The notes under the pieces are model-generated. The model ran no database searches. It saw nothing but the letters and a program-made list of their open reading frames with translations, and had not been told where the DNA came from. 64,000 nt of DNA from positions 248,001 to 312,000 of the forward strand of contig NZ_PEIG01000004.1 in NCBI RefSeq assembly GCF_002749975.1. Reading direction: 5' to 3'. Of the stretch, positions 1 through 64,000 are shown piece after piece. Within the stretch, counting starts at the first letter, position 1, and every line of letters begins with the position of its first letter. The DNA comes from Gloeocapsopsis sp. IPPAS B-1203. Lineage in GTDB: Bacteria; Cyanobacteriota; Cyanobacteriia; Cyanobacteriales; Chroococcidiopsidaceae. The translations under genes and the position numbers were made by a program.

Positions 1-577
1 ACCAAACGGACGCAAAGCTTCAATTATGTTGGAGGAAGTCGAACTTCCTTACAACGTCCATGTAATTGATATTACAAAAAACGATCAATTTACACCGGAA
101 TATGTAGCGATTAATCCCAATAGTAAAATTCCCGCAATTGTGGATCAAGACACAGGTATAACAGTTTTTGAATCAGGAGCAGTACTGATTTATCTCGCTG
201 AAAAAACCGGAAAACTGCTACCTACAGATCAAAAACAACGCTTTCAAGTTTTGGAATGGCTCATGCTACAAATGGGAAGTGTTGGACCGATGTTTGGTCA
301 ACTTAATCATTTCAAAAAGTTTGCTCCCGAAAAAATTCCTTATGCAATTCAACGCTACGAAAAAGAAACTTTACGACTTTACGGAGTATTAGACAAACAA
401 CTGGCAAGTCATGAATTTTTTTGTGGTGACTACTCGATTGCAGATATTGCCACATATCCCTGGGTCGCTATCTATGACTTTCAAGGCTTAACGCTAGACA
501 ATCACCCGAATCTCAAACGCTGGGTAGAAACCATGCAACAACGTCCAGCAGTACAAAGTGGGATGTCAGTACCTTAA
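1..577 (+). CDS. Glutathione S-transferase, 5' end cut by window edge
   Basis: Thioredoxin-fold plus helical-domain GST that would conjugate or reduce substrates with glutathione in the cytoplasm. The first ATG in the window (position 26) is not the start: the same frame is open back to base 2 and encodes PNGRKASI just before MLEEVELPY, which matches the start of helix 1 in YfcG/Ure2p-type GSTs. The missing N-terminus is therefore probably only some 10-15 residues. NPNSKIPAIVD is the glutathione-binding loop with the cis-Pro, and FESGAVLIYLAEKTGKLLP is the ESxAI-like motif ending the N-terminal domain. The C-terminal helical domain carries SIADIATYPW. The stop overlaps the convergent amidohydrolase gene by 4 bp. 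The substrate is unknown. Confidence 0.9.
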   Translation, partial: PNGRKASIMLEEVELPYNVHVIDITKNDQFTPEYVAINPNSKIPAIVDQDTGITVFESGAVLIYLAEKTGKLLPTDQKQRFQVLEWLMLQMGSVGPMFGQLNHFKKFAPEKIPYAIQRYEKETLRLYGVLDKQLASHEFFCGDYSIADIATYPWVAIYDFQGLTLDNHPNLKRWVETMQQRPAVQSGMSVP

Positions 578-1794
578 CCAAAATTCTCCACACAACGCAC
601 AAAAATTTCTACGCCCATACCCAACGCCGTTTCATCAAAATCAAAACGGGGATGATGGTGAGGATACGCTAAATTTCGACTTAAATTTGCCGAACCTAAA
701 AAGAAATAGCACCCAGGAACTTGCTGCAAAAAGAATGACATATCTTCGCCGCCCATCGTTTGACACTCAGGGACAATTCCTAAAGGCGTTTCCACAACTC
801 TGACAGCTTGCGATCGCACAAATTCTGCCATGTCAGGATTATTAATTACTGGGGGATACAGGTGCGAGTAATTTAATTCATACGTTGCGCCATGACTTTG
901 ACAAATTCCCGCAATAATTTGCTCGATGCGTTGAGCAAAATATCCCTCTAACTTCGGGTTAAAATATCGTACTGTCCCACTCATGTTTGCTGTATCCGCA
1001 ATCACATTGAGTGCTGTTCCTGCATGAAGTTTACCGACAGTCACGACGGCTGATTCGATTGGATCGACATTTCGTGCTACGATTGTTTGCAATGCATTGA
1101 CAATTTGGGCAGCTACTACTATAGAATCAACAGTCTGATGTGGCATTGCACCGTGTCCGCCTTTACCCAAGATTGTGCAGCGAAAAGTCTCTACGGCTGC
1201 CATCAATGCACCGCTACGGATGCCTACTGTACCTATTGGTAAATTATTCCACAGATGTAAACCAATAATGGCATCAACATCGGGGTTCTTGAGCACCCCA
1301 GCCTCAATCATTGGCTTAGCGCCTCCTGGACCTTCTTCTGCTGGCTGGAAGATGATTTTTACAGTACCGCTAAACGTATCAGGGTGTTGCGAAAGATAGT
1401 AAGCTGTACCAAGGGCGATCGCGGTATGTCCATCATGTCCGCAAGCGTGCATGACACCATCATGCTGGGAACGATACGGAACCTCATTTTCTTCCTGAAT
1501 TGGTAATGCATCCATATCCGCCCGAATCGCCAACACAGGTAATTTTGAGCTAGTTTTCTTCCGACCTCTAATAACAGCAACAATTCCCGTTTTAGCAATT
1601 TCTGTTTGATGCTCAATTCCCCATTCTTGCAGTTTTTCAGCAACAAATTTAGCCGTCAAGTGTTCTTGAAAACCGAGTTCTGGGCGTTGATGTAACTTGT
1701 GCCGCCATGCAACTAATTGCGGCTGTAAAGCTTGAATATCTGAGCGAATGCGAGATAAATCAATGCTGAGGGGTTGTGAAGGAGTAGAAACCAT
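574..1794 (-). CDS. M20 family metallo-amidohydrolase (amidohydrolase/HipO-like)
   Basis: Zinc-dependent M20D peptidase of the N-acyl-amino-acid / IAA-conjugate / hippurate hydrolase group. At 406 aa it is the usual family length. MHACGHDGHTAIALGTA carries the metal ligands and EEGPGGAKPMIEAGV the catalytic Glu. The dimerisation (lid) domain follows near residues 195-310, and the C-terminal MGGEDMSFF segment with a late His-rich YPHHHPRFD supplies further ligands. The sequence cannot say which acyl-amino acid is cleaved. The gene is transcribed towards the GST gene and overlaps its stop. Confidence 0.9.
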   Translation of the reverse strand: MVSTPSQPLSIDLSRIRSDIQALQPQLVAWRHKLHQRPELGFQEHLTAKFVAEKLQEWGIEHQTEIAKTGIVAVIRGRKKTSSKLPVLAIRADMDALPIQEENEVPYRSQHDGVMHACGHDGHTAIALGTAYYLSQHPDTFSGTVKIIFQPAEEGPGGAKPMIEAGVLKNPDVDAIIGLHLWNNLPIGTVGIRSGALMAAVETFRCTILGKGGHGAMPHQTVDSIVVAAQIVNALQTIVARNVDPIESAVVTVGKLHAGTALNVIADTANMSGTVRYFNPKLEGYFAQRIEQIIAGICQSHGATYELNYSHLYPPVINNPDMAEFVRSQAVRVVETPLGIVPECQTMGGEDMSFFLQQVPGCYFFLGSANLSRNLAYPHHHPRFDFDETALGMGVEIFVRCVENFG

Positions 1795-1843
1795 TACTAC
1801 TGATTAATTAAATAAAATGTGCAAAGCATATAATTAATGCTGC

Positions 1844-2536
1844 TTACTCTATCTGTAGCCTAACCCATTCACGGAAAGCACGGCGCATTGCTTTTTTTCC
1901 TGAGGCTTGATGTTGCTGAATAAAAGGAATAATTTGCTGTACTCGAATCAGAGGAAAAGCAAGACTAATGTCTGTTTCAGTATATGTCTCGCCCTGAAGT
2001 TGATAGATCTTAATTTGTCCTTTGTCGTAACGCCAAATCTCAGGAACGCCTAATCTTGCATAAATAGGCATGCGATCAAGTGACTTGCTTGTAATGTCAA
2101 TTTCTAAGACTAAATCGGGTGGTGGATCTTGGGTAAGATCAAAATCTAATTTACCGCGAATTTCTAACTCATGCTGAAAGTAAAAACAGTTATCAGGTTC
2201 TACTCCTGCTAGCAAATCTGGGCGTTTCCAAGTTGTCGAACCAAGCGTTTCGTAATCAACATCGAGGACATCTGCAAGATCTTTAACTAAATCTCCAACT
2301 GCTTCTTTGTAGTATTCATGTTCGGGTAATGGAGCCATAATTTCTAGAGTTCCTCGGTCATACGCAAGTCGAGCAGCACGATGATCGCCCAATTGAGTTA
2401 GTATTTTTTCAAAAGTCTGCCAGTCAACATTTTCTAATAAGACACTTTTTCCCGTTGGTACACTTAGCAGAATATCAGTGTCAGATGTTACGGTTGCTAT
2501 GTCTGGAGTAACCAAGTATTTTAAGGCAAGCTGCAT
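1844..2536 (-). CDS. Uma2 family protein (DUF820, PD-(D/E)XK-like fold)
   Basis: This belongs to the Uma2/DUF820 family, which is greatly expanded in cyanobacteria and has a restriction-endonuclease-like fold. Family hallmarks are seen: ISPLPEHE-like region (APLPEHEYYKEAVGD), a GVEPDNCFYF segment, PDLVLEIDITSKS with the candidate catalytic acidic residues, and RLGVPEIWRYD. At 230 aa it is slightly longer than typical copies (about 190) because of extra N- and C-terminal residues. The biological role of the family is not established, and mobile-element or nuclease functions have been suggested. A heptamer repeat tract lies just upstream of the start. Confidence 0.8.
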   Translation of the reverse strand: MQLALKYLVTPDIATVTSDTDILLSVPTGKSVLLENVDWQTFEKILTQLGDHRAARLAYDRGTLEIMAPLPEHEYYKEAVGDLVKDLADVLDVDYETLGSTTWKRPDLLAGVEPDNCFYFQHELEIRGKLDFDLTQDPPPDLVLEIDITSKSLDRMPIYARLGVPEIWRYDKGQIKIYQLQGETYTETDISLAFPLIRVQQIIPFIQQHQASGKKAMRRAFREWVRLQIE

Positions 2537-2545
2537 ATCTTTGGT

Positions 2546-2574
2546 GGTAATGGGTAATGGGTAATGGGTAATGG
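2546..2574. repeat. STRR, about four copies of GGTAATG heptamer
   Basis: A tandem heptanucleotide run of GGTAATG units lies between the Uma2 start and bioD. The same unit, or its complement CATTACC, recurs at about 3354, 12777, 35334 and 37011. It matches the short tandemly repeated repetitive sequences known from heterocystous and related cyanobacteria. Confidence 0.8.
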
Positions 2575-2663
2575 ATACATAGATATTCTTGCCAACTGCC
2601 AGTTACCAATCAACAGCTTTCAAGTTAACCTTATTCTCATTTACTTAATTTTTAGTATAATTT

Positions 2664-3335
2664 TCAACTTGGCAACATGAGATCTAAGTCTAAAGCTGCA
2701 GCAGCTTGTGATAATTTGTCCAAGTTGGTGGGGTCAGCAAAATAAGGTAAGCAACCGAGAACTGGGATATTTGTGAGCGATTGAATTAATTCAGGAGGAG
2801 TTAGATCTTCTATTTCTTGTGGCGATCGCGCTTGAACGCAATTAAGTATAATTCCTTTAAGTGAAACGCGAGCTTGTCGTGCTAAAGCTACATTTGCTAC
2901 TGCTTGGGCGATCGCACCTAAACGTACAGGAACAACTAGCACAGTCGGTAAGCGCCATTCAGCGGCTAAGTCTGCAACAGTGAACTCGGCGGTTACGGGC
3001 GAACCTAACCCTCCCAAAGCTTCTATTAGAACAAAATCTCGCGACGCCCTTAAGTTTTGCAACGTTTGCCATACGAGTGCTAAATCGATATCGCGATTTT
3101 CCTTAGCGGCGGCGATTGGTGGTGCTAGCGGTGCTTCAAAGTAAAGTGGTGTGATTTCTGTTATCGATTGATTCAGCGATAGCTGCGAGTATAATTCGCG
3201 ATCGCCTGTTCCCGATTGAATCGGCTTCATAATACCCAAATTGCGAAAATGTTTTCGCCAGTAAGCAAGCAACGCTGTTGTAACAACAGTTTTTCCTGCA
3301 TCAGTATCAGTTCCCGCAATTAGTAATGCATTCAC
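2664..3335 (-). CDS. bioD: Dethiobiotin synthetase
   Basis: ATP-dependent carboxylase that closes the ureido ring of 7,8-diaminopelargonic acid to give dethiobiotin, the penultimate step of biotin synthesis. The P-loop [13 protein letters not shown] is at residues 8-20. KPIQSG is the substrate-binding Lys/Ser loop, and [10 protein letters not shown] corresponds to the family EGAGG metal-binding loop (Leu replaces the small residue). 223 aa is a normal length. No other bio gene lies in the window, which is common because cyanobacterial biotin genes are often scattered. Confidence 0.9.
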
Positions 3336-3353
3336 ATCAATTCACTTGAGTAG

Positions 3354-3377
3354 TGGGTAATAGGTAATGGGTAATAG
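3354..3377. repeat. STRR, GGTAATA/GGTAATG heptamers
   Basis: A short imperfect tandem run of GGTAAT(A/G)-type heptamers lies between bioD and the Ser/Thr kinase gene, related to the tract at 2546. Confidence 0.65.
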
Positions 3378-3409
3378 ATCTTCTTGCCAATGACCAGTTA
3401 CCAGTTAAC

Positions 3410-5323
3410 CTATTGTAAATTTTCGATACCGATATTCACAGTAAACTCGATATCCTCGTTCGCCGTCGGAATCATGTCAATTTGATAATCACCGCTACGC
3501 GATACTTGCGATTGCCAGTTCAACAAATTGGTAGCGCCTTCAATTAATTGACCATCCGGATCGCGAATATCTAAAGTCACTGCACCTTGGGTTACTGCCA
3601 CCGATAAAACTTGCCCTTCTTGTACGTTAACTAAGTAGCGTGTTATTTGCTGTGGTTCTGTGATCCCTGATGGTGTGACTACTTCTCCAGGATTGACACT
3701 AATTCGTTCGGGGACGACTGTGGGGATAACTGTTGATGGTGGCGTTTCTGTAGGCGTTGGTGTCGGTAAAACTGGATTTTCCAGTAAAACATCAAGTTGA
3801 TAGTTGCTTTCCTCAATTCCTTGCACAGGGCTTAATTGAATCGTATATTCTCCAGTAAATGGCAATGTGCCTTGATAGCGCGTGACTCTTCGGGCTAATT
3901 CTTCGATGGGTGCTTGATTTGGTCCTAACACAGTCAACAGAACGCCTTCTTGTGCAAGAGCCGTACTAAGTTGTTGTCCTTGTTCGCCATTAAAGGTGTA
4001 GTTAGCTGTTCCGTTAGCTTGTAGTGTACCGGAAACACTTGCTGTTGCGCCAGGGACAAGATCCAACTGTTGACTAAAAGTTGTCGGTTCAGGAGAAGGT
4101 GTTTCAGTGACCGTTGGAGTTGGTGTCGGGCTTTCGGGAACTATAGGAGAGGGAAATGATTGTGGTTCTGGAGTACGGTTGCTCAAAAAGTAACTGACTA
4201 AGAACAATGAACCAAAGCCAGCCACCAAAGCAACACAAAGCCCAATTCCAATCACAGCCCAAGGATTTTCCCAAATTTCGCGTTTTCGCGGTACAGGAAT
4301 TACTGGATCAGACTGTCTAGATTGACGAGAATTTGAACCAATTAAATTAGGACGACGACCTACAGCAATTGTTTGAATTTGCGATACTTCCGGCGTAACA
4401 GGTTCGGAAAGACTTGATGATTCTTCAGTATTGGCGATCGCCTTGCGGTGTAGATTGGGAAGTTGCGGATTTGTCGCGTTGAGACGATCAACTGAAGATA
4501 AAGCTTTCGCAACTTCTACCACTGATTGGTAGCGATCGCCTGGTCTTACACTCAACATGCGATTTAAGACTTCAGTAAATTCTGGCGTGATAGTTGCCCA
4601 TTGTTGCCAGTTCCATGTCAGTTCGGTATCGTCAAATAACTCTTGAGGCTCTTTTCCTGTCAGCAGGACAATGGCAGTTACAGCTAAAGCATACAGATCG
4701 CTATTAGGGTAAGCTTTTCCTGTTTGCAGTTGTTCGCTTGGTGCATAACCTAATTTACCTACAGTTGTAGGTTGTGGTGAATTATTGGCTGATTGAAATT
4801 GCGTTGCTAATTCTTTGACAACACCAAAATCAATCAATACTGGTTTATTATCACTTTCGCGCAAAATAATATTGTCTGGTGAAATATCGCGGTGAATAAT
4901 ACCACGGGTGTGTAAATGTGCTAGTACAGGTAATAATTGTCGAATTAACTGTAAGACAGCCACCTCTGAAAAAGTTTGTCCCTGGGCAATGCGTTCTTCC
5001 AACAACTCGTGATAGGTTTTTCCTTCAACATAATCCTGCACCAGAAACAAACGTTGATCCTCTTCAAAATTGGCACGAAATTGTGGTACTTGAGGATGCT
5101 GTATCTGGTACAAAGTCGCTGCTTCGCGTTGAAATAACTCTTTTGATTTTTCAAGATGAAAATCGTCGTTTTGATTAGGTATTAATTCTTTTAATGCACA
5201 TAGTTCATTGAAGCGTCCTTGATCTTGCGCTAAATAAGTACGACCAAATCCTCCCTGACCCAAAACTTGAATTATTCGGTAGCGGTTTTGTAGTACACTT
5301 TCCAGTGGAATAGGTGGTTGCAT
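3410..5323 (-). CDS. Membrane Ser/Thr protein kinase with C-terminal PPC-like domains
   Basis: A Hanks-type kinase of 637 aa. The catalytic domain (about residues 12-280) has the glycine loop GQGGFG, the VAIK-type Lys in CALKEL, HRDISPDNI (catalytic loop), DFGVVKE (metal-binding Asp) and a GYAPSEQ activation/APE segment, so it looks active. After a low-complexity linker there is one membrane segment around residues 355-378. A Pro/Thr-rich stretch follows, then two beta-rich repeats (about 425-520 and 545-635) resembling bacterial pre-peptidase (PPC) domains. The likely topology is a cytoplasmic kinase with a periplasmic sensor. Targets and ligand are unknown. Confidence 0.88.
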   Translation of the reverse strand: MQPPIPLESVLQNRYRIIQVLGQGGFGRTYLAQDQGRFNELCALKELIPNQNDDFHLEKSKELFQREAATLYQIQHPQVPQFRANFEEDQRLFLVQDYVEGKTYHELLEERIAQGQTFSEVAVLQLIRQLLPVLAHLHTRGIIHRDISPDNIILRESDNKPVLIDFGVVKELATQFQSANNSPQPTTVGKLGYAPSEQLQTGKAYPNSDLYALAVTAIVLLTGKEPQELFDDTELTWNWQQWATITPEFTEVLNRMLSVRPGDRYQSVVEVAKALSSVDRLNATNPQLPNLHRKAIANTEESSSLSEPVTPEVSQIQTIAVGRRPNLIGSNSRQSRQSDPVIPVPRKREIWENPWAVIGIGLCVALVAGFGSLFLVSYFLSNRTPEPQSFPSPIVPESPTPTPTVTETPSPEPTTFSQQLDLVPGATASVSGTLQANGTANYTFNGEQGQQLSTALAQEGVLLTVLGPNQAPIEELARRVTRYQGTLPFTGEYTIQLSPVQGIEESNYQLDVLLENPVLPTPTPTETPPSTVIPTVVPERISVNPGEVVTPSGITEPQQITRYLVNVQEGQVLSVAVTQGAVTLDIRDPDGQLIEGATNLLNWQSQVSRSGDYQIDMIPTANEDIEFTVNIGIENLQ

Positions 5324-5548
5324 CGTTTTTGCTAAATCTTAAGCTATTCTGTAAAAGTTCAACGGTTCACTAACAATTAAGACCAAGTAATTTTACCTAA
5401 AAATTTCTCGGTCAACTGATAACTTCGCGATTAAATTCTTTGTTACTCGCTGGATTCAAGGAGTGGCAATTATTCAACATAGTTCCTACCACAGTTTGTG
5501 CTCCAAATCTGCCGACAAGTCAATCAAAAAAAATAGTTTAACTTGCTA

Positions 5549-5577
5549 TTACTAAAAACTTTATACAAGCTTATAAT
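5549..5577 (+). promoter_or_regulatory. Weak sigma70-type promoter candidate upstream of prs
   Basis: A perfect TATAAT is at 5572-5577 with a poor -35 (TTACTA, 5549-5554) at 17 bp spacing, 55 bp before the prs ATG. Nothing else is recognised in the 308-bp gap 5324-5631 between the divergent kinase and prs genes. Confidence 0.3.
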
Positions 5578-5631
5578 TAAAATTCCCCGTTATGTCCAAG
5601 AAGTCACTAAAGCAGTGATGATAAGATTTTC

Positions 5632-6648
5632 ATGAAGGTGCTCCGAGGGTCTGCCGTGCTCAGTTCTGCAACTTTGACACTTCAGTCAGCTCCTACTGCG
5701 GTTGCTGATAATAACCGTCTGCGTCTATTTTCTGGCTCTGCTAATGTACCGTTCTCCCAAGAAGTTGCTCGTTATTTGGGCATGGAACTGGGACCGATGA
5801 TTAGAAAGCGCTTCGCAGATGGTGAACTTTACATTCAAATTCAAGAATCAATTCGCGGTTGCGATGTTTATCTCATTCAGCCGACTTGCCATCCCGTTAA
5901 TGATAATCTGATGGAATTGCTGATTATGATCGATGCCTGTCGTCGGGCTTCGGCGCGGCAGATTACAGCAGTGATTCCCTACTATGGTTACGCGAGGGCT
6001 GATCGCAAAACGGCAGGGCGCGAGTCGATTACAGCTAAGTTGGTGGCTAACTTGATTACTCAAGCAGGCGCTAATCGCATTGTAGCGATGGATTTGCACT
6101 CCGCGCAAATTCAAGGTTACTTTGATATTCCCTTCGACCATGTTTATGGTTCTCCAGTTTTGATTAATTATTTAGCTAGTAAGCAGCTTGCTGACTTGGT
6201 GGTCGTTTCGCCTGATGTCGGAGGTGTTGCTAGAGCAAGAGCATTTGCGAAAAAGCTAGATGATGCACCGCTTGCAATTATCGATAAACGGCGTCAAGCA
6301 CACAATGTCGCTGAAGTCCTCAATGTCATTGGTGATGTTGAAGGCAAAACTGCGGTACTGGTAGACGATATGATTGATACTGGCGGTACGATTACAGAAG
6401 GCGCCAAGTTATTGCGCGAACAGGGAGCGCGTCAGGTTTATGCTTGTGCAACGCATGCCGTGTTTTCACCACCAGCAGTGGAACGTTTATCGAGTGGGAT
6501 ATTTGAGGAAGTGATTGTTACTAATACGATTCCTGTCCCTGAAGATTATCGTTTTGCACAATTAACAGTACTCTCAGTGGCAAATCTCATCGGTGAGACT
6601 ATCTGGCGCGTTCACGAAGATAGTTCAGTAAGTAGTATGTTTCGTTAG
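5632..6648 (+). CDS. prs: Ribose-phosphate pyrophosphokinase (PRPP synthetase)
   Basis: Makes 5-phosphoribosyl-1-pyrophosphate from ribose-5-phosphate and ATP for nucleotide, His, Trp and NAD synthesis. The family signatures are all present: the N-terminal LFSGSANVPFSQEVA segment, RFADGEL (effector/ATP loop), MDLHSAQIQGYFDIP, and the PRPP-binding loop VLVDDMIDTGGTI. At 338 aa it is about 20 residues longer than E. coli Prs because of an N-terminal extension (MKVLRGSAVLS...), as seen in other cyanobacteria; a later start is possible. A strong terminator follows at 6664. The gene stands alone. Confidence 0.95.
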   Translation: MKVLRGSAVLSSATLTLQSAPTAVADNNRLRLFSGSANVPFSQEVARYLGMELGPMIRKRFADGELYIQIQESIRGCDVYLIQPTCHPVNDNLMELLIMIDACRRASARQITAVIPYYGYARADRKTAGRESITAKLVANLITQAGANRIVAMDLHSAQIQGYFDIPFDHVYGSPVLINYLASKQLADLVVVSPDVGGVARARAFAKKLDDAPLAIIDKRRQAHNVAEVLNVIGDVEGKTAVLVDDMIDTGGTITEGAKLLREQGARQVYACATHAVFSPPAVERLSSGIFEEVIVTNTIPVPEDYRFAQLTVLSVANLIGETIWRVHEDSSVSSMFR

Positions 6649-6663
6649 TTAGCAAGCAATCTG

Positions 6664-6687
6664 AGGGGCAATAAATGCCCCTATTTT
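6664..6687 (+). terminator. Intrinsic terminator of prs
   Basis: A 7-bp perfect stem (AGGGGCA / TGCCCCT) with loop ATAAA is followed by a U-rich tract (ATTTT), 15 bp after the prs stop. Confidence 0.8.
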
Positions 6688-6751
6688 GTGTCTTAAAAAA
6701 AGATGAATGTTCAAATCTAATATCAATAATATTGTGTAGCAACGTAGTCCC

Positions 6752-6953
6752 ATGTCAATACCAAAGCACTTCACAGTTGCAGACGGGCGTAGGCTTCAAT
6801 GCGTAGTATGCGAACATGACTTGTTTTGGCGTCGAGAAGCGCAGCTAAATACTGCGATCGCTACCTTCTTTAATATAGATTGGGCGAATTAAATCTGCTG
6901 TCTGTTTGGTTTGTGACTATTACGGCTATATTCATTGGTTCCTTCCCTCATGA
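6752..6953 (+). pseudogene. Small zinc-ribbon-like protein gene, split by one extra base
   Basis: Not a simple open frame. From ATG 6752, 46 codons encode a protein starting MSIPKHFTVADGRRLQC with a CVVC knuckle and ending FFNIDWAN before TAA (6890-6892). Skipping one T near 6890 gives a second frame, KSAVCLVCDYYGYIHWFLPS, stopping at 6951-6953. Joined, this is about 67 aa with two CxxC pairs and a GYIHWF tail. That resembles small cyanobacterial zinc-ribbon proteins, in which the ending is, from memory, often CGYIHWF; here a Tyr stands in place of that Cys. The remainder of the 376-bp gap after prs holds only the terminator. Confidence 0.6.
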
Positions 6954-7024
6954 ATTAACATCAATGTTAATTGCTTTGAGTTTTAACCGCTTAGATCACC
7001 TCTAGTGAAATAAGTTAACAGTCG

Positions 7025-7453
7025 TTATAAATAATTGAGAAACACTTCAGGAACTAACTTGAGTTCTCCAGTTTTAAAACGATCGCACTCTACCCAAAGT
7101 GCAGTCTTTTTCCGTTTACCTTCTTTAAAATCAAGCGTATCTATTTGATAAAATTTGGGGTCTACAAAATCGCATTCATAGATAAAAAGAATTTCGTGAC
7201 CTGGTTTATCGTTGTAAGTAAACAAACTTTCGTTACAGTCAAGGTAGCGAATATTGGTAATTTCCGCTTGAATTTCTTCGTAAAACTCCCGTTGTAAGGC
7301 TTCACGGCTAGTTTCTCCAAAATCAACACCGCCGCCCATCGCGCGATAAAAAGTTTGTTGCTTACCAGGATCGTAGCCTTGAGAAAGAAAAATGCGTTCG
7401 CTATCTCGCACCAATCCCAAGGCTAATACCCGAATTTCACCAGGTTTGTGCAT
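7025..7453 (-). CDS. NUDIX hydrolase
   Basis: Hydrolyses a nucleoside diphosphate linked to another group; the substrate cannot be predicted. The Nudix box reads GVDFGE, seven residues, then REFYEEIQ, so GX5EX7REUXEE is intact while the final conserved Gly is Gln. 142 aa is a minimal Nudix fold. The ATG lies 1 bp after the stop of the upstream DUF3531 gene, so the two are almost certainly cotranscribed. Confidence 0.85.
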   Translation of the reverse strand: MHKPGEIRVLALGLVRDSERIFLSQGYDPGKQQTFYRAMGGGVDFGETSREALQREFYEEIQAEITNIRYLDCNESLFTYNDKPGHEILFIYECDFVDPKFYQIDTLDFKEGKRKKTALWVECDRFKTGELKLVPEVFLNYL

Positions 7454-7454
7454 T

Positions 7455-7913
7455 TTAGTTGTTACTACCGTCGTAGATAAAACCAGAACGATCGCTATCT
7501 TCTACTGTCCAGTCTTCGTTTTCACCACCAATGAATAAAGTGGCAATATTAACATATTCCTTGCTCAGCTGCTTTAAGGCATTGATGAGAATATCAAGGG
7601 CGATCGCATCACTCGTCCCTATGTCAAACCAGCAACGTCCCCATGTTCCTTCATATTCAAATTCTCCCATATTATGCATCAGTGCCATCAAACTGTTATC
7701 AGCCGTCTGCTCGTCGTAATGCATATAGCTGAGATCGAGTCCTTGTTCCTGCACTTGCAGGTTTTCCGCGTTGAATGCTCCAAGTTTACCTAAATAGAAC
7801 CAAGAGTTAAACACTTCTTCGACATATCGTTTCTCCATTTCTGAAGGAACGGTAGCAAACTCTAACCAAATCCATACATCAAAAGGATCGAACTCACGGA
7901 ACTGTACCTGCAT
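7455..7913 (-). CDS. DUF3531 family protein
   Basis: A conserved cyanobacterial/plastid-lineage protein of unknown function. I start it at the ATG at 7913 (MQVQFREFDPFDVWIW), because family members begin there. An upstream in-frame ATG at 7952 adds 13 residues with no family likeness. Hallmarks seen are EFDPFDVWIWLEF, a FNSWFYLGKLGAFN stretch, and GTWGRCWFDIGTSDAI near the middle. It is soluble with no signal peptide. It forms a tight operon with the NUDIX gene. Confidence 0.8.
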   Translation of the reverse strand: MQVQFREFDPFDVWIWLEFATVPSEMEKRYVEEVFNSWFYLGKLGAFNAENLQVQEQGLDLSYMHYDEQTADNSLMALMHNMGEFEYEGTWGRCWFDIGTSDAIALDILINALKQLSKEYVNIATLFIGGENEDWTVEDSDRSGFIYDGSNN

Positions 7914-8052
7914 TGTTTTGAGATTAACGAGCAACGAACATTGACAATACAATAATCTTAATCAATTATGAGATGCAGTTGTTTTTGGTAATAGGAACAG
8001 GTAATAGCAGGGTTAGCTACTGGCTTGACTTGCCTACGTTAGGGATGTGAGA

Positions 8053-8979
8053 TTATCTAGCACTGCTGACACGCTGAAATGCCCTACTGCGTTCGCGTTC
8101 AATTTGTTTAACTAAACTAGATGGCAGTTGATCTTTCTTAGCAAGCGAGCGATCAAAATTTTCCACTGCGGCTTTGATTGCGGAGGGATTATTTTGCTTA
8201 TTGCCCTGTTCGGCAAGAATTTGAGCTTTGAGATAATACAATTCAGGATTCTCAGGAGTTGCTTGTAAAGCTCGCTCTACATAAGTTAAAGCTTGGGTAT
8301 ACTGATCCAAATCGCGGTAGCCAATAGCCAAACCACGATCTGCTAAATACCGAGGACCTGCAAATTTTACCAGTCGATCAATGGCTTGTTGTGGGCTAGA
8401 AAATGGCAGATTGACTGCTAGCATCAAATCCATATAGCCCCGTAATAGATTCAGTTCTGGGTCATTAGGGGCAACGGCTTCTGCTTGATCTAAATAAGAG
8501 TAAACTTGTCTTAATTCTGATAATGCTCGTGGTGTACCGCGAACAGTTCCCTCCTGTGCTAAAGCGGCTGCACCTTGCAAAAAATGACCGACAGCAGCAT
8601 ATAAATTACCTCGCAGAGGATCTTGACTGATCAACTGCCTTCCAGTTTCTAAAGTTTGCTTGCCATAGTTACTGAATGCGTTAATATCATCGTTCAATGT
8701 ATATGCTAGTGAAGCTCTCATCGCATAAGCTAAAGGTTCATTCGGTTCGCTAGCCTCAGCTTGATTAAGATAATTTGCAGCGGCTTGATAATTACCCTGC
8801 TCGAATATGGCTCTAAATGCTGCTTCTGTGTTGTCGCCAATTTGACGTGGGTTAGTAGCACGGAACGGATCTTGAGCTAGAGTTGGATTAAACCCCAAAC
8901 TAAGTGTCACTAATGTTGTGCTAGCCAAAGCAGCGAACGCGTGTTGTACAGCTAAAAACCATTTTTTACGCATAATCAA
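8053..8979 (-). CDS. Exported tetratricopeptide-repeat protein
   Basis: 308 aa with an N-terminal signal peptide (basic MRKKWF, hydrophobic core, ending near PTLAQA). Helical TPR-like repeats cover the rest: repeats with A..YLNQAEA/PNEPLAYAMRA, YSYLDQAEAVAPNDPELNLL and YVERALQATPENPELYYLKA are clear. It resembles the Sll0314-type cyanobacterial periplasmic TPR proteins. The partner is unknown. The second Met (MRKK) may be the real start. Confidence 0.75.
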   Translation of the reverse strand: MIMRKKWFLAVQHAFAALASTTLVTLSLGFNPTLAQDPFRATNPRQIGDNTEAAFRAIFEQGNYQAAANYLNQAEASEPNEPLAYAMRASLAYTLNDDINAFSNYGKQTLETGRQLISQDPLRGNLYAAVGHFLQGAAALAQEGTVRGTPRALSELRQVYSYLDQAEAVAPNDPELNLLRGYMDLMLAVNLPFSSPQQAIDRLVKFAGPRYLADRGLAIGYRDLDQYTQALTYVERALQATPENPELYYLKAQILAEQGNKQNNPSAIKAAVENFDRSLAKKDQLPSSLVKQIERERSRAFQRVSSAR

Positions 8980-9201
8980 CCTCTCGATTGTTCTCTGACT
9001 AATGCCTCAGCCTCAAATCAGGACAGCAATGCCAGAATAAAAGCATCATGACAAAATGCGTTTGCCAAAATTACAGTACAAGAACTCATGAACTTCAAAC
9101 TATTATCAGTGTTCCCTCTAAGGTGGAGTTTAGCTTGAGTAGATCAGAAGTTGAAAGCTCATATTTAGAAATTGGTCTGAATTCTTTGGTAATCTTAACG
9201 G

Positions 9202-9921
9202 ATGCTCTACCTCAAAAATCTTATCTATCATCCTCCAGCAAGTCCCACTGCTATTCTCAAGTCAATTAATCTACAGTTAGCGCCCCAAACCTTGGGATTG
9301 ATTATTGGGCGGAGTGGTTCGGGTAAAAGTACGCTATTAGAAATTTTATCTGGACTTGTTGAAGCAACGACAGGTCAAATCTCTTGGCGAGATCAAGAAC
9401 TTACTACTGATTACCTACAACAATTAGCGGGCTTGGTTTTTCAATTTCCCGAACGTCATTTTTGTGGTGGTACAATTTTGGAGGAATTGCGCTTAGGACA
9501 TCCTGAAATAGGCTCAGAACGAGTACGACAAGCTTTGCAAGAAGTTGGATTAGAGCATTTATCTTTACACGCTGCACCTCATGCTTTAAGTGGCGGACAG
9601 CAACGCCGTTTAGCATTGGCTGTACAACTGATTCGTCAACCACACTTACTGTTATTAGATGAGCCAACCGCTGGTTTAGACTGGTCAATGCGGCGACAGC
9701 TAGTTAATTTGTTGGCAAAACTGAAACAACACTGGACGTTGTTAGTGGTGACTCACGATGCTAGCGATCTAGTGAGTATCGCTGATAGTTGTTGGACGCT
9801 GAATCATGGAGTATTGGAAGCTGTACCCGATCCTGCTTTACTCGAAGCAAAAGCGCAAGGTGCGATCGCAATCAATAAAATCTCAGTTGACAAAATTGAG
9901 GAAGCTTCAGAAGCAGGATAA
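9202..9921 (+). CDS. ABC transporter ATP-binding protein, ECF/Cbi-type
   Basis: A 239-aa ATPase subunit with all nucleotide-binding motifs: Walker A GRSGSGKST (about residue 37), Q-loop FQFPE, signature LSGGQQRR, Walker B LLLLDEP and the switch His in VVTHD. The FQFPE Q-loop and compact size resemble CbiO/EcfA ATPases. No membrane or substrate-binding subunit lies nearby, so the transported substrate is unknown. It sits 27 bp upstream of rsmG in the same direction, a linkage I recall from other cyanobacteria. Confidence 0.85.
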   Translation: MLYLKNLIYHPPASPTAILKSINLQLAPQTLGLIIGRSGSGKSTLLEILSGLVEATTGQISWRDQELTTDYLQQLAGLVFQFPERHFCGGTILEELRLGHPEIGSERVRQALQEVGLEHLSLHAAPHALSGGQQRRLALAVQLIRQPHLLLLDEPTAGLDWSMRRQLVNLLAKLKQHWTLLVVTHDASDLVSIADSCWTLNHGVLEAVPDPALLEAKAQGAIAINKISVDKIEEASEAG

Positions 9922-9948
9922 AGTTAGTGATGAAGAATTAGTTCAGGT

Positions 9949-10623
9949 ATGGTAACATCACCACTGCTGCCGCAAATGTTGGATGTATGGCAGCAAATGA
10001 ATTGGCAACCGACAGCAGCACAACAAAAGAAGTTTCAACGCCTTTACGAATTGATTTTGGCAGGTAATCGTCAGTTGAATTTAACGCGAATTACAGAACC
10101 AATCGAGTTTTGGGAAAAGCATTTGTGGGATTCACTGCGCGGAATTGCCCCCTTACTATCTACTCAAGACACTGATATTAAGATCATTGATATTGGTACA
10201 GGTGCAGGTTTTCCAGGAATTCCCGTGGCGATCGCCCTTCCCAATCACGTTACCCTCCTCGACTCAACACGCAAGAAAATAACTTTTCTCGATAACCTCT
10301 TAGCAGAACTTGATATCCAAAATGCGACTACCTTAGTGGGTAGAGCAGAAACGATCAATAAACTTCCTCAACATCATCAAAGCTACGATGTTGCACTAAT
10401 TCGGGCTGTAGGTTCGCCATTACTGTGTGCTGAGTATACCTTGCCATTGTTAGAACCAAATGGTTTAGCCGTTCTCTATCGCGGACAGTGGACAACAGAT
10501 GAAACTGAAGCTTTGCAAACTAAGGTTAAGCAGTTGAGTGGTGTAATCGAGAAGATTGAGGAGTTTGTTACGCCTTTAAGTAATAGCGTTCGCCACTGCG
10601 TGTATTTACGGAAAATTTTCTGA
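9949..10623 (+). CDS. rsmG: 16S rRNA (guanine527-N7)-methyltransferase
   Basis: SAM-dependent methyltransferase RsmG (GidB). The signatures LNLTRI and FWEKHLWDSL are near residues 45-70. The SAM motif DIGTGAGFPGIPVAIALP follows, then LLDSTRKKITFL, and ALIRAVGS precedes the last strands. 224 aa is a normal length. A bidirectional hairpin separates it from the convergent superoxide dismutase gene. Confidence 0.93.
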   Translation: MVTSPLLPQMLDVWQQMNWQPTAAQQKKFQRLYELILAGNRQLNLTRITEPIEFWEKHLWDSLRGIAPLLSTQDTDIKIIDIGTGAGFPGIPVAIALPNHVTLLDSTRKKITFLDNLLAELDIQNATTLVGRAETINKLPQHHQSYDVALIRAVGSPLLCAEYTLPLLEPNGLAVLYRGQWTTDETEALQTKVKQLSGVIEKIEEFVTPLSNSVRHCVYLRKIF

Positions 10624-10624
10624 G

Positions 10625-10651
10625 TTGGGGTTTAGCAATGCCAAACCCCAA
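10625..10651. terminator. Terminator hairpin between rsmG and sod
   Basis: A perfect 9-bp stem (TTGGGGTTT / AAACCCCAA) with a 9-nt loop starts 2 bp after the rsmG stop and ends 4 bp before the sod stop. Its place between convergent genes suggests it serves both strands. The T-tracts are weak (ATTCTT on the plus strand). Confidence 0.65.
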
Positions 10652-10655
10652 ATTC

Positions 10656-11405
10656 TTATGTTGTTTTTGTAACTTGTGCTAATCGCTGATTAATCTCATT
10701 CCAATTAACCACATTCCACCAAGCATTGAGATAATCTGCACGACGATTTTGATACTTAAGGTAATAAGCGTGTTCCCACACATCATTACCCATAACCGGA
10801 TAGTTGCCTTCCATAAAAGGACTATCTTGGTTTGCAGTACTGGTAATTTGGTAGTTGCCATCACGAGTACGGATTAACCAAGCCCAACCACTACCAAAAC
10901 GCCCCTCACCAGCCGAATTGAATTGTTTTTTAAATTCTGCAAAGCTACCAAAATTTTGGTTAATGATTGTAGCAATTTGTCCTGTTGGTTCACCACCACC
11001 ATCTGGACTCATAATTTGCCAAAACATTGTATGGTTGACGTGACCGCCACCATTATTGCGGATGGAAGTGCGAATATCTTCTGGAACCCGATCAAGATTG
11101 AATAAGAGTTGTTCTACAGTTCTACCTTTAAGTTCAGGATGCTTTTCTAGCGCTGCATTTAAGTTTTTGACATAGGTTGCATGGTGGCGATCGTGATGAA
11201 ATCGCATTGTTGCAGCATCAATATGTGGTTCGAGTGCATTGTAGTCATAAGGTAAAGGTGGTAACTCGAAACTTCCACTGCTACTAGGAGGAGTTTCCGC
11301 AGCTAAAGCAGTCTTGAGTAAACTGTGCGGACGCAATGTATCAATTGCAACTGCACCAGCACTTGCTCCTAGTATAAATAGGAAATTTCGCCGATTAAGA
11401 GTCAT
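10656..11405 (-). CDS. sodA: Superoxide dismutase, Mn-type, Tat-exported
   Basis: Fe/Mn-family SOD converting superoxide to oxygen and hydrogen peroxide. The predicted metal ligands are H70 (MRFHHDRHH), H125 ([11 protein letters not shown]), D208 and H212 (DVWEHAYYL). Q193 in NQDSP is the outer-sphere Gln position typical of Mn-SOD. The N-terminus [19 protein letters not shown] is a twin-arginine-like signal (NRRNFLF), followed by an Ala-rich cleavage region near residue 36, so the enzyme should act in the periplasm, thylakoid lumen or membrane surface. Its 249 aa equals the usual 200-aa enzyme plus this leader. Confidence 0.92.
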
Positions 11406-11493
11406 AAGTTATAGATGCTACTCAACTAATCAGATATCTTCTCAGTTCATACACATAATACATCTATCGTTTACATGATTTTTAAATTAAGAA

Positions 11494-11523
11494 GAGGTCG
11501 GAGGTCAGGGATCAGAGGTCAGA
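11494..11523. repeat. STRR, GAGGTCA-type heptamers
   Basis: Degenerate tandem GAGGTC(A/G) units lie in the gap between sod and the aldo/keto reductase. The complementary TGACCTC form recurs near 25275, 30080 and 30680. Confidence 0.65.
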
Positions 11524-11553
11524 ATAGGAAAGCGGGAACTTAAAAAAGATGAC

Positions 11554-12735
11554 TTATTGCGATAACCGCTTGACGGCAGCACCGCTTAATAATTGATGTG
11601 CTTCTTGTAAGATACTTGGAATATCTGCTGCGTGAGGGCTATTTCTCAGACAATTTTGTAAATTGAGTTGATTGATTTTGGCAGCATTCGCACCTGGAAA
11701 CCAGCTACCACCATTGCCTAAGAGGTTGTAGCGCATTTTTGCATATTCAATCATATCGTAGGCGATCGCTAAATTTCGCAACCACAAAATCACAGGAATA
11801 TTCACATCGCCTGGTGTTTCACTGTGTTTAGGTAAACCAACGTGCCAAGTTTTTGCCCAACTTTCTCCTAATGAAGCGATCGCAGCTTGTTCTAATCGTG
11901 CCAAAATGGGTGGTAACGTTTCATCAGCACGATCTAGTAGAGTCAAAGTTTTCAAGTGTTCGTCAAAATCCTGCGGACGTGCTGCACCAACACTCAGCGT
12001 ATGTACTTGGGAATGACTTAGACAAAATAGATTGTTAAACACGATTGGACTTAAAGGGGCGCATAAATCTACGAGTTTTTGTGGTGGTTTATAGAGCATT
12101 CCGCCTTTATCTGACGGACTAATAATAAACACGCCCATGTCGTGACGATTCGCTGCTGCAATTGCCGCCCAGTTGTTTTGATTAATGTAGTACCAGTGTA
12201 GGTTAACGTAGTCGAATAAATTAGTTGCGATCGCTTGTACAATAATATCCGTAGGTCCATGTGTAGAAAAACCAAGAAACCTTACTTTCCCTTGGGCTTG
12301 TAACTTTTGCACAATTTCCACACAACCGCCAGGACAAACGCTTTGCTGCAATGTTTCAGGATCGTTAATGCCGTGAATCGCCAGTAGATCCACGTAATCT
12401 AATCGGAGATTTTTAAGTGATTGCTCAAATTTTTGCTGAAATTCTTTCGTGTTGTCACTCGGATTAATTTTAGTTTGAACAATGATTTGTTCGCGCTTAA
12501 GAGTCGGCAAAATTTTTCCTAGCTGAGACTCCGAAGTGCCATAACCACGAGCAGTTTCAATGTGATTAATGCCAACTTCTATTGCTCTACGAATCGTTGC
12601 TTCCAGATTTTTTTGATTATTCCTGGGAATTTGCCATGCTGGGACATCTTGCCATTTAAATTGATAGCGCATTCCACCGCAGGAAAACACCGGCATTTGG
12701 ATATTTGTGCGCCCAAATCGTCTGTATTGCATCAT
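11554..12735 (-). CDS. Aldo/keto reductase
   Basis: A (beta/alpha)8-barrel NADPH-dependent oxidoreductase. The family tetrad is recognisable: HIETARGYG carries the acid (Glu where Asp is usual) and the catalytic Tyr, IIVQTKI the Lys, and LLAIHGI the His. At 393 aa it has an extension of some 100 residues after the barrel (AIASLGESWAKTW... onward), as in the cyanobacterial AKR group, but without the Cys cluster of the iron-sulfur AKRs. The substrate is unknown. Confidence 0.85.
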   Translation of the reverse strand: MMQYRRFGRTNIQMPVFSCGGMRYQFKWQDVPAWQIPRNNQKNLEATIRRAIEVGINHIETARGYGTSESQLGKILPTLKREQIIVQTKINPSDNTKEFQQKFEQSLKNLRLDYVDLLAIHGINDPETLQQSVCPGGCVEIVQKLQAQGKVRFLGFSTHGPTDIIVQAIATNLFDYVNLHWYYINQNNWAAIAAANRHDMGVFIISPSDKGGMLYKPPQKLVDLCAPLSPIVFNNLFCLSHSQVHTLSVGAARPQDFDEHLKTLTLLDRADETLPPILARLEQAAIASLGESWAKTWHVGLPKHSETPGDVNIPVILWLRNLAIAYDMIEYAKMRYNLLGNGGSWFPGANAAKINQLNLQNCLRNSPHAADIPSILQEAHQLLSGAAVKRLSQ

Positions 12736-12776
12736 TAACTAGGAGCGAGGAGCGGGGATTAAGTAATAGACTCACA

Positions 12777-12806
12777 ATTACCCATTACCTATTACCCATT
12801 ACCCAC
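12777..12806. repeat. STRR, CATTACC heptamers
   Basis: A tandem CCCATTA/CCTATTA run lies just downstream of the rpiA stop region and upstream of the aldo/keto reductase start. It is the complement of the GGTAATG tract at 2546. Confidence 0.75.
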
Positions 12807-12812
12807 TTATTG

Positions 12813-13523
12813 TTACATCTCCTTCACAACTGGCTTACCATCTTGAACTTCACCAACAAGAACTAAATCTGTCACGCCGACAAAAATTCCGTTTTCTAAA
12901 ACACCAGGGATGTTGTTGAGCGTTTTTTCGAGATCGGCTGGATCATCAATACTATCAAATTTTACATCTACCACCATGTTGCCTTGATCGGTGATCACAG
13001 GTCCAGCCTTTTTCACCCCCATACGCAACTCTGGTTTACCGCCAAGTTTCTCAATCGCCCGCATAACTGGAGAAATTGCCATTGGAATAACTTCGACAGG
13101 AACCGCAAAGCTAGAACCCAAGCGATCTACAATTTTAGAGCTATCAACAACAACGATAAACTGATCGGCAAGGTAATCAACAATTTTTTCACGGGTATGC
13201 GCCGCGCCGCCACCTTTAATTAAATTCTTTTGTGGATCGACTTCATCAGCACCATCGATCGCAATATCAATATGGTCAACTGCGTCTAGAGTTGTTAAAG
13301 GAATACCATATTGTTTAGCAAGAACTTCGGCTTGAAAAGAGGTAGGAATACCAATAATATCTTTGAGTTCACCAGACTTGAGGCGATCGCCTAAAAATTG
13401 AATTGTGTACGCTGTGGTTGACCCCGTTCCTAGCCCAACGATCGTACCAGATTGTACGCGATCGGCAGCAGCTTTACCGACTTCTTGCTTCATCAATTTT
13501 ATGGGATCTACGCCTGCGGTCAT
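12813..13523 (-). CDS. rpiA: Ribose-5-phosphate isomerase A
   Basis: Interconverts ribose-5-phosphate and ribulose-5-phosphate in the Calvin cycle and pentose phosphate pathway. Signatures are [12 protein letters not shown] (phosphate loop), DGADEVD (catalytic Asp region), [13 protein letters not shown] (catalytic Glu and Lys) and the VVDSSK strand. 236 aa is a normal length. It ends in a small ferredoxin-like lobe. No operon partner is evident. Confidence 0.95.
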
Positions 13524-13625
13524 TCGCCAAACTCCTCAAGATAAAAATGAGCTATAGTTCATCTTACCTGCGAGCGCGAGCAGGCAAAAGAAAATTTGTA
13601 GCGTAAGCTGCAGTTAAAAGCTATT

Positions 13626-13727
13626 TCAATTTTTCTGTGTGTTAAAGACACGCCACATGACAAAAACTGTGAACCCTATATAAGACAAAACTGTTAGCCA
13701 ATCTTGCCAACTACCATAATCATTCAT
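13626..13727 (-). CDS. Possible 33-aa single-membrane-span miniprotein
   Basis: Found by reading the gap between rpiA and the Cys-rich gene. ATG 13727 opens a 33-codon frame starting MNDYGSWQDWLTVLSYIG and ending FNTQKN. It has a polar Trp-rich N-terminus, one hydrophobic span of about 16 residues and a basic tail, much like small thylakoid or photosystem accessory peptides. There is only a weak purine-rich ribosome site (TTAAAG). I do not recognise the family, and it may be chance. Confidence 0.3.
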   Translation of the reverse strand: MNDYGSWQDWLTVLSYIGFTVFVMWRVFNTQKN

Positions 13728-13798
13728 TTTTGCTACTTTAAGTTGATAAATAGAGTGTAAGCTGTATGGAACTTACACTACTTTTGTAGTACACAAAA

Positions 13799-14134
13799 TT
13801 ATGCTGCCATTTCGCGACAAAGTTGAGCGCAGCGACGACAAGATTCGGCACAACGTTGACAGTGATCGTCATCGTGCTGACTACATTCATTAGCACAGCG
13901 ATCGCACGCTTCGGCGCACACACCACACATTTGCTTGTGCAGTTCCGATCTCCGCGACATCAAACGGGCGCAAAGGGCACAAGTATCAGCACAATCACGA
14001 CATCGTTTAATACATTCAGCCATCATCTGCACCATATCTTCACTTAAGCAAGCATTGGCACAGTATTCACAATCGCGTAGGCAGTCTAGACACGCTTGAA
14101 TACAAGCATCAAGTTTAGATTCTGCAGTAGTCAT
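13799..14134 (-). CDS. Cys-rich four-helix copper-binding protein (DUF326/Csp-like)
   Basis: 111 aa with about 21 cysteines in repeating CxxxC/CxxC patterns on predicted helices (for example CLDCLRDCEYCANAC and CIKRCRDCADTCALC). This is the layout of the DUF326 four-helix-bundle family, which includes the bacterial copper storage proteins where Cys residues line the bundle core. It has no signal peptide, so a cytosolic Csp3-like copper store is the best guess. No copper regulator or transporter is adjacent. Confidence 0.8.
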   Translation of the reverse strand: MTTAESKLDACIQACLDCLRDCEYCANACLSEDMVQMMAECIKRCRDCADTCALCARLMSRRSELHKQMCGVCAEACDRCANECSQHDDDHCQRCAESCRRCAQLCREMAA

Positions 14135-14254
14135 AATTCAACCTCCGATATGTTGCACTACCCTTTTAACTCAGATTGACATATGCACATGAAATCAGGA
14201 TGAAATCATCCTATTTGATAACTTCACCCTGAGAAACTACGCAGGTAGATGAGG

Positions 14255-15676
14255 TTACTGAAAATGCTTGATAATCGCCTTAGCAAACTCAGAACACTTC
14301 AGTGGTTCAACGGGGGGTTCCATTAACCGTGCTAAATCGTAAGTAACTTGACGGTTTGCGATCGCATCACTAATTCCCTGTTTGATCAAATCTGCAGCTT
14401 CTTGCCAACCCAAATACTCCAACATCATCACACCTGAGAGAATCACCGAACCAGGATTGATCCGGTCTAATCCAGCGTGTTTTGGTGCTGTACCGTGAGT
14501 AGCTTCAAAAATGGCACACTCATCGCCAATGTTAGCTCCTGGCGCCATGCCGAGTCCGCCAACTACAGCAGCTGCAGCATCAGAAACATAGTCACCATTG
14601 AGGTTCATCGTTGCTAACACCGAGTATTCATCTGGTCGTGTTTGAATTTGCTGAAAAACGCTATCGGCAATTCTATCGTTTACCATCACCTTATCTTTCC
14701 ATTGACCGCTACCGTGCGTAGACCAGATAGAATCAAGAACTGTTTCAATCTCTTGACAAATTACAGCTTTTTTCTCAGCAGTGAGAGCATTGTATCCTGG
14801 TTCAATCATCTGAGCATTTTCGCCAATAGAAATATCAGGATTAACTTCTTTGTTGCTCAAAATCCAAGACTCGCGTTCTGTAACGCATTCATTACGAAAT
14901 TCAGTTGTTGCCAGTTCGTAACCCCAATCGCGGAAGGCACCTTCGGTATATTTCATAATATTTCCTTTGTGTACCAAAGTGACCATTTGCTTATTTCTCG
15001 GCAATCGAAGTGCGTGTCGAATTGCCCGACGAATCAGGCGTTGAGAACCTGTTTTACTAATTGGTTTAATGCCAATACCAGAATCGAGACGAATTTGCTT
15101 TTTACCATGTTCAGGGCTAGCAGGAATCAATTCATTGTTGAGTAAATTAATAATCCGTTCTGCCATTTCCGTACCCTGACGCCACTCAATCCCTAGATAA
15201 ATATCTTCGGTATTTTCGCGATAGATAATGACATCAAGTTTTTCAGGATATTTGTGTGGGGAAGGTGTTCCTTCGTAATAGCGACAAGGACGCACACAGG
15301 CATACAAATCGTTAATTTGTCGCAATGCTACATTGAGCGAACGAATTCCACCACCAACAGGCGTAGTTAATGGTCCTTTGATGGCAACACCATATTCTTT
15401 GATAGCTTGTAACGTGTCTTCAGGAAGATATTGATAAGTTCCGTAAATATCACACGCTTCATCCCCAGCATAAACCTTAAACCAGCTAATTTGCCGCTTT
15501 CCTTGATAAGCAGTTTGTACAGCCGCGTCAATCACCATTTGACTTGCGGGCCAAATATCAACACCAGTACCATCGCCACGAATAAAAGGAATAATTGGAT
15601 TGTCTGGTACTACTGGTTCACCATTCTTGAACGTAATGCGCGAACCGATATCTGGTGGGGTAATTTTCTCGTACAT
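14255..15676 (-). CDS. icd: NADP-dependent isocitrate dehydrogenase
   Basis: Oxidatively decarboxylates isocitrate to 2-oxoglutarate, the carbon skeleton for ammonium assimilation in cyanobacteria. At 473 aa it has the cyanobacterial length with the insert before the C-terminal domain. Visible motifs are [13 protein letters not shown], the substrate loop [27 protein letters not shown], the catalytic Lys/Asp segment [15 protein letters not shown] and the dinucleotide loop [12 protein letters not shown] saw no clear GTAN8TAC NtcA site in the 281 bp upstream. Confidence 0.95.
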
Positions 15677-15957
15677 GATCTCAAACTCCTAGAGGGTGGC
15701 TGCTGTGATAGGTGCTGGGTGATTAACACCGTTACAAAAAATCCTTCTTTGGAAGGCTACCAGATTTCATCTTTGATGTAGTAACTTTTTTTCACAAAGT
15801 TCTGACAAGCTGCGTCAGACCTGTAAAGTCAAAATTTAGAATAAATAATTGATCTGGTAAGCGTTTAGAGCGATCGCATTCAGCTAATACTACGCTTTGA
15901 TACGCGCTGTCAGGTTAAATTAATGATCGAGCTGTAACCGCAATCCTCAAATAAGGC

Positions 15958-16677
15958 ATGACTGATCCCACTATCGTTGACACTAATTTTGACTCTGCTT
16001 TAGCTTTGCAGTTAACCACAGGGTCAGAAAAAGTACAAGCGCAAACCATTGAAAAACTCGCTACGCTTGGTACTGCGGGCGAAGAGCTACTCATGAAGTT
16101 TTTACTGCAACGCCAGTCTAACCCACCTACCTGGATTGATGGCAAAGCTTACCAAGTTCTCTACAGTGCTGATTCGCTAGAGACTAAGAATTTTCTCCAA
16201 ACTAATTTCCCGACTGGCATTGTCCAACTCAACTCAGAGCAAGGTATTGACTATACTTCATTGCAAACACTACTTGCAAAGCAAGATTTTCAAGCTGCTG
16301 ATCGTCTTACTCTGCAAAAACTTTGTGAATTAGCAGGAGCTGCTGCAATGCAAAGAAAATGGTTATATTTTACCGAAGTAGAAAATTTTACCAACACTGA
16401 CCTACAAACAATCAATCAACTATGGTTAATTCACTCAGAGGGGAAATTTGGTTTTTCAGTTCAACGAGAAATCTGGCTTGCTGTCGGTAAAAACTGGGAA
16501 AAACTATGGTCAAAAATTGGTTGGAAAGCAGGCAACAATTGGACTCGCTATCCTGACGAGTTTACGTGGAATCTCAACGCTCCTAGAGGTCACTTACCAT
16601 TATCCAATCAGCTACGCGGCGTGCGAGTGATAGCATCTTTGCTGTCGCATCCTGCATGGGAACGCCGAGGTTGTTAG
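15958..16677 (+). CDS. gun4: GUN4 Mg-chelatase activator
   Basis: Binds protoporphyrin IX and Mg-protoporphyrin and stimulates Mg-chelatase in chlorophyll synthesis. 239 aa fits full-length cyanobacterial GUN4: an N-terminal helical HEAT-like domain (about residues 1-80) followed by the GUN4 core. The core starts at YTSLQTLLAKQDFQAADR and has the conserved LWLIHSEGKFGFSVQ and a WTRYPDEFTWN stretch. The C-terminus carries GHLPLSNQLRG and ends soon after. It is monocistronic as far as can be seen. Confidence 0.93.
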   Translation: MTDPTIVDTNFDSALALQLTTGSEKVQAQTIEKLATLGTAGEELLMKFLLQRQSNPPTWIDGKAYQVLYSADSLETKNFLQTNFPTGIVQLNSEQGIDYTSLQTLLAKQDFQAADRLTLQKLCELAGAAAMQRKWLYFTEVENFTNTDLQTINQLWLIHSEGKFGFSVQREIWLAVGKNWEKLWSKIGWKAGNNWTRYPDEFTWNLNAPRGHLPLSNQLRGVRVIASLLSHPAWERRGC

Positions 16678-16845
16678 TAAAACACCTTGAAAATGCCACT
16701 TCTTAGACTCCAAACCCTTGTCTGAACGTTCTCTCAAAGATTGTTCATCTCGATTGTAGATGGGGAATCTTAAAGGAAGTAGAAACCCTAATACCAGGGT
16801 TAGATCAAACACATTTCGTTCAACATTGAGCCAGGGGTAGTAACA

Positions 16846-18414
16846 GTGGAGCCTGAGAGAAAAACAGCACAAGAACTACAGCAGCTAAAAGTCTTCTCAG
16901 ATATAGGGATCTTAGAAGCTCAAACAATTCCTATTTTTGACGCAGCTACGCAAACATCTGCCGATTTTTTAGAAGTACCAATTTGTATCTTCGGCTTTTT
17001 GAATCAAAATAGTTTTTGGTTTAAATCAGCTGTAGGTTTAGCGCGACTCGGATTGAGAAGTAAAATCGCCCAAGAGCGGCAATTATCAAGGCAAGAAGCT
17101 TTTATAGCTCATGTGGTAGAAAATCATAAGATTTTAGCAATTGATGACACTCTTAAAGATCCGGTATTTGTTAACAGTGACTTAGTGCAGCAGTATGGTA
17201 TCCGCGCTTTTATGGGAGCACCACTGATGAATACATCAGGGCAATGCTTAGGAGCGATCGCTGTCATGGAACTGAAACCACGTAATTTTACACTCAGAGA
17301 CATGAAGTTTATAGAACTCATGGCTTGCTGGAGTATGAGTGAACTTGAGCGCCATCAACTGCTCAAAGGTATCAATCCTAATAGTCCTTATTTGAATTCT
17401 CCCTTAGTACAAACAGATTCTGTTTTAAGCGGACATTCTGGCATCCTACCAAACAATAAGCATCCAAATCCTGTTGCTGCTGTTACCGATAACAATGACA
17501 AAATCACACATACAATTGCTACAGCCAGCGAATATCTTTCTACCAACCAAGTCAAAGTCGAACTTCTCTCCCAGCTCACTCAAGAATTACGAACGCCTTT
17601 AACTTCGGTTTTGGGTATGGCGAGTGTTGTCAGCCGCGAAATTTATGGCCCTCTCACCAATAAGCAAAAAGAATATCTAGAAATTATTGAAAATAGCGGA
17701 CGTCACTTGTTAACACTCGTTAACGAAATTTCTGAGCTAGGAACATTAGATAGTAGCTTTGCAGCACTTAATCTCACTGCTGTAGAAATTGAAATGTTGT
17801 GTCAGCAAGTGATTAGTGCTCTATCTGAGACAACTAAACGGCGAGATCAACAAATTAATTTGTCTTTAGAACCAGGATGCAACCGACTTTGGGTTTTAGA
17901 CAAAGATAAAGTTAAACAGTTACTCTATCAGCTTATTTTTTACATTACTCAAATTGCTGCAAATGGAAGCGTGATTCATATTCATGTTTCACATAAAAGT
18001 GATGGGCTACACTTTGCCATCTGGGCTTCTCATCCTTGGCTAGAACAAGGCTTAACCCTAGCAGAACCATTACTGTGCCAGTTATCACCGTTTGCTGCTG
18101 ATAGTGGAACTCCACTCGATGGTCTTTGTGCTGAATTATCAAATTCAACTGCTTTACCTGTCTTAGCCACTCAAGTGTTAGATGTTGCTACTACCAATCC
18201 AGAAGTGACACAGCAAGATGCCAACCATCCACTACACAAGCACAATCCTTTAGAAGGTATCTACCACTCTAGCAATAGTCTACGTTTGCTATTAAGCTGC
18301 GATCTGGCAAAATTACATGGAGGAAGAATAAATCTGCAAGGATCGCCAGAATCAGGCTATCGTTATGTAGTTGTTTTACCTGAACTTGCGGCTCCTGCGG
18401 AGGAAACTGTCTAG
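16846..18414 (+). CDS. GAF-domain histidine-kinase-like protein, degenerate kinase
   Basis: 522 aa beginning at GTG. Residues 15-170 form a GAF domain of the KFSDIGI.../FMGAPL type. A low-complexity linker follows, then a HisKA-like helix pair. The phosphoacceptor His is replaced by Gln: LTQELRTPLTSVLG, Q246, where kinases have S-H-E-L-R-T-P. The ATPase part lacks a recognisable N box and the DxGxG motif. Only a relic of the last box remains near LHGGRINLQGSPESGYRY. It is therefore probably a pseudokinase acting as a sensor, scaffold or phosphatase. It lies 168 bp downstream of gun4 in the same direction. Confidence 0.8.
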   Translation: MEPERKTAQELQQLKVFSDIGILEAQTIPIFDAATQTSADFLEVPICIFGFLNQNSFWFKSAVGLARLGLRSKIAQERQLSRQEAFIAHVVENHKILAIDDTLKDPVFVNSDLVQQYGIRAFMGAPLMNTSGQCLGAIAVMELKPRNFTLRDMKFIELMACWSMSELERHQLLKGINPNSPYLNSPLVQTDSVLSGHSGILPNNKHPNPVAAVTDNNDKITHTIATASEYLSTNQVKVELLSQLTQELRTPLTSVLGMASVVSREIYGPLTNKQKEYLEIIENSGRHLLTLVNEISELGTLDSSFAALNLTAVEIEMLCQQVISALSETTKRRDQQINLSLEPGCNRLWVLDKDKVKQLLYQLIFYITQIAANGSVIHIHVSHKSDGLHFAIWASHPWLEQGLTLAEPLLCQLSPFAADSGTPLDGLCAELSNSTALPVLATQVLDVATTNPEVTQQDANHPLHKHNPLEGIYHSSNSLRLLLSCDLAKLHGGRINLQGSPESGYRYVVVLPELAAPAEETV

Positions 18415-18583
18415 CATTTGGTTGGGGGTGTTGTGTGCAAATAATATAGCTATCACAAAAAGATTTGTTTGTCAGCAAAACATTTACTATTGGTAATTTG
18501 GAATATCTTATTCAGCGGGCATGACGACACTGTTTGCTGGAGTATGAGTACACAGGAACCCTAACACCCTAAATGATTTCATC

Positions 18584-19993
18584 ATGAATGCATGGCAACA
18601 ATTTACGCTCACTCATGTGCCGTTGCAAGATTGGCGCAGTGGAAGTTACTTACACCGTTCAATAGTAGGAATACTACGTTCTTGGCGACAGAGTAGCTTG
18701 CTGATTCAGTGGGCAGATCAAATCGCAGCAGTGCTTCTCAGTTTGATATTTGTTTTAGCACCTTTTGTCTCAAGCACGCTGATAGGCTTACTTTTAGTGG
18801 CTTGTGGTGGATTTTGGCTATTGGTCACTCTCACAGATATCCGCGATCAAGCGAAGTTGACTTCTGTTCATCTACTCGTGTTGCTCTATTGGGGAATTGC
18901 TACTGTAGCGACAGCAGCGTCACCTGTAAAATCAGCAGCTTTTGTGGGATGGACAAAATTAACGTTGTATTTGTTGATGTTCGCCCTCGCTGCTAGAGTT
19001 TTACGCTCTCCTCGAATTCGTACCTGGATGATTGCTATCTATTTGCACGTAGCACTCCTTGTTAGTGTCTATGGGCTGCGACAATGGTTTTTTGGAGCAA
19101 CTGCGCTAGCAACTTGGGTAGATCCCGAGTCGCCTCTATCGAAAACAACTCGTGTTTATAGTTACTTGGGTAATCCTAATTTACTTGCAGGATATCTTTT
19201 GCCAGCGATCGCATTTAGTGCAATGGCAATTTTTGCGTGGCGCGGCTGGATTCCTAAGGTTCTAGCACTAACCATGCTTTTAGTCAATATGGCGTGCTTA
19301 ATCTTAACTTTTAGTCGTGGTGGCTGGATTGGTTTACTGGCGTTGGTTGTAACGCTGTTGGTATTACTAGTTTATTGGTTGAGTATACAACTACCACCGT
19401 TTTGGCGAATGTGGTCGTTGCCAATTTTGCTGGTTGGCATGTTGAGTGTTTTAATTTTGGCAATATTATTTGTTGAACCAGTACGCGATCGCGTGTTAAG
19501 TATTTTTGCAGGACGAGGTGACAGCAGTAATAACTTCCGCATCAATGTTTGGCTAGCTGTCATTGACATGATTCGCGATCGCCCAATTTTAGGTATTGGT
19601 CCTGGTAATACTGCCTTTAACAGAATTTATCCACTTTATCAGCAACCTAAGTATACTGCTTTGAGCGCTTACTCAGTTCTCTTAGAAATTGCTGTAGAAA
19701 CAGGCTTAATTGGCTTTTTCTGTTTCGTTTGGTTGATTATTGTTATGCTCAGCCAAGGATTGACACAATTACAGAGGTTACGCCAGCACAATCACCGAGA
19801 AGGGTTTTGGTTAATGGCAGCGATCGCAATCGTAGTAGGTATGCTAGCCCACGGCACAGTAGATACTGTTTGGTATCGACCTGAAGTTAGTACGTTATGG
19901 TGGTTGACTGTTGCGTTAATTGCCGGTTATCTCAACGCTTCTGTCTCAGAACCAAATCCAGGCAATTCCACAGTAGCTACGCAACAGTATTAA
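18584..19993 (+). CDS. ictB: IctB-like / O-antigen ligase-family membrane protein
   Basis: A 469-aa polytopic membrane protein with roughly ten hydrophobic segments. It has the Wzy_C/O-antigen-ligase fold: SYLGNPNLLAGYLLPAIAF, LTFSRGGWIGLL, and the large loop with GRGDSSNNFRINVWLA and GIGPGNTAFN. This matches cyanobacterial IctB, first described as a bicarbonate accumulation factor. Its transport role has been questioned, and its homologues are glycan ligases or polymerases. Here I infer only membership in the IctB subgroup. A strong terminator follows. Confidence 0.82.
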   Translation: MNAWQQFTLTHVPLQDWRSGSYLHRSIVGILRSWRQSSLLIQWADQIAAVLLSLIFVLAPFVSSTLIGLLLVACGGFWLLVTLTDIRDQAKLTSVHLLVLLYWGIATVATAASPVKSAAFVGWTKLTLYLLMFALAARVLRSPRIRTWMIAIYLHVALLVSVYGLRQWFFGATALATWVDPESPLSKTTRVYSYLGNPNLLAGYLLPAIAFSAMAIFAWRGWIPKVLALTMLLVNMACLILTFSRGGWIGLLALVVTLLVLLVYWLSIQLPPFWRMWSLPILLVGMLSVLILAILFVEPVRDRVLSIFAGRGDSSNNFRINVWLAVIDMIRDRPILGIGPGNTAFNRIYPLYQQPKYTALSAYSVLLEIAVETGLIGFFCFVWLIIVMLSQGLTQLQRLRQHNHREGFWLMAAIAIVVGMLAHGTVDTVWYRPEVSTLWWLTVALIAGYLNASVSEPNPGNSTVATQQY

Positions 19994-20021
19994 GTCATTC
20001 TGTTCGCGGTAGGTATAAAAC

Positions 20022-20057
20022 AAAGCCTTAAGCTGAAACACTTAAGGCTTTTGATTT
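20022..20057 (+). terminator. Intrinsic terminator after ictB-like gene
   Basis: An 11-bp perfect stem (AAAGCCTTAAG / CTTAAGGCTTT) with an 8-nt loop is followed by TGATTTT, 28 bp after the stop. It may also serve the convergent gene at 20152. Confidence 0.85.
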
Positions 20058-20151
20058 TGCGATAATTTGGTAGACACCAATGCTTATGATCAACGCTTCT
20101 ATGCAAATGGATTTTATTTAAATGCACCCAGATGAAAGGAGAGTAAACAAT

Positions 20152-20472
20152 CTACGGTTCTCGATATGTAGAGGAGGAAGTTGTTCCTGTTGTTCCTACA
20201 GTATCTGGCTCTCGGTAACGTGTAGGTTCCGACTTATTACGACCCAATAAACCAGCTAAACCAATTAAACCAAGTAATCCTAACCAACCCCAATCAAAAC
20301 CATCGTCTGTCTCAGTTGTCGTGGTGGTCGTTGTTGGTGCAGTAGTAGTAGTCCCAGGGGCAGTATCAGTTGTTGTTGCTGACGCAGGAAGCGCAGAAGG
20401 TAATGCTGCTAGGCTTAAACTTAATACACTAGCGCTAAACAATTTGGATAATTGAGAATATTTCATAGCCAC
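20152..20472 (-). CDS. Small exported WGxxGxxG-motif protein
   Basis: 106 aa. An N-terminal signal peptide (cleavage near ALPASA) leads to a Thr-rich linker, then DDGFDWGWLGLLGLIGLAGL, a hydrophobic WGxxGxxG segment followed by Arg/Lys. This is the WGxxGxxG-CTERM-type layout, thought to be a membrane-anchoring or sorting tail, although here a Thr/Glu-rich tail of about 25 residues continues after it. It is probably periplasmic and membrane-anchored. The function is unknown. Confidence 0.75.
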   Translation of the reverse strand: MAMKYSQLSKLFSASVLSLSLAALPSALPASATTTDTAPGTTTTAPTTTTTTTETDDGFDWGWLGLLGLIGLAGLLGRNKSEPTRYREPDTVGTTGTTSSSTYREP

Positions 20473-20627
20473 AAGCTCCTTATCTCATCTCTTCATCCTC
20501 ACCTTAACGATTGAGTACTTGAGTAAAATCACCCTTGAGCTAGAAACCTCGGTTCTCTAAAGTCCTACTGAAGAAATACTTGCATAATATTAAGCTACAT
20601 TAATTTCTATCTCAAGAAGAGATATCC

Positions 20628-21092
20628 TTAATAGTTTTTCATAGCTCTTTGCATATCTCGCTGATCTTGACGGCGCTTTAAACTTTCTCGCTTATCGTGC
20701 AGCTTTTTCCCTTTACCAAGCGCAATACTAACTTTAACTAAGCCTCTTTTTAGATACATTTTTAAAGGTACTAAAGTCAAACCCTGCTGTTCTACTTTTC
20801 CTATCAGCTTGCGAATTTCTTCTTTGTGCAACAACAGCTTGCGTGTCCGGCGAGGTTCGTGATTAAAATACTGTCCGCTACCCGTGTACGGAGATATATT
20901 TACATTTATTAACCACGCTTCGCCATTACGAATCAAAGCGTAGCCATCTTGCAAGTTGACTTTGCCTTCTCGAATAGACTTTACTTCTGTTCCGGTTAGT
21001 TGAATACCTGCCTCATACGTTTCTAGAATTTCGTAGAGAAAACGTGCCTGTCGATTCTCGCTAATAACTTTATAACCGTCGTTGTCACTCAT
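20628..21092 (-). CDS. smpB: SsrA-binding protein SmpB
   Basis: Binds tmRNA and delivers it to stalled ribosomes. Typical sequence features are present: NRQARFLYEILETYEAGI, GTEVKSIREGKVNL and a basic C-terminal tail (GKGKKLHDKRESLKRRQ) that enters the decoding site. 154 aa is a normal length. No tmRNA gene is visible nearby. Confidence 0.95.
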   Translation of the reverse strand: MSDNDGYKVISENRQARFLYEILETYEAGIQLTGTEVKSIREGKVNLQDGYALIRNGEAWLINVNISPYTGSGQYFNHEPRRTRKLLLHKEEIRKLIGKVEQQGLTLVPLKMYLKRGLVKVSIALGKGKKLHDKRESLKRRQDQRDMQRAMKNY

Positions 21093-21687
21093 TGAACACT
21101 TATCTCACTGCCAATGGTAGATAATCCTACCTTTAACTGAAGTTAACATTTTTCTGCCCGTATTGGGCGTATTGCAGTAGGTTAAAGCCACAAACTGCAT
21201 TGCTAGTGCCACTCTTTATACTGTAAGCCAATACAACTTAATAATTAAAAGCTTCTCTACTTTACTTATAAAAGTTTGAATAACATATTAATTCGTAAAA
21301 GTATGAAAGTTTTTTACGTCCAAAAAATGAATTTTTATTACAAGTCAAAACAGTAGGATTTCTTGCCTCTATATTTGGTGATGTAAAAGCTCTTTTACTA
21401 AGTTTCAATTTCTTGAATTTGAGAGTAATACCATTCAACAATCAACCAAAATTTAGTTTCACTTTTAAGCTTATCTTAAATGAATTTTTAGTTTGCATAT
21501 TTGCAAGTTTAATAGATTGCTGCTCAGACGTTTTTAGAAGTAAACTCCGTTACTTGTACGGCTATTGCTTTGTTGCTTAACTAGAAAAATCAACATTGAG
21601 TTGCTGCTTTATTTTCAGTTGAATAAAACAAAAAAAATAATGTCTGTAACTTAGTTTCTATTATTTAATTTTTGCAAGGGAATAACT
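21093..21687. other. 595-bp AT-rich gap, no gene recognised
   Basis: Lies between the divergent smpB and AGE-like genes. It is strongly AT-rich with poly-A/T runs. I see no open frame with good codon content, tRNA, or clear hairpin. It may hold a long leader or regulatory region for the secreted protein gene at 21688. Confidence 0.5.
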
Positions 21688-23208
21688 ATGCTACGTAATT
21701 TTTTACTAAAATCTTCGACTTTTAGCCTTTGTTGCTTGTTTACTGTGTCAAACAGCGTTAGCGCCACACAAGTTATTCTATCCAATCCAGCAGCACAAAC
21801 TACTACAAATACAGTAAAAAATCTGGAAGTATTCAATCCAGGAATTATCAATAACTTACCATCTGGTCAGAGATGGCTACGACATATAAACCAAGAGATT
21901 ATGCCGTTTTGGACAATGCAATCAGCTCTTGGTAATCCTGTTGGTAATTTTCCTACTTTCCGCTGTAATAATGGTTTGCGTTGGAATCCTAGTAATCCTT
22001 GTCCAGAAATTTTAAATGCATCATCGTGGGTAAAAAACGATCTCAATAAAGAATATGTAGTAGCTAAGTCTCGGCAAACATACGTATATGGTGTTGCTTA
22101 TCATCTGACTGGTAATGAAAGAATGCTTCAATTAGCTAGAAATGGAGTAAATTACATCAGAAAAAATGCCTTTGAAAGTAATGGTAGTGTAGTAACTTAT
22201 TGGGAAAACGGTGTTCCTGGTCCTGCGCAAGCTCAAAGAAATACCCAGCACCTAGCATATGCTGGTTTGGGTTTATCATTTTACTATTATTTAACAAGAG
22301 ATGAAGCAGTTTTACAAGATATTATTAAGTTGAAAAATCATATTTTTAATAACTATTATGATGCTGATCTTGGAATGCTTAAATGGAGCAAAACATCTAA
22401 TATCAAAAATCTAACAGCACAACTAGATCAGTTAAATACTTACATGGTTTTGACAATTCCTTTATTGCCAGAACCCCTACAGTCACAATGGAAAGCAGAT
22501 GCCCTACGCATTGTGCAAATTATGAATGATAAGTTTTATAGTTCACAATATAACTTGTACTGGCGAGAAGGCAATGTAGGAGAAAGTTTTCAACAAGTTG
22601 ATTTGGGACACACTTGTAAAGCTTTTTGGTTTATCTACTTAGTAGGAAAACTAACTAACAATACAGGGTTAATGTCTTTTGCTGAAATTCAAGGTCCAAA
22701 AGTTTTAGAAAAAGCTTATGTGAGCAATACAGGTTCCTGGGCAACACTGCTCAATTCAAATGGTTCTGTAAGTACGAATGGTAATAAAATCTCGTGGATG
22801 TACAACGAGATGAATCAAATGACAGCGACATTCAGTTTAAGAAATCCAGCTTTAGCTCAGTATTTAGTCAAAACATATCCATATTGGCTAAAGCATATGG
22901 TGGATTATCAGTATTATGAAACTTATCCTGAAGTTAATGCTGCTGGTGTTAGAGTTCAGTGGCGTCCTAAAATAGATGCCTGGAATCACGGATATCATGC
23001 AACAGAACAAGCCTTAGTTGCTTACATTACAACCCAAGCACTGCAAAATAAGCCAGTGGTGCTTCATTATGCATATAAAGGACAGCCATCTACGGCAACT
23101 ATTCGCCCTTACTTTTATTCAGGAAGAATTCAAAGTCGGCAAATCAGTAATTTGAATACTTTTCCGAATCATAAAAAGCATAAAATTACTTTTGCTAATG
23201 TTCAGTGA
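21688..23208 (+). CDS. Secreted AGE-like (alpha/alpha)-barrel protein
   Basis: 506 aa with a signal peptide (NFLLKSSTFSLCCLFTVSNS, cleavage near VSA/TQ). The body has the alternating helical pattern of the N-acylglucosamine 2-epimerase / six-hairpin glycosidase superfamily: RQTYVYGVAYHLTGNERML, RNTQHLAYAGLGLSFYYY, LDQLNTYM, VDLGHTCKAFW and WNHGYHATEQALV with conserved His/Glu-like positions. An extracytoplasmic sugar-active enzyme or glycan-binding protein is likely. Known AGE epimerases are cytosolic and shorter, so an epimerase role is uncertain. Its AT-rich composition differs somewhat from its neighbours. Confidence 0.65.
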   Translation: MLRNFLLKSSTFSLCCLFTVSNSVSATQVILSNPAAQTTTNTVKNLEVFNPGIINNLPSGQRWLRHINQEIMPFWTMQSALGNPVGNFPTFRCNNGLRWNPSNPCPEILNASSWVKNDLNKEYVVAKSRQTYVYGVAYHLTGNERMLQLARNGVNYIRKNAFESNGSVVTYWENGVPGPAQAQRNTQHLAYAGLGLSFYYYLTRDEAVLQDIIKLKNHIFNNYYDADLGMLKWSKTSNIKNLTAQLDQLNTYMVLTIPLLPEPLQSQWKADALRIVQIMNDKFYSSQYNLYWREGNVGESFQQVDLGHTCKAFWFIYLVGKLTNNTGLMSFAEIQGPKVLEKAYVSNTGSWATLLNSNGSVSTNGNKISWMYNEMNQMTATFSLRNPALAQYLVKTYPYWLKHMVDYQYYETYPEVNAAGVRVQWRPKIDAWNHGYHATEQALVAYITTQALQNKPVVLHYAYKGQPSTATIRPYFYSGRIQSRQISNLNTFPNHKKHKITFANVQ

Positions 23209-23525
23209 TTTTTTCGGATTTAGTGTTGCTAATGAAGTAAATAGGTGAAAATCAACGTAACTTAAGGGCTGTTATTGATCAATAGTCAATGATTAGTGGA
23301 GTCACAATTAGTCATTGGGTAACATAAAGCGTGCGAGCAATCATTACGCTCACATACTTAATGATCTTATTGGTAACATTCATTTTTATTCAAGATGAAT
23401 ACTCAACTTGATGGCAATAAAGAATAGGCTCATGAAGCCGCTGATTAAAAGAAATGCTAATTGTTCAAGGAAAGTGCAAAAATAATTATGTTTGAGCCAA
23501 GTTAAGCTAAGACAAGAGGGACATT
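23209..23525. other. 317-bp gap upstream of ispD, nothing recognised
   Basis: No open frame or clear terminator or promoter was found. A short inverted stretch, TATTGATCAATA, is at about 23273-23284, with repeated TAGTCAATGATTAGT-like sequence after it. Confidence 0.4.
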
Positions 23526-24221
23526 GTGCATTTATTGATTCCAGCAGCTGGAATAGGACGTCGGATGGGTAGCGATCGCAATAAACTGCTGTTATGCTTG
23601 CGATCGCAATCTTTGATTAGCTGGACGCTACTTGCTGCAGAAGCAAGTCACCAAATTAGCTGGGTAGGTATTATTGCACAGCCTTCAGATTGGTCAGATC
23701 TTAAAGAAAATTTAGCAAGTTTATCACTCACGAAACCGATACAACTGATTGTCGGGGGAACTACCCGTCAAGAATCTGTTTACAATGGCTTGCAGGCTCT
23801 TCCAAACGCCGCAAAACAAGTTCTGATTCATGATGGTGCGCGCTGTCTTGCTACGCCAAAATTGCTAGATCGTTGTGCAGAGGAAATTCGTCATTGTTCG
23901 GGTTTAATTGCGGCTGTACCTGTGAAGGACACAATCAAGGTTGTTGATACTGCCAAAATGATTCAAAGTACACCTGACAGGCGTAACCTTTGGGCGGCAC
24001 AAACTCCCCAAGCCTTTGATGTTGAACAACTCAAACAATGTCATGAAGTCGCACGTCGCCAAGGATGGGAAGTGACTGATGACGCTGCTTTGTTTGAAAG
24101 ATGCGGTCTTACAGTCAAAATTGTTGAAGGAGAAGAAACAAATTTAAAGCTGACAACTCCGGTGGATTTAGCGATCGCAGAATTTATTCTGCAACAAAGG
24201 CTACAGAATGTCACAACCTGA
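23526..24221 (+). CDS. ispD: 2-C-methyl-D-erythritol 4-phosphate cytidylyltransferase
   Basis: Third step of the MEP isoprenoid pathway: CTP plus MEP gives CDP-ME. It begins at GTG with MHLLIPAAGIGRRMGSDRNK, the nucleotide-binding Gly-rich loop with its Arg and Lys. Other signatures are GGTTRQESVYNGL, VLIHDGARCL and the C-terminal ETNLKLTTPVDL. 231 aa is a normal length. It overlaps thiL by 14 bp, so the two are translationally coupled. Confidence 0.95.
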   Translation: MHLLIPAAGIGRRMGSDRNKLLLCLRSQSLISWTLLAAEASHQISWVGIIAQPSDWSDLKENLASLSLTKPIQLIVGGTTRQESVYNGLQALPNAAKQVLIHDGARCLATPKLLDRCAEEIRHCSGLIAAVPVKDTIKVVDTAKMIQSTPDRRNLWAAQTPQAFDVEQLKQCHEVARRQGWEVTDDAALFERCGLTVKIVEGEETNLKLTTPVDLAIAEFILQQRLQNVTT

Positions 24222-25239
24222 ATCGACAACCTTAGTCAAAGATATCGGAGAAAAAGGGCTATTAGAGCGCTTACAGCAATTTTGTCCGCCAGAAATCGTC
24301 GGTGATGATGCAGCAGTAGTTACAACTCAACCAGGAAAGTCTTTAGTTGTAACAACAGATATGTTAGTTGATGGAGTTCATTTTAGCGATCGCACGACGA
24401 CTCCTGAAGCAGCTGGGTGGCGTGCTGCTGCTGCGAATTTATCTGACTTAGCTGCCATGGGTGCTTCTCCTTTAGGTCTCACGATTGCTCTAGGGGTTCC
24501 TAACGATACTCCAGTTAACTGGATTGAGCAACTGTACCAAGGAATAACACAATGCCTGCAAAAGTTTGATACTTTCATTCTTGGAGGCGATGTCTGCCGC
24601 TCTCCAGTGATGACAATATCGATTACAGCATTTGGAGAAGTTCATCCTGAACGAATTATCCGTCGTTCTACTGCTCAAGTAGGAGATGCCATAGTTGCAA
24701 CTGGAGTTCACGGTGCTTCTCGCGCTGGATTAGAGTTGTTACTACAGCCAGAAACAAAACAAAGCTTCAGCAACAGTACTCAGCAAAAGTTGATCCAAGC
24801 TCATCAATATCCGCAACCGCGATTGGACGTGCTACCAATTTTGTGGGAAATAATATCTCAATTTCAACTTGAAAGTGCTTCTGAGTGTAAGATACACGTT
24901 GCAGGAATGGACAGCAGTGATGGTTTAGCCGATGCCATAGTACAACTGTGTCAGATGAGCCAAGTTGGAGCAAAACTTGAACGCAGTCAAATTCCTCTAG
25001 CCGACGAACTTAAAGATTGGTCATCACCACAAGCGTTAGAGTGGGCGTTATACGGTGGTGAAGATTTTGAGTTAGTTTTATGCTTGCCTTTGGTTATTGC
25101 TCAAGCACTAGTAGAACGCCTAGGCAACCAAGCAGCAATTATTGGTGAGATTATTGAGGAACCTGTTGTTTATTTAGCTGATCGTGCAGGAAAAACCCCC
25201 GATGAATTGAATCTCAATCGGGGATTTCAACATTTTTAA
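24208..25239 (+). CDS. thiL: Thiamine-monophosphate kinase
   Basis: Phosphorylates thiamine monophosphate to the active diphosphate. It is a PurM/ThiL-fold kinase with GDDAAVV (metal-binding Asp pair), VTTDMLVDGVHF, NLSDLAAMGA, LGGDVCRS, MDSSDGLADA and YGGEDFELV, all in the usual order. 343 aa is slightly long for the family. It starts inside the end of ispD. Confidence 0.95.
   Translation: MSQPESTTLVKDIGEKGLLERLQQFCPPEIVGDDAAVVTTQPGKSLVVTTDMLVDGVHFSDRTTTPEAAGWRAAAANLSDLAAMGASPLGLTIALGVPNDTPVNWIEQLYQGITQCLQKFDTFILGGDVCRSPVMTISITAFGEVHPERIIRRSTAQVGDAIVATGVHGASRAGLELLLQPETKQSFSNSTQQKLIQAHQYPQPRLDVLPILWEIISQFQLESASECKIHVAGMDSSDGLADAIVQLCQMSQVGAKLERSQIPLADELKDWSSPQALEWALYGGEDFELVLCLPLVIAQALVERLGNQAAIIGEIIEEPVVYLADRAGKTPDELNLNRGFQHF
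25197..25236 (+). terminator. Possible terminator overlapping the thiL stop
   Basis: CCCCGAT (25197-25203) pairs with ATCGGGG (25217-25223) inside the last thiL codons, with an A-run before and ATTTCAACATTTTT after. The T-run is displaced by about 8 nt, so it is only a weak call. Confidence 0.35.
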
Positions 25240-25323
25240 GTTTCTTAGGCAAGATAGGTTTCAGGGTTATTTCTGACCTCTGAACCGTAGGTCTGCGCGA
25301 AGCGCGTCCTCTCTAAAATTCAC

Positions 25324-26337
25324 TTAGTTCCACTTCTCAGCGACAAGTTCTGCTAAGTCTAATACACGCTGGCTATAACCCCATTCGTTGTCATACCAAG
25401 CCATGACTTTCACCATGTCACCACCCATGACCAAAGTCAAACTTGCATCAACGATAGAGGAAGCGTCGTGTCCTTGATAATCAGAGGAAACGAGTGGCAA
25501 ATCGCTGTATGCCAAGATACCTTTGAGTGAGTTTTCTGAAGCATCTTGGAGTGCTTGGTTAACTTCTTCTGCAAAGGTTGGATTCTCTACCTGAATGACA
25601 AAATCTACCATTGATACGTTGGGAGTAGGAACGCGTAACGCAACTCCATTGAGCTTACCTTTAAGATCTGGCAAGACAAGCGCAACTGCTTTAGCTGCCC
25701 CAGTCGAAGTGGGGACAATATTCATTGCTGCGGCTCTAGCACGCCGCACATCACGGTGACTCGCATCAAGTAAACGCTGGTCTCCAGTGTAGCTGTGCGT
25801 GGTGGTCATTGTTCCCTTAATAATGCCGAATTTCTCATTGAGAACTTTAGCAATGGGAGCAAGACAGTTGGTAGTACAACTCGCGTTACTAATAATAGTG
25901 TGTTTATTGTGGTCGTAGTCGTGATGATTTACACCAAACACAAATGTACCGTCATCGTTTTTGCCAGGAGCAGTAATCAAGACTTTTTTAGCGCCAGCAT
26001 TTAGATGCTTCGTTGCCCCTTCTCTACTGGTAAAAACACCTGTTGATTCAATAATCAGGTCAATTTCCCATTCTTTCCAGGGCAAGTTTTCTGGATTGCG
26101 ATCTGATGTACATTTAACGGTCTTACCATTAACGATGATCGAATTATCATCAGCACTGATATCAGCATTTTTCAACGTCCCCAGCATGGTGTCATACTTG
26201 AGTAGGTGAGCGTTGGTTCGTGGGTCGGAAGTATCGTTGATAGCGACCAGATCGATGTTGCTATTTTCTCGACCTACCCAGCAGCGCATAAAATTGCGCC
26301 CGATGCGTCCAAAACCGTTGATCGCGACTCTAATCAC
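25324..26337 (-). CDS. gap2: Glyceraldehyde-3-phosphate dehydrogenase, Gap2 type
   Basis: The photosynthetic, chloroplast-like GAPDH that reduces 1,3-bisphosphoglycerate in the Calvin cycle, usually with [20 protein letters not shown] is the Rossmann loop. [20 protein letters not shown] holds the catalytic Cys, and [20 protein letters not shown] follows. 337 aa and this segment match cyanobacterial Gap2 and plant GapA rather than glycolytic Gap1. A promoter-like element lies about 75 bp upstream. Confidence 0.93.
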
Positions 26338-26412
26338 AGCGTCTTGCCCTCTAGTATGTACTAAACAATGATTACCTATTCTTGAAGCAGATCATATCGC
26401 AAAGGGCGTTAC

Positions 26413-26442
26413 ATTATAACCTGCCTACGACAAGACTATGAA
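26413..26442 (-). promoter_or_regulatory. Candidate gap2 promoter
   Basis: Read on the minus strand: -35 TTCATA (26442-26437), 18-bp spacer, -10 TATAAT (26418-26413), then 75 bp to the gap2 ATG. The -10 is perfect and the -35 is four of six. Confidence 0.4.
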
Positions 26443-26464
26443 AAACCTCAGATTTTATCAAAAA

Positions 26465-27112
26465 TCAGTGTGAATAGAGCCTGTGTTTTTCAATGTACAA
26501 CCGCACGGCATCTGGCACCAAATATCGAATCGATAGGCGATCGCGACACAAAGCCCGAATTAAACTTGAGGAAATTCCGACATAAGGTAGATGCAAAATT
26601 TGCCAGTTGATAGATAAGCCTTGCGATGCTAATTTTTGCACAATTTGTTCGCAACGTAGCTGACTATGAGTTGCGATCGCTGTAGACTGCTCTATCTTGA
26701 GCGTTGCCGGAAGTCGGGGTGCAACTAACCATTGGCACTCAATTGCTAGTTCCTGGCGGCGATACCACTGAGGCAAAGTTTCAAAGGCATCTAAACCCAC
26801 AATCCAACACCATTGAGTATTGGGATAAAGTGTTTTGAGGTCAGTAAGCGTCTGAACTGCATAAGATTCTGTACAGTTCACCGTTGCTGGAGCAATCTTA
26901 AACGCCGGATTATCCGCGATCGCCATTTGCGCCATTTGCCAACGATGCTCAAATGCGGTGGCATTTTTGTAATGCGGGTGACGCGTGGGTACCCAAATCA
27001 CTTGTTTAAGATTAGCTTGACTGACGGCTGCTTCAGCAATCAGCAGATGTCCCCAATGTACAGGGTCAAAAGTGCCTCCTAAAATTCCTACTTTATGCCT
27101 TGAGTACTGCAT
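26465..27112 (-). CDS. nadD: Nicotinate-nucleotide adenylyltransferase
   Basis: Transfers AMP from ATP to nicotinate mononucleotide in NAD synthesis. It has the nucleotidyltransferase motif GGTFDPVHWGHLLIA, WVPTRHPHYKN (phosphate and nicotinate contacts), the central WIVGLDAFETLPQWYR and the C-terminal ISSSLIR loop. 215 aa is a normal length. It precedes gap2 on the same strand, but the 127-bp gap with a promoter-like element suggests separate transcription. Confidence 0.92.
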   Translation of the reverse strand: MQYSRHKVGILGGTFDPVHWGHLLIAEAAVSQANLKQVIWVPTRHPHYKNATAFEHRWQMAQMAIADNPAFKIAPATVNCTESYAVQTLTDLKTLYPNTQWCWIVGLDAFETLPQWYRRQELAIECQWLVAPRLPATLKIEQSTAIATHSQLRCEQIVQKLASQGLSINWQILHLPYVGISSSLIRALCRDRLSIRYLVPDAVRLYIEKHRLYSH

Positions 27113-27420
27113 TTCATCGCGGCTAGGGTCAAAGTTTAACGGTTAATATTGCTGATTTTTCCTATTTTAATTTTTACCTTTGGTGATTTTAGTAAATTGC
27201 CAATAATTTAATCAGAGTGCAACTACAGTTATTTACACACAAGAAAAATGGCTAGCTATTTTTTATGAATTGTACTGAATCAAACAGAGTAGCAATAAAG
27301 TTATTCCTTACGGAGAACAAGAAATCTCAAAAAAGAGAGTTCCCGAAAAAAAGAAATTCTTGATATGATATCGCCTAACATTTGTGCAGTATGCTGTGGT
27401 GTGGTGTGGAAGGAGCAAAA
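27113..27420. other. 308-bp gap between divergent nadD and murC
   Basis: No gene was seen. It contains A-rich tracts and a TATGAT box at 27364-27369 that could be the murC -10, without a convincing -35. The murC ribosome site AAGGAG lies at its end. Confidence 0.4.
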
Positions 27421-28938
27421 ATGCTACTGAATTCTGTTGATTTTAGCGGTAAGCCTTTTCATTTTATTGGTATTGGTGGTATTGGAATGTCTGCCCTTGC
27501 CTACATTCTTGCCAAACGTAAACTCCCTGTGTCAGGTTCAGATATTCGTTCTAGTCATATTACGCAACGCTTGCAGGCATTAGGAGTTAATATATTTGAC
27601 AAGCAAGAAGCAACAAACTTGACATTTTTTCAGCCACAAAGTACATCTGATTGTCAAGAACTGCTAACTCCCAAAAAACGGCTTAATAGTACCTCTGTAC
27701 TATTAACTGAACCTTATAACTCTGTAGAAAGTTTAATTACGAATACACCAGTTTTACCTCAAGTTATTTGTTCAACTGCCATCAATACAGGCAACTTAGA
27801 GTATCGTGCTGCCCTAGATTTAGGCTGTCCAATTTTTCATCGTTCGGATCTGTTAGCAGCATTAATTCAAGATTATCAAAGTATTGCTGTTGCAGGAACT
27901 CACGGCAAAACAACGACAAGTAGCATGATTGGGTATATGCTACTGCAAGCAAAGCTCGATCCCACAATTGTTGTTGGTGGTGAAGTCAACGCTTGGGAGG
28001 GTAATGCCAGGTTAGGACAAAGCCCGTATCTTGTTGCTGAAGCAGATGAATCTGATGGATCGCTCGTCAAACTATCTGCCGCAATTGGTGTAGTTACTAA
28101 CATTGAACTGGATCATCCCGATCATTACGGAACGTTAGAAGAAGTCGTGCAAACGTTCCAAATTTTTGCCGATCGCTGTCAAACTCTAGTCGGGTGTATT
28201 GATTGTGAGACAGTTCGCGATCGCCTCCAACCCTCGATCAGCTACAGCCTTCGTCCCGATGCTAATGCAGATTACACAGTGACTGATGTCGAGTACAGTG
28301 CAGATGGTACAATTGCCCGTGTTTGGGAAAAAGGCGAAGTGCTTGGTGTCCTCAACTTACGTCTTTTAGGTCAACATAACCTAAGCAATGGTCTTGCTGC
28401 TGTCGCTGTAGGTAGATTACTGGGTTTAGACTTTACAACAATTGCTGAAGCCATTGCATCCTTTACGGGTGCCCGCCGCCGATTTGAACTGCGCGGAGAA
28501 ACAAACGGTATCTTGTTTATTGATGATTACGCACATCACCCAAGTGAAATTCGTGCTACTCTTGCTGCTGCTCGTCTACAAGCAAAAGACCTGAGAATTG
28601 TTGCGGTGTTTCAACCACATCGTTACAGTCGTACCCTAGCCTTTCTACCAGAGTTTGCGCAATCTTTCACTCATGCTGATATCGCCGTTATTAGTGAGAT
28701 ATACAGTGCTGGTGAACCTAACTTAGGACAAATTAGTGGCGAAAAACTTGCCGAGATGATTGGCGAACATCACCCACAAGTCACTTTTCAGCCTACCTTA
28801 ACTGCCATATGTGAATATCTAACCCAAACGTTACGCCCAGGGGATCTTGCTTTATTTCTTGGCGCTGGAAACTTAAATCAAGTGATTCCAGAAGTGATGA
28901 ACTCGATTCGCCAATCTAGGGGAGCCGAGGAGAAGTAA
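27421..28938 (+). CDS. murC: UDP-N-acetylmuramate--L-alanine ligase
   Basis: Adds L-Ala to UDP-MurNAc in peptidoglycan synthesis. I start it at ATG 27421 (MLLNSVDFSGKPFHFIGIGG) because AAGGAG lies 6 bp upstream; an in-frame start at 27382 adds residues without family likeness. Domain 1 has FIGIGGIGMSALA. The ATP loop is GTHGKTTTSSM, and EADESDGSLV, DDYAHHPSEI and FQPHRYSRT follow. There is an unusual insertion of about 45 residues between GVNIFDKQEATNL and QVICSTAIN, rich in Ser/Thr/Leu and encoded partly by a 24-bp perfect palindrome. Confidence 0.93.
   Translation: MLLNSVDFSGKPFHFIGIGGIGMSALAYILAKRKLPVSGSDIRSSHITQRLQALGVNIFDKQEATNLTFFQPQSTSDCQELLTPKKRLNSTSVLLTEPYNSVESLITNTPVLPQVICSTAINTGNLEYRAALDLGCPIFHRSDLLAALIQDYQSIAVAGTHGKTTTSSMIGYMLLQAKLDPTIVVGGEVNAWEGNARLGQSPYLVAEADESDGSLVKLSAAIGVVTNIELDHPDHYGTLEEVVQTFQIFADRCQTLVGCIDCETVRDRLQPSISYSLRPDANADYTVTDVEYSADGTIARVWEKGEVLGVLNLRLLGQHNLSNGLAAVAVGRLLGLDFTTIAEAIASFTGARRRFELRGETNGILFIDDYAHHPSEIRATLAAARLQAKDLRIVAVFQPHRYSRTLAFLPEFAQSFTHADIAVISEIYSAGEPNLGQISGEKLAEMIGEHHPQVTFQPTLTAICEYLTQTLRPGDLALFLGAGNLNQVIPEVMNSIRQSRGAEEK
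27683..27706. repeat. 24-bp perfect hairpin inside murC insertion
   Basis: TTAATAGTAC, loop CTCT, GTACTATTAA. This is a perfect 10-bp inverted repeat lying in frame within the murC-specific insertion and possibly the trace of a small palindromic element. Confidence 0.7.
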
Positions 28939-29027
28939 TGAGCAGGGAACCTTAACTTGTGTATTGTCTGCTGTTCGCAGTTTGAATTTATTCTCCTCAT
29001 ACCTCCACCTTTATTTATTGTGCTGTT

Positions 29028-30041
29028 ATGAATATTTCGCAAGCAAATCTGAGTATTGATAGTCAGGCTTCTCCCTTACTGGTGACTAAAGCGCTGAACA
29101 ATAGCGTTAGTGGAGCTAAAACAATATTACCTAATACTAATTGTGTCATTAAGTCTCAAATTCCCTTAGCAACGCTTACTTCATTTCGGGTAGGTGGTCC
29201 AGCAGAATGGTATGTAGCACCACGCAATTTAGCAGAACTACAAGCAAGTTTATTATGGGCAAAGACTGAAGGTTTAGCAGTAACGCTGTTGGGGGCGGGT
29301 TCCAATTTACTCGTGAGCGATCGCGGCATTCCAGGGTTAGTAATTAGCACGCGTCACTTGCGTCATACTGAATTCAACTTTATAACAGGGGAAGTGACAG
29401 TTGCCGCTGGAGAGCCTTTGCCGCGTTTGGCATGGCAAGCAGCTGAGCGTGGCTGGCAAGGTTTAGAATGGGCTGTGGGCATTCCTGGTAGCGTTGGTGG
29501 TGCTGTCGTGATGAATGCTGGCGCGCATAGAAGCTGTATAGCTGATACTTTGGTGAGTGCGCAAGTTTTGTCTGTTGACGGTGAAGTAGAAACTCTCACA
29601 CCTGAACAATTAGAATATCGCTATCGCACATCTATACTGCAAGGACATATTGCTGCTAGCTTGGGTAAACCACTGCGCTTTGTGACTCAAGCAACCTTTC
29701 AACTGCAACCTGGTGCTGATCCTGAACAAGTACTAGCAACAACTAGCCAACACTTAGAACAACGTCGTGCTACTCAGCCATACCATCTACCAAGTTGCGG
29801 TAGTGTATTTCGCAATCCTAGACCGTACACTGCCGGATGGCTAATTGAGCAAACAGGTCTCAAGGGCTACAAAGTTGGCGGCGCACAAATTGCTGAACGG
29901 CACGCAAATTTTATCCTTAACTGTGGTGGTGCTAAAGCTAGTGATATCCTGCAAATCATTAATTATGTGCAAGACCAAGTACAGCAGCACTGGTCAATTC
30001 TATTAGAGCCAGAAGTCAAAATTTTGGGTGAATTTGAATAA
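29028..30041 (+). CDS. murB: UDP-N-acetylenolpyruvoylglucosamine reductase
   Basis: FAD- and NADPH-dependent reduction to UDP-MurNAc, directly preceding the MurC step. The FAD-binding region has [25 protein letters not shown] and [27 protein letters not shown] carries the catalytic Ser, and a Glu in the C-terminal [10 protein letters not shown] completes the active site. Length (337 aa) and lack of the E. coli-type loop suggest a type II-like enzyme with a 30-residue N-terminal extension. It lies 89 bp behind murC. Confidence 0.93.
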
Positions 30042-30079
30042 AAAACAAGAATCAGAGTTATTTTCTGACTTTGCTATCA

Positions 30080-30112
30080 CCCTGACCTCAGACCTCTAAC
30101 CTCTGACCTCTT
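30080..30112. repeat. STRR, TGACCTC heptamers
   Basis: Tandem (C/A)TGACCTC and (A)GACCTCT units lie between murB and the YbaB gene. A shorter relative is at about 30677-30698. Confidence 0.65.
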
Positions 30113-30193
30113 CATAAATCATCTCAACTCGATGCAGGGCATCTATAATTTAATGGAACTTTGTATCCAATTTGCAACGCGATCAATCTTTAT

Positions 30194-30550
30194 ATGACAC
30201 AAGGACAAGGAAAAGGTTTTGGCTTCGGTATAGGCAAAATGAAAGAACTAGCCGATGCTTTCAAAAAGGCACAGCAAGTCCAAGAAGGTGCCAAAAGGCT
30301 CCAAGAAGAACTAGAGCAAATGCAGATTGCTGGAGAAGCAGGTGGTGGTCTAGTGAAAGTTGTTTTAAGTGGCAACCAGGAGCCTCAAAGTGTTGAAATT
30401 GCGCCAGAAGCTCTAAGTGAAGGGGCAGAAGTCCTTTCCGATCTAGTCACAATAGCAATGAAGGACGCATATAACAAATCTACAGCAACGATGCGCGATC
30501 GCATGGAAGAACTCACAAGTGGTCTAGAGCTACCAGGAATGGGAATGTAA
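30194..30550 (+). CDS. YbaB/EbfC nucleoid-associated protein
   Basis: A small dimeric DNA-binding protein of 118 aa from ATG 30194. An upstream TTG frame would add 11 poor residues. It begins [19 protein letters not shown], a typical cyanobacterial Gly-rich lead-in. The YbaB helix-sheet core follows ([38 protein letters not shown]) and a final helix. In other bacteria it is linked to recR/dnaX; that context is absent here. Confidence 0.9.
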
Positions 30551-30573
30551 ACCACGGGCTAGGGGCGATTCAG

Positions 30574-30606
30574 GAGTTTTGAGTTTTGAGTTTTGAATTT
30601 TGAATT
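30574..30606. repeat. STRR, GAGTTTT heptamers
   Basis: A tandem GAGTTTT/GAATTTT run lies downstream of the YbaB gene, with complementary AACTCAT-type units at 30619-30640 that could pair with it. Confidence 0.6.
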
Positions 30607-30701
30607 AAAAGAATTTTCTTAACTCATAACTCAACCCTCAACATTCATAACTTTCTTAAACTTATAACTTTTAGTCCTTCCCTAACCTCTGACCTCTCAA
30701 A

Positions 30702-31172
30702 ATGCCTTACAAATTGCTATTTGTTTGTCTTGGAAACATCTGTCGTTCCCCAGCGGCAGAGAATATCATGAATTATCTACTTGATAAAGAGAACCTAAAA
30801 GGAAAAATCGTTTGTGACTCAGCAGGTACAGGAGGTTATCACGTTGGTAGTCCACCAGATCAACGTATGGCGATCGCTGCAGCCAGTAAATTAGGCATCA
30901 AATTGCGTGGTAGTGCGCGTCAATTACAAAAAACTGATTTAGCAGAATTTGATCTGATTCTGGCAATGGATCGCGAAAATTATCAAGATATTTTAGCGCT
31001 CGATGCTCATGGTAAGTATCACGAGAAAGTACAACTGATGTGTAACTATTGCTCGCAGCATACTGTGGAAGAAGTTCCAGACCCCTACTACGGAGGAACA
31101 CAAGGTTTTAATCATGTCATTGATATTCTCCTTGATGCTTGCACTGGCTTACTACAAGAAGTCAAAAACTAA
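30702..31172 (+). CDS. Low-molecular-weight protein-tyrosine phosphatase
   Basis: A cysteine-dependent phosphatase. The P-loop VCLGNICRSP (Cys9, Arg15) sits at the N-terminus and the general-acid Asp is in VPDPYYGG near residue 127. 156 aa is a normal length. Such enzymes often dephosphorylate BY-kinases controlling capsule polymerisation, but no BY-kinase is adjacent, so the substrate is open. It ends 20 bp from the convergent regulator gene. Confidence 0.92.
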   Translation: MPYKLLFVCLGNICRSPAAENIMNYLLDKENLKGKIVCDSAGTGGYHVGSPPDQRMAIAAASKLGIKLRGSARQLQKTDLAEFDLILAMDRENYQDILALDAHGKYHEKVQLMCNYCSQHTVEEVPDPYYGGTQGFNHVIDILLDACTGLLQEVKN

Positions 31173-31192
31173 AGATTCCCTGGGCAACTTTC

Positions 31193-31849
31193 TTACTGCA
31201 ACAGTCGATATTTCATCACAAAACCAACTAATTCTGCACGATTACTGGTTGAAGTTTTCCGAAACAAGCTGCTAACATACTTCTCGACTGTCCGAGGACT
31301 CAGATGTAACCGGCTTCCTATTTCTGCATTGGATAAGCCGTGAGTTAATAAAACTGCAACTTGTTGCTCTCTTTGAGTTAGCTTAATGTGGATCTCTGTG
31401 TCTCCTTCATACCCAAGCGTGTGAGAATTAGCCCGCAAACCTTCTTCGTAAGATAAACGAGTTTCTGATTGAATAATTTGCGATCGCTCTAGTAAATTGC
31501 GAATAGCAGCTCCCAGTTCATTCAACTCAAATGGCTTAGGTAAATATAAGTCAGCGCCTGATTGATATCCAGCAATTCTTTCCTCTGTTTTATTTCTTGC
31601 CGTCAAAAATATCACTGGCAATAAGCGAAACTTAGGATGTTGACGAACATGACGCACTAATTCATAACCATTCATTCGTGGCATGACAATATCTGTCACC
31701 ATCAAATGAGGATGATATGTTTGTACCATAGCCAATGCTTCTTGACCATCAGCTGCTGTGAGCACTGAATAGCCAGACATTTCCAAATAATCGCTGATTG
31801 ACAAACGAGTTCCGAGATCGTCATCAACGATGAGAAGTGTCAAAGGCAT
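31193..31849 (-). CDS. LuxR/NarL-type response regulator, Ycf29-like
   Basis: A receiver plus helix-turn-helix regulator. I start it at MPLTLLIVDDD (ATG 31849) rather than 30 bp upstream, because the receiver begins right there. The phosphoacceptor is D53 (VTDIVMPRMNG), with the Thr in FLTARN and the Lys in LPKPFE intact. The C-terminal HTH reads LTQREQQVAVLLTHGLSNAE and ends RTVEKYVSSLF. It resembles the cyanobacterial/plastid Ycf29 (NblR-like) group. No cognate kinase is adjacent. Confidence 0.8.
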   Translation of the reverse strand: MPLTLLIVDDDLGTRLSISDYLEMSGYSVLTAADGQEALAMVQTYHPHLMVTDIVMPRMNGYELVRHVRQHPKFRLLPVIFLTARNKTEERIAGYQSGADLYLPKPFELNELGAAIRNLLERSQIIQSETRLSYEEGLRANSHTLGYEGDTEIHIKLTQREQQVAVLLTHGLSNAEIGSRLHLSPRTVEKYVSSLFRKTSTSNRAELVGFVMKYRLLQ

Positions 31850-32147
31850 GGATAATAAGTAGTTAACATCTCTAACCAAGGAATATACAGTCGCTGCATT
31901 CTACTACCGTAAGTAGATATAAAGTGTGTTCATACATTGTATTAACAATCCTAAACTAAAGCTAATGATTTATCTTCTAGCAAAAGTTAGGTGTAACAAC
32001 TACATAAAAACCATTCCTGACACGAATTGTCTCCACTCATGGTAATGAGGGATACTCTAATAAAAAACTACCACTCGATAAAAATCAATAGAAAAATCAA
32101 ATGGAAAGTTGATTCATGTTATTGTGCCAAATTATAGAATAGGTAGC

Positions 32148-32459
32148 CTAGCTATCCAAGCGCCCGTTAACTCTACCATTGAAACCGTAAATTTGACGAC
32201 TGCCAACAACTGGTACTAAAACAACTTCTTTTTCATCTCCAGGCTCAAAACGTACTGCTGTACCAGCAGGAATATCGAGACGCATTCCGCGTGATCGCTC
32301 GCGCTCAAAGTCCAATGCTGAATTGACTTCATAAAAATGAAAGTGCGAACCTACTTGAATAGGGCGATCGCCACGATTAGCAACCTTGATGCGTACAGTT
32401 GGACGCCCTGTATTGAGTTCTATATCACCTTGTTGTACTAATAACTCTCCTGGAATCAT
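32148..32459 (-). CDS. ureB: Urease subunit beta
   Basis: A structural subunit of urease. Starts [16 protein letters not shown] and has the conserved [27 protein letters not shown] and the C-terminal GFNGRVNG. 103 aa is a normal length. It is separated from ureA by 284 bp, which is unusual for a urease operon, and no ureC follows before the convergent response regulator at 31849. Confidence 0.95.
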
Positions 32460-32743
32460 TTTTTTTGAATTGATAGTTAATTCTTTGGATTCTACTATTG
32501 TGTCAATGTGGGCGCAAATCTCTATATGTCAATAAACTCATAGTATTTTTATTATCATAAGTGATTCAAAACACACACTATATCAGTTTAATATTGTGCA
32601 TTGCTATAATGATTTTGACATTGATAATCACTGGTTTACTTTGTCGCTTTAATGAGTAAAACGAATATCATGAAATACAAAAAACTCTCTATTTTCTCAT
32701 CAATGAGAAGATGTTAAATCTTTACTATCTGACAAAATCTCAA

Positions 32744-33046
32744 TTAGTGAATCGGATTATGAACCGTGACTAGTTTTGTTCCATCAGGAAAAGTTGCTTC
32801 AACTTGAACTTCAGGTATCATCTCAGCTACGCCATCCATTACATCTGCGCGTGTCAATAAATTTGTGCCATAACTCATTAATTCTGCAACTGTACGCCCG
32901 TCTCGTGCGCCTTCTAAAATTGCCGCAGAAATATAAGCAATAGCTTCAGGATAGTTTAATTTCAATCCTCTTTGTTTGCGTCGTTCGGCAAGTAAAGCAG
33001 CAGTAAAAATAAGCAATTTATCTTTTTCCTGTGGTGTCAGTTGCAT
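32744..33046 (-). CDS. ureA: Urease subunit gamma
   Basis: A structural subunit of urease, 100 aa. [41 protein letters not shown], and the C-terminal [17 protein letters not shown] are family hallmarks. The start lies 14 bp after the ureD stop, so ureD-ureA form an operon. A weak hairpin with T-run (about 32679-32709) lies downstream on this strand, in the gap before ureB. Confidence 0.95.
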
Positions 33047-33060
33047 AGCAGTTCAGTCCT

Positions 33061-33915
33061 TTAGATTTGCCAAACACGCGATCGATAGGCTGGTTTTCCT
33101 AGAGAGGAAGATCGTAGCAGATGCCAGACCTCAGTGAACCAGTTTCGCACCTCAGTTGTAGAATTACCACGATAGCGGCATAATAAGCCTGCATTTAAGC
33201 GCGTAACGCCGATTTCGCCTTGTTCTACAGTAGAATTGAGGGTTCTTATTTTTTCTACCACGTCGGCTGATAGAGATTGTCCAATCCAGACAAAACTACC
33301 CACAATAGAGTTTCCCGCTAAACCGTGGGGGCTATTAATGATTTGCTCGTCTCCATGTAACCATTGGCGATCTATCCATAAAGGGTGTTGTTGTTGCCAA
33401 ACTTCAGTATGCGATCGCCAGTTACCTTGTAAAAATTTTTCTCCTCTAGCACTGCGACCAAAGCGAGTAATCTCCCAACTTGTCCAAGTAGCCCCAGGTG
33501 CCAATTCTACCTGTAAATCCTGTCGATAAATTGCCCCATTAAACACAATTGTTTCTTGAGGAAACCATTCTAAACAAGCATCAGTATCGACTTGTAGCAA
33601 AATATTTTGCCTAGCTTCCAAACCATTACTACGATAAATCTTACTAGCAGCAGCAGTTGTAATGAGTGTATGAGCTTGCGGTTGCAGATGAAAATTGAGT
33701 GATAGTTTGTCACCGCCAACAATACCTCCAGCAGTGTGTAAAATCACACTATGACAAACTGCTCCTTCTGGATAAAAAGGTCTTTGAACTTTTAGCGGTG
33801 CTTGCATTTGCTGGTGTGTCACCGCAGTTACACCATCTACTAACGCATAGACAATATTTAAACTACCGTGCCAAGAATTAAGCTTTTGAGACTTGTTGAG
33901 TTCTAGCAAGCGCAA
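33061..33915 (-). CDS. ureD: Urease accessory protein UreD
   Basis: A scaffold that binds apo-urease and helps nickel delivery with UreF, UreG and UreE. Typical motifs are GGIVGGDKLSLNF, ITTAAASKIYRS and FPQETIVFNGA. 284 aa is a normal length. It is the first gene of the ureD-ureA-ureB run; UreC, E, F and G must be encoded elsewhere. Confidence 0.93.
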   Translation of the reverse strand: MRLLELNKSQKLNSWHGSLNIVYALVDGVTAVTHQQMQAPLKVQRPFYPEGAVCHSVILHTAGGIVGGDKLSLNFHLQPQAHTLITTAAASKIYRSNGLEARQNILLQVDTDACLEWFPQETIVFNGAIYRQDLQVELAPGATWTSWEITRFGRSARGEKFLQGNWRSHTEVWQQQHPLWIDRQWLHGDEQIINSPHGLAGNSIVGSFVWIGQSLSADVVEKIRTLNSTVEQGEIGVTRLNAGLLCRYRGNSTTEVRNWFTEVWHLLRSSSLGKPAYRSRVWQI

Positions 33916-34144
33916 TATTTTGGATGAGATTAATTTTGTTATTGTGACACGTTATGCATAAATGATTTGAATTTTATAGGGTAAATTTGCTTAATTATAA
34001 TCATTAACATAGTAGGCTTTCTCAGTAATATTGCGGTTGGACGCCTTGTCAAATTAGCGTTAATTTGCTTGTTATAACGAATGATCTATAAATTTACACT
34101 CGTGCGATCAGTCAATATGAAACATACTAATCCATTAACAGACT

Positions 34145-35293
34145 ATGTGTGTTAGTCTGCAACAATGGAGCATAATTGGCAGCTTGAGTATATGGGTATT
34201 AACGACAACCCCAGCAAATGCTGTAATAGGGAAGTTTGCACAACAAAATGAATCGAATTTCCAATCAACGTTAATTGACCAAAATCCAATATTAATTGCT
34301 GCACCTGAAAACTTCAATCCTAGTTTGCGATCGCTACCACCGCCACCACCAAAACCTCCACAAGATTTAATACCACCTGCAACGACAGAATCAACTGGAT
34401 CACCTGTATTAGAGAGTATTCAACTTGACTTTCGCGATCGCACAGATAATTTTGGCGGACGTAATTTATTTATTGAGCCAACAATTCAGTTTCGTTTATC
34501 TGATGATGAAATACTGACATTCAAGACAGGTTTTAATTATTTCGATGAGCCGGATATTGAAGCAATTACAACTATTCCGATTCAAGTAGGATGGACAGGA
34601 AAAATTGGTGAAGCAACACTACAAAGCACAGTAGGAGTTGATGTGTTTGATCGTCTAATTCCTGCCCTTAATTTTGGGGCAAAAATTGATGCTCCACTTG
34701 CCGTAAATGTTTCGTCTTCAGGACAATTCCGCTCGGGCTTAGTTCTTTCAAGTGCTTTAGAATATGGAGTTTATAAATTTAATGCGCAAACAATAGAAAA
34801 TCAAATCACAACTTGGCGACTAGGACCAAGTATATATTGGCAAATTGAGCCTAACACTAGTTTTTTCTCAACATTACGTTGGGGTAGTTATAACGATGGT
34901 AATTCTGAGTGGCAGTCTTTTAGTAGGTTAGAACGCAAACTCGGTCAATTTAGCGTTGCAGCTAATTTATTTACTTGGAATTATGCCAGTGACTTTGAGC
35001 GCACTAGTGGCTATTTTTCACCACAAGATTTTTTAGTTTATAACGCTGAGGTAGCTTGGGAAGGAGATATTTTTGATTTTTTGCGTTGTCGATTCGCAGC
35101 GACTTTAGGACAACAACGCCTGCAAGGAGAAATAGATAACGCAAACGTTTATCAAGCGCAATGCACAGCAAAGATTTTTAGTAATGTTGAAGCAGATCTT
35201 GGCTATAGCTTTAGTAATGTCCGCAATCAAGATACTGGGGGAAGTGCTTATGGTGGTAGTTCACTAACAGGTCAAGTACAGGTGAGCTTTTAG
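34145..35293 (+). CDS. Putative outer-membrane beta-barrel protein of an exopolysaccharide locus
   Basis: 382 aa. It has an N-terminal signal-like segment (SIIGSLSIWVLTTTPANA), then an AAPENFNPSL motif (about residues 52-61) and a Pro-rich linker. About 280 residues of alternating, aromatic-rich beta strands follow (for example WRLGPSIYWQIEPNTSFF). The final strand TGQVQVSF ends in Phe, the classical BAM recognition signature. Size and position fit an export barrel like the C-terminal domain of BcsC/PgaA or AlgE. No sequence family is recognised, so pore and export are inferences. Confidence 0.6.
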   Translation: MCVSLQQWSIIGSLSIWVLTTTPANAVIGKFAQQNESNFQSTLIDQNPILIAAPENFNPSLRSLPPPPPKPPQDLIPPATTESTGSPVLESIQLDFRDRTDNFGGRNLFIEPTIQFRLSDDEILTFKTGFNYFDEPDIEAITTIPIQVGWTGKIGEATLQSTVGVDVFDRLIPALNFGAKIDAPLAVNVSSSGQFRSGLVLSSALEYGVYKFNAQTIENQITTWRLGPSIYWQIEPNTSFFSTLRWGSYNDGNSEWQSFSRLERKLGQFSVAANLFTWNYASDFERTSGYFSPQDFLVYNAEVAWEGDIFDFLRCRFAATLGQQRLQGEIDNANVYQAQCTAKIFSNVEADLGYSFSNVRNQDTGGSAYGGSSLTGQVQVSF

Positions 35294-35333
35294 TAAGTAG
35301 GTGGACATAATTAAATATCACACATAACATTTG

Positions 35334-35420
35334 ATGGGTAATGGGTAATAGGAAAGCAATTAGCACTTAGCAATTCCCCTACAAGCTAATAGCCAATCGC
35401 CAAAAGCTAATCGCTAATAG
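35334..35420. repeat. STRR cluster, GGTAATG and TTAGC-type units
   Basis: A GGGTAATG pair (35334-35352) is followed by tandem GCAATTAGCA/CTTAGCAA and GCTAATCGC/GCTAATAGC units up to about 35420, in the gap before the first DUF3131 gene. The TTAGCGA type recurs at 60953. Confidence 0.6.
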
Positions 35421-35555
35421 TTACGAGCCTTTAAGTTATGTTTATTTTTACCTACTTACTTATTAGTGTTAATTCTATTTAATAACTGGGAAAAATGAAG
35501 TCGTAAGGCGGTCAAGGTGTTCAAAACTTGACAAAATTAACGAGGTTTCACTTTC

Positions 35556-36995
35556 ATGAATTCTGATTTTGAACCACCACCTAAAATGCTGTCAATCCTT
35601 GCTTGCGTGGGAGGAGTCGTTACAGCTATTGTTGCGATCGCAGGACTAAATTCTTGGTCGAGACATCTTTATCAAACTGCTAAACTACCACAATCCGATC
35701 GAGCAGCTACAGCAAGTGTCCATACGATTGATATTGCAGCATTGGATGCCAAATCAGTTGTTTTACCAGGAACACCAGTTGATCTAAGTCAGCTAAAAGA
35801 AGCATCACCATACGCTGCACCGCACCTAGGTAGATTAACTGCTAATGAAATCGTAACCGCACATCACGCTTGGTCGTATTTTCAGCGTAACTGGAATCCA
35901 AAAACAGGTTTAGTTAATTCTGTCGATGGCTTTACCTCAGTGACAATGTGGGATCAAGCCGCAGCGATCGCTGCTTTGGTGAGTGCAAGAGAGTTAAATA
36001 TCGTCTCTGCAACAGAATTTGATACTAAGATGCGCCAGATGTTAACAACACTCGCATCAATGCCGTTGTATCAAAAAGAATTGCCCAATAAAGTTTATAA
36101 TGCAACAACGTTACTTCCGGTTAACTACGGTCAATTAGACAAACGCGAAGAAATTGGCTGGTCAGCAATTGATCTTGGGCGCATGGCAATATGGCTCAAA
36201 ATTGTCGGTTCAAAGTATCCTGCATTGCGATCGCACACTGAAAAAGTTTGGCAACATTGGCAAGTGGATCGCTTAACTAAAAACGGGCAGATGTACGGTA
36301 CTGCGGTAGTCAATGGTAAAGAACAGTACAACCAAGAAGGACGCTTGGGTTACGAAAATTATGCAGCTTTTGGTTTAAAACTGTGGGGCTTAGATGTTGA
36401 ACGTGCTTTAGATCATCAATCGCAAACTGCGTTTGTGAATCTTTACGGACAAGGAGTTCCCTACGATCGCCGCGATTATGCATCTTCAGGGGCAAATAAC
36501 TATGTCCTCAGCGAGCCTTTCATTTTAGATGGCATTGAGACAGGATTTCAAGCGCTACCCAAAGCTTATGCAGATCGCATCTTAGCCGCACAAGAAGCCC
36601 GCTACCGCGCGACAAAACAGTTCACTGCTGTAACTGAAGATAATCTCGATCGCCCGCCATACTTTGTTTACAGTGGCTTATTTGTCAACGGACAACCCTG
36701 GGCAACAATTACTGATACAAGACAACAGCATAACAATCTGCGGTTTTTGAGTACGAAAGCGGCGATTGGTTGGCATATGTTGTATAACACTTCATACACG
36801 CGCCAATTATACGATTTTGTCCAAGCAAATCTGAAATCTGAGCATGGCTGGTATAACGGCTTTTATGAATCGCTGCGTCAGCCAAATCGCGCCCTCACAG
36901 CAAATAATAACGGCGTAATTTTGGAAAGTTTACTCTACAAGCAAGTTGGCAAGCCATTAGTAGTATGGGCAGGCGTAGAAGAAGCAGAAGAGTAG
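35556..36995 (+). CDS. DUF3131 protein, N-terminally membrane-anchored
   Basis: 479 aa with one N-terminal membrane helix (residues 12-32) and a single DUF3131 domain covering about 85-470. Recurring landmarks are AWSYFQRNWNPKTGLVNSVD, a TMWDQAAAIAAL helix, GWSAIDLGRMAIWL, QEGRLGYENYAAFGLKLWG, SGANNYVLSEPFILDGIE, TEDNLDRPPYFVY and LRFLSTKAA. The helix-hairpin pattern suggests an (alpha/alpha)-barrel, as in many glycoside hydrolases and lyases, with acidic candidates in EGRLGYE and TEDNLD. The activity is not established. It acts in the periplasm and is one of four related domains in this locus. Confidence 0.8.
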   Translation: MNSDFEPPPKMLSILACVGGVVTAIVAIAGLNSWSRHLYQTAKLPQSDRAATASVHTIDIAALDAKSVVLPGTPVDLSQLKEASPYAAPHLGRLTANEIVTAHHAWSYFQRNWNPKTGLVNSVDGFTSVTMWDQAAAIAALVSARELNIVSATEFDTKMRQMLTTLASMPLYQKELPNKVYNATTLLPVNYGQLDKREEIGWSAIDLGRMAIWLKIVGSKYPALRSHTEKVWQHWQVDRLTKNGQMYGTAVVNGKEQYNQEGRLGYENYAAFGLKLWGLDVERALDHQSQTAFVNLYGQGVPYDRRDYASSGANNYVLSEPFILDGIETGFQALPKAYADRILAAQEARYRATKQFTAVTEDNLDRPPYFVYSGLFVNGQPWATITDTRQQHNNLRFLSTKAAIGWHMLYNTSYTRQLYDFVQANLKSEHGWYNGFYESLRQPNRALTANNNGVILESLLYKQVGKPLVVWAGVEEAEE

Positions 36996-37010
36996 AGAAG
37001 CAGAATATTT

Positions 37011-37068
37011 ACTACCCATTACCCATTACCAATTACCAATTACCCATTACCTATTACCTACTAATTAC
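37011..37068. repeat. STRR, CCCATTA/CCAATTA heptamers, about eight units
   Basis: The longest heptamer tract in the window lies between two DUF3131 genes: CCCATTA, CCAATTA and CCTATTA units in tandem. Confidence 0.8.
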
Positions 37069-37115
37069 AAGTTTTTAACTACTAACTATTTTTTTAAAGG
37101 TATAAATTTTTAATT

Positions 37116-39911
37116 ATGTTTGGGAAACGCCATCAACACAAGTGGTTGCGATTAACCGCATTTTTTCTGATTGGAATTATTACACATTTTTCATTTTATA
37201 TTCCAACACCATCCTTAGCACAAGCTCCAAATAATGCTGAAAGTTGTAGCAGTATTACAGCACCTTTAACAGAAGAAGAACAAACTTATGCGCGTAGTGC
37301 TTGGCAGTATTTTGTCAAAAACTATCAACCCGCAACCGGATTTACAAATTCAACTGGTGGTTATCCCTCTGGTACGCTTTGGGATATGGGTAATTATCTC
37401 ACAGCATTGAATACAGCGCGATCGCTTAATTTAGTTGATCAAGCTGATTTCGATTCTCGTCTCAATAAGTTTTTAACAACACTCAGTGAATTAAAACTGT
37501 TTGAAGATAGCTTACCAAGTAAAGTTTACAATACATCCAACGGACAAATGGTGGATTATGGTAATAATCCGGTGGAGCGAGGTATTGGCTGGTCAGCGTT
37601 AGATATTGGGCGGATACTTGCAGCTTTTCATATCATCCGCACCTGTCATCCGCAATACAATGATTGGTTAACAGGAATTGTCTCAAAGTGGCAATTAGGG
37701 CGATCAATTCAAGATGGACAGATGTTTGGTGCTACTGTGCTTCCTGATGGTGAAACATTGTTAGTTCAAGAAGGACGCTTGGGTTATGAAGAATATGCTG
37801 CTAGAGGTTATGAACTCTGGGGTTTTTCTGTACCTAAAGCCGTTTCATTTGAACCATTTAAGTTTGTCGAAATCAACGGCGTACAAATTCCTGTTGATAC
37901 TCGCGATTATCAGACAACGAACGCAAATAACTACGTCGTCAGTGAATCTTATATTTTAGATGGTATTGAATTTGGTTTACAAGGCGACTTAGCAGATTAT
38001 GCAGCGCGAGTTTTAGAAGTGCAAAAACGACGCTACGAAGCTACTGGACAACTCACCGCAGTTACTGAAGACAATATCGATCGCGAACCTTATTTTCTTT
38101 ACAATACGGTTTATGCCAATGGCAACGCTTGGGCAACGATTACAGACACCAATCAGCCTTATCCACAGTTACGCAGCTTGAGTACAAAAGCAGCTTTTGG
38201 CTGGCGCTATCTTTATCCACAAAATGACTATACACAAAAACTGTTTGAGACAGTCAAAGATCTCCGCAGTCCTGATGAAGGTTTCTATGCTGGAATTTAT
38301 GAAGAAACCAAGCAAACAAATAATGCTTTAACAGGAAATACAAATGGCTTAATTTTAGAGATTCTCTATTACAAAGCCAGAGGAAATCGCCCTATAATTA
38401 CAACACCGGTCAGTGTTTCGACCGGAAAACCAGGCAATAATCTAGAAACTGCTGCTAATTCTACTCCCCCACCCGCGCCGACAACACCAACCCCTAGCAT
38501 CGAATCAACAGCACCTGTACAAACACCTCCTGTTGAACCGCCAACACCTGAAGTTACAGAAATTGTGGTTGAACCAATTCCACCAGTAAGTCAACCATTT
38601 TCTGCTAATCCGAATAAGCTAAATCGACCTCTGACAGTAAGCGAACGTCGTTATGCACAAGCCGCATGGCGGTACTTTCAAGCAAATTATCATCGCAGTG
38701 GGTTAGTTGACGATCGCAGTGACTTTAAAGGCGCAACATTGTGGGGCTTAGGTGATTATATCGCTGCACTTCAAGCGGCGCGATCGCTTGATATTATTTC
38801 AGCAAAAGAGTTTGACTACCGTACACGACATCTTTTAGGAGCCTTGACAAAATTACCATTATTTGCTGGGGAGTTACCCAATCGTGGTTATGATACGCGA
38901 TCGCTGCAATCGGTTGATTATGGTGGCAATTCAGTTCCCGAAGGTACAGGTTGGTCAGCGTTAGATATTGGTAGAATCTTAGCCTCACTTTACAATTTAA
39001 AAACTGCTTATCCGCAATATACTCAAGCCATCGAGCAAATCGTACTTGATTGGTCGTATTTACGTGTCGTGCGGGATGGAATGCTCTCTAGTGCTACAGT
39101 GACAAAACAGGAAGAGCGATCGCTCACAAGAGTGAATCCTGAAACTCGCCTTGGTTATGAAGAATATGCCGCCCGTGCTTTTCAGTTGTGGGGATTTGAT
39201 GTAGCAAATTCAGCAGTTGGTGGTAAGTATCAAACTGCTAAGGTTGAAGGAGTTGCAGTGCCGATTCAGCGCCTTCGTCGCGAGACAAACACCAAGGTGA
39301 ATCAATATACAGTCAGCAATCCGTTTTTACTGTACGGACTCGAATTTGGTTTTGATCCGCAAATGCGATCGCTAGTACAACCTATATTAACCGCGCAAGC
39401 ACAACGCTACCGTCGTACAGGCAAGCACACCGCCTCAGCCACAACTTTAATTGATCGCAAACCTTACACTGTCCACAGTTCTATTGTCGGTCAAGGAGAG
39501 CCTTGGGCAGCTTTAGCTGATGATGGTCAAGCTGTAGTAGATGGACGTTTGGTAAGTACAGCAGTAGCCTTTGCTTATCACGCCTTGCTACCAGAAGATC
39601 GCTACGCGCAAGAGTTAGTGAATGCAACGACTGACTTATACAATCCTTTACTCGGCTTTTACGAGGGCTTTTACGAAAACACTGGTAAAACTGCGATTGG
39701 CTTTACCAGCAGTACCAACAGTATGATTCTCCAATCTTTGCTGTACATGGCAACAAAGCAACCATTAATTCAACCAAACAACACGACAAATTCAAGATGG
39801 TGGGAGGAGATTAAAGCGGGTAATTCTGGTCGCGGTTTACCAACAACGGCAACACAAAAAGCCCAGATAGTTACCGATTCTTCTGGAACTTACTGGATGT
39901 CTGCGAAGTAA
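37116..39911 (+). CDS. Secreted protein with two DUF3131 domains
   Basis: 931 aa. A signal peptide (LRLTAFFLIGIITHFSFYIP, cleavage near LAQA) leads to DUF3131 copy 1 (about residues 50-430). A Pro/Thr-rich linker (about 435-505) then joins copy 2 (about 510-890). Copy 1 keeps RLGYEEYAARGYELWGF, TEDNIDREPYF and LSTKAAFGW. Copy 2 has diverged: RLGYEEYAARAFQLWGF is kept, but the acidic TEDN segment reads ATTLIDRKPYTV and the STKAA motif reads STAVAFAY. Copy 2 may thus be a non-catalytic or altered-specificity module. It sits 120 bp behind the single-domain gene. Confidence 0.8.
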   Translation: MFGKRHQHKWLRLTAFFLIGIITHFSFYIPTPSLAQAPNNAESCSSITAPLTEEEQTYARSAWQYFVKNYQPATGFTNSTGGYPSGTLWDMGNYLTALNTARSLNLVDQADFDSRLNKFLTTLSELKLFEDSLPSKVYNTSNGQMVDYGNNPVERGIGWSALDIGRILAAFHIIRTCHPQYNDWLTGIVSKWQLGRSIQDGQMFGATVLPDGETLLVQEGRLGYEEYAARGYELWGFSVPKAVSFEPFKFVEINGVQIPVDTRDYQTTNANNYVVSESYILDGIEFGLQGDLADYAARVLEVQKRRYEATGQLTAVTEDNIDREPYFLYNTVYANGNAWATITDTNQPYPQLRSLSTKAAFGWRYLYPQNDYTQKLFETVKDLRSPDEGFYAGIYEETKQTNNALTGNTNGLILEILYYKARGNRPIITTPVSVSTGKPGNNLETAANSTPPPAPTTPTPSIESTAPVQTPPVEPPTPEVTEIVVEPIPPVSQPFSANPNKLNRPLTVSERRYAQAAWRYFQANYHRSGLVDDRSDFKGATLWGLGDYIAALQAARSLDIISAKEFDYRTRHLLGALTKLPLFAGELPNRGYDTRSLQSVDYGGNSVPEGTGWSALDIGRILASLYNLKTAYPQYTQAIEQIVLDWSYLRVVRDGMLSSATVTKQEERSLTRVNPETRLGYEEYAARAFQLWGFDVANSAVGGKYQTAKVEGVAVPIQRLRRETNTKVNQYTVSNPFLLYGLEFGFDPQMRSLVQPILTAQAQRYRRTGKHTASATTLIDRKPYTVHSSIVGQGEPWAALADDGQAVVDGRLVSTAVAFAYHALLPEDRYAQELVNATTDLYNPLLGFYEGFYENTGKTAIGFTSSTNSMILQSLLYMATKQPLIQPNNTTNSRWWEEIKAGNSGRGLPTTATQKAQIVTDSSGTYWMSAK

Positions 39912-39949
39912 AGAGGTCAGAGTTAAACATCCCAGATGCCCTGCGACTT

Positions 39950-40045
39950 TCTTCGGGGCGCTACACAAACGAAGTGCCCCTGCGCACACTCTTAAATTCA
40001 AGTCGTATGAGTAAGTCCACGCACCATCTGGACTTTGTTTGTTTA
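39950..40045. repeat. Degenerate palindromic intergenic repeat
   Basis: CTACACAAACGAAGTGCCCCTGC-like sequence is followed by a hairpin AAGTCCA / TGGACTT (about 40012-40035) and TTGTTTGTTTAGTTGCGA. It is the same class as the repeat at 59559 and resembles widespread cyanobacterial GAAGTCGCGGCTACACAAAC-type elements. Confidence 0.5.
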
Positions 40046-40137
40046 GTTGCGAATTAATTTGCGATCGTATTTTTCCTAACCCAAGTAAGCAAGATCATTT
40101 TTCATTTTCTTCCGCCTAGGTGGTGGAACGCTATATT

Positions 40138-40740
40138 TCAGTCAGTTAAATGCGCTTCTTCTAACATCCTTATTGCTACTTCTGTGCCAAACATATGTTC
40201 TAAAAAGGAAGGTAGCCAAGTAATATTTATATTTTCAATTCCCCAAGTGTCTTTGCCTTCTTTAATAGAGTTTAAATAATTCTTTAACTGTTCCTCAATT
40301 GAAGGAATAATTTGGCAAACTCTATCAATATAACTGCCAGTACCTGCTAAAACTCCAAGATTTTCAAAAGTCCACATCAATCCCCACTGACCACTAGGAG
40401 AGTAAACTACATTTTCAAGCTGGTAGGCAAAATTAAAAACATCAGTATTGCAAGATAGAAAAATCGAAACCTCATCAAAAGGTATCCACCAATGGTTTGC
40501 ATTTACTGGGTCACTAGTTCGCATTAAATTAGAGAAGAAAAACCCATCATCTCCTAGTTCTGAGGCAACCTGAACAACAACAGGAGTGATTTGAGCATCA
40601 GGGACTCGGTATTCGTATAAAACTTTTCTTCTTTCTACAGCTTCCCCAAAAACTGGAAGTAGTGGATTGTCGTTCAAAAAAACTCTTCTTAATGCAGGTT
40701 CTGCATCAATAAGATATTCAGACTCAGTTAAAGCTTTCAT
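40138..40740 (-). CDS. Hypothetical protein, accessory islet
   Basis: 200 aa, soluble, no signal peptide or membrane span. I do not recognise a family. It is acidic with many aromatic residues (HWWIPFDEVSIFLSC, GQWGLMWTFENLGVL), in a style similar to single-domain immunity or SUKH-like proteins, but no motif proves that. It lies at the left end of an accessory islet between the DUF3131 and GH26 genes. Confidence 0.55.
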   Translation of the reverse strand: MKALTESEYLIDAEPALRRVFLNDNPLLPVFGEAVERRKVLYEYRVPDAQITPVVVQVASELGDDGFFFSNLMRTSDPVNANHWWIPFDEVSIFLSCNTDVFNFAYQLENVVYSPSGQWGLMWTFENLGVLAGTGSYIDRVCQIIPSIEEQLKNYLNSIKEGKDTWGIENINITWLPSFLEHMFGTEVAIRMLEEAHLTD

Positions 40741-40791
40741 TTGAAGCTACAGATTTGAGATTTTGGTTATGCTAATAAATCTAATGAAAAA

Positions 40792-41269
40792 TTAGCAAGA
40801 TGTAGTAGAAACAGGACAAGCACGAGGAGCGCGATATGGAAACTTGACCTCGTTAACTTGAGAAAAAGATTGACCATTCGAGGCAGGTGTATTGTGATTA
40901 AAAAGATCTATTGTCGGCATAATTGGTGTTGATCTGCCATACTCTCTAACATTGGATGTTCCACCACCAATCAGGTTTGCAGTGTAAATCCAACCGGCTG
41001 TAGTACTCCAGCGAGGTGCTGGCAACGAATTAGGAGGATAATATAGTTGAACTCCTGCCATGCAACATAGTACGCCGCATCGTAGCTTGGTGACTCAACA
41101 GTAAGTAACGCTCAATGCTGGTCACTCTATATGTCTTGTTGTACAGCAATTTATTAAGCTGAGTGCTTGCTGCCATTGCAGTATTTATAAACTCAGCTCC
41201 ACTAAACAGCCCTACGGTTAGAGCAGTACCAAAAGGGAATGCAGCGCGAACAAAGAACTTAATATCCAT
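40792..41269 (-). pseudogene. Hypothetical exported protein gene broken by two frameshifts
   Basis: Three frames carry successive pieces. From ATG 41269 the frame gives MDIKFFVRAAFPFGTALTV (signal-like) up to VTSIERYL. A one-base shift near 41100-41108 continues as TVESPSYDAAYYVAWQEFN. A second shift near 41036-41048 continues as YYPPNSLPAPRWSTTAGW and ends CPVSTTSC. Each junction needs one lost base and the joined protein is about 158 aa. The smooth fit of the three parts is the evidence; no homologue is recalled. Confidence 0.55.
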
Positions 41270-41307
41270 CGTGTAAGGAAGATAGCGAGTTTTATGTAAA
41301 GAGGAAA

Positions 41308-41763
41308 TTACTGAACAACAAATTCAATTTGATTAACCTTTTCATATCCAGGAATATTGTGATCGCGAATACGCAGCTCTCCAACAGATTTCGTGCTGTT
41401 ATTTTCATTGACTCGCCTGATCTTCAACCTTATTGTTCCTCCGTTAGGTAGCGACGCTCTTACTCCTTGTTCACTCTCCAAGTCTGGTATCACGCCCATC
41501 GTGCTATCGGGAGCAACTGAGTTTCTGTCAGCTATCAAAAAGAATTCTCGAATTGCTGTTGTACCTGCTTGTCTAAGACGAATGGAGGCTGGCAAATTCT
41601 GAGGAACAGAAATAGCTACTCTTCTAATAGGAGGAGGAGGAGCGTTAGTAGGCTCAGAAGCTTCTAATACTGCTTTAAGTTCCTCTAATCCTCTTTTAGT
41701 TCCAATAGGAACTCTGGTAGTCGGTGCTCCTTGGGCATCTGTAATTTCTTCTGAGTTTTGCAT
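41308..41763 (-). CDS. Hypothetical protein
   Basis: 151 aa, no signal peptide. The N-terminus is charged and Pro-rich (NAPPPPIRR). The C-terminal half looks like a beta-sandwich (IRLRQAGTTAIREFFLIAD, GGTIRLKIRRVNEN, IRDHNIPGYEKVNQIEF). The family is not recognised. It lies 38 bp downstream of, and on the same strand as, the disrupted gene's region order (this gene first), so the two probably formed one transcript; it is divergent from the gene at 41804 with a 40-bp gap. Confidence 0.5.
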   Translation of the reverse strand: MQNSEEITDAQGAPTTRVPIGTKRGLEELKAVLEASEPTNAPPPPIRRVAISVPQNLPASIRLRQAGTTAIREFFLIADRNSVAPDSTMGVIPDLESEQGVRASLPNGGTIRLKIRRVNENNSTKSVGELRIRDHNIPGYEKVNQIEFVVQ

Positions 41764-41803
41764 TTGTGCTTGCGCTGCTTGATGAGAAATCCTTGGCAGT
41801 CAT

Positions 41804-42502
41804 ATGCCAATTAAAAAGCCTGAAATTCATACTGAACTTGACGATCGCAAACGCTTTCCGAATGAATCGCCTAGAGAAGCGCTAAAAGTTGCCTCTAGAG
41901 TACGCTTATTTTTGGCTAACCAAGCCTTGCAAGCAAGTCCAGAGTTAAATGCTGAATTAATGCTTAATGCAGATATTTCTATCCAAGGATGGGCTGTTGC
42001 TACAGCAACCGAAGCAAATCTGCTTTTAGAAATAGGTCAAAATCAAGCAGCTAAAGAATTACTTACCGAAGAAGTTCCTAAATTTAAACAAGTAGCAGAA
42101 AAATGGAGCGCTGAATTAATTAGCGATCGCAATCCTTACTTATCTACAGTTTATCGCTTGACTAGTTCTCGGTTTGATAACTATATCACTTCAGAACGCA
42201 TAGAACGTATTGCTCAAATTTCTCCAAGCGATCGCACGTTATCTCCTGAGCAAATTCGGCGTCAGAAGACTAATATTGACGTAGAGTTTTCCATGTCTCA
42301 TAGCGCACAACTCGATCAATCATGGACGCATCGTCAGATTGTTGTTGCTGAATACCTAGATACTTTGAGCGAACTTTCAGCAAGATTAGATAGTTTACAA
42401 TCTTTTGCAACATTATGCGATCAAAATGCAAAGAGTAGTAGAGATCTGCTACCCGATGCTGAGGCTGAACCTGGTTTGTATCTTTTATCACCAGTTGAGT
42501 AG
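41804..42502 (+). CDS. Hypothetical helical protein
   Basis: 232 aa, soluble, predicted mainly helical (SPREALKVASRVRLFLANQA, LLLEIGQNQAAKELLTEEV, QIVVAEYLDTLSELSARLD). No family is recognised. It is transcribed divergently from the 41308-41763 gene. HIP1-derived GCGATCGC or GCGATCG sites inside it suggest long residence in a cyanobacterial genome. Confidence 0.5.
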   Translation: MPIKKPEIHTELDDRKRFPNESPREALKVASRVRLFLANQALQASPELNAELMLNADISIQGWAVATATEANLLLEIGQNQAAKELLTEEVPKFKQVAEKWSAELISDRNPYLSTVYRLTSSRFDNYITSERIERIAQISPSDRTLSPEQIRRQKTNIDVEFSMSHSAQLDQSWTHRQIVVAEYLDTLSELSARLDSLQSFATLCDQNAKSSRDLLPDAEAEPGLYLLSPVE

Positions 42503-42571
42503 AAATATTCTCTTGTGGTTGCTATAAAAATCTAAAACGTCATTGAATTACACAGTAAAGTTGATCCCATT

Positions 42572-43090
42572 TTATGGTTGTCCACCAAGTGAAGCAATTG
42601 CATCCTTAACTTTGATCATGAGTGTCATTGAATCAAATGGAGAAGCAGTGAAACCACACTTTTCATAGAACTGCTTCGCATCCTGAGAGAGAGCGTGGAC
42701 AAGAATTGCTCGTATTCCTGCAATTTCCGCAGCTTGTAGAGTACGAATAATTGCATCTCTCAACAGCGATCGCCCAATACCTTTACCTTGCCAGTGACAG
42801 TCAACAGCAAGTCGCCCAATTATCATAACTGGAATCGGATCAGGCATATTACGCCGAACTCGACCTGTCGCGCTAGTTTGTGCTACTGCTCCATTAGCAA
42901 GACAGTAATATCCAACGACAACTTCACCAGCGCACAAAACATAAGTACGTGAAGCCCCTTCTAACTCGTTTTTCAGTGCGCGGCGCTTGAACCACTCATC
43001 TAACTGAGTGTTACCCGAATCAAAATTTTCAATTTGATGTGACGAATTTAGCTTCTCAGGCGGGCGGAGCCTATCTTGATTTAATCCCAC
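42572..43090 (-). CDS. GNAT-family toxin, TacT-like
   Basis: 172 aa acetyltransferase like the type II toxins that acetylate aminoacyl-tRNA. The acetyl-CoA loop is QGKGIGRSLL (residues 101-110), the catalytic Tyr is Y142 in KQFYEKCGF, and GRVRRNMPDPIPVMIIGRLA is the family strand. The GTG start at 43090 lies inside the last codons of the upstream antitoxin if that gene's frameshift is repaired, the usual TacA-TacT overlap. The toxin frame itself looks intact. Confidence 0.85.
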   Translation of the reverse strand: MGLNQDRLRPPEKLNSSHQIENFDSGNTQLDEWFKRRALKNELEGASRTYVLCAGEVVVGYYCLANGAVAQTSATGRVRRNMPDPIPVMIIGRLAVDCHWQGKGIGRSLLRDAIIRTLQAAEIAGIRAILVHALSQDAKQFYEKCGFTASPFDSMTLMIKVKDAIASLGGQP

Positions 43091-43376
43091 GGAGCTTTGG
43101 TTGTTAGCAGCTTATATAGCTTTTCATTTGACGTAGGTGGTGCATCTACAATTCTACAAATTGCTTGTACTTAAGTTCGTCTAAACCAAAAAAGCTCTGG
43201 TTAAGAAGAACATCTTGGGCTTGCTGATAAGCTGACTCCAACATAAACTCTGAGCGGCTCTTACCCTGCACTTCAGCTGCACGATCAATGAGATCGCGTT
43301 GATTCTGTTTAGCCCGAATATTTATTGTGACATCGCGGGTTTGGTTCACAGAACCCTCGGATGCTGCAGGGTACAT
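43081..43376 (-). pseudogene. DUF1778 (TacA-like) antitoxin, frameshifted before the toxin-binding tail
   Basis: The N-terminal ribbon-helix-helix (VTINIRAKQNQRDLIDRAAE, KSRSEFMLESA) is intact. The frame stops at 43146 after KYKQFVEL. One base further on, another frame reads VDAPPTSNEKLYKLLTTKAP and ends WD at 43081, which is the expected C-terminal neutralising segment of DUF1778 antitoxins. One missing base near 43151-43154 (TTGGTAG to TTGTAG) explains it. The restored protein would be 98 aa and overlap the toxin GTG. As read, it yields a 76-aa protein without the tail. Confidence 0.8.
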
Positions 43377-43570
43377 AACAATTATTTTTACTAATTAAGA
43401 GACTCTTCTATTTTAAGAAATGTGTGTACACAATGTCAATACATTTTGTTAAACTTTGAATATTAGAAAATTTACAGGATATATGTTTTGCAGCACAATT
43501 TTACTAGAATTGGTTAAGTCCATGGAGGTGGACTTTATTTACGTAGCTGCAAATTCATTCGCTAAAATTT

Positions 43571-44668
43571 CTATTGACCAGTGAATTGGGCATCTGTTAG
43601 CAAACGGGGATTGTTGTGATTCGATGGCATAAATTGACTATCTGCAACTGATGAACTGTAGGCGGAGTTGGTGATATAAGTTTGAGAACCATACATAAAT
43701 GTGCCATCACCTCGACTTCCACCAAATACTGCCCAGTCAGTTTCTTTGTCTTCATTAAACCAAAGCAACATCTTGATGTTTTGTGCAGTGGCATAGTTGA
43801 ACACATCAGTAATCCACTGTTCTTTTGCTGTGACGCTGTTACCGGAACTTGTTGATGTAGTAGTAGCAAACTCGGTAATTGTCAGCGGTCGATTTGAAAT
43901 AGCGCGTAAACGATTAATCATCGGTCCGAAAACTTGCTGTGGTGTTTGCCAATTTGACCATGATTGACTTGTACCCCAGTTGTAGCCATCGATCGCTATC
44001 CAATCAACATAAGCATCACCAGGGTAATATGACTCGGCACTATAACCACCAACATCATCGTTGTTGACTGTCCAAACCCACTGTACATGGTTCGCACCCA
44101 GTCCTTTGCTATCCAAAATTCCCTTAACGCGCTTCCACATATTCACGTAGTCACTGGGTGAATTATTGCCCATTGCTGCACCCCAAGGATACCAAGAACC
44201 ATTCATCTCATGACCTAAGCGGATATAGACGCGGCGATCGTCACTGGTATTGTAAACGCCATCAGGACCACTGAGAAAGGTTTTCAATCTGTTGGTCCAG
44301 TTGTTGATGTACTTGTCGTATTTACCTTGTGCTATTTGGACTTCAATATTGTTGGGAGTTGATGAAGCTGAACACAAATAAGGTTCCCAAGTAATCATTG
44401 GTACATTTTGATTGTTCCAAATGTAGGGAAGTTGGTGGTTAAACAAGTTATCTTGGGTTGAGGTTTGGTTACACCAATTTGTGAAGAGGTTAGTTATCGC
44501 ATTTTTCTTGACTTGCCAGGTTTCTAATGCCTGGACGTTACCCATTTCCCAACCTTGATTGCCGTAGTAAGCACCAAGCAATGTATCAGCAGATGCAGGT
44601 TGAGTAAAAGAGGTAAAAGGAAGTGTACAAGCAAACAAACTACTAATAATTTTGCACAAGCGTTTCAT
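43571..44668 (-). CDS. Secreted GH26-family glycoside hydrolase (beta-mannanase-like)
   Basis: 365 aa with a signal peptide (CKIISSLFACTLPFTSFTQP, cleavage near ASA/DT). The (beta/alpha)8 barrel shows the GH26 acid/base in IRLGHEMNGSWYPWG (E154) and the nucleophile in LTITEFATT (E266), with aromatic sugar-contact residues (WTVNNDD, DGYNWG). It should hydrolyse internal beta-1,4-mannosyl or mixed beta-glucan linkages outside the cytoplasm. It stands next to the HAF-repeat gene on the same strand and close to a second GH26-like gene. Confidence 0.8.
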   Translation of the reverse strand: MKRLCKIISSLFACTLPFTSFTQPASADTLLGAYYGNQGWEMGNVQALETWQVKKNAITNLFTNWCNQTSTQDNLFNHQLPYIWNNQNVPMITWEPYLCSASSTPNNIEVQIAQGKYDKYINNWTNRLKTFLSGPDGVYNTSDDRRVYIRLGHEMNGSWYPWGAAMGNNSPSDYVNMWKRVKGILDSKGLGANHVQWVWTVNNDDVGGYSAESYYPGDAYVDWIAIDGYNWGTSQSWSNWQTPQQVFGPMINRLRAISNRPLTITEFATTTSTSSGNSVTAKEQWITDVFNYATAQNIKMLLWFNEDKETDWAVFGGSRGDGTFMYGSQTYITNSAYSSSVADSQFMPSNHNNPRLLTDAQFTGQ

Positions 44669-44694
44669 ATTATTACTCCAAGGCAGTTGTCAAT

Positions 44695-45711
44695 TTAAGG
44701 ACGTGTAGTAGGATTCATTAAAAAGGCACGATTTTGACCGTTGATGATGCCAATACCTGTAATCTGCCCGCGATTATTGATGTCACGCGCCTCAGTCAGC
44801 AACCAGCCAGAGTTTTTTGGTAGCAAGCTATTTAAGTCGATCATTTTACCGTTGCTGTAGAGAAAGGCAACACTTGGTCCGCGACTATTTCCTGAACTAC
44901 CAACAATTTGACCTGAATCATTAATTCCATAAGCAACACTATTGATGTTGTTATCAAGAGTGCCAAGATCGATCGTCCGACCTTCTTTATAAAGAAAGGC
45001 ACGATTTCCCTCTGCTGTACTGGAATAACCGACAATGTAACCAGAGTTGTTGATGCCGTTTGCTTCGCTGCGATCGCCACCTGCAAGCGTCCCTATGTCA
45101 ACCATTTGACCATCGCGATAAACAAAAGCATGATAGTTACCACTTGCTGTTTCGGCATAGCCTACAATGTCTCCAGAGTCATTAATTGCTTGTGCATAAC
45201 TATCTGCACCACCTGGAAACGTACCTAAATTGCTCATCTGACCGTTACTGTAGACAAACGCACGATGACCATCAGTGGTTGTCATGTAGCCTGCGATCGC
45301 ACCTAAGTTATTGATACTTTGAGCATAAGTGTCTTTACCTAAATTGGTAATTTTCTGATTGCTGTAAATGAAACCGCGCGAGTTTTCGCTAGGAGTCGTC
45401 CAATAACCGACAATGTCACCCGAATCGTTAATACTTTGCGCATAGCTATAGATACTTTTTCCAGGGATACCAAGAGCGGTAATTTGTCCGTCATTGTAAA
45501 CAAAGGCACGGTTATTGTAATAACGTTGCGCAGAAGTTGCAGTACCTACGATTTGACCTGTGTTATTGATATCAGTGGCTCGACCATAGCCGCTTTGAGT
45601 TAAACTGCCAACATCAGCTATCGAGTAGCTTTGGCTATCAGCACGTGTAGACTGAGCAGCAACCAAGATGGCAAGGCTTGCTAAAGCAAGGCTAACCTTG
45701 AAAAGTTTCAT
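44695..45711 (-). CDS. Secreted HAF-repeat (extracellular beta-propeller-like) protein
   Basis: 338 aa from ATG 45711 (MKLFKVSLALASLAILVAAQ signal peptide); an upstream ATG at 45747 adds 12 residues. Seven repeats of about 45-50 residues follow. Each has an IN(D/N)SG-x-IVG core and a (R/H)AFVY-x-x-GQM segment (for example AINDSGDIVGYAETASG). This is the HAF extracellular repeat family, probably a beta-propeller. The role is unknown. It lies 26 bp upstream of the GH26 gene on the same strand, so the two probably form one transcript, suggesting a joint role at the cell surface. Confidence 0.8.
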   Translation of the reverse strand: MKLFKVSLALASLAILVAAQSTRADSQSYSIADVGSLTQSGYGRATDINNTGQIVGTATSAQRYYNNRAFVYNDGQITALGIPGKSIYSYAQSINDSGDIVGYWTTPSENSRGFIYSNQKITNLGKDTYAQSINNLGAIAGYMTTTDGHRAFVYSNGQMSNLGTFPGGADSYAQAINDSGDIVGYAETASGNYHAFVYRDGQMVDIGTLAGGDRSEANGINNSGYIVGYSSTAEGNRAFLYKEGRTIDLGTLDNNINSVAYGINDSGQIVGSSGNSRGPSVAFLYSNGKMIDLNSLLPKNSGWLLTEARDINNRGQITGIGIINGQNRAFLMNPTTRP

Positions 45712-46203
45712 AATAACTATTGAATAGAGAATTGTATTAAAAAGCAACTTAGCTAATATTTATGTTTTGCTTAATTGCTATTCATAAATAAATATTGGCA
45801 CTATTAACTAATAATTGAGTAGGTATTTTTAGAGATTTTCTAAAAAAAAAAGAACCAGATCAATTATCCAAGAATCTACTGAAAATGAATTTATCTCAGT
45901 TATTATACGGAGTTTAATTGAGCATAATTTTAATAAAAAAGTTAAGCAAGTATGCAAGTAATTTTTGGAGTTTTACAAACAAAAGAACTAAGCTTATAAA
46001 ACTTGATGATTTTTTTAGCTATAAATTTCTACAGACGCGCGTAGATTTGTCTGCCTCGAATACTTACTTTTATCACCAGATAAATAACAACGAAAGATAC
46101 ACAGATTGTTAGTTCTGCATTTGATGTGGGCATTCTTAAAGAATGACAAGGCTGATAACAATGCCAGATGATGTTGCGACTAATCAACTTAAGAGTAAGG
46201 AAT
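45712..46203. other. 492-bp AT-rich divergent intergenic region
   Basis: Separates the leftward HAF-GH26 pair from the rightward GH26-DUF3131-GT2 operon, so it probably holds both promoters. It has a poly-A run at about 45841-45851. A 64-codon frame at 45918-46112 has poor codon content and is not called. Confidence 0.5.
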
Positions 46204-47310
46204 ATGAGTTACCCTACTACCGATCGCATTTGGCGCTGCGCTACGCGCAATCGCATCTTTAGTCAGTGGCAATGGCGACTGGTAATCCTACTGATCTTGC
46301 TAGGAATTTTTGGTATTAAACATTTACCATCTGTAGCCAAATCTTACCAAAGTCCAAGCTCTCCTCAAGCAACACAAAAGAATTCCCACCCAGTATTATT
46401 AGGGCTTTACACTCCAAACTATCTAGGTTCGCAGCGTACTATCGATCGAGAGTTGCGCCAGTTGGACGATTGGGCAGGTAAGCGTCATTCACTGGCTGGA
46501 TTTTTTATGGATATCGAAGACTCGAATCCTGCATACAATATCACAAACCGCTTAGAACTCCTACGTAGTAATGGTTACACTGCTTTTATTAATCTAGATT
46601 CGACGCGCTCAGCAGCACAAATTGCTAGAGGAGATGTTGATAAATTATTACGAAAACTAGCCCAAGCCTACGCTGTCTGGACAAAGCAAGGATCGGGACG
46701 GATGGCATTTATTGCGCCATTCCAAGAAATGAACATTCCTGGAGAAACTTATAGTAAAGATCCTCAAAATTTTAAGCTGGCGTACCAACGTCTCCAAAAA
46801 ATCTTTGCCGAAGCTGGTGTTGCTCCTCACACAGTGCGATGGGTGTTTGCACCGAATGGTTGGAGTGAAAATGCACAGCATCGATTTGAAAATTATTATC
46901 CAGGCTCAGAGCGAGTCGATATTGTGGCGTTTAGTGCCTACAACTGGGGACATTGCCACAATGCAAGTTGGAAAAAGTGGAGTGAACCACAGGAAGTTTT
47001 TGAATCTTATATTCAGCGAATGCGAGTGATGGCTCCTGGTAAGCCAATTTTTATTGCACAAACTGGTAGTACGAGTCATACACAAAGTGGTGCCAAAAGT
47101 AGTGCAAAAGATCAATGGTTGCGTAACTCATACACGCAGTTAGTTGCTATGGGAGTGCGAGGTATTATCTATTTCAATATTGATAAAGAATGTGATTGGG
47201 CATTCTACAACGATCGCAATCGTAATTCAGTTGGTTATCGCGATGCGATCGCAAACTCCGCATTTAGTTACGTAGCACCTGCGGATCTAGCACGAATGGA
47301 GTCGCGGTAA
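46204..47310 (+). CDS. Membrane-anchored GH26-like protein with altered nucleophile
   Basis: 368 aa from ATG 46204 (MSYPTTDRIW), chosen for the AAGAGTAAGG ribosome site; an upstream ATG at 46168 adds 12 residues. One membrane span (WRLVILLILLGIFGIKHL) places the barrel in the periplasm. The acid/base Glu is in APFQEMNIPG (E187, counted from the longer frame). The strand that carries the nucleophile in its paralogue (LTITEFAT) reads PIFIAQTGST here, so Q298 (CAA) replaces Glu. It may be a polysaccharide-binding relic or use another residue. Its stop overlaps the next ATG (TAATG). Confidence 0.75.
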   Translation: MSYPTTDRIWRCATRNRIFSQWQWRLVILLILLGIFGIKHLPSVAKSYQSPSSPQATQKNSHPVLLGLYTPNYLGSQRTIDRELRQLDDWAGKRHSLAGFFMDIEDSNPAYNITNRLELLRSNGYTAFINLDSTRSAAQIARGDVDKLLRKLAQAYAVWTKQGSGRMAFIAPFQEMNIPGETYSKDPQNFKLAYQRLQKIFAEAGVAPHTVRWVFAPNGWSENAQHRFENYYPGSERVDIVAFSAYNWGHCHNASWKKWSEPQEVFESYIQRMRVMAPGKPIFIAQTGSTSHTQSGAKSSAKDQWLRNSYTQLVAMGVRGIIYFNIDKECDWAFYNDRNRNSVGYRDAIANSAFSYVAPADLARMESR

Positions 47311-48833
47311 TGGCTGGGATGTGGGTGGCAATAACTGGGGTAAGTATCATTGTGCCGTCGCTTGTCACAACACAGCATTTGGTTTGTTCTCGTACAGATG
47401 CAGAATGCTGGCGTAGTATTTCTCATTCTTGGCGATCGCCATCATTTTTGCTTGCTGCTCCTGATAATTTTAATCCTGATTTGCAACCGCAACCTTCCGC
47501 ACCAGCACCAACAGAAACTCCTGTTGAAAAGCCACAAGTTCCTAGCGTTCCTTCACCAACACCTAGCTCTCAACCAACTATTTCAGTACCAAAACCAATT
47601 CCTGTTGAAAAGCCACAAGTTCCTAGCGTTCCTTCACCAACACCTAGCTCTCAACCAACTCCTATAACAAATGCTGCACCTCGATTAACACAGGAAGCAG
47701 ATCAGATTGCTGCCAAACGTGCTTGGAAGTATTTTGAGCGCAACTGGAATCCAAAAACAGGTTTAGTGAATGCTGTCGATAATTTTCCGTGGACAACATT
47801 ATGGGATCAAGGTAGTGCAATACTCGGAATTCATGCAGCACGACAGTTGGGGTTACTACCTGCAGGTGTCTTTCACAAGCGGATCGATACACTATTACAA
47901 ACATTAGAAAGATTACCGCTACCAGCAACAGGCTTACCTAATAAAGCCTATAGTACGCACACTGCTCAGATGCGGCAACTTGATAATACTCCCGATCCTC
48001 AAGGTAAAAGTGGTTGGTCAGCATTAGATATGGCGCGTTTTTTGGTAGGGCTACACGTATTACGCGAACATTATCCCGAATATAGCGATCGCATTCATCG
48101 CATTACCAAACGTTGGGAGTTAGCGAATCTTGTCAAACATGGTTGGTTAAATGGTGGTATTTCAACTGCTAACGGAAAAATTCTGCAAGTCCAAGAAGGA
48201 CGCTTAGGTTATGAGCAATACGCCGCACACAGCTTGAAACTTTGGAATCTTGAAGCAGATAAGGCTTTATCTCAACCACCTATTAAAACAGTCTCAGTCG
48301 ATGGAATTATGTTGGAAGTCGATCAACGTAACTTCAAAAACTCTGGGGCTACTAACTATCTCACCAACGATCCTTATCTGCTGTGGGGCTTGGAATTGGG
48401 ATGGTCAGATGCTGTTAAACCACAAGTTAACAAACTTTTGCAACTGCAAGCTCAACGTTTTCAACGTACTGGTATTTTAACTGCGGTGAATGAAGATTCA
48501 CTTGATCGCCCGCCTTATTTTCTTTATTACAGTGTTTACGCGGACGATCAACCTTGGCACGTTACGGATACTAGAGGACGTGCTTATCCTCAATTACGGT
48601 TTCTCAGTACTAAAGCAGCTTTTGTTTGGTTTGCACTGATGCCGGACAATCCTTATACCAAGAAGTTACGTAACTTTGTCCAAAACCTTGCCGATCCTCA
48701 TCGCGGTTATCTTTCGGGGCGGTATGAACAACGTCATCTTGGTGTCAATCGCTCGATTGATATTAATACTAATGCAATTGTTTTAGAAAGTCTGCTTTAT
48801 CAAGCTAGAGGTCAACGTCCACTTGTTTTTTAA
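47310..48833 (+). CDS. DUF3131 protein, coupled to GH26-like and GT2 genes
   Basis: 507 aa with an N-terminal hydrophobic segment (AGMWVAITGVSIIVPSLV). An AAPDNFNPDLQP motif like that of the beta-barrel protein at 34145 follows, then a Pro-rich linker containing a duplicated 20-residue unit. A full DUF3131 domain covers about residues 130-500 (FERNWNPKTGLVNAVDNFPW, GWSALDMARFLVGL, EGRLGYEQYAAHSLKLWN, NEDSLDRPPYFLY, LRFLSTKAAFVW). The ATG overlaps the stop of the previous gene, and the GT2 synthase starts 20 bp after its own stop, so the three form an operon. Confidence 0.82.
   Translation: MAGMWVAITGVSIIVPSLVTTQHLVCSRTDAECWRSISHSWRSPSFLLAAPDNFNPDLQPQPSAPAPTETPVEKPQVPSVPSPTPSSQPTISVPKPIPVEKPQVPSVPSPTPSSQPTPITNAAPRLTQEADQIAAKRAWKYFERNWNPKTGLVNAVDNFPWTTLWDQGSAILGIHAARQLGLLPAGVFHKRIDTLLQTLERLPLPATGLPNKAYSTHTAQMRQLDNTPDPQGKSGWSALDMARFLVGLHVLREHYPEYSDRIHRITKRWELANLVKHGWLNGGISTANGKILQVQEGRLGYEQYAAHSLKLWNLEADKALSQPPIKTVSVDGIMLEVDQRNFKNSGATNYLTNDPYLLWGLELGWSDAVKPQVNKLLQLQAQRFQRTGILTAVNEDSLDRPPYFLYYSVYADDQPWHVTDTRGRAYPQLRFLSTKAAFVWFALMPDNPYTKKLRNFVQNLADPHRGYLSGRYEQRHLGVNRSIDINTNAIVLESLLYQARGQRPLVF
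47519..47660 (+). repeat. 61-bp direct repeat with 81-bp period, inside a DUF3131 gene
   Basis: Two identical copies (47519-47579 and 47600-47660) encode a duplicated PVEKPQVPSVPSPTPSSQPT linker. Perfect identity suggests a recent or concerted duplication. Confidence 0.9.
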
Positions 48834-48853
48834 TACTTGTTATCGGTATCTTT

Positions 48854-50836
48854 ATGAACTCAGTTGCTCAAACAAAAAATTTATCAAGCCTTGTCGGTAG
48901 TCATACTCGTTCTCGGTTAAAAGAACGCACTTTACTGTTTCGCTACCTAGCAGAAATTAATCTCATTTTTGGTGCTTGGTACTTGTCTTGGCGTGTGACA
49001 CATTCAATTAACTATGATGCGCTGTGGATTGCAATTCCTCTACTGCTAGCAGAGATTTATAGCTATTTTGGCGGCGTGATGTTTGTTGTGGGGTTATGGC
49101 GTCCAATAGTGCGACAAGTTAAGTCATTGGACAAATTGTCACCACCCATGTCGCGTGCTGATTTACCTACAGTTGATGTTTTTATTACATGTTACAACGA
49201 GCCACCGGAAATGGTCGAACAAACAGCCAAGGCTGCTTTGGCAATTGACTATCCACCAACAAAATTGCGGGTTTATGTGCTTGATGATGGTAACTCGCCA
49301 GCAATGCGCGCTATGGCGGAGAAATTAAGTATTGAAGATTTACAGAAACCTTTACTTCAACAGGAAGTTACGCAAATTGATGCTGAACGTTCTTTGTTGA
49401 TAGAACGCCTTCAAGAACTCGAAGAATTAACACCGGATACACAAGCGGCTGAGAAATGGCTACAAACGATCGCTCCGACTCGCGATCAAATTGAAACTAA
49501 GTTTTTGCAGCGCTTACAGCAATTAATTTTATTGTTGCATCCAACACATCACAGTATCAGCGATCGCCTTTCAACTGAACGCCAATTTTTAGAAGATGCA
49601 ATTTATCAAAAAGAAATTGAACTGATAGAACTCAACCGATTGCGTTATGTTGCGCGTCCTAAACCTCCTGGTGTTCCCCATCATGCCAAAGCTGGAAATA
49701 TTAATTACGCACTGTTTTATGGAGATACTGCGGGCGATTTTATTTTGACGCTTGATGCAGATCATATTCCTAAACCACAATTTCTCAAGCGCGTTCTACC
49801 ATATTTCTTTACATACAATGTTTTCATAGGAAAATACGAACGTAATCGAGTTGCGTTTGTGCAGACTCCTCAAGATTTCTATAACTTACCTGCTGACGAT
49901 CCCTTTGGACATCAAGCCCATTTATTTTATGGACCACTCCAGCAAGGTAAAGATGGCATGAATGCTGCTTTTTATACTGGAACAAATGCAGTGATTCGAC
50001 GCGATGCTTTAATTGGTGTTGGACTTCAATATTTTTCGGATGAGTTTGCCAAAAATGAAAAACGACTTGATGAGTTTGAGTTAGTTGGTGGTGTTTCGAG
50101 TAATAGCATTACTGAGGATATGAATACCGCAATGCGGTTGCACGCTGCAGGCTGGAAATCAGTTTATCACAACGAACTTTTGGCAGAAGGTTTAGCACCT
50201 GACGATCTCAGTTCTACACTTAAGCAACGACTGCGTTGGGCACAAGGTACTATTCAAGTTTTCCTGCGCGAAAATCCTTTAACAAAACCAGGGTTGACGT
50301 TTTGGCAACGGCTGCATTATTTCAAGACAATGTATAGCTATTTTTCGGGTTTTGCCACAGTTGTTTTTATTGCGTGTCCTATTATCTATTTCTTTACTGG
50401 GGTGATTCCTGTAAAAACTTATGGTTCTGATTTCGCTTTACACTTTTTTCCAGCATTTATCCTTAACCGTCTCACTCTCATGGCAGCAACGTGGGGTATT
50501 CCTGCAAGAGAAGTTTGGCGTTCTGAACAATATGCGATCGCGTTATTTCCTTTATTAATTCAAGCTGTATGGAGTGTATTTACAGGACAACCCATCAAAT
50601 TTCAAGTGACACCCAAACAAAGACAATCAGGAATTTATCTACGTTTAATTATGCCACAACTAGTTGTTTTTACACTTACTGTTCTTGGTATTTTTTGGAG
50701 TCTTTATCGTTTTACTGTAGGGACTCTTGATTATCCTTTGGTTTACTTACTCAATGGTGCATGGGCAGTTTATAACTTATTACTACTCTGGGCAGTTATC
50801 CGTGCAGCTACCTGGCAACCAGGTTTAAATAAATAA
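48854..50836 (+). CDS. Cellulose-synthase-like processive glycosyltransferase (GT2), no PilZ
   Basis: 660 aa. Membrane helices flank a GT2 domain with every processive-synthase motif: LDDG (D144-D145), DAD (301-303), TED (420-422) and QRLRW (458-462). Two to three helices precede it and about five follow. An unusual insertion of about 110 residues (155-265), charged and probably coiled-coil, separates DDG from DAD. The KFQVTPKQR stretch seen in BcsA is present, but the protein ends after the last helix with no c-di-GMP-binding PilZ domain. It would polymerise a beta-linked polysaccharide across the inner membrane. The sugar is unknown; GH26 neighbours hint at mannose- or mixed-glucose-containing product. 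Confidence 0.85.
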   Translation: MNSVAQTKNLSSLVGSHTRSRLKERTLLFRYLAEINLIFGAWYLSWRVTHSINYDALWIAIPLLLAEIYSYFGGVMFVVGLWRPIVRQVKSLDKLSPPMSRADLPTVDVFITCYNEPPEMVEQTAKAALAIDYPPTKLRVYVLDDGNSPAMRAMAEKLSIEDLQKPLLQQEVTQIDAERSLLIERLQELEELTPDTQAAEKWLQTIAPTRDQIETKFLQRLQQLILLLHPTHHSISDRLSTERQFLEDAIYQKEIELIELNRLRYVARPKPPGVPHHAKAGNINYALFYGDTAGDFILTLDADHIPKPQFLKRVLPYFFTYNVFIGKYERNRVAFVQTPQDFYNLPADDPFGHQAHLFYGPLQQGKDGMNAAFYTGTNAVIRRDALIGVGLQYFSDEFAKNEKRLDEFELVGGVSSNSITEDMNTAMRLHAAGWKSVYHNELLAEGLAPDDLSSTLKQRLRWAQGTIQVFLRENPLTKPGLTFWQRLHYFKTMYSYFSGFATVVFIACPIIYFFTGVIPVKTYGSDFALHFFPAFILNRLTLMAATWGIPAREVWRSEQYAIALFPLLIQAVWSVFTGQPIKFQVTPKQRQSGIYLRLIMPQLVVFTLTVLGIFWSLYRFTVGTLDYPLVYLLNGAWAVYNLLLLWAVIRAATWQPGLNK

Positions 50837-51083
50837 TCATACTCCTAATGGCTACCGCTGATAACTTGATTTTTACTCTCTTCATATTTGAAAACTCTAA
50901 GCATGAGATAGCAATTAGTCTTTTACCTATCAATATTTCAGTCATCTTTAAGTAATAATCTCATTTTCTTAATGTCTCATTTTTAACTTTAAAATTAAGT
51001 AATAACATTGACTTTTATGACTTGTCAATGATTAAAATAAATGCCAAAATAACAGAGTAGAAACAGTAATTAAGATAAGAAAT

Positions 51084-51407
51084 ATGAGTTCTGTTAAAAT
51101 TGTCCAACCTTCAGGAATGTTAGACGGTATTAAAGGTAATCAATTTCGACGCGAAGTTAGTGATATTGTTGCTACTGGTGCTGATATTGTATTAATTGAT
51201 CTTCAGAATGTAAGCTTTATTGATAGTTCTGGTTTAGGAGCTTTAGTTTCAGCAATGAAAACAGTACGTAGTGCTGGCGGAAAGCTATTTATTTGCTCAG
51301 TTAACGATCAAGTCAGGATGCTATTTGAACTCACTAAGATGGATCGCGTTTTTGAAATTTTTGCTAATCAAGATGAATTTAGCCAAAAAGTTTTAGCTGC
51401 AAAATAG
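51084..51407 (+). CDS. STAS-domain anti-sigma factor antagonist, copy 1
   Basis: 107-aa SpoIIAA/RsbV-like protein. The conserved FIDSSGLGALVSAM loop carries the phosphorylatable Ser (S49). VRMLFELTKMDRVFEIF is the typical C-terminal helix. In partner switching the unphosphorylated form would bind the RsbW-like kinase at 53252. It lies 247 bp downstream of the GT2 gene. Confidence 0.88.
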   Translation: MSSVKIVQPSGMLDGIKGNQFRREVSDIVATGADIVLIDLQNVSFIDSSGLGALVSAMKTVRSAGGKLFICSVNDQVRMLFELTKMDRVFEIFANQDEFSQKVLAAK

Positions 51408-51462
51408 CCATCGTAATATCATCGCTTTTAGCGTAACTAAAGTAAAAACGAAATAACTTAGA

Positions 51463-51795
51463 ATGAGTTCTTTTATCAAAATTATTCAACCATCAGACTT
51501 TCTTAATGGAGTTCAAGTTAAACAACTCCGGCATCAAATTAGTGACCTTGTAGCATCTGGAGTTGATATAATACTTATTAACTTTGAAAATGTTAAGCAA
51601 ATAGACAGTTCAGGGCTAGGTGGATTAATTGCAATTCAGAGAGTTGTACGTACAGCTAATAGTAAAGTTTTTCTTTGCTCAATTCACGGTCAGGTTAAAA
51701 TGTTATTCGATTTGACAAAGATGAATGAAATGTTTCAAGTTTTTGCTAATCAACAAGAATTTCAAGAAGAAGTTCTCAACCAACAAAAAAATTAG
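51463..51795 (+). CDS. STAS-domain anti-sigma factor antagonist, copy 2
   Basis: A 110-aa paralogue of the preceding gene: QIDSSGLGGLIAIQ with candidate phospho-Ser S50, and VKMLFDLTKMNEMFQVFANQ as the matching helix. The two copies look like a tandem duplication that has diverged, perhaps to serve different targets. Its stop overlaps the convergent phosphatase gene by 4 bp. Confidence 0.87.
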   Translation: MSSFIKIIQPSDFLNGVQVKQLRHQISDLVASGVDIILINFENVKQIDSSGLGGLIAIQRVVRTANSKVFLCSIHGQVKMLFDLTKMNEMFQVFANQQEFQEEVLNQQKN

Positions 51796-52985
51796 ATTTC
51801 CGATTTTGACGTTGTTAAGTTAAAACAAATTTTTAGTAAGGACAAGTCATCTTCAAAGCTACTAGTTTGACCTAAATTTTGAAGATAATTTAATAGTTGT
51901 TCCAAACGTTTATTTTGTTTGTGTGAGTCAACTAGCAACTGCACAAAAGATTCTTTTCCCCAAATACTACCATTGGGTTGAGATATCTCGTATGCGCCAT
52001 CACTAAAAATATACAAAGTACTGGTTTCTTGTATATATATAGATTCATTTTCAAAATCAGCATCAGGTAAAAAGCCGATTGGCAAACCTGGAGAACCTAA
52101 GTGTTGCACTTGAAGTGTAGTTTCATCAGTCAATAATGTAGCTGGTGGATGACCAGCACTAGCATAATTAAGTTGATGTTGACGGCGATTGTAAACTCCG
52201 TACCAAATAGTAAAATATTTATCGTCGTGATCGCTCATCTGAAAAGCATGATTGAGCGATCTCAGAACTTCGCTTGGTTGGCAAAAGTTCGTGTTGGGTA
52301 GAGATTGCGATCGCAACAGATTAAGTACTGATACTGATAGTAATGCTGAACCGACTCCGTGTCCTGATACATCGAGTAAATAAAGCACTAAATGATCGTC
52401 GTCTATCCAATAGTAGTCAAAGCTATCGCCTCCGAGTTGAGCTGAAGGGATAAATAAATTTTCTGTTGTTACTGTTCCTGTGAGTGGTGCAGGAAGTAGC
52501 GATCGCACATAGCTACCTGCATCGGCTAATTCTGTTTCCAAAAGTTGTTTTTGGTGTTGTAAATCTTGATTCAGAGCTTCTAGTGCTTGTTTTTGATGCT
52601 GTAAATCTTGATTTAGTTGGTACAAGCGTAATCCTGCTCTTACTCTTGCTTTTAATTCATTGATATCAATTGGTTTAGCAAGAAAATCATCAGCGCCAGC
52701 ATCAAGCCCAATGACTCGATCTTCAACTTCTCCGCGTGCAGTTAGTAATATAAAGAAAGTTGTTGATAATTCTGGATTAGCTTTCAAGTGGCGACATACA
52801 TCAAGCCCATTGAGAGGAGACATCATCCAGTCACACACAATTAATGCTGGTCGTATTTGCTGTGCTTGGGTAATTCCTTCCTCACCACTACTAGCCACTG
52901 TTACAGTGTAACCTTGGTTTTGTAATGCTCTTTTTAGCACCATCCGAATAGTAGGATCGTCATCAATAATAAGGATTTTAAACAT
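51792..52985 (-). CDS. Receiver-PP2C phosphatase (RsbU/SpoIIE-type)
   Basis: 397 aa. It has an N-terminal receiver domain with phospho-Asp D52 (LIVCDWMMSPLNG), Thr in ILLTARG and Lys in LAKPID. A coiled-coil linker with a repeated LNQDLQHQKQ unit follows, then a SpoIIE-type PP2C domain with metal-binding Asp residues (GGDSFDYYW, LLDVSGHGVGSAL, LYIFSDGAYE). Phosphorylation of the receiver would switch dephosphorylation of the STAS proteins. It converges on STAS copy 2. Confidence 0.9.
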   Translation of the reverse strand: MFKILIIDDDPTIRMVLKRALQNQGYTVTVASSGEEGITQAQQIRPALIVCDWMMSPLNGLDVCRHLKANPELSTTFFILLTARGEVEDRVIGLDAGADDFLAKPIDINELKARVRAGLRLYQLNQDLQHQKQALEALNQDLQHQKQLLETELADAGSYVRSLLPAPLTGTVTTENLFIPSAQLGGDSFDYYWIDDDHLVLYLLDVSGHGVGSALLSVSVLNLLRSQSLPNTNFCQPSEVLRSLNHAFQMSDHDDKYFTIWYGVYNRRQHQLNYASAGHPPATLLTDETTLQVQHLGSPGLPIGFLPDADFENESIYIQETSTLYIFSDGAYEISQPNGSIWGKESFVQLLVDSHKQNKRLEQLLNYLQNLGQTSSFEDDLSLLKICFNLTTSKSEI

Positions 52986-53251
52986 TTAAAACTTAGGAAA
53001 TACTACTTACATAAATTTTGAGCTTTAGGACGCGAGTGTAATGTCAGATAATATGTTTACTTAGAAGATAATAGACAATGGGCAATGGGTGTTTCTTGTA
53101 TTTGCTAATACACTAATTTTAAGCTTGTCTTGCACTCACTCACTTGACTGTTTTAACTTATTGTTATTTTAGTTTGAGTATAGTAAATTTTACAAAATAA
53201 TAATTAGTCCGCTATAATCTATATACTAATTAAAATTAACGTATTTGACAA

Positions 53252-53671
53252 TTGATTCACAAAATAAATTTTCAAGTTAAAACTGATTTAACTGCTTCAT
53301 CTCAAGTAATGGAGTGGTTTAAACAGCTCAATGAGCCTCCACTAGACAAGGTAGTTTGGTGGCAATATCAAACATTACTACAAGAAGCCTTTATCAATAT
53401 TGTTGAACATGCTCATAAAGGACTACCACAGGAGACTCCGGTAGAACTAGAAGCTACAAGAAGCAACGAATTTATAGAAATCTTGATTTGGTCATACGGT
53501 TTAGCTTTTGACTTAGAGCAGAAGCTACAAGAAACCCCTGAAATTGAAGAAATTGAGGGTGAAAGAGGGCGTGGACTAAAAATTATGTCACTACTTGCAG
53601 ATGAACTCAGCTATAAACGAGTAGAAGGCGATCGCTATTGTTTATATATAAAAAAATACTATACAAATTAA
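53252..53671 (+). CDS. RsbW-like anti-sigma kinase (HATPase), diverged
   Basis: 139 aa from a TTG start. The GHKL N box is [16 protein letters not shown], with Glu and Asn present, and a G2-like RGRGLKIM. The G1 box reads [10 protein letters not shown], where kinases usually have a D-x-G, so the ATP-contacting Asp is Ser or missing. It may be weakly active, or a phosphate-independent binder of STAS proteins. Position next to STAS and PP2C genes makes a partner-switching role likely. Its stop overlaps the giant kinase gene by 4 bp. Confidence 0.78.
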
Positions 53672-56600
53672 GTTAATAGTTCATTTAAGAAAGCTTGAAT
53701 ATGCATATGAGATGCGGTAATCTCTGCTAATAACTCATCCGTTCCTGTCAAATTTTGGGCGCGAGCTTTTTGTTCAAGTATGACAGTGGATGCGTACATT
53801 GTTTTTGCTCCAATGTTAGCACTTGCACCTTTAAGATGATGTGCTTGTTGCTCTACTTGCAGAAAGTCAGTAGATGCGATCGCGAGTTTTAATACTTCTA
53901 AACGAGCTTGAGTATCTTCAACAAACATCTGCAATAATTCAATTTCAAATTCTTTGCTACCTTCTGAAAGTTGATGCAGTTGTTCCCAATCAATCAAATC
54001 AAAAGAATCAGTTTTTGATGGTTGTACAGTTATTTCTGAGTCTAAATGACAACTCCAGTACTCTAAGATCGCGGCTAACTTTTCTTTTATGACTGGCTTG
54101 CTAAGATAATCATTCATCCCAGCATCAAGACACATTTGTTTGTCTTCTTTCATCGCATTAGCAGTCATGGCGACAATGATGGGCTGACGCTGATTAGCAA
54201 AACCTGTGTACTGACGACGAATTACTTGCGTTGCTGCAATACCATCGAGAATGGGCATTTGGCAATCCATTAAAATTAAGTCATAGGGAATTTTTTCGAG
54301 GAGTGCCAAAACTTCTTGCCCATTGGCAGCAACATCAGCGGTATATCCCAAAGATTGAAGTTGTTTGAGAGCAACTTTCTGATTAACTAAATTGTCTTCG
54401 GCAAGTAAAATTTTGAGTTTAGATGTACCATTTGATAATTCACGCTGAGGTAACTGCGAACTTACGATGAGATTATGATTTAGACTACTTGAACTTGGCT
54501 CAACGTAGTTTTCTAAGCAAGATATTACTTTATTGAGTAATTTATAAGGAATTTTTTCGAGGAGAGCTAAAACTTCTCTGCCATTTGTAGCGATATCTGC
54601 GGTGTAACTCAAGCTGCGGAGTTGCTGGAGAAATTGCTGCGAGTTACGTTCAACTGAAGGATAATTCTGATGACTAGCAGTTGTAGCAAGATGAGAGTTG
54701 AAAGAATTTGCAATATTGGTTATATCAAGTCTTTTGTTTAAAATGTTCATCATTGTGTCAAGCAACCGTGATGGTTTGACAGGTTTAACCAAGTAAGCTG
54801 CAAATCCAATTTTTTTTGCCTGCTGTACTTCATCATGTTGATTTGTAGAAGTGAGCATAATCAACGGTAAATCTGCCAGTAGGGAATTTCCTTTAATTTG
54901 TTCGCCTAACATCAAGCCATCGATTTCGGGCATTTGCATATCAACCAAAGCAAAATCATAGGGGATGTTTTGCTCACAAGCCTGTTGTATGAATTCCAAG
55001 GCAACCGCAGCACTATCAGCCTCATCAACATGTATACCCCAACGCGTCGCTTGATGGTAAACTACTTTGCGATTGGTTGCGTTATCATCGACAACTAGCA
55101 AGCGCAGATTGTGTAAATTACTCAGTCGTCCTGGTTGGGAAGGGTTGAGTTGTTTGACAAAAGGAATTTCAAACCAGAACTTTGAACCTATTCCCAATTG
55201 ACTTTCTATACCAATCTCTCCGCCCATGAGAGTGATGAGTTGCTTGCAGATGGCAAGTCCTAAACCAGTACCACCATATTTGCGAGTCGTCGAAGCATCA
55301 ACTTGAGTAAATGGTGCAAAAAGCTTGTGTTGATCTTCAGAACTGATACCAATTCCTGTATCTGCAACAGTAAAGCGAATGATTGCTGTAGTGTTGGTTT
55401 CTGATTGCAATTCTGCCCGTACTACGACTTCTCCATTGCTAGTAAACTTGATGGCGTTGTTAATTAAGTTAGTCAAGACTTGACGCAGCCTTCCTGCATC
55501 TCCTTGGAGGTAGGTAGGAACATTGCTGTAGATAAGTCCTGCAATTTCTAAGTTCTTGGTGTGGGCTTGGGGAGCAAGTAATTCTAATACTTCGTCGATA
55601 CAGGTTGATAAATCAAAATTGAGAGTTTCTAACTCCATCTCTCCAGCTTCGAGTTTTGAGAGATCCAAAATCTCGTTGATTAAGCATAAAAGTGCATCTC
55701 CACTTGTGCGAATAATATTCAGAAAATCTCGCTGTTCGGGCGTGAGAGAAGTATCTAATAGTAAACCTGTCATTCCTAACACTGCATTCATCGGAGTGCG
55801 GATTTCATGACTCATATTCGCCAGGAAGGAACTTTTTGCTTGCGATGCTAACTCAGCTTGGTGATGTGCAACTTCGAGTTCTTGACGTTGAAGAGTTTCA
55901 GCTTCAAGCAGCTGGGCTTGAACTAAGGCAATACCTACTTGATCGGCAAGTTGACGGAGGAGATCAATTTCAAAGCGGTTCCATTGCCTGAAATTGGAAC
56001 ATTGATGAACAATAAGTAAGCCACACAATTCTTCTTTTAAGAGAATCGGAACGACTAAATTTGCTTTAACGCCGAATTGTTCGAGTATTTCAATGTGTTG
56101 CGGTTGAACGTCTAAGATTTCGATGTCTGCAATGTCTTGTGTTTTTAATTGACGGTATTGCTGGAGGCGATACTGCTGGTGATATTCTTCTTGGAAGTAG
56201 GAATCAGTGAGGTGTTGCCCGCGAATTGTTGGTAATCCAGGAACAACAGCTTCAGCAACAATGCTGCCAATACTATCAGGTGTGACGTGGTAGATCAAAA
56301 CGCGGTCAGTTTGAAGAATATTTTGGACTTCAGTAACGGTAGTTTGAAGAATGTCTTCAATTTGTAGCGACTGACGAATTTTGAGCGTGATTTCAGTGAA
56401 GAGTTGCGATCGCTGTGTTTGCAGTTGCAGTTCTTCTTCTGTTTGTTTTTGTTCAGTAATATCAATTGCTACCCCACCAAGTAAGAGTTGTCCAGATGCA
56501 TCTTTGATCGGAAACTTAAAGGATAGCCAATAACGTTCGCGTCCATCGGGGGTGGGAACACACTCGATTAACTCTATGGTTTGACCTGTTGCTAGAACTG

Positions 56601-59289
56601 CCAGATCGTTGTCACGCAACTGTTTTGCTGTTTCTGCTGGTAGCCAAGCAGCATCATCCTTACCTTGTAAATCAGCAAATTTTACACCAAACATCTGCTC
56701 CATTGGTTCATTGATGTAAATGTGACGTCCTTTAGCATCCTTAATAAACGCCATGACTGGGCTATTGTTCATAAAAGTTTTGAAGCGATTTTCACTTTCA
56801 CGCAGTGCGGATAAAGCTTGTTCGCGTTCAGTAATATCGCTAGCAATTGTTAAAAACCCAGTGATATTTTTTTGAGAGTCGCGTAATGGTGTAACTGACA
56901 AAAGAACGGGAAAACGACTGCCATCTTTGCGAATGTAAGATAATTTATGTTCTTCAGTTTCGCCGTGGCGTGCCCTTGTCACCAATTCATCAAACAGCAA
57001 ACTCATGACATTGCTTGACTCAGGAGGTTCGCCCACTATTTGGGCAATTTCATAAATATCGTGAAGTATGATGGGTGTTGTTTGACCAATAACTTCGGCT
57101 GGAGCGTACTTTAACCATTTTCGCGCGCACTGATTGAAAGTTGTTATCGTACCATCTAAAGCAGTGGAAATGATTGCGTAGTTGGCACTGTCTAAAATTG
57201 CGCGTTGCAGCGTCATTGTTTTTTGCAAAGTTTCCTCTGCCAGCTTACGCTTGATAAACTGACCGATTTGGCTACCAATCGCTGCCATCATTTGCAGCAA
57301 GTCTGCGTCGGGTTCTTGACTTTTGCGATTAAAGAACACCATGACACCCAGTTTCTCATCACCGCTGTGAATGGGAAAACCTAAAGCGCTGCGTAATCCA
57401 ACTTTAGTGGCAATTGCTGTGCGGTGAAAATCAGGATCTTGGGTAATATCAGCAATCCAGAGTGGTTCTCTACTTGCCCAAACACGCCCAGGTAGCCCAA
57501 CTCCAGGAGTAAATGTGGTCTGTTGTGCGATCGCTTCAAATTCTTCAGCAGCAGCAAATGGTAAATGCCAAGTGTGTACGCAATGTAATACATTTTGCGG
57601 ATCAATACTCCACAGTTCGCTAAACTCCCACTCTAAGCTTTCGCAAACGGCTTGCAAAATTTTGGGAGTAGCAATACTCAGTGTTGCTGATTCTGCTAAT
57701 ACTTTTGTGATTGCGTGTTGTGTGACTAATCGCTGTTCGGCTCGTTTACGTGTAGTAATATCTATACCAGTGTTGACAACATACTCAATCTCATTTTGGT
57801 CATCCACAAGCATATTTCTTGACCAAGCAATCCAACGGTAACTACCATCCTTTGTTCTCCAGCAGCTTTCTTCCTCTTGGGGAAATTGATCGGCTTTCAG
57901 TTCGGTAAAGCTAGTTTTGACGACTTCTGCTTCTTCTGGTAGTAGAAATAAATTCCAGAAATACCTATCTCTGACTTCATCAAAGGAATAACCTGTGACT
58001 TGTTCGCAGGAAGTATTAAATCGCACAATTTGTCCTTGAGAATTAAGAACAAAAACCAGCGCGCTAGCCATATCAACTACCGCAGAAATGAAATTACGCT
58101 CTTTCTCAAGAGATGCTTCGATCTGCTTGCGTTGAGTAAATTCGGAATAGATTAAATAGTAGACATATGCCAGAATGACAAAAATGATTAAAATAGCGAT
58201 CGCTAGTGTTACTAGTGTTTTACGTACACTTACTTGTTCTTGAGTAGATAATTGCTGTAGTAGTGCCTTTTCATTTTTCTCGATCTCGTTAATATGCTTA
58301 CGGATATCATCCATAAGATATTTGCCGTGATGTGATGAAATTACTTCCAAAGCAGACGCAAATCCTTGTTTCCGTCGCAAATTAATGATTTTTTGGATCA
58401 GATCCAATCTCGTTTTGATGAGAGCTTCAACCGTCTTAATTTGTCTATAATTATTTAATCCTTGTAGTTCCTTTAACTGCTTTATTTTTAACGGAACATT
58501 TGTCAATGCTGTTTGATACGGTTCTAAATAAGATTTGTCTCCTGTAAGGACGTACCCTCGTTGTGCAGTTTCAGCGTCTTTGACGTATGAAAATAACTCT
58601 TCCCATGTGGTAATTTTCTTTTGGGCTATTGTGACCTGATTGCTATTATCAATTAGTTCTTTAATACTTTGGTATGAAACTGTACCAATTAAAACTAGAA
58701 TTAGTGAGGCTAAGCCAAATCCTCCAGCAACCTTTTTAACAAATTGCTGACGCGTTTTCTGCGAACGAGTTTTTTGTGTATGAACCAGTAGTAAATTAGC
58801 TAAGTTACGTCGTAATTCAAGTTGCTTGATCACTTGGCGACCGAGAAGTCTAAGTGCTTCTATTTGTTCAGGGCTAAGATTTCGTGGTACTTGATCGACT
58901 ACGCAGAGTGTTCCTAAGGCATAACCTTCAGGATTAACTAATGGTACACCAGCATAAAACCGGACAGGAGGTTCTGATGTGACAAATGGATTTGTTGCAA
59001 ACCGTTCATCGGCTAGCGCATCCGGTACGATCATCACATCAGGTTCTAAAATTGCATGAGCACAAAAAGCAATGTCTCGTGGTGTTTCTAGCGCCTCTAT
59101 CCCAACCTTGGACTTGAACCACTGCCGATTAGTATCAACTAGGCTGACTAAGGCGATCGGAGTTCCACAAATATATGCAGCTAAACGGGTAAGTTCATCA
59201 AAAGCAGCTTCATTAGGCGTGTCAAGAATTTTGTACTGTAGAAGTGCTTCAATTCTTTGGGCTTCGTTATTAGGTAGTGGTGCTTTCAT
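53668..59289 (-). CDS. Giant hybrid histidine kinase (GAF-CHASE3-PAS-GAF-PAS-PAS-GAF-HK-REC-REC-HPt)
   Basis: 1873 aa. Approximate order: GAF (10-165), membrane helix (197-216), CHASE3 sensor (220-360), membrane helix (362-385), PAS (395-520), GAF (530-690), PAS (700-830), PAS (840-960), GAF (975-1150). The kinase core follows with phospho-His H1161 ([14 protein letters not shown]) and intact ATPase boxes ([21 protein letters not shown]). Then come receiver 1 (D1450 in [10 protein letters not shown]), a broken partial receiver, receiver 2 (D1675 in [11 protein letters not shown]), and an HPt domain (H1817 in [10 protein letters not shown]). The phosphorelay could end at the neighbouring receiver-PP2C protein. 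The signal is unknown. Confidence 0.88.
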
Positions 59290-59774
59290 GAACCTTTACT
59301 CGCGATCGTCAAACTCATTCTTTTGTCACATCGAAATAAATGAAAGAAGTTTGAGTATCGATTCTCAATCTGCAAGATTGAATGACAGCATCGAACGTAG
59401 CAATGCATGGGTACTGCAAAGCCAGCAGATATAGTTGAATTTAAACAAGTCAGCACCACAGTTGGCATGCAAAAACAAGAACTTAGATTTATAGTTCCCT
59501 AAAAAAAATCATTTCTCACACCCAAATTCAAAATTTGATTGGACTGTTGGATCGCTTGGCGACTGAAGTCGCAGCTAATTAAACTAAGACCACCTCCGTG
59601 GTCTAATCACTAAATATACTTATGCAGTGTGCGTAGGTAGGCTTTGTTTCTCTAGCCCTATTTAGTCTGTGGGAAGCAGGATTCATATTTGGTAACTAAC
59701 GCTACGGTTTACAAGTGTCAATTGCTGCAGGATTATCTCCATCACGTTTTCATCGGTATGTGGTGGAGGATGCT
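59290..59774. other. 485-bp gap before fmdA, holds a palindromic repeat
   Basis: No gene was recognised. It contains the degenerate repeat at 59559-59603 and a GTG (59715) that could open the fmdA frame early but lacks a good ribosome site. Confidence 0.5.
59559..59603. repeat. Double-hairpin intergenic repeat
   Basis: Hairpin 1 is GCGAC(TGAA)GTCGC (59559-59572) and hairpin 2 is GACCAC(CTCC)GTGGTC (59588-59603), linked by AGCTAATTAAACTAA. This matches the widespread cyanobacterial GACTGAAGTCGCGGCTA...-type intergenic element. A degenerate copy is at about 39950. Confidence 0.65.
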
Positions 59775-60950
59775 ATGCCAGAAGTTCTCTTCAAAGTTGA
59801 CCTAAATAAACCATTTACTGAACAAGACTTAGTAGGTCATAATCGCTGGCATCCTGACATTCCTGCCATTGTGTCTGTTAATCCAGGAGCGGTATTTCGC
59901 ATCGAATGTAAAGATTGGACAGATGGACAGATTAGTAACAACGATAGCCCCAATGATGTGCGTGATGTTGATTTAAGTATGGTTCACGTTTTGAGTGGAC
60001 CTATTTGGGTAAATGGTGCGGAACCTGGAGATATCCTCGTCGTTGACTTGCTTGATGTGGGAACATTACCTGATTATGAATGGGGTTTTACAGGAATCTT
60101 CGCTAGAGAAAATGGCGGTGGTTTCTTAACAGAACACTTTCCTACCGCCCAAAAAGCAATTTGGGATATTCAAGGAATTTATACGCGATCGCGCCACATC
60201 CCCGATGTCAAATTTGCAGGAATTCCTCATCCTGGTTTAATCGGATGCGCCCCTTCAGCAGAATTACTGGCACAGTGGAATAAACGCGAAGCTGATTTAG
60301 TGGCAACAAATCCTAATCGAGTTCCACCGTTAGCAAATCTACCCAATCCGAAAAATGCAATTTTAGGTTCCCTCACAGGCGCAGAATACGATCGCGTCGC
60401 TCAAGAAGCCGCAAGAACTGTACCGCCCCGCGAACATGGCGGTAACTGCGATATCAAGAATTTATCAAAAGGTTCGCGGATTTATTTCCCTGTATACGTC
60501 GAGGGTGCAAAACTCTCAATGGGAGATATTCACTTTTCGCAAGGAGACGGAGAAATTACCTTCTGTGGTGCAATTGAAATGGCAGGGTATCTCGATCTTC
60601 ATGTCGATTTAATCAAAGGTGGTGTTGCCAAATATGGACTCACAAATCCTATATTCAAACCAGGTCCAGTTGAACCAAGGTATTCTGAGTATCTAGTATT
60701 TGAAGGGATTTCTGTTGATGAATTTTCTGGCGAACAGTATTATCTTGATGCCCATGTTGCCTATCGTCGTGCTTGTTTAAATGCGATCGAGTATTTTAAG
60801 AAATTTGGCTACACAGGCGAACAAATTTATCTACTGTTAGGTTCTGCGCCTGTTGAAGGAAGAATTAGCGGAATTGTAGATATTCCTAATGCTTGTTGTA
60901 CGATCGCCATTCCTACTGCAATTTTTGAGAGAAATGTTTTGCCATCATAA
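59775..60950 (+). CDS. fmdA: Formamidase / acetamidase family amidohydrolase
   Basis: Hydrolyses formamide (perhaps acetamide) to ammonium and formate. From ATG 59775 (GGTGGAGG just upstream) it is 391 aa: MPEVLFKVDLNKPF, HNRWHPDIPA, VHVLSGPIWVNGAEPGD, GIPHPGLIGCAPS, REHGGNCDIKNL and IHFSQGDGEITFCGAIEM are all FmdA/AmdA landmarks. fmdB follows. It would supply nitrogen, like the urease genes at 32148-33915. Confidence 0.9.
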   Translation: MPEVLFKVDLNKPFTEQDLVGHNRWHPDIPAIVSVNPGAVFRIECKDWTDGQISNNDSPNDVRDVDLSMVHVLSGPIWVNGAEPGDILVVDLLDVGTLPDYEWGFTGIFARENGGGFLTEHFPTAQKAIWDIQGIYTRSRHIPDVKFAGIPHPGLIGCAPSAELLAQWNKREADLVATNPNRVPPLANLPNPKNAILGSLTGAEYDRVAQEAARTVPPREHGGNCDIKNLSKGSRIYFPVYVEGAKLSMGDIHFSQGDGEITFCGAIEMAGYLDLHVDLIKGGVAKYGLTNPIFKPGPVEPRYSEYLVFEGISVDEFSGEQYYLDAHVAYRRACLNAIEYFKKFGYTGEQIYLLLGSAPVEGRISGIVDIPNACCTIAIPTAIFERNVLPS

Positions 60951-60952
60951 CT

Positions 60953-60988
60953 GTTAGCGATTGGCAATTAGCTGTTAGCGATTAGCAA
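60953..60988. repeat. STRR, TTAGCGA/TTAGCAA units
   Basis: Tandem GTTAGCGATTGGCAATTAGC-like units lie between fmdA and fmdB. Confidence 0.6.
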
Positions 60989-61001
60989 AAGAGAAGTATT
61001 T

Positions 61002-61268
61002 ATGCCTTTATACGAGTTTCGTTGTGATACCTGTGGATCTTTTGAAACCTGGCGTAATATGGCACAAGCTAGCGAACCGATGCTGTGTCCGAGTTGTGAT
61101 ACATTAGCCACAAGAATTTACTCGGTAGCTGGTTTGATTCTGACACCTTCAGCTTTAAGTCGCCGAATTGACCAAAGTGCAGAACCAAAAGTTCAGCAGC
61201 GTCATTCACACTCACACTCCCATAGTCACAACCATCACAACGGGCGTCCTTGGATGATTGGTCATTAA
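61002..61268 (+). CDS. fmdB: FmdB-family zinc-ribbon protein
   Basis: 88 aa. The N-terminal zinc ribbon MPLYEFRCDTCG with a second CPSC pair is the FmdB/PutRegulator fold found with formamidase genes and proposed to regulate them. A His-rich tail (HSHSHSHSHNHH, residues about 68-79) could bind metal, and it ends GRPWMIGH. A decayed copy of this tail lies at 63770-63908. Confidence 0.88.
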   Translation: MPLYEFRCDTCGSFETWRNMAQASEPMLCPSCDTLATRIYSVAGLILTPSALSRRIDQSAEPKVQQRHSHSHSHSHNHHNGRPWMIGH

Positions 61269-61269
61269 T

Positions 61270-62829
61270 TTACACTTTTTTGGCTAAAATTACATAGTCA
61301 TCAACTGCATAATTTTTAAAATATGGAATTTTTAAATATTGGTTATGGAGAGGTTGCATAAACTTTTGGTTAGGTAAATTCTCTCTAGCAAATTCAGAGA
61401 AATTCTCTGTATATCCTCTTTTTCCAGTCGAAGTAATGTATTTGTACCACTCTAGAGTCAATTGTAGTTCATCTAAAAATAGTTTTATAACCTGTTGCTC
61501 TTTACTAATATCTTCGCAATGATAAGTGTCATATGCTCTATATAGTTTAGTTCCTTGTACAATTAATAAAATATAACCTTCAGATGCTAAACTTGTTGAT
61601 ATTATCTTTTTGTACGCTTTTAGAGCTTTATATCTTTGCACTTTTTCGTTAAAGAAACAGTGGCAAATTACTATAAAATTAAAGAAATTTTGTGGTAATT
61701 TATTTAGCTTTTCATAGCTCAAAATATCACTAGTATCAAACCTAAAATAAGTATTAGTATCTAGATGTTGTTCTACATATTGTTGCCAAAATTGCCTTCC
61801 ATGCTGCTGTAGACTAGATTGCTTTTCTAAAGAATAGTAGCAAAAGGGTACTTGTGATGTTTGTAAAAAGTTTTTACTACTCTGCAAAAATAAAGCTAAC
61901 CCATAAGCAACTGTACTAGGTCCAGCAGCAATATCTAATACAGTTAGCTGACTTGATAATAATCCAGATTTATAAATTAAGAACCAAGCAATGTATGTAC
62001 AGTATACATTATCTAAAAAATACTGTAGAAAATAAACATGAGGAGTTAATTCTAAATTATATTGCGGATCTCTTCTGTTCCGTACTTCACTAATATCTGT
62101 ACGTGCTTTGTTTATTGCGGTAGTTAAATGGAGTTCAGGTATTTTTTTGAACTCTTCTACCAAATAATTAGTTAAACTAGATTCAAACTCATCAAAAACA
62201 ATCTGATCTATTCCAGTACAATGCAATTTATATTGATCTAAATCAGTTATTTTTAGTACGTTTGATATGTGTGCTATCAATTCTAACTTTGGTTTAAGTA
62301 AGCAGGTATTATAAGTTGACTGCTGTTGTTGTAATTCTTTGAGTAACTGCTCTTGAATAACGATTTGCTCGTAACTTAGATTCAATGCTGCTTCTTTTTG
62401 ATCTATTTGTTGCTCTAAATCTTTAATTAAATATTCATCTGATTGAATTTGCAGTTCTACTAAACTGATTTTTTTCTCTCGGTGATTTAGTTGATGTTGT
62501 AAATTTTTAATTGTTCTTTCACTAGTAGATACTTGTTCTAATAAATCATGGTATTCCTGTTTATGAATAATAGTTACAATTTCTTGATTTTGCCTAGCTT
62601 CTATTAATTGTTGTCGTAAACTTAAAACTTCGCTTTCAGATACTACTAAACGTTCTTCTAACTCTAATTTTTCTTTAAAGGTTTTTTGAAGAGGAGAATA
62701 TCTATTCTCTGCTTTTTGGGTTTTGTTTAGTATTTTCTTTGCTAAACCAGTATCTCCTTTGCCTAGAGCTTTATGGAATCGAAATCGTTGCCACCATGCT
62801 ACGATTATTTTACTAATAAGTGAAGCCAT
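61270..62829 (-). CDS. Coiled-coil protein with C-terminal SAM-dependent methyltransferase domain
   Basis: 519 aa from ATG 62829, preferred over ATG 62841 because GGTAAGG lies just upstream. Residues 20-170 are long charged heptad helices (for example LVVSESEVLSLRQQLIEARQ). From about 270 a class I methyltransferase fold is seen: LTVLDIAAGPSTVAYGL (motif I), FCYYSLEKQSS, FRFDTSDILSY and FIVICHCFFNEK. The substrate is unknown. The AT-rich codon use differs from flanking genes. It overlaps the radical SAM gene by 17-29 bp, so they are coupled. Confidence 0.7.
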   Translation of the reverse strand: MASLISKIIVAWWQRFRFHKALGKGDTGLAKKILNKTQKAENRYSPLQKTFKEKLELEERLVVSESEVLSLRQQLIEARQNQEIVTIIHKQEYHDLLEQVSTSERTIKNLQHQLNHREKKISLVELQIQSDEYLIKDLEQQIDQKEAALNLSYEQIVIQEQLLKELQQQQSTYNTCLLKPKLELIAHISNVLKITDLDQYKLHCTGIDQIVFDEFESSLTNYLVEEFKKIPELHLTTAINKARTDISEVRNRRDPQYNLELTPHVYFLQYFLDNVYCTYIAWFLIYKSGLLSSQLTVLDIAAGPSTVAYGLALFLQSSKNFLQTSQVPFCYYSLEKQSSLQQHGRQFWQQYVEQHLDTNTYFRFDTSDILSYEKLNKLPQNFFNFIVICHCFFNEKVQRYKALKAYKKIISTSLASEGYILLIVQGTKLYRAYDTYHCEDISKEQQVIKLFLDELQLTLEWYKYITSTGKRGYTENFSEFARENLPNQKFMQPLHNQYLKIPYFKNYAVDDYVILAKKV

Positions 62830-63727
62830 CCTTACCTTCAATAATCTCTATATCTTTGAGAGAAGTTAATTTATCTTTGAATACTAAATAATTTACTTTC
62901 TCATTTTCATACCACCAAGCGTATTTTTGCTTAATTGTCAAAGCTTCCTGACGAGTTGTTGCTACAAGTAGGCGATTTTGACTAGAATGAAATTCTTGAA
63001 TGACAATGCGATCGCCTATTTGAAGTTGATTGATAAAATTTGTGACGTCAGCTGGTAAAGTAGGAAGTAGTGGTGTAACAGTAATCGAAATTTTGGGGAC
63101 GTAACCTTTTAAGGGATCAATATTTTTTTTAATTTTTGTTAAAGCATTAAAACGAGCTTTAATACTAGGCGATCGCGGTTCAAAATCTTTTCTGACTACT
63201 TCACTACCAGTAGGAATACTCATATTAATTCGTAAGTGCTTGAATCGCTGTAAAATATCAATATCTCTAGTAATGATTGGACTACGAGTTTGAATAACTA
63301 AAATTGGGCGATACTCTAGCATAACCTCTAGTAGTCGGCGAGTCAGTTGCTTTTTAGACTCTATCGGTTGGTAAGGATCAGTAACGCTACTCATGTAAAT
63401 TTTAGGGAATTTTCCTGGATTTTTTTGACACCAGCGATTCAATTCTTTTTCTAAAACTTCTACAGCATTTTGCTTAATAATGACCCAGTTACCCCAATCT
63501 TGACGCATTTTTGGATTAGGACTAAATGCTACTGCATAACAATAGCTACATCCATACTGACAACCTCGATATGGATTCAGTGTAAAATCGTAAGCTGCGA
63601 TAAATCCAGTTGCTTTTGTTAGTAGAGACTGAGTATTTTGTGAGTAAATATTGGCGTTACCGAATGTTTCTTTGACTAAAATGGTGGGGGTACTTTCGCA
63701 ATATTTTTCATACTGAGGCTTAGTCAT
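62813..63727 (-). CDS. SPL-type radical SAM protein
   Basis: 304 aa. CQYGCSYCYAVAF supplies the CX3CX2C [4Fe-4S] ligands after LNPYRGC, typical of the SPL/Rv2578c group. SSVTDPYQPIE and LVIQTRSPIITRDID are family strands. It has no spore photoproduct Cys that I can identify, and non-sporulating bacteria do not make spore photoproduct, so this is not proof of photoproduct lyase. It is the first gene of the pair with the methyltransferase. Confidence 0.82.
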   Translation of the reverse strand: MTKPQYEKYCESTPTILVKETFGNANIYSQNTQSLLTKATGFIAAYDFTLNPYRGCQYGCSYCYAVAFSPNPKMRQDWGNWVIIKQNAVEVLEKELNRWCQKNPGKFPKIYMSSVTDPYQPIESKKQLTRRLLEVMLEYRPILVIQTRSPIITRDIDILQRFKHLRINMSIPTGSEVVRKDFEPRSPSIKARFNALTKIKKNIDPLKGYVPKISITVTPLLPTLPADVTNFINQLQIGDRIVIQEFHSSQNRLLVATTRQEALTIKQKYAWWYENEKVNYLVFKDKLTSLKDIEIIEGKDGFTY

Positions 63728-63769
63728 ATTTATTTTAAATTAGATACCGTTGCAGCAACAGTTTTTTGC

Positions 63770-63908
63770 TGTTTGCTAGTTTAATTTTATACCTCCAACT
63801 TTGAGTCGTCGAATTGAACAAAGTGCAGAACCAAAAGTTAAGCAGCGCGATTCACATTCGCAGAATCACAATTATTACCACGGGCGTCCCTGGATGATTG
63901 GTCATTAA
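63770..63908 (+). pseudogene. Remnant of the fmdB 3' end
   Basis: About 139 bp resembling the end of fmdB. It encodes PPTLSRRIEQSAEPKVKQRD, then a shortened His/Asn stretch, HGRPWMIGH and TAA, against PSALSRRIDQSAEPKVQQRH and GRPWMIGH in the intact gene. One base is missing near 63788 relative to fmdB, there is no start or zinc ribbon, and the His repeat is partly lost. The two copies flank the methyltransferase/radical SAM pair in direct orientation. Confidence 0.85.
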
Positions 63909-64000
63909 AATGAGATCGTATTTTCTCCGTTTTTAATCTTGATATTCGTCTGTACGATCATTTTGGTCAACCTAAGGACTCGATAACTGCCAGAGTTGGA

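Follow-up and report, generated by a model that had tools for sequence, protein, structure and literature searches.

An explanation akin to homology-facilitated illegitimate recombination has been given for the displaced 3' ends seen, together with orphan immunity genes, in type VI secretion clusters of Vibrio cholerae, and the same source names 3'-end displacement in Rhs genes (PMC5361080). Linear DNA can be integrated by this type of recombination when just one of its ends is homologous, or it can circularise and enter by a single crossover (PMC3240628). Direct repeats also flank 10–18% of the variable segments covered in PMC2884548, where the available text reads them as possible deletion sites. 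The gene pair with which this study is concerned is uncharacterised as far as literature searches show: no paper on it was found, judged by titles and the beginnings of abstracts, and the urease modules named in the accessible part of PMC5862535 do not include it.

The pair is located in a window of 64,000 nucleotides (the whole stretch of DNA that was analyzed) from Gloeocapsopsis sp. IPPAS B-1203, whose genome is G000 in all comparisons. An initial annotation placed this methyltransferase/radical SAM pair between the stop codon of fmdB and a diverged direct repeat of the fmdB 3' end with the same GRPWMIGH-stop, an arrangement that our alignment confirms. The features are the following:

59715..60950, plus strand: fmdA, formamidase/acetamidase (PF03069, 1e-188); the final ~135 bases are past the step in divergence versus G001 at 60815
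60815, no strand: putative left recombination breakpoint; G000–G001 divergence is 2.9% to the left and 13.2% to the right
61002..61268, plus strand: fmdB, intact, encoding an FmdB-family zinc ribbon protein of 88 aa (Zn_ribbon_8, 1e-12; TIGR02605, 51.8 bits versus a cut-off of 31.3)
61270..62829, minus strand: methyltransferase gene, N-terminal coiled coil and class I SAM methyltransferase domain with a predicted Rsm22/METTL17-like fold
62813..63727, minus strand: radical SAM gene with a CxxxCxxC motif and a predicted spore-photoproduct-lyase-like fold (PF04055, 1.6e-10)
63775..63908, plus strand: decayed second fmdB 3' end (remnant); protein-level similarity from 63750, weak from ~63742
63909..63971, no strand: spacer that aligns poorly with the post-fmdB spacer of G001 and G002; imperfect inverted repeat seen by eye
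63972..64000, minus strand: end of the gene that follows, which encodes a methyltransferase-domain protein of 285 aa and continues past the window; it is the first of three genes directly after the fmdB end in G001 and G002

As annotated, the pair (61270–63727) runs on the strand opposite to fmdB. The stop codon of the methyltransferase gene starts at 61270, one base past that of fmdB, making both genes convergent. At its other end, the methyltransferase gene is overlapped by the radical SAM gene; its longest start is a TTG at 62841, but the alternative ATG at 62829 is judged more likely. The ureD gene of the window is found at 33064–33891, 26 kb from fmdA. The names ureA, ureB, ureC, urtE, ureD, crtD and groL were first assigned by eye, with a later check on a single representative of each; other copies of the named neighbour genes were assigned by similarity.

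The reading that we place first, at somewhat below an even chance, is that recombination with homology on one side only displaced the native 3' end of fmdB, which would now be the second fmdB end. Donor DNA from a relative with the order fmdA-fmdB-methyltransferase-radical SAM would have met a resident fmdA-fmdB. Homologous exchange would have occurred near the end of fmdA, at ~60815, and the other end, just upstream of the radical SAM gene (~63728–63775), would have been joined without homology or via a transient circle, with the far joint falling inside the resident fmdB at approximately codon 31–42. The product would take the form X.a-P-a.b, in which the resident 3' end (a) is left startless beside the pair (P), and the fmdB that is complete (a.b) is imported or a hybrid. 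Which way the transfer went, from what donor and with which precise joints is inferred. Such an import is expected to give a drop in identity at ~60815 and a recovery after the remnant, because the fmdA 3' end, fmdB and the pair would have entered together and displaced the native end.

The remnant aligns to fmdB positions 61128–61268 with gaps of one and six bases, at 80% identity over 141 columns with gaps and 85% over the ungapped columns. Its local score is 145, compared to at most 27 for 219 stretches of 274 bases that tile the first 60 kb of the window (plus strand only), and the likeness is therefore not due to chance. The GRPWMIGH tail pointed out earlier is only part of it, as the copy covers roughly the last half of fmdB (residues 35–88 by tblastn, reaching 63750). 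A further extension to ~63742 is weak, being equalled or exceeded by 7 of 2000 shuffles. The reading frame is open over the last 35 codons, starting from LSRR, with a one-base deletion (frameshift) upstream, and most of the zinc ribbon is missing. The longest exact run shared by both copies, counted by eye, measures 21 bases and lies within the coding sequence. At the 22 differing sites, the remnant carries 10 private changes and the intact fmdB five, numbers that would fit a displaced native end in decay. At these same sites G001 agrees with fmdB 14 times and with the remnant seven times, and G002 10 times with each, so that allele sharing is indecisive as to which of the two fmdB ends is native. 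Identities to G001 and G002 are 83% and 85% for the remnant and 87% and 83% for the intact fmdB, while the fmdB 3' ends of G001 and G002 differ from each other by 14% in this stretch. That the remnant is no closer to these two genomes than the intact copy is an observation against one-sided import, and so is the spacer behind the remnant, which matches neither genome. In favour of one-sided import, the remnant continues into genes that G000 has in common with G001 and G002.

The identity between G000 and G001 is 97.3% over 59715–60640, 95.5% over 60641–60750 and 91.5% over 60751–60950, and within fmdB it is 83.3% for one part and 87.2% for the other. The best-scoring step lies at 60815, with a gain of 26.3 versus at most 7.0 in 200 permutations. 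Past the remnant the identity recovers: from ~64074 on, 20 out of 30 windows of ~150 bases are at 93–98% and the other 10 at 81–92%. The step marks a different origin of G000 and G001 at this place, whichever of the two genomes has changed, and it supplies the breakpoint sought for an import with homologous exchange on one side. For nine other genome pairs the best change points are elsewhere, the nearest at 60890. Two of these nine exceed their permutations (G014–G010 at 60890, gain 10.7 versus 8.1; G004–G010 at 61097, gain 8.0 versus 7.3), so fmdB alleles may be exchanged more widely. G000 and G001 also share only 59–77% identity over ~58135–58678, a part of the upstream kinase gene, and mosaic stretches are therefore not unique to the fmdB region. 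At the far joint, the remnant starts at ~63742–63775 and adjoins the upstream region of the radical SAM gene, for which the comparison with relatives was made by eye only. In the collections searched, no donor with the imported order at high identity was found, the closest radical SAM protein being 77% identical; this, too, is an observation against one-sided import.

Two further pair loci carry comparable scars. In Oscillatoria sp. PCC 10802 (L151 = L265), the pair is flanked by a ureD 5' remnant on one side and an intact ureD on the other; the remnant has 99 bases and is 95% identical to the ureD of the same genome. Between this remnant and the radical SAM gene there is a stretch of 160 bases similar to the urtE 3' end. 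As urtE precedes the pair in other genomes, this joint of ureD 5' and urtE 3' sequence has the look of an insert boundary. G117, a congener without any radical SAM match, matches the stretch leading into the remnant (77%) and the intact ureD from approximately codon 8 (94%); measured against this pairless genome, identity is 94.7% for the intact ureD and 77.8% for the remnant region, by which the intact ureD looks native. The urtE piece is closest to the urtE of its own genome and of G117 (80% each), with others at 71–74%. On these alignments, a single crossover of a circle, a close donor and a tandem duplication would fit equally well. The native look of the intact anchor in L151, with duplication fitting as well, is listed among the observations against one-sided import, together with Nostoc mirabile (L212), where a shorter ureD 5' remnant is found 1.1 kb before the radical SAM gene and the intact ureD follows behind the pair. 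In all three loci, the repeat is drawn from the neighbour gene, from its end closest to the methyltransferase, in the form X.a-P-a.b.

With one rule applied alike, the scar occurs in 3 out of 105 distinct pair loci and in none of 182 control gene pairs (p 0.048); the rule had been loosened after its first version, which excluded overlapping genes, missed L151 (2/105 versus 0/182, p 0.13). The control comparison is small. When both flanks of 61 loci were compared by blastn, matches were obtained in L031 and L151, with short, inverted or dispersed matches in L106, L117, L119, L120, L123, L124, L129, L140, L142, L144 and L155. A protein-level scan of the flanks gave 11 rows in 141 locus records, from which L031, L151 (= L265) and L212 were kept. 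Three rows of L109 and two of L246 were dropped (12–25 residues, not in the adjoining gene), as was L142 (= L262), an inverted 52-base repeat.

A second explanation, rather unlikely but still to be reckoned with, takes up the duplication that the initial annotation had named as its alternative: a single genome would have duplicated in tandem the segment reaching from the fmdB 3' end to a point upstream of the radical SAM gene, and would then have lost one copy of the pair. The pair itself would then be vertical and would have been lost in sister genomes. The distribution within the family is in line with this. Out of 19 genomes, five carry the radical SAM gene (in G017 at a contig end) and four the methyltransferase gene (interrupted by stops in G011). 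The radical SAM gene adjoins the orthologue of crtD, a carotenoid desaturase gene, in G011, G015 and G017, and is separated from it by one gene in G009; in the genome of the window, crtD is found a few genes downstream of the locus. In the radical SAM tree, the window's protein is at the base of a clade formed by G011, G015, G017 and family f33 (support 93/87), with G009 elsewhere. Given this common crtD neighbourhood and the tree, the place of the pair is old, and the window has it in its old family place; some family copies need not descend vertically, though. The L151 joint described above, with its urtE piece closest to the own urtE, is also what a tandem duplication is expected to produce. 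On the other hand, a duplication leaves the divergence step in fmdA unexplained, no trace of a second pair is visible after the remnant, and separate losses would be required in G001, G002 and genus g3.

These losses bear on how the pairless relatives are read. As had been foreseen for an empty site, G001 and G002, which belong to the same genus, lack the pair and have their fmdB end directly before the three-gene block (in G002 only the 3' part of fmdB is present at this place, with no fmdA). In G014 and G004 the fmdB end directly precedes crtD, and in G010 unrelated genes. The synteny agrees with the expectation, but the pairless sites may be losses as well as empty sites. We rejected the pairless sisters as proof of the state before insertion, in view of the radical SAM gene beside or near crtD in G011, G015, G017 and G009; a further counter-case is G012, where crtD and ureD are 0.85 kb apart and the genome has no radical SAM match.

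The same comparison allows a reverse transfer, in which a genome that retained fmdA, fmdB and the pair received the three-gene block together with a foreign fmdB 3' end, anchored in crtD. This would give the same final order, and both the block behind the fmdB end in G001 and G002 and the crtD orthologue directly after fmdB in G014 and G004 suit it. However, it predicts that the fmdB of G000 is as close to G001 as fmdA is, unless the fmdB of G001 was replaced, and we regard it as distinctly improbable.

Very improbable indeed is that a small element integrated site-specifically at the 3' end of fmdB and left attL/attR-like repeats, a reading which the initial annotation had proposed from the direct repeat of a gene end and which the relatives without the pair would also suit: the nearest match to PF00589 (tyrosine integrase; eight places in the genome) on this contig is 132 kb away, in keeping with the annotated lack of an integrase in view, no tRNA was found in the window, the repeat is not a short identical core at both element ends but measures 134–141 bases with two gaps and ~15% divergence (~85% identity), no repeat of this kind is seen where other loci have the pair next to fmdB, and the mobile collections hold no close relative of the pair (all 78 plasmid matches below 60% identity, the best-ranked at 42%; all nine phage matches below 60%; 13 loci on viral contigs at only 26–34%).

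Base composition had been taken as a further sign of transfer. The pair is indeed AT-rich (31.5% G+C versus 40.6% for the window), but the methyltransferase gene is lower in G+C than its flanks in 61 out of 61 loci (mean −7.6 points, the window being third lowest), and composition therefore says little about transfer. For the radical SAM gene, the G+C is lower on average only (mean −3.4, sd 2.9). AT-richness was thus rejected as evidence. The divergence step near fmdB does suggest a different origin of the DNA.

Beyond the family, the occurrence of the pair was mapped in a sample of 388 genomes from the order. The radical SAM protein was matched in 116 of these, in 84 of them at E below 1e-90; for the methyltransferase the number is 85. 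From the better radical SAM matches, 61 neighbourhoods including that of the window were chosen, to which 80 further named neighbourhoods were added (the best 80 of 176 relatives); the resulting 141 records contain 36 duplicates, leaving 105 distinct loci. In 103 out of 105, the methyltransferase gene comes no more than 5 kb after the radical SAM gene. Downstream on the same strand, ureD is found within 3.5 kb in 50 of the 91 loci with enough sequence, in 39 of those 50 within 300 bases. A convergent fmdB follows the pair in five loci (the window, L146, L147, L152 and L264), and this convergent arrangement also occurs in distant cyanobacteria. The order in L146 and L152 is pair, fmdB, fmdA, ureD, and the window has the same order and orientation. 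In three more loci (L136, L139 and L142) fmdB is on the other side of the pair, with fmdA found only in L136 and L139. Altogether, the pair is an old cyanobacterial module, often beside urease genes. A dependence of the pair on urease was also sought in co-occurrence: ureD (E ≤ 1e-20) is present in 71 of the 84 genomes with the radical SAM gene (hand-picked at E below 1e-90) versus 229 of the 304 without it. This difference is not significant (Fisher p 0.079), and the urease link therefore comes from gene order.

Membership of the radical SAM superfamily is indicated by a PF04055 match above the cut-off and by C56, C60 and C63, which are invariant in 31 sequences. The model of the protein (pLDDT 86) is most similar to spore photoproduct lyase (SPL), with VIA Z-scores of 17.7–18.2 for six SPL entries and 14.5 for the next; fold and CxxxCxxC motif are alike, but the identity is only 12–13%. 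The radical SAM families of PA0069 and Rv2578c share the motif as well, with scores far below the family cut-offs (for NF033668, the PA0069 family, 1.1e-35 but 123.3 versus 360 bits, below the curated cut-off). For the methyltransferase, the model (pLDDT 87) consists of a long coiled coil and a class I domain that is closest to the mitoribosome assembly factors Rsm22/METTL17 (Z 16.3–17.5 in eight entries, next 14.5; 242–261 residues aligned at an rmsd of 3.3–4.1), alike in fold at 11–12% identity. Rsm22/METTL17 proteins have conserved cysteines for an Fe-S cluster. Among 32 aligned methyltransferase relatives no cysteine is invariant, and C391 alone reaches 90% or more; the Rsm22 family is absent from the 19 Pfam families that these 32 members match at E 0.05. 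Sequence profiles gave nothing meaningful against the PDB. Fold similarity between models at 11–13% identity would not suffice to show a function. The overlapping genes and their near-constant order suggest joint action, and the two enzymes plausibly modify RNA or a ribosomal or urease-linked substrate together. A wider and more doubtful proposal is that these two enzymes may form an unrecognised cyanobacterial module that modifies RNA or protein, is linked to the nitrogen locus of urease and formamidase genes, and is gained and lost as a unit via ureD- or fmdB-anchored recombination, with truncated anchors as scars.

A flanking repeat of a gene end combined with pairless relatives need not mean a mobile element, as an old module can carry such a repeat through neighbour-anchored recombination or duplication, and low G+C can be intrinsic to the genes themselves. 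The locus further draws attention to two conserved but uncharacterised enzyme genes that many cyanobacteria carry next to their urease genes.

The evidence suggests that the scar results from ordinary recombination or duplication rather than from a site-specific mobile element; the event is of a known kind. With the Vibrio cholerae type VI clusters (PMC5361080), our preferred reading of a displaced native end would have in common that homology anchors one side, that the other side is joined without it, and that an old end is left downstream of the new module; here, however, it is a part of the anchor gene that has been displaced, no effector genes are involved and no series of remnants is seen. 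Homology-facilitated illegitimate recombination and circularisation are laboratory events in PMC3240628, whereas the present case is read from diverged natural sequences. Finally, like the variable segments of PMC2884548, this locus has a small segment that is present in some genomes and absent in others, with direct repeats where it is inserted or missing, but the repeat here is an unequal, decayed gene end.

Across cyanobacteria, the urease gene ureD is a frequent neighbour of the radical SAM-methyltransferase gene pair, occurring at 50 of the 91 pair loci with enough sequence for this count (e.g., L103, L106, L125, L146 and L152), which were taken from the better-matching neighbourhoods and the best 80 of 176 named relatives. 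The fmdA-fmdB genes are an occasional neighbour of the pair in this phylum. Among the publications listed by literature searches, none dealt with the pair, judging by titles and the opening of abstracts. In the same-family genome G011 (locus L102), stop codons break both the methyltransferase gene and the nearby ureD, and the radical SAM gene is still open; this locus is possibly undergoing loss.

The GRPWMIGH tail of fmdB (window 61239-61268) is strongly conserved among relatives, and the protein scores 57.9 bits against the NCBIfam RPWMISH-domain family NF053663, below the cut-off of 120. The spacer 3' of the fmdB remnant (window 63909-63971) has no counterpart in G001 or G002, two same-genus relatives without the pair. 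By eye, an imperfect inverted repeat of around 12 bases can be discerned within this spacer. Identity to G001 drops to 59-77% at 58135-58678, within a long histidine kinase gene; either this is a further mosaic segment, or repeated domains have been misaligned there.

In G002 (neighbourhood L036), fmdB is truncated by ~21 codons at its start and has no fmdA nearby. Beside the truncated gene lie:

L036, 6428-7227: genes for a TacA1-like antitoxin and a GNAT acetyltransferase

Together, these two genes resemble a toxin-antitoxin pair.
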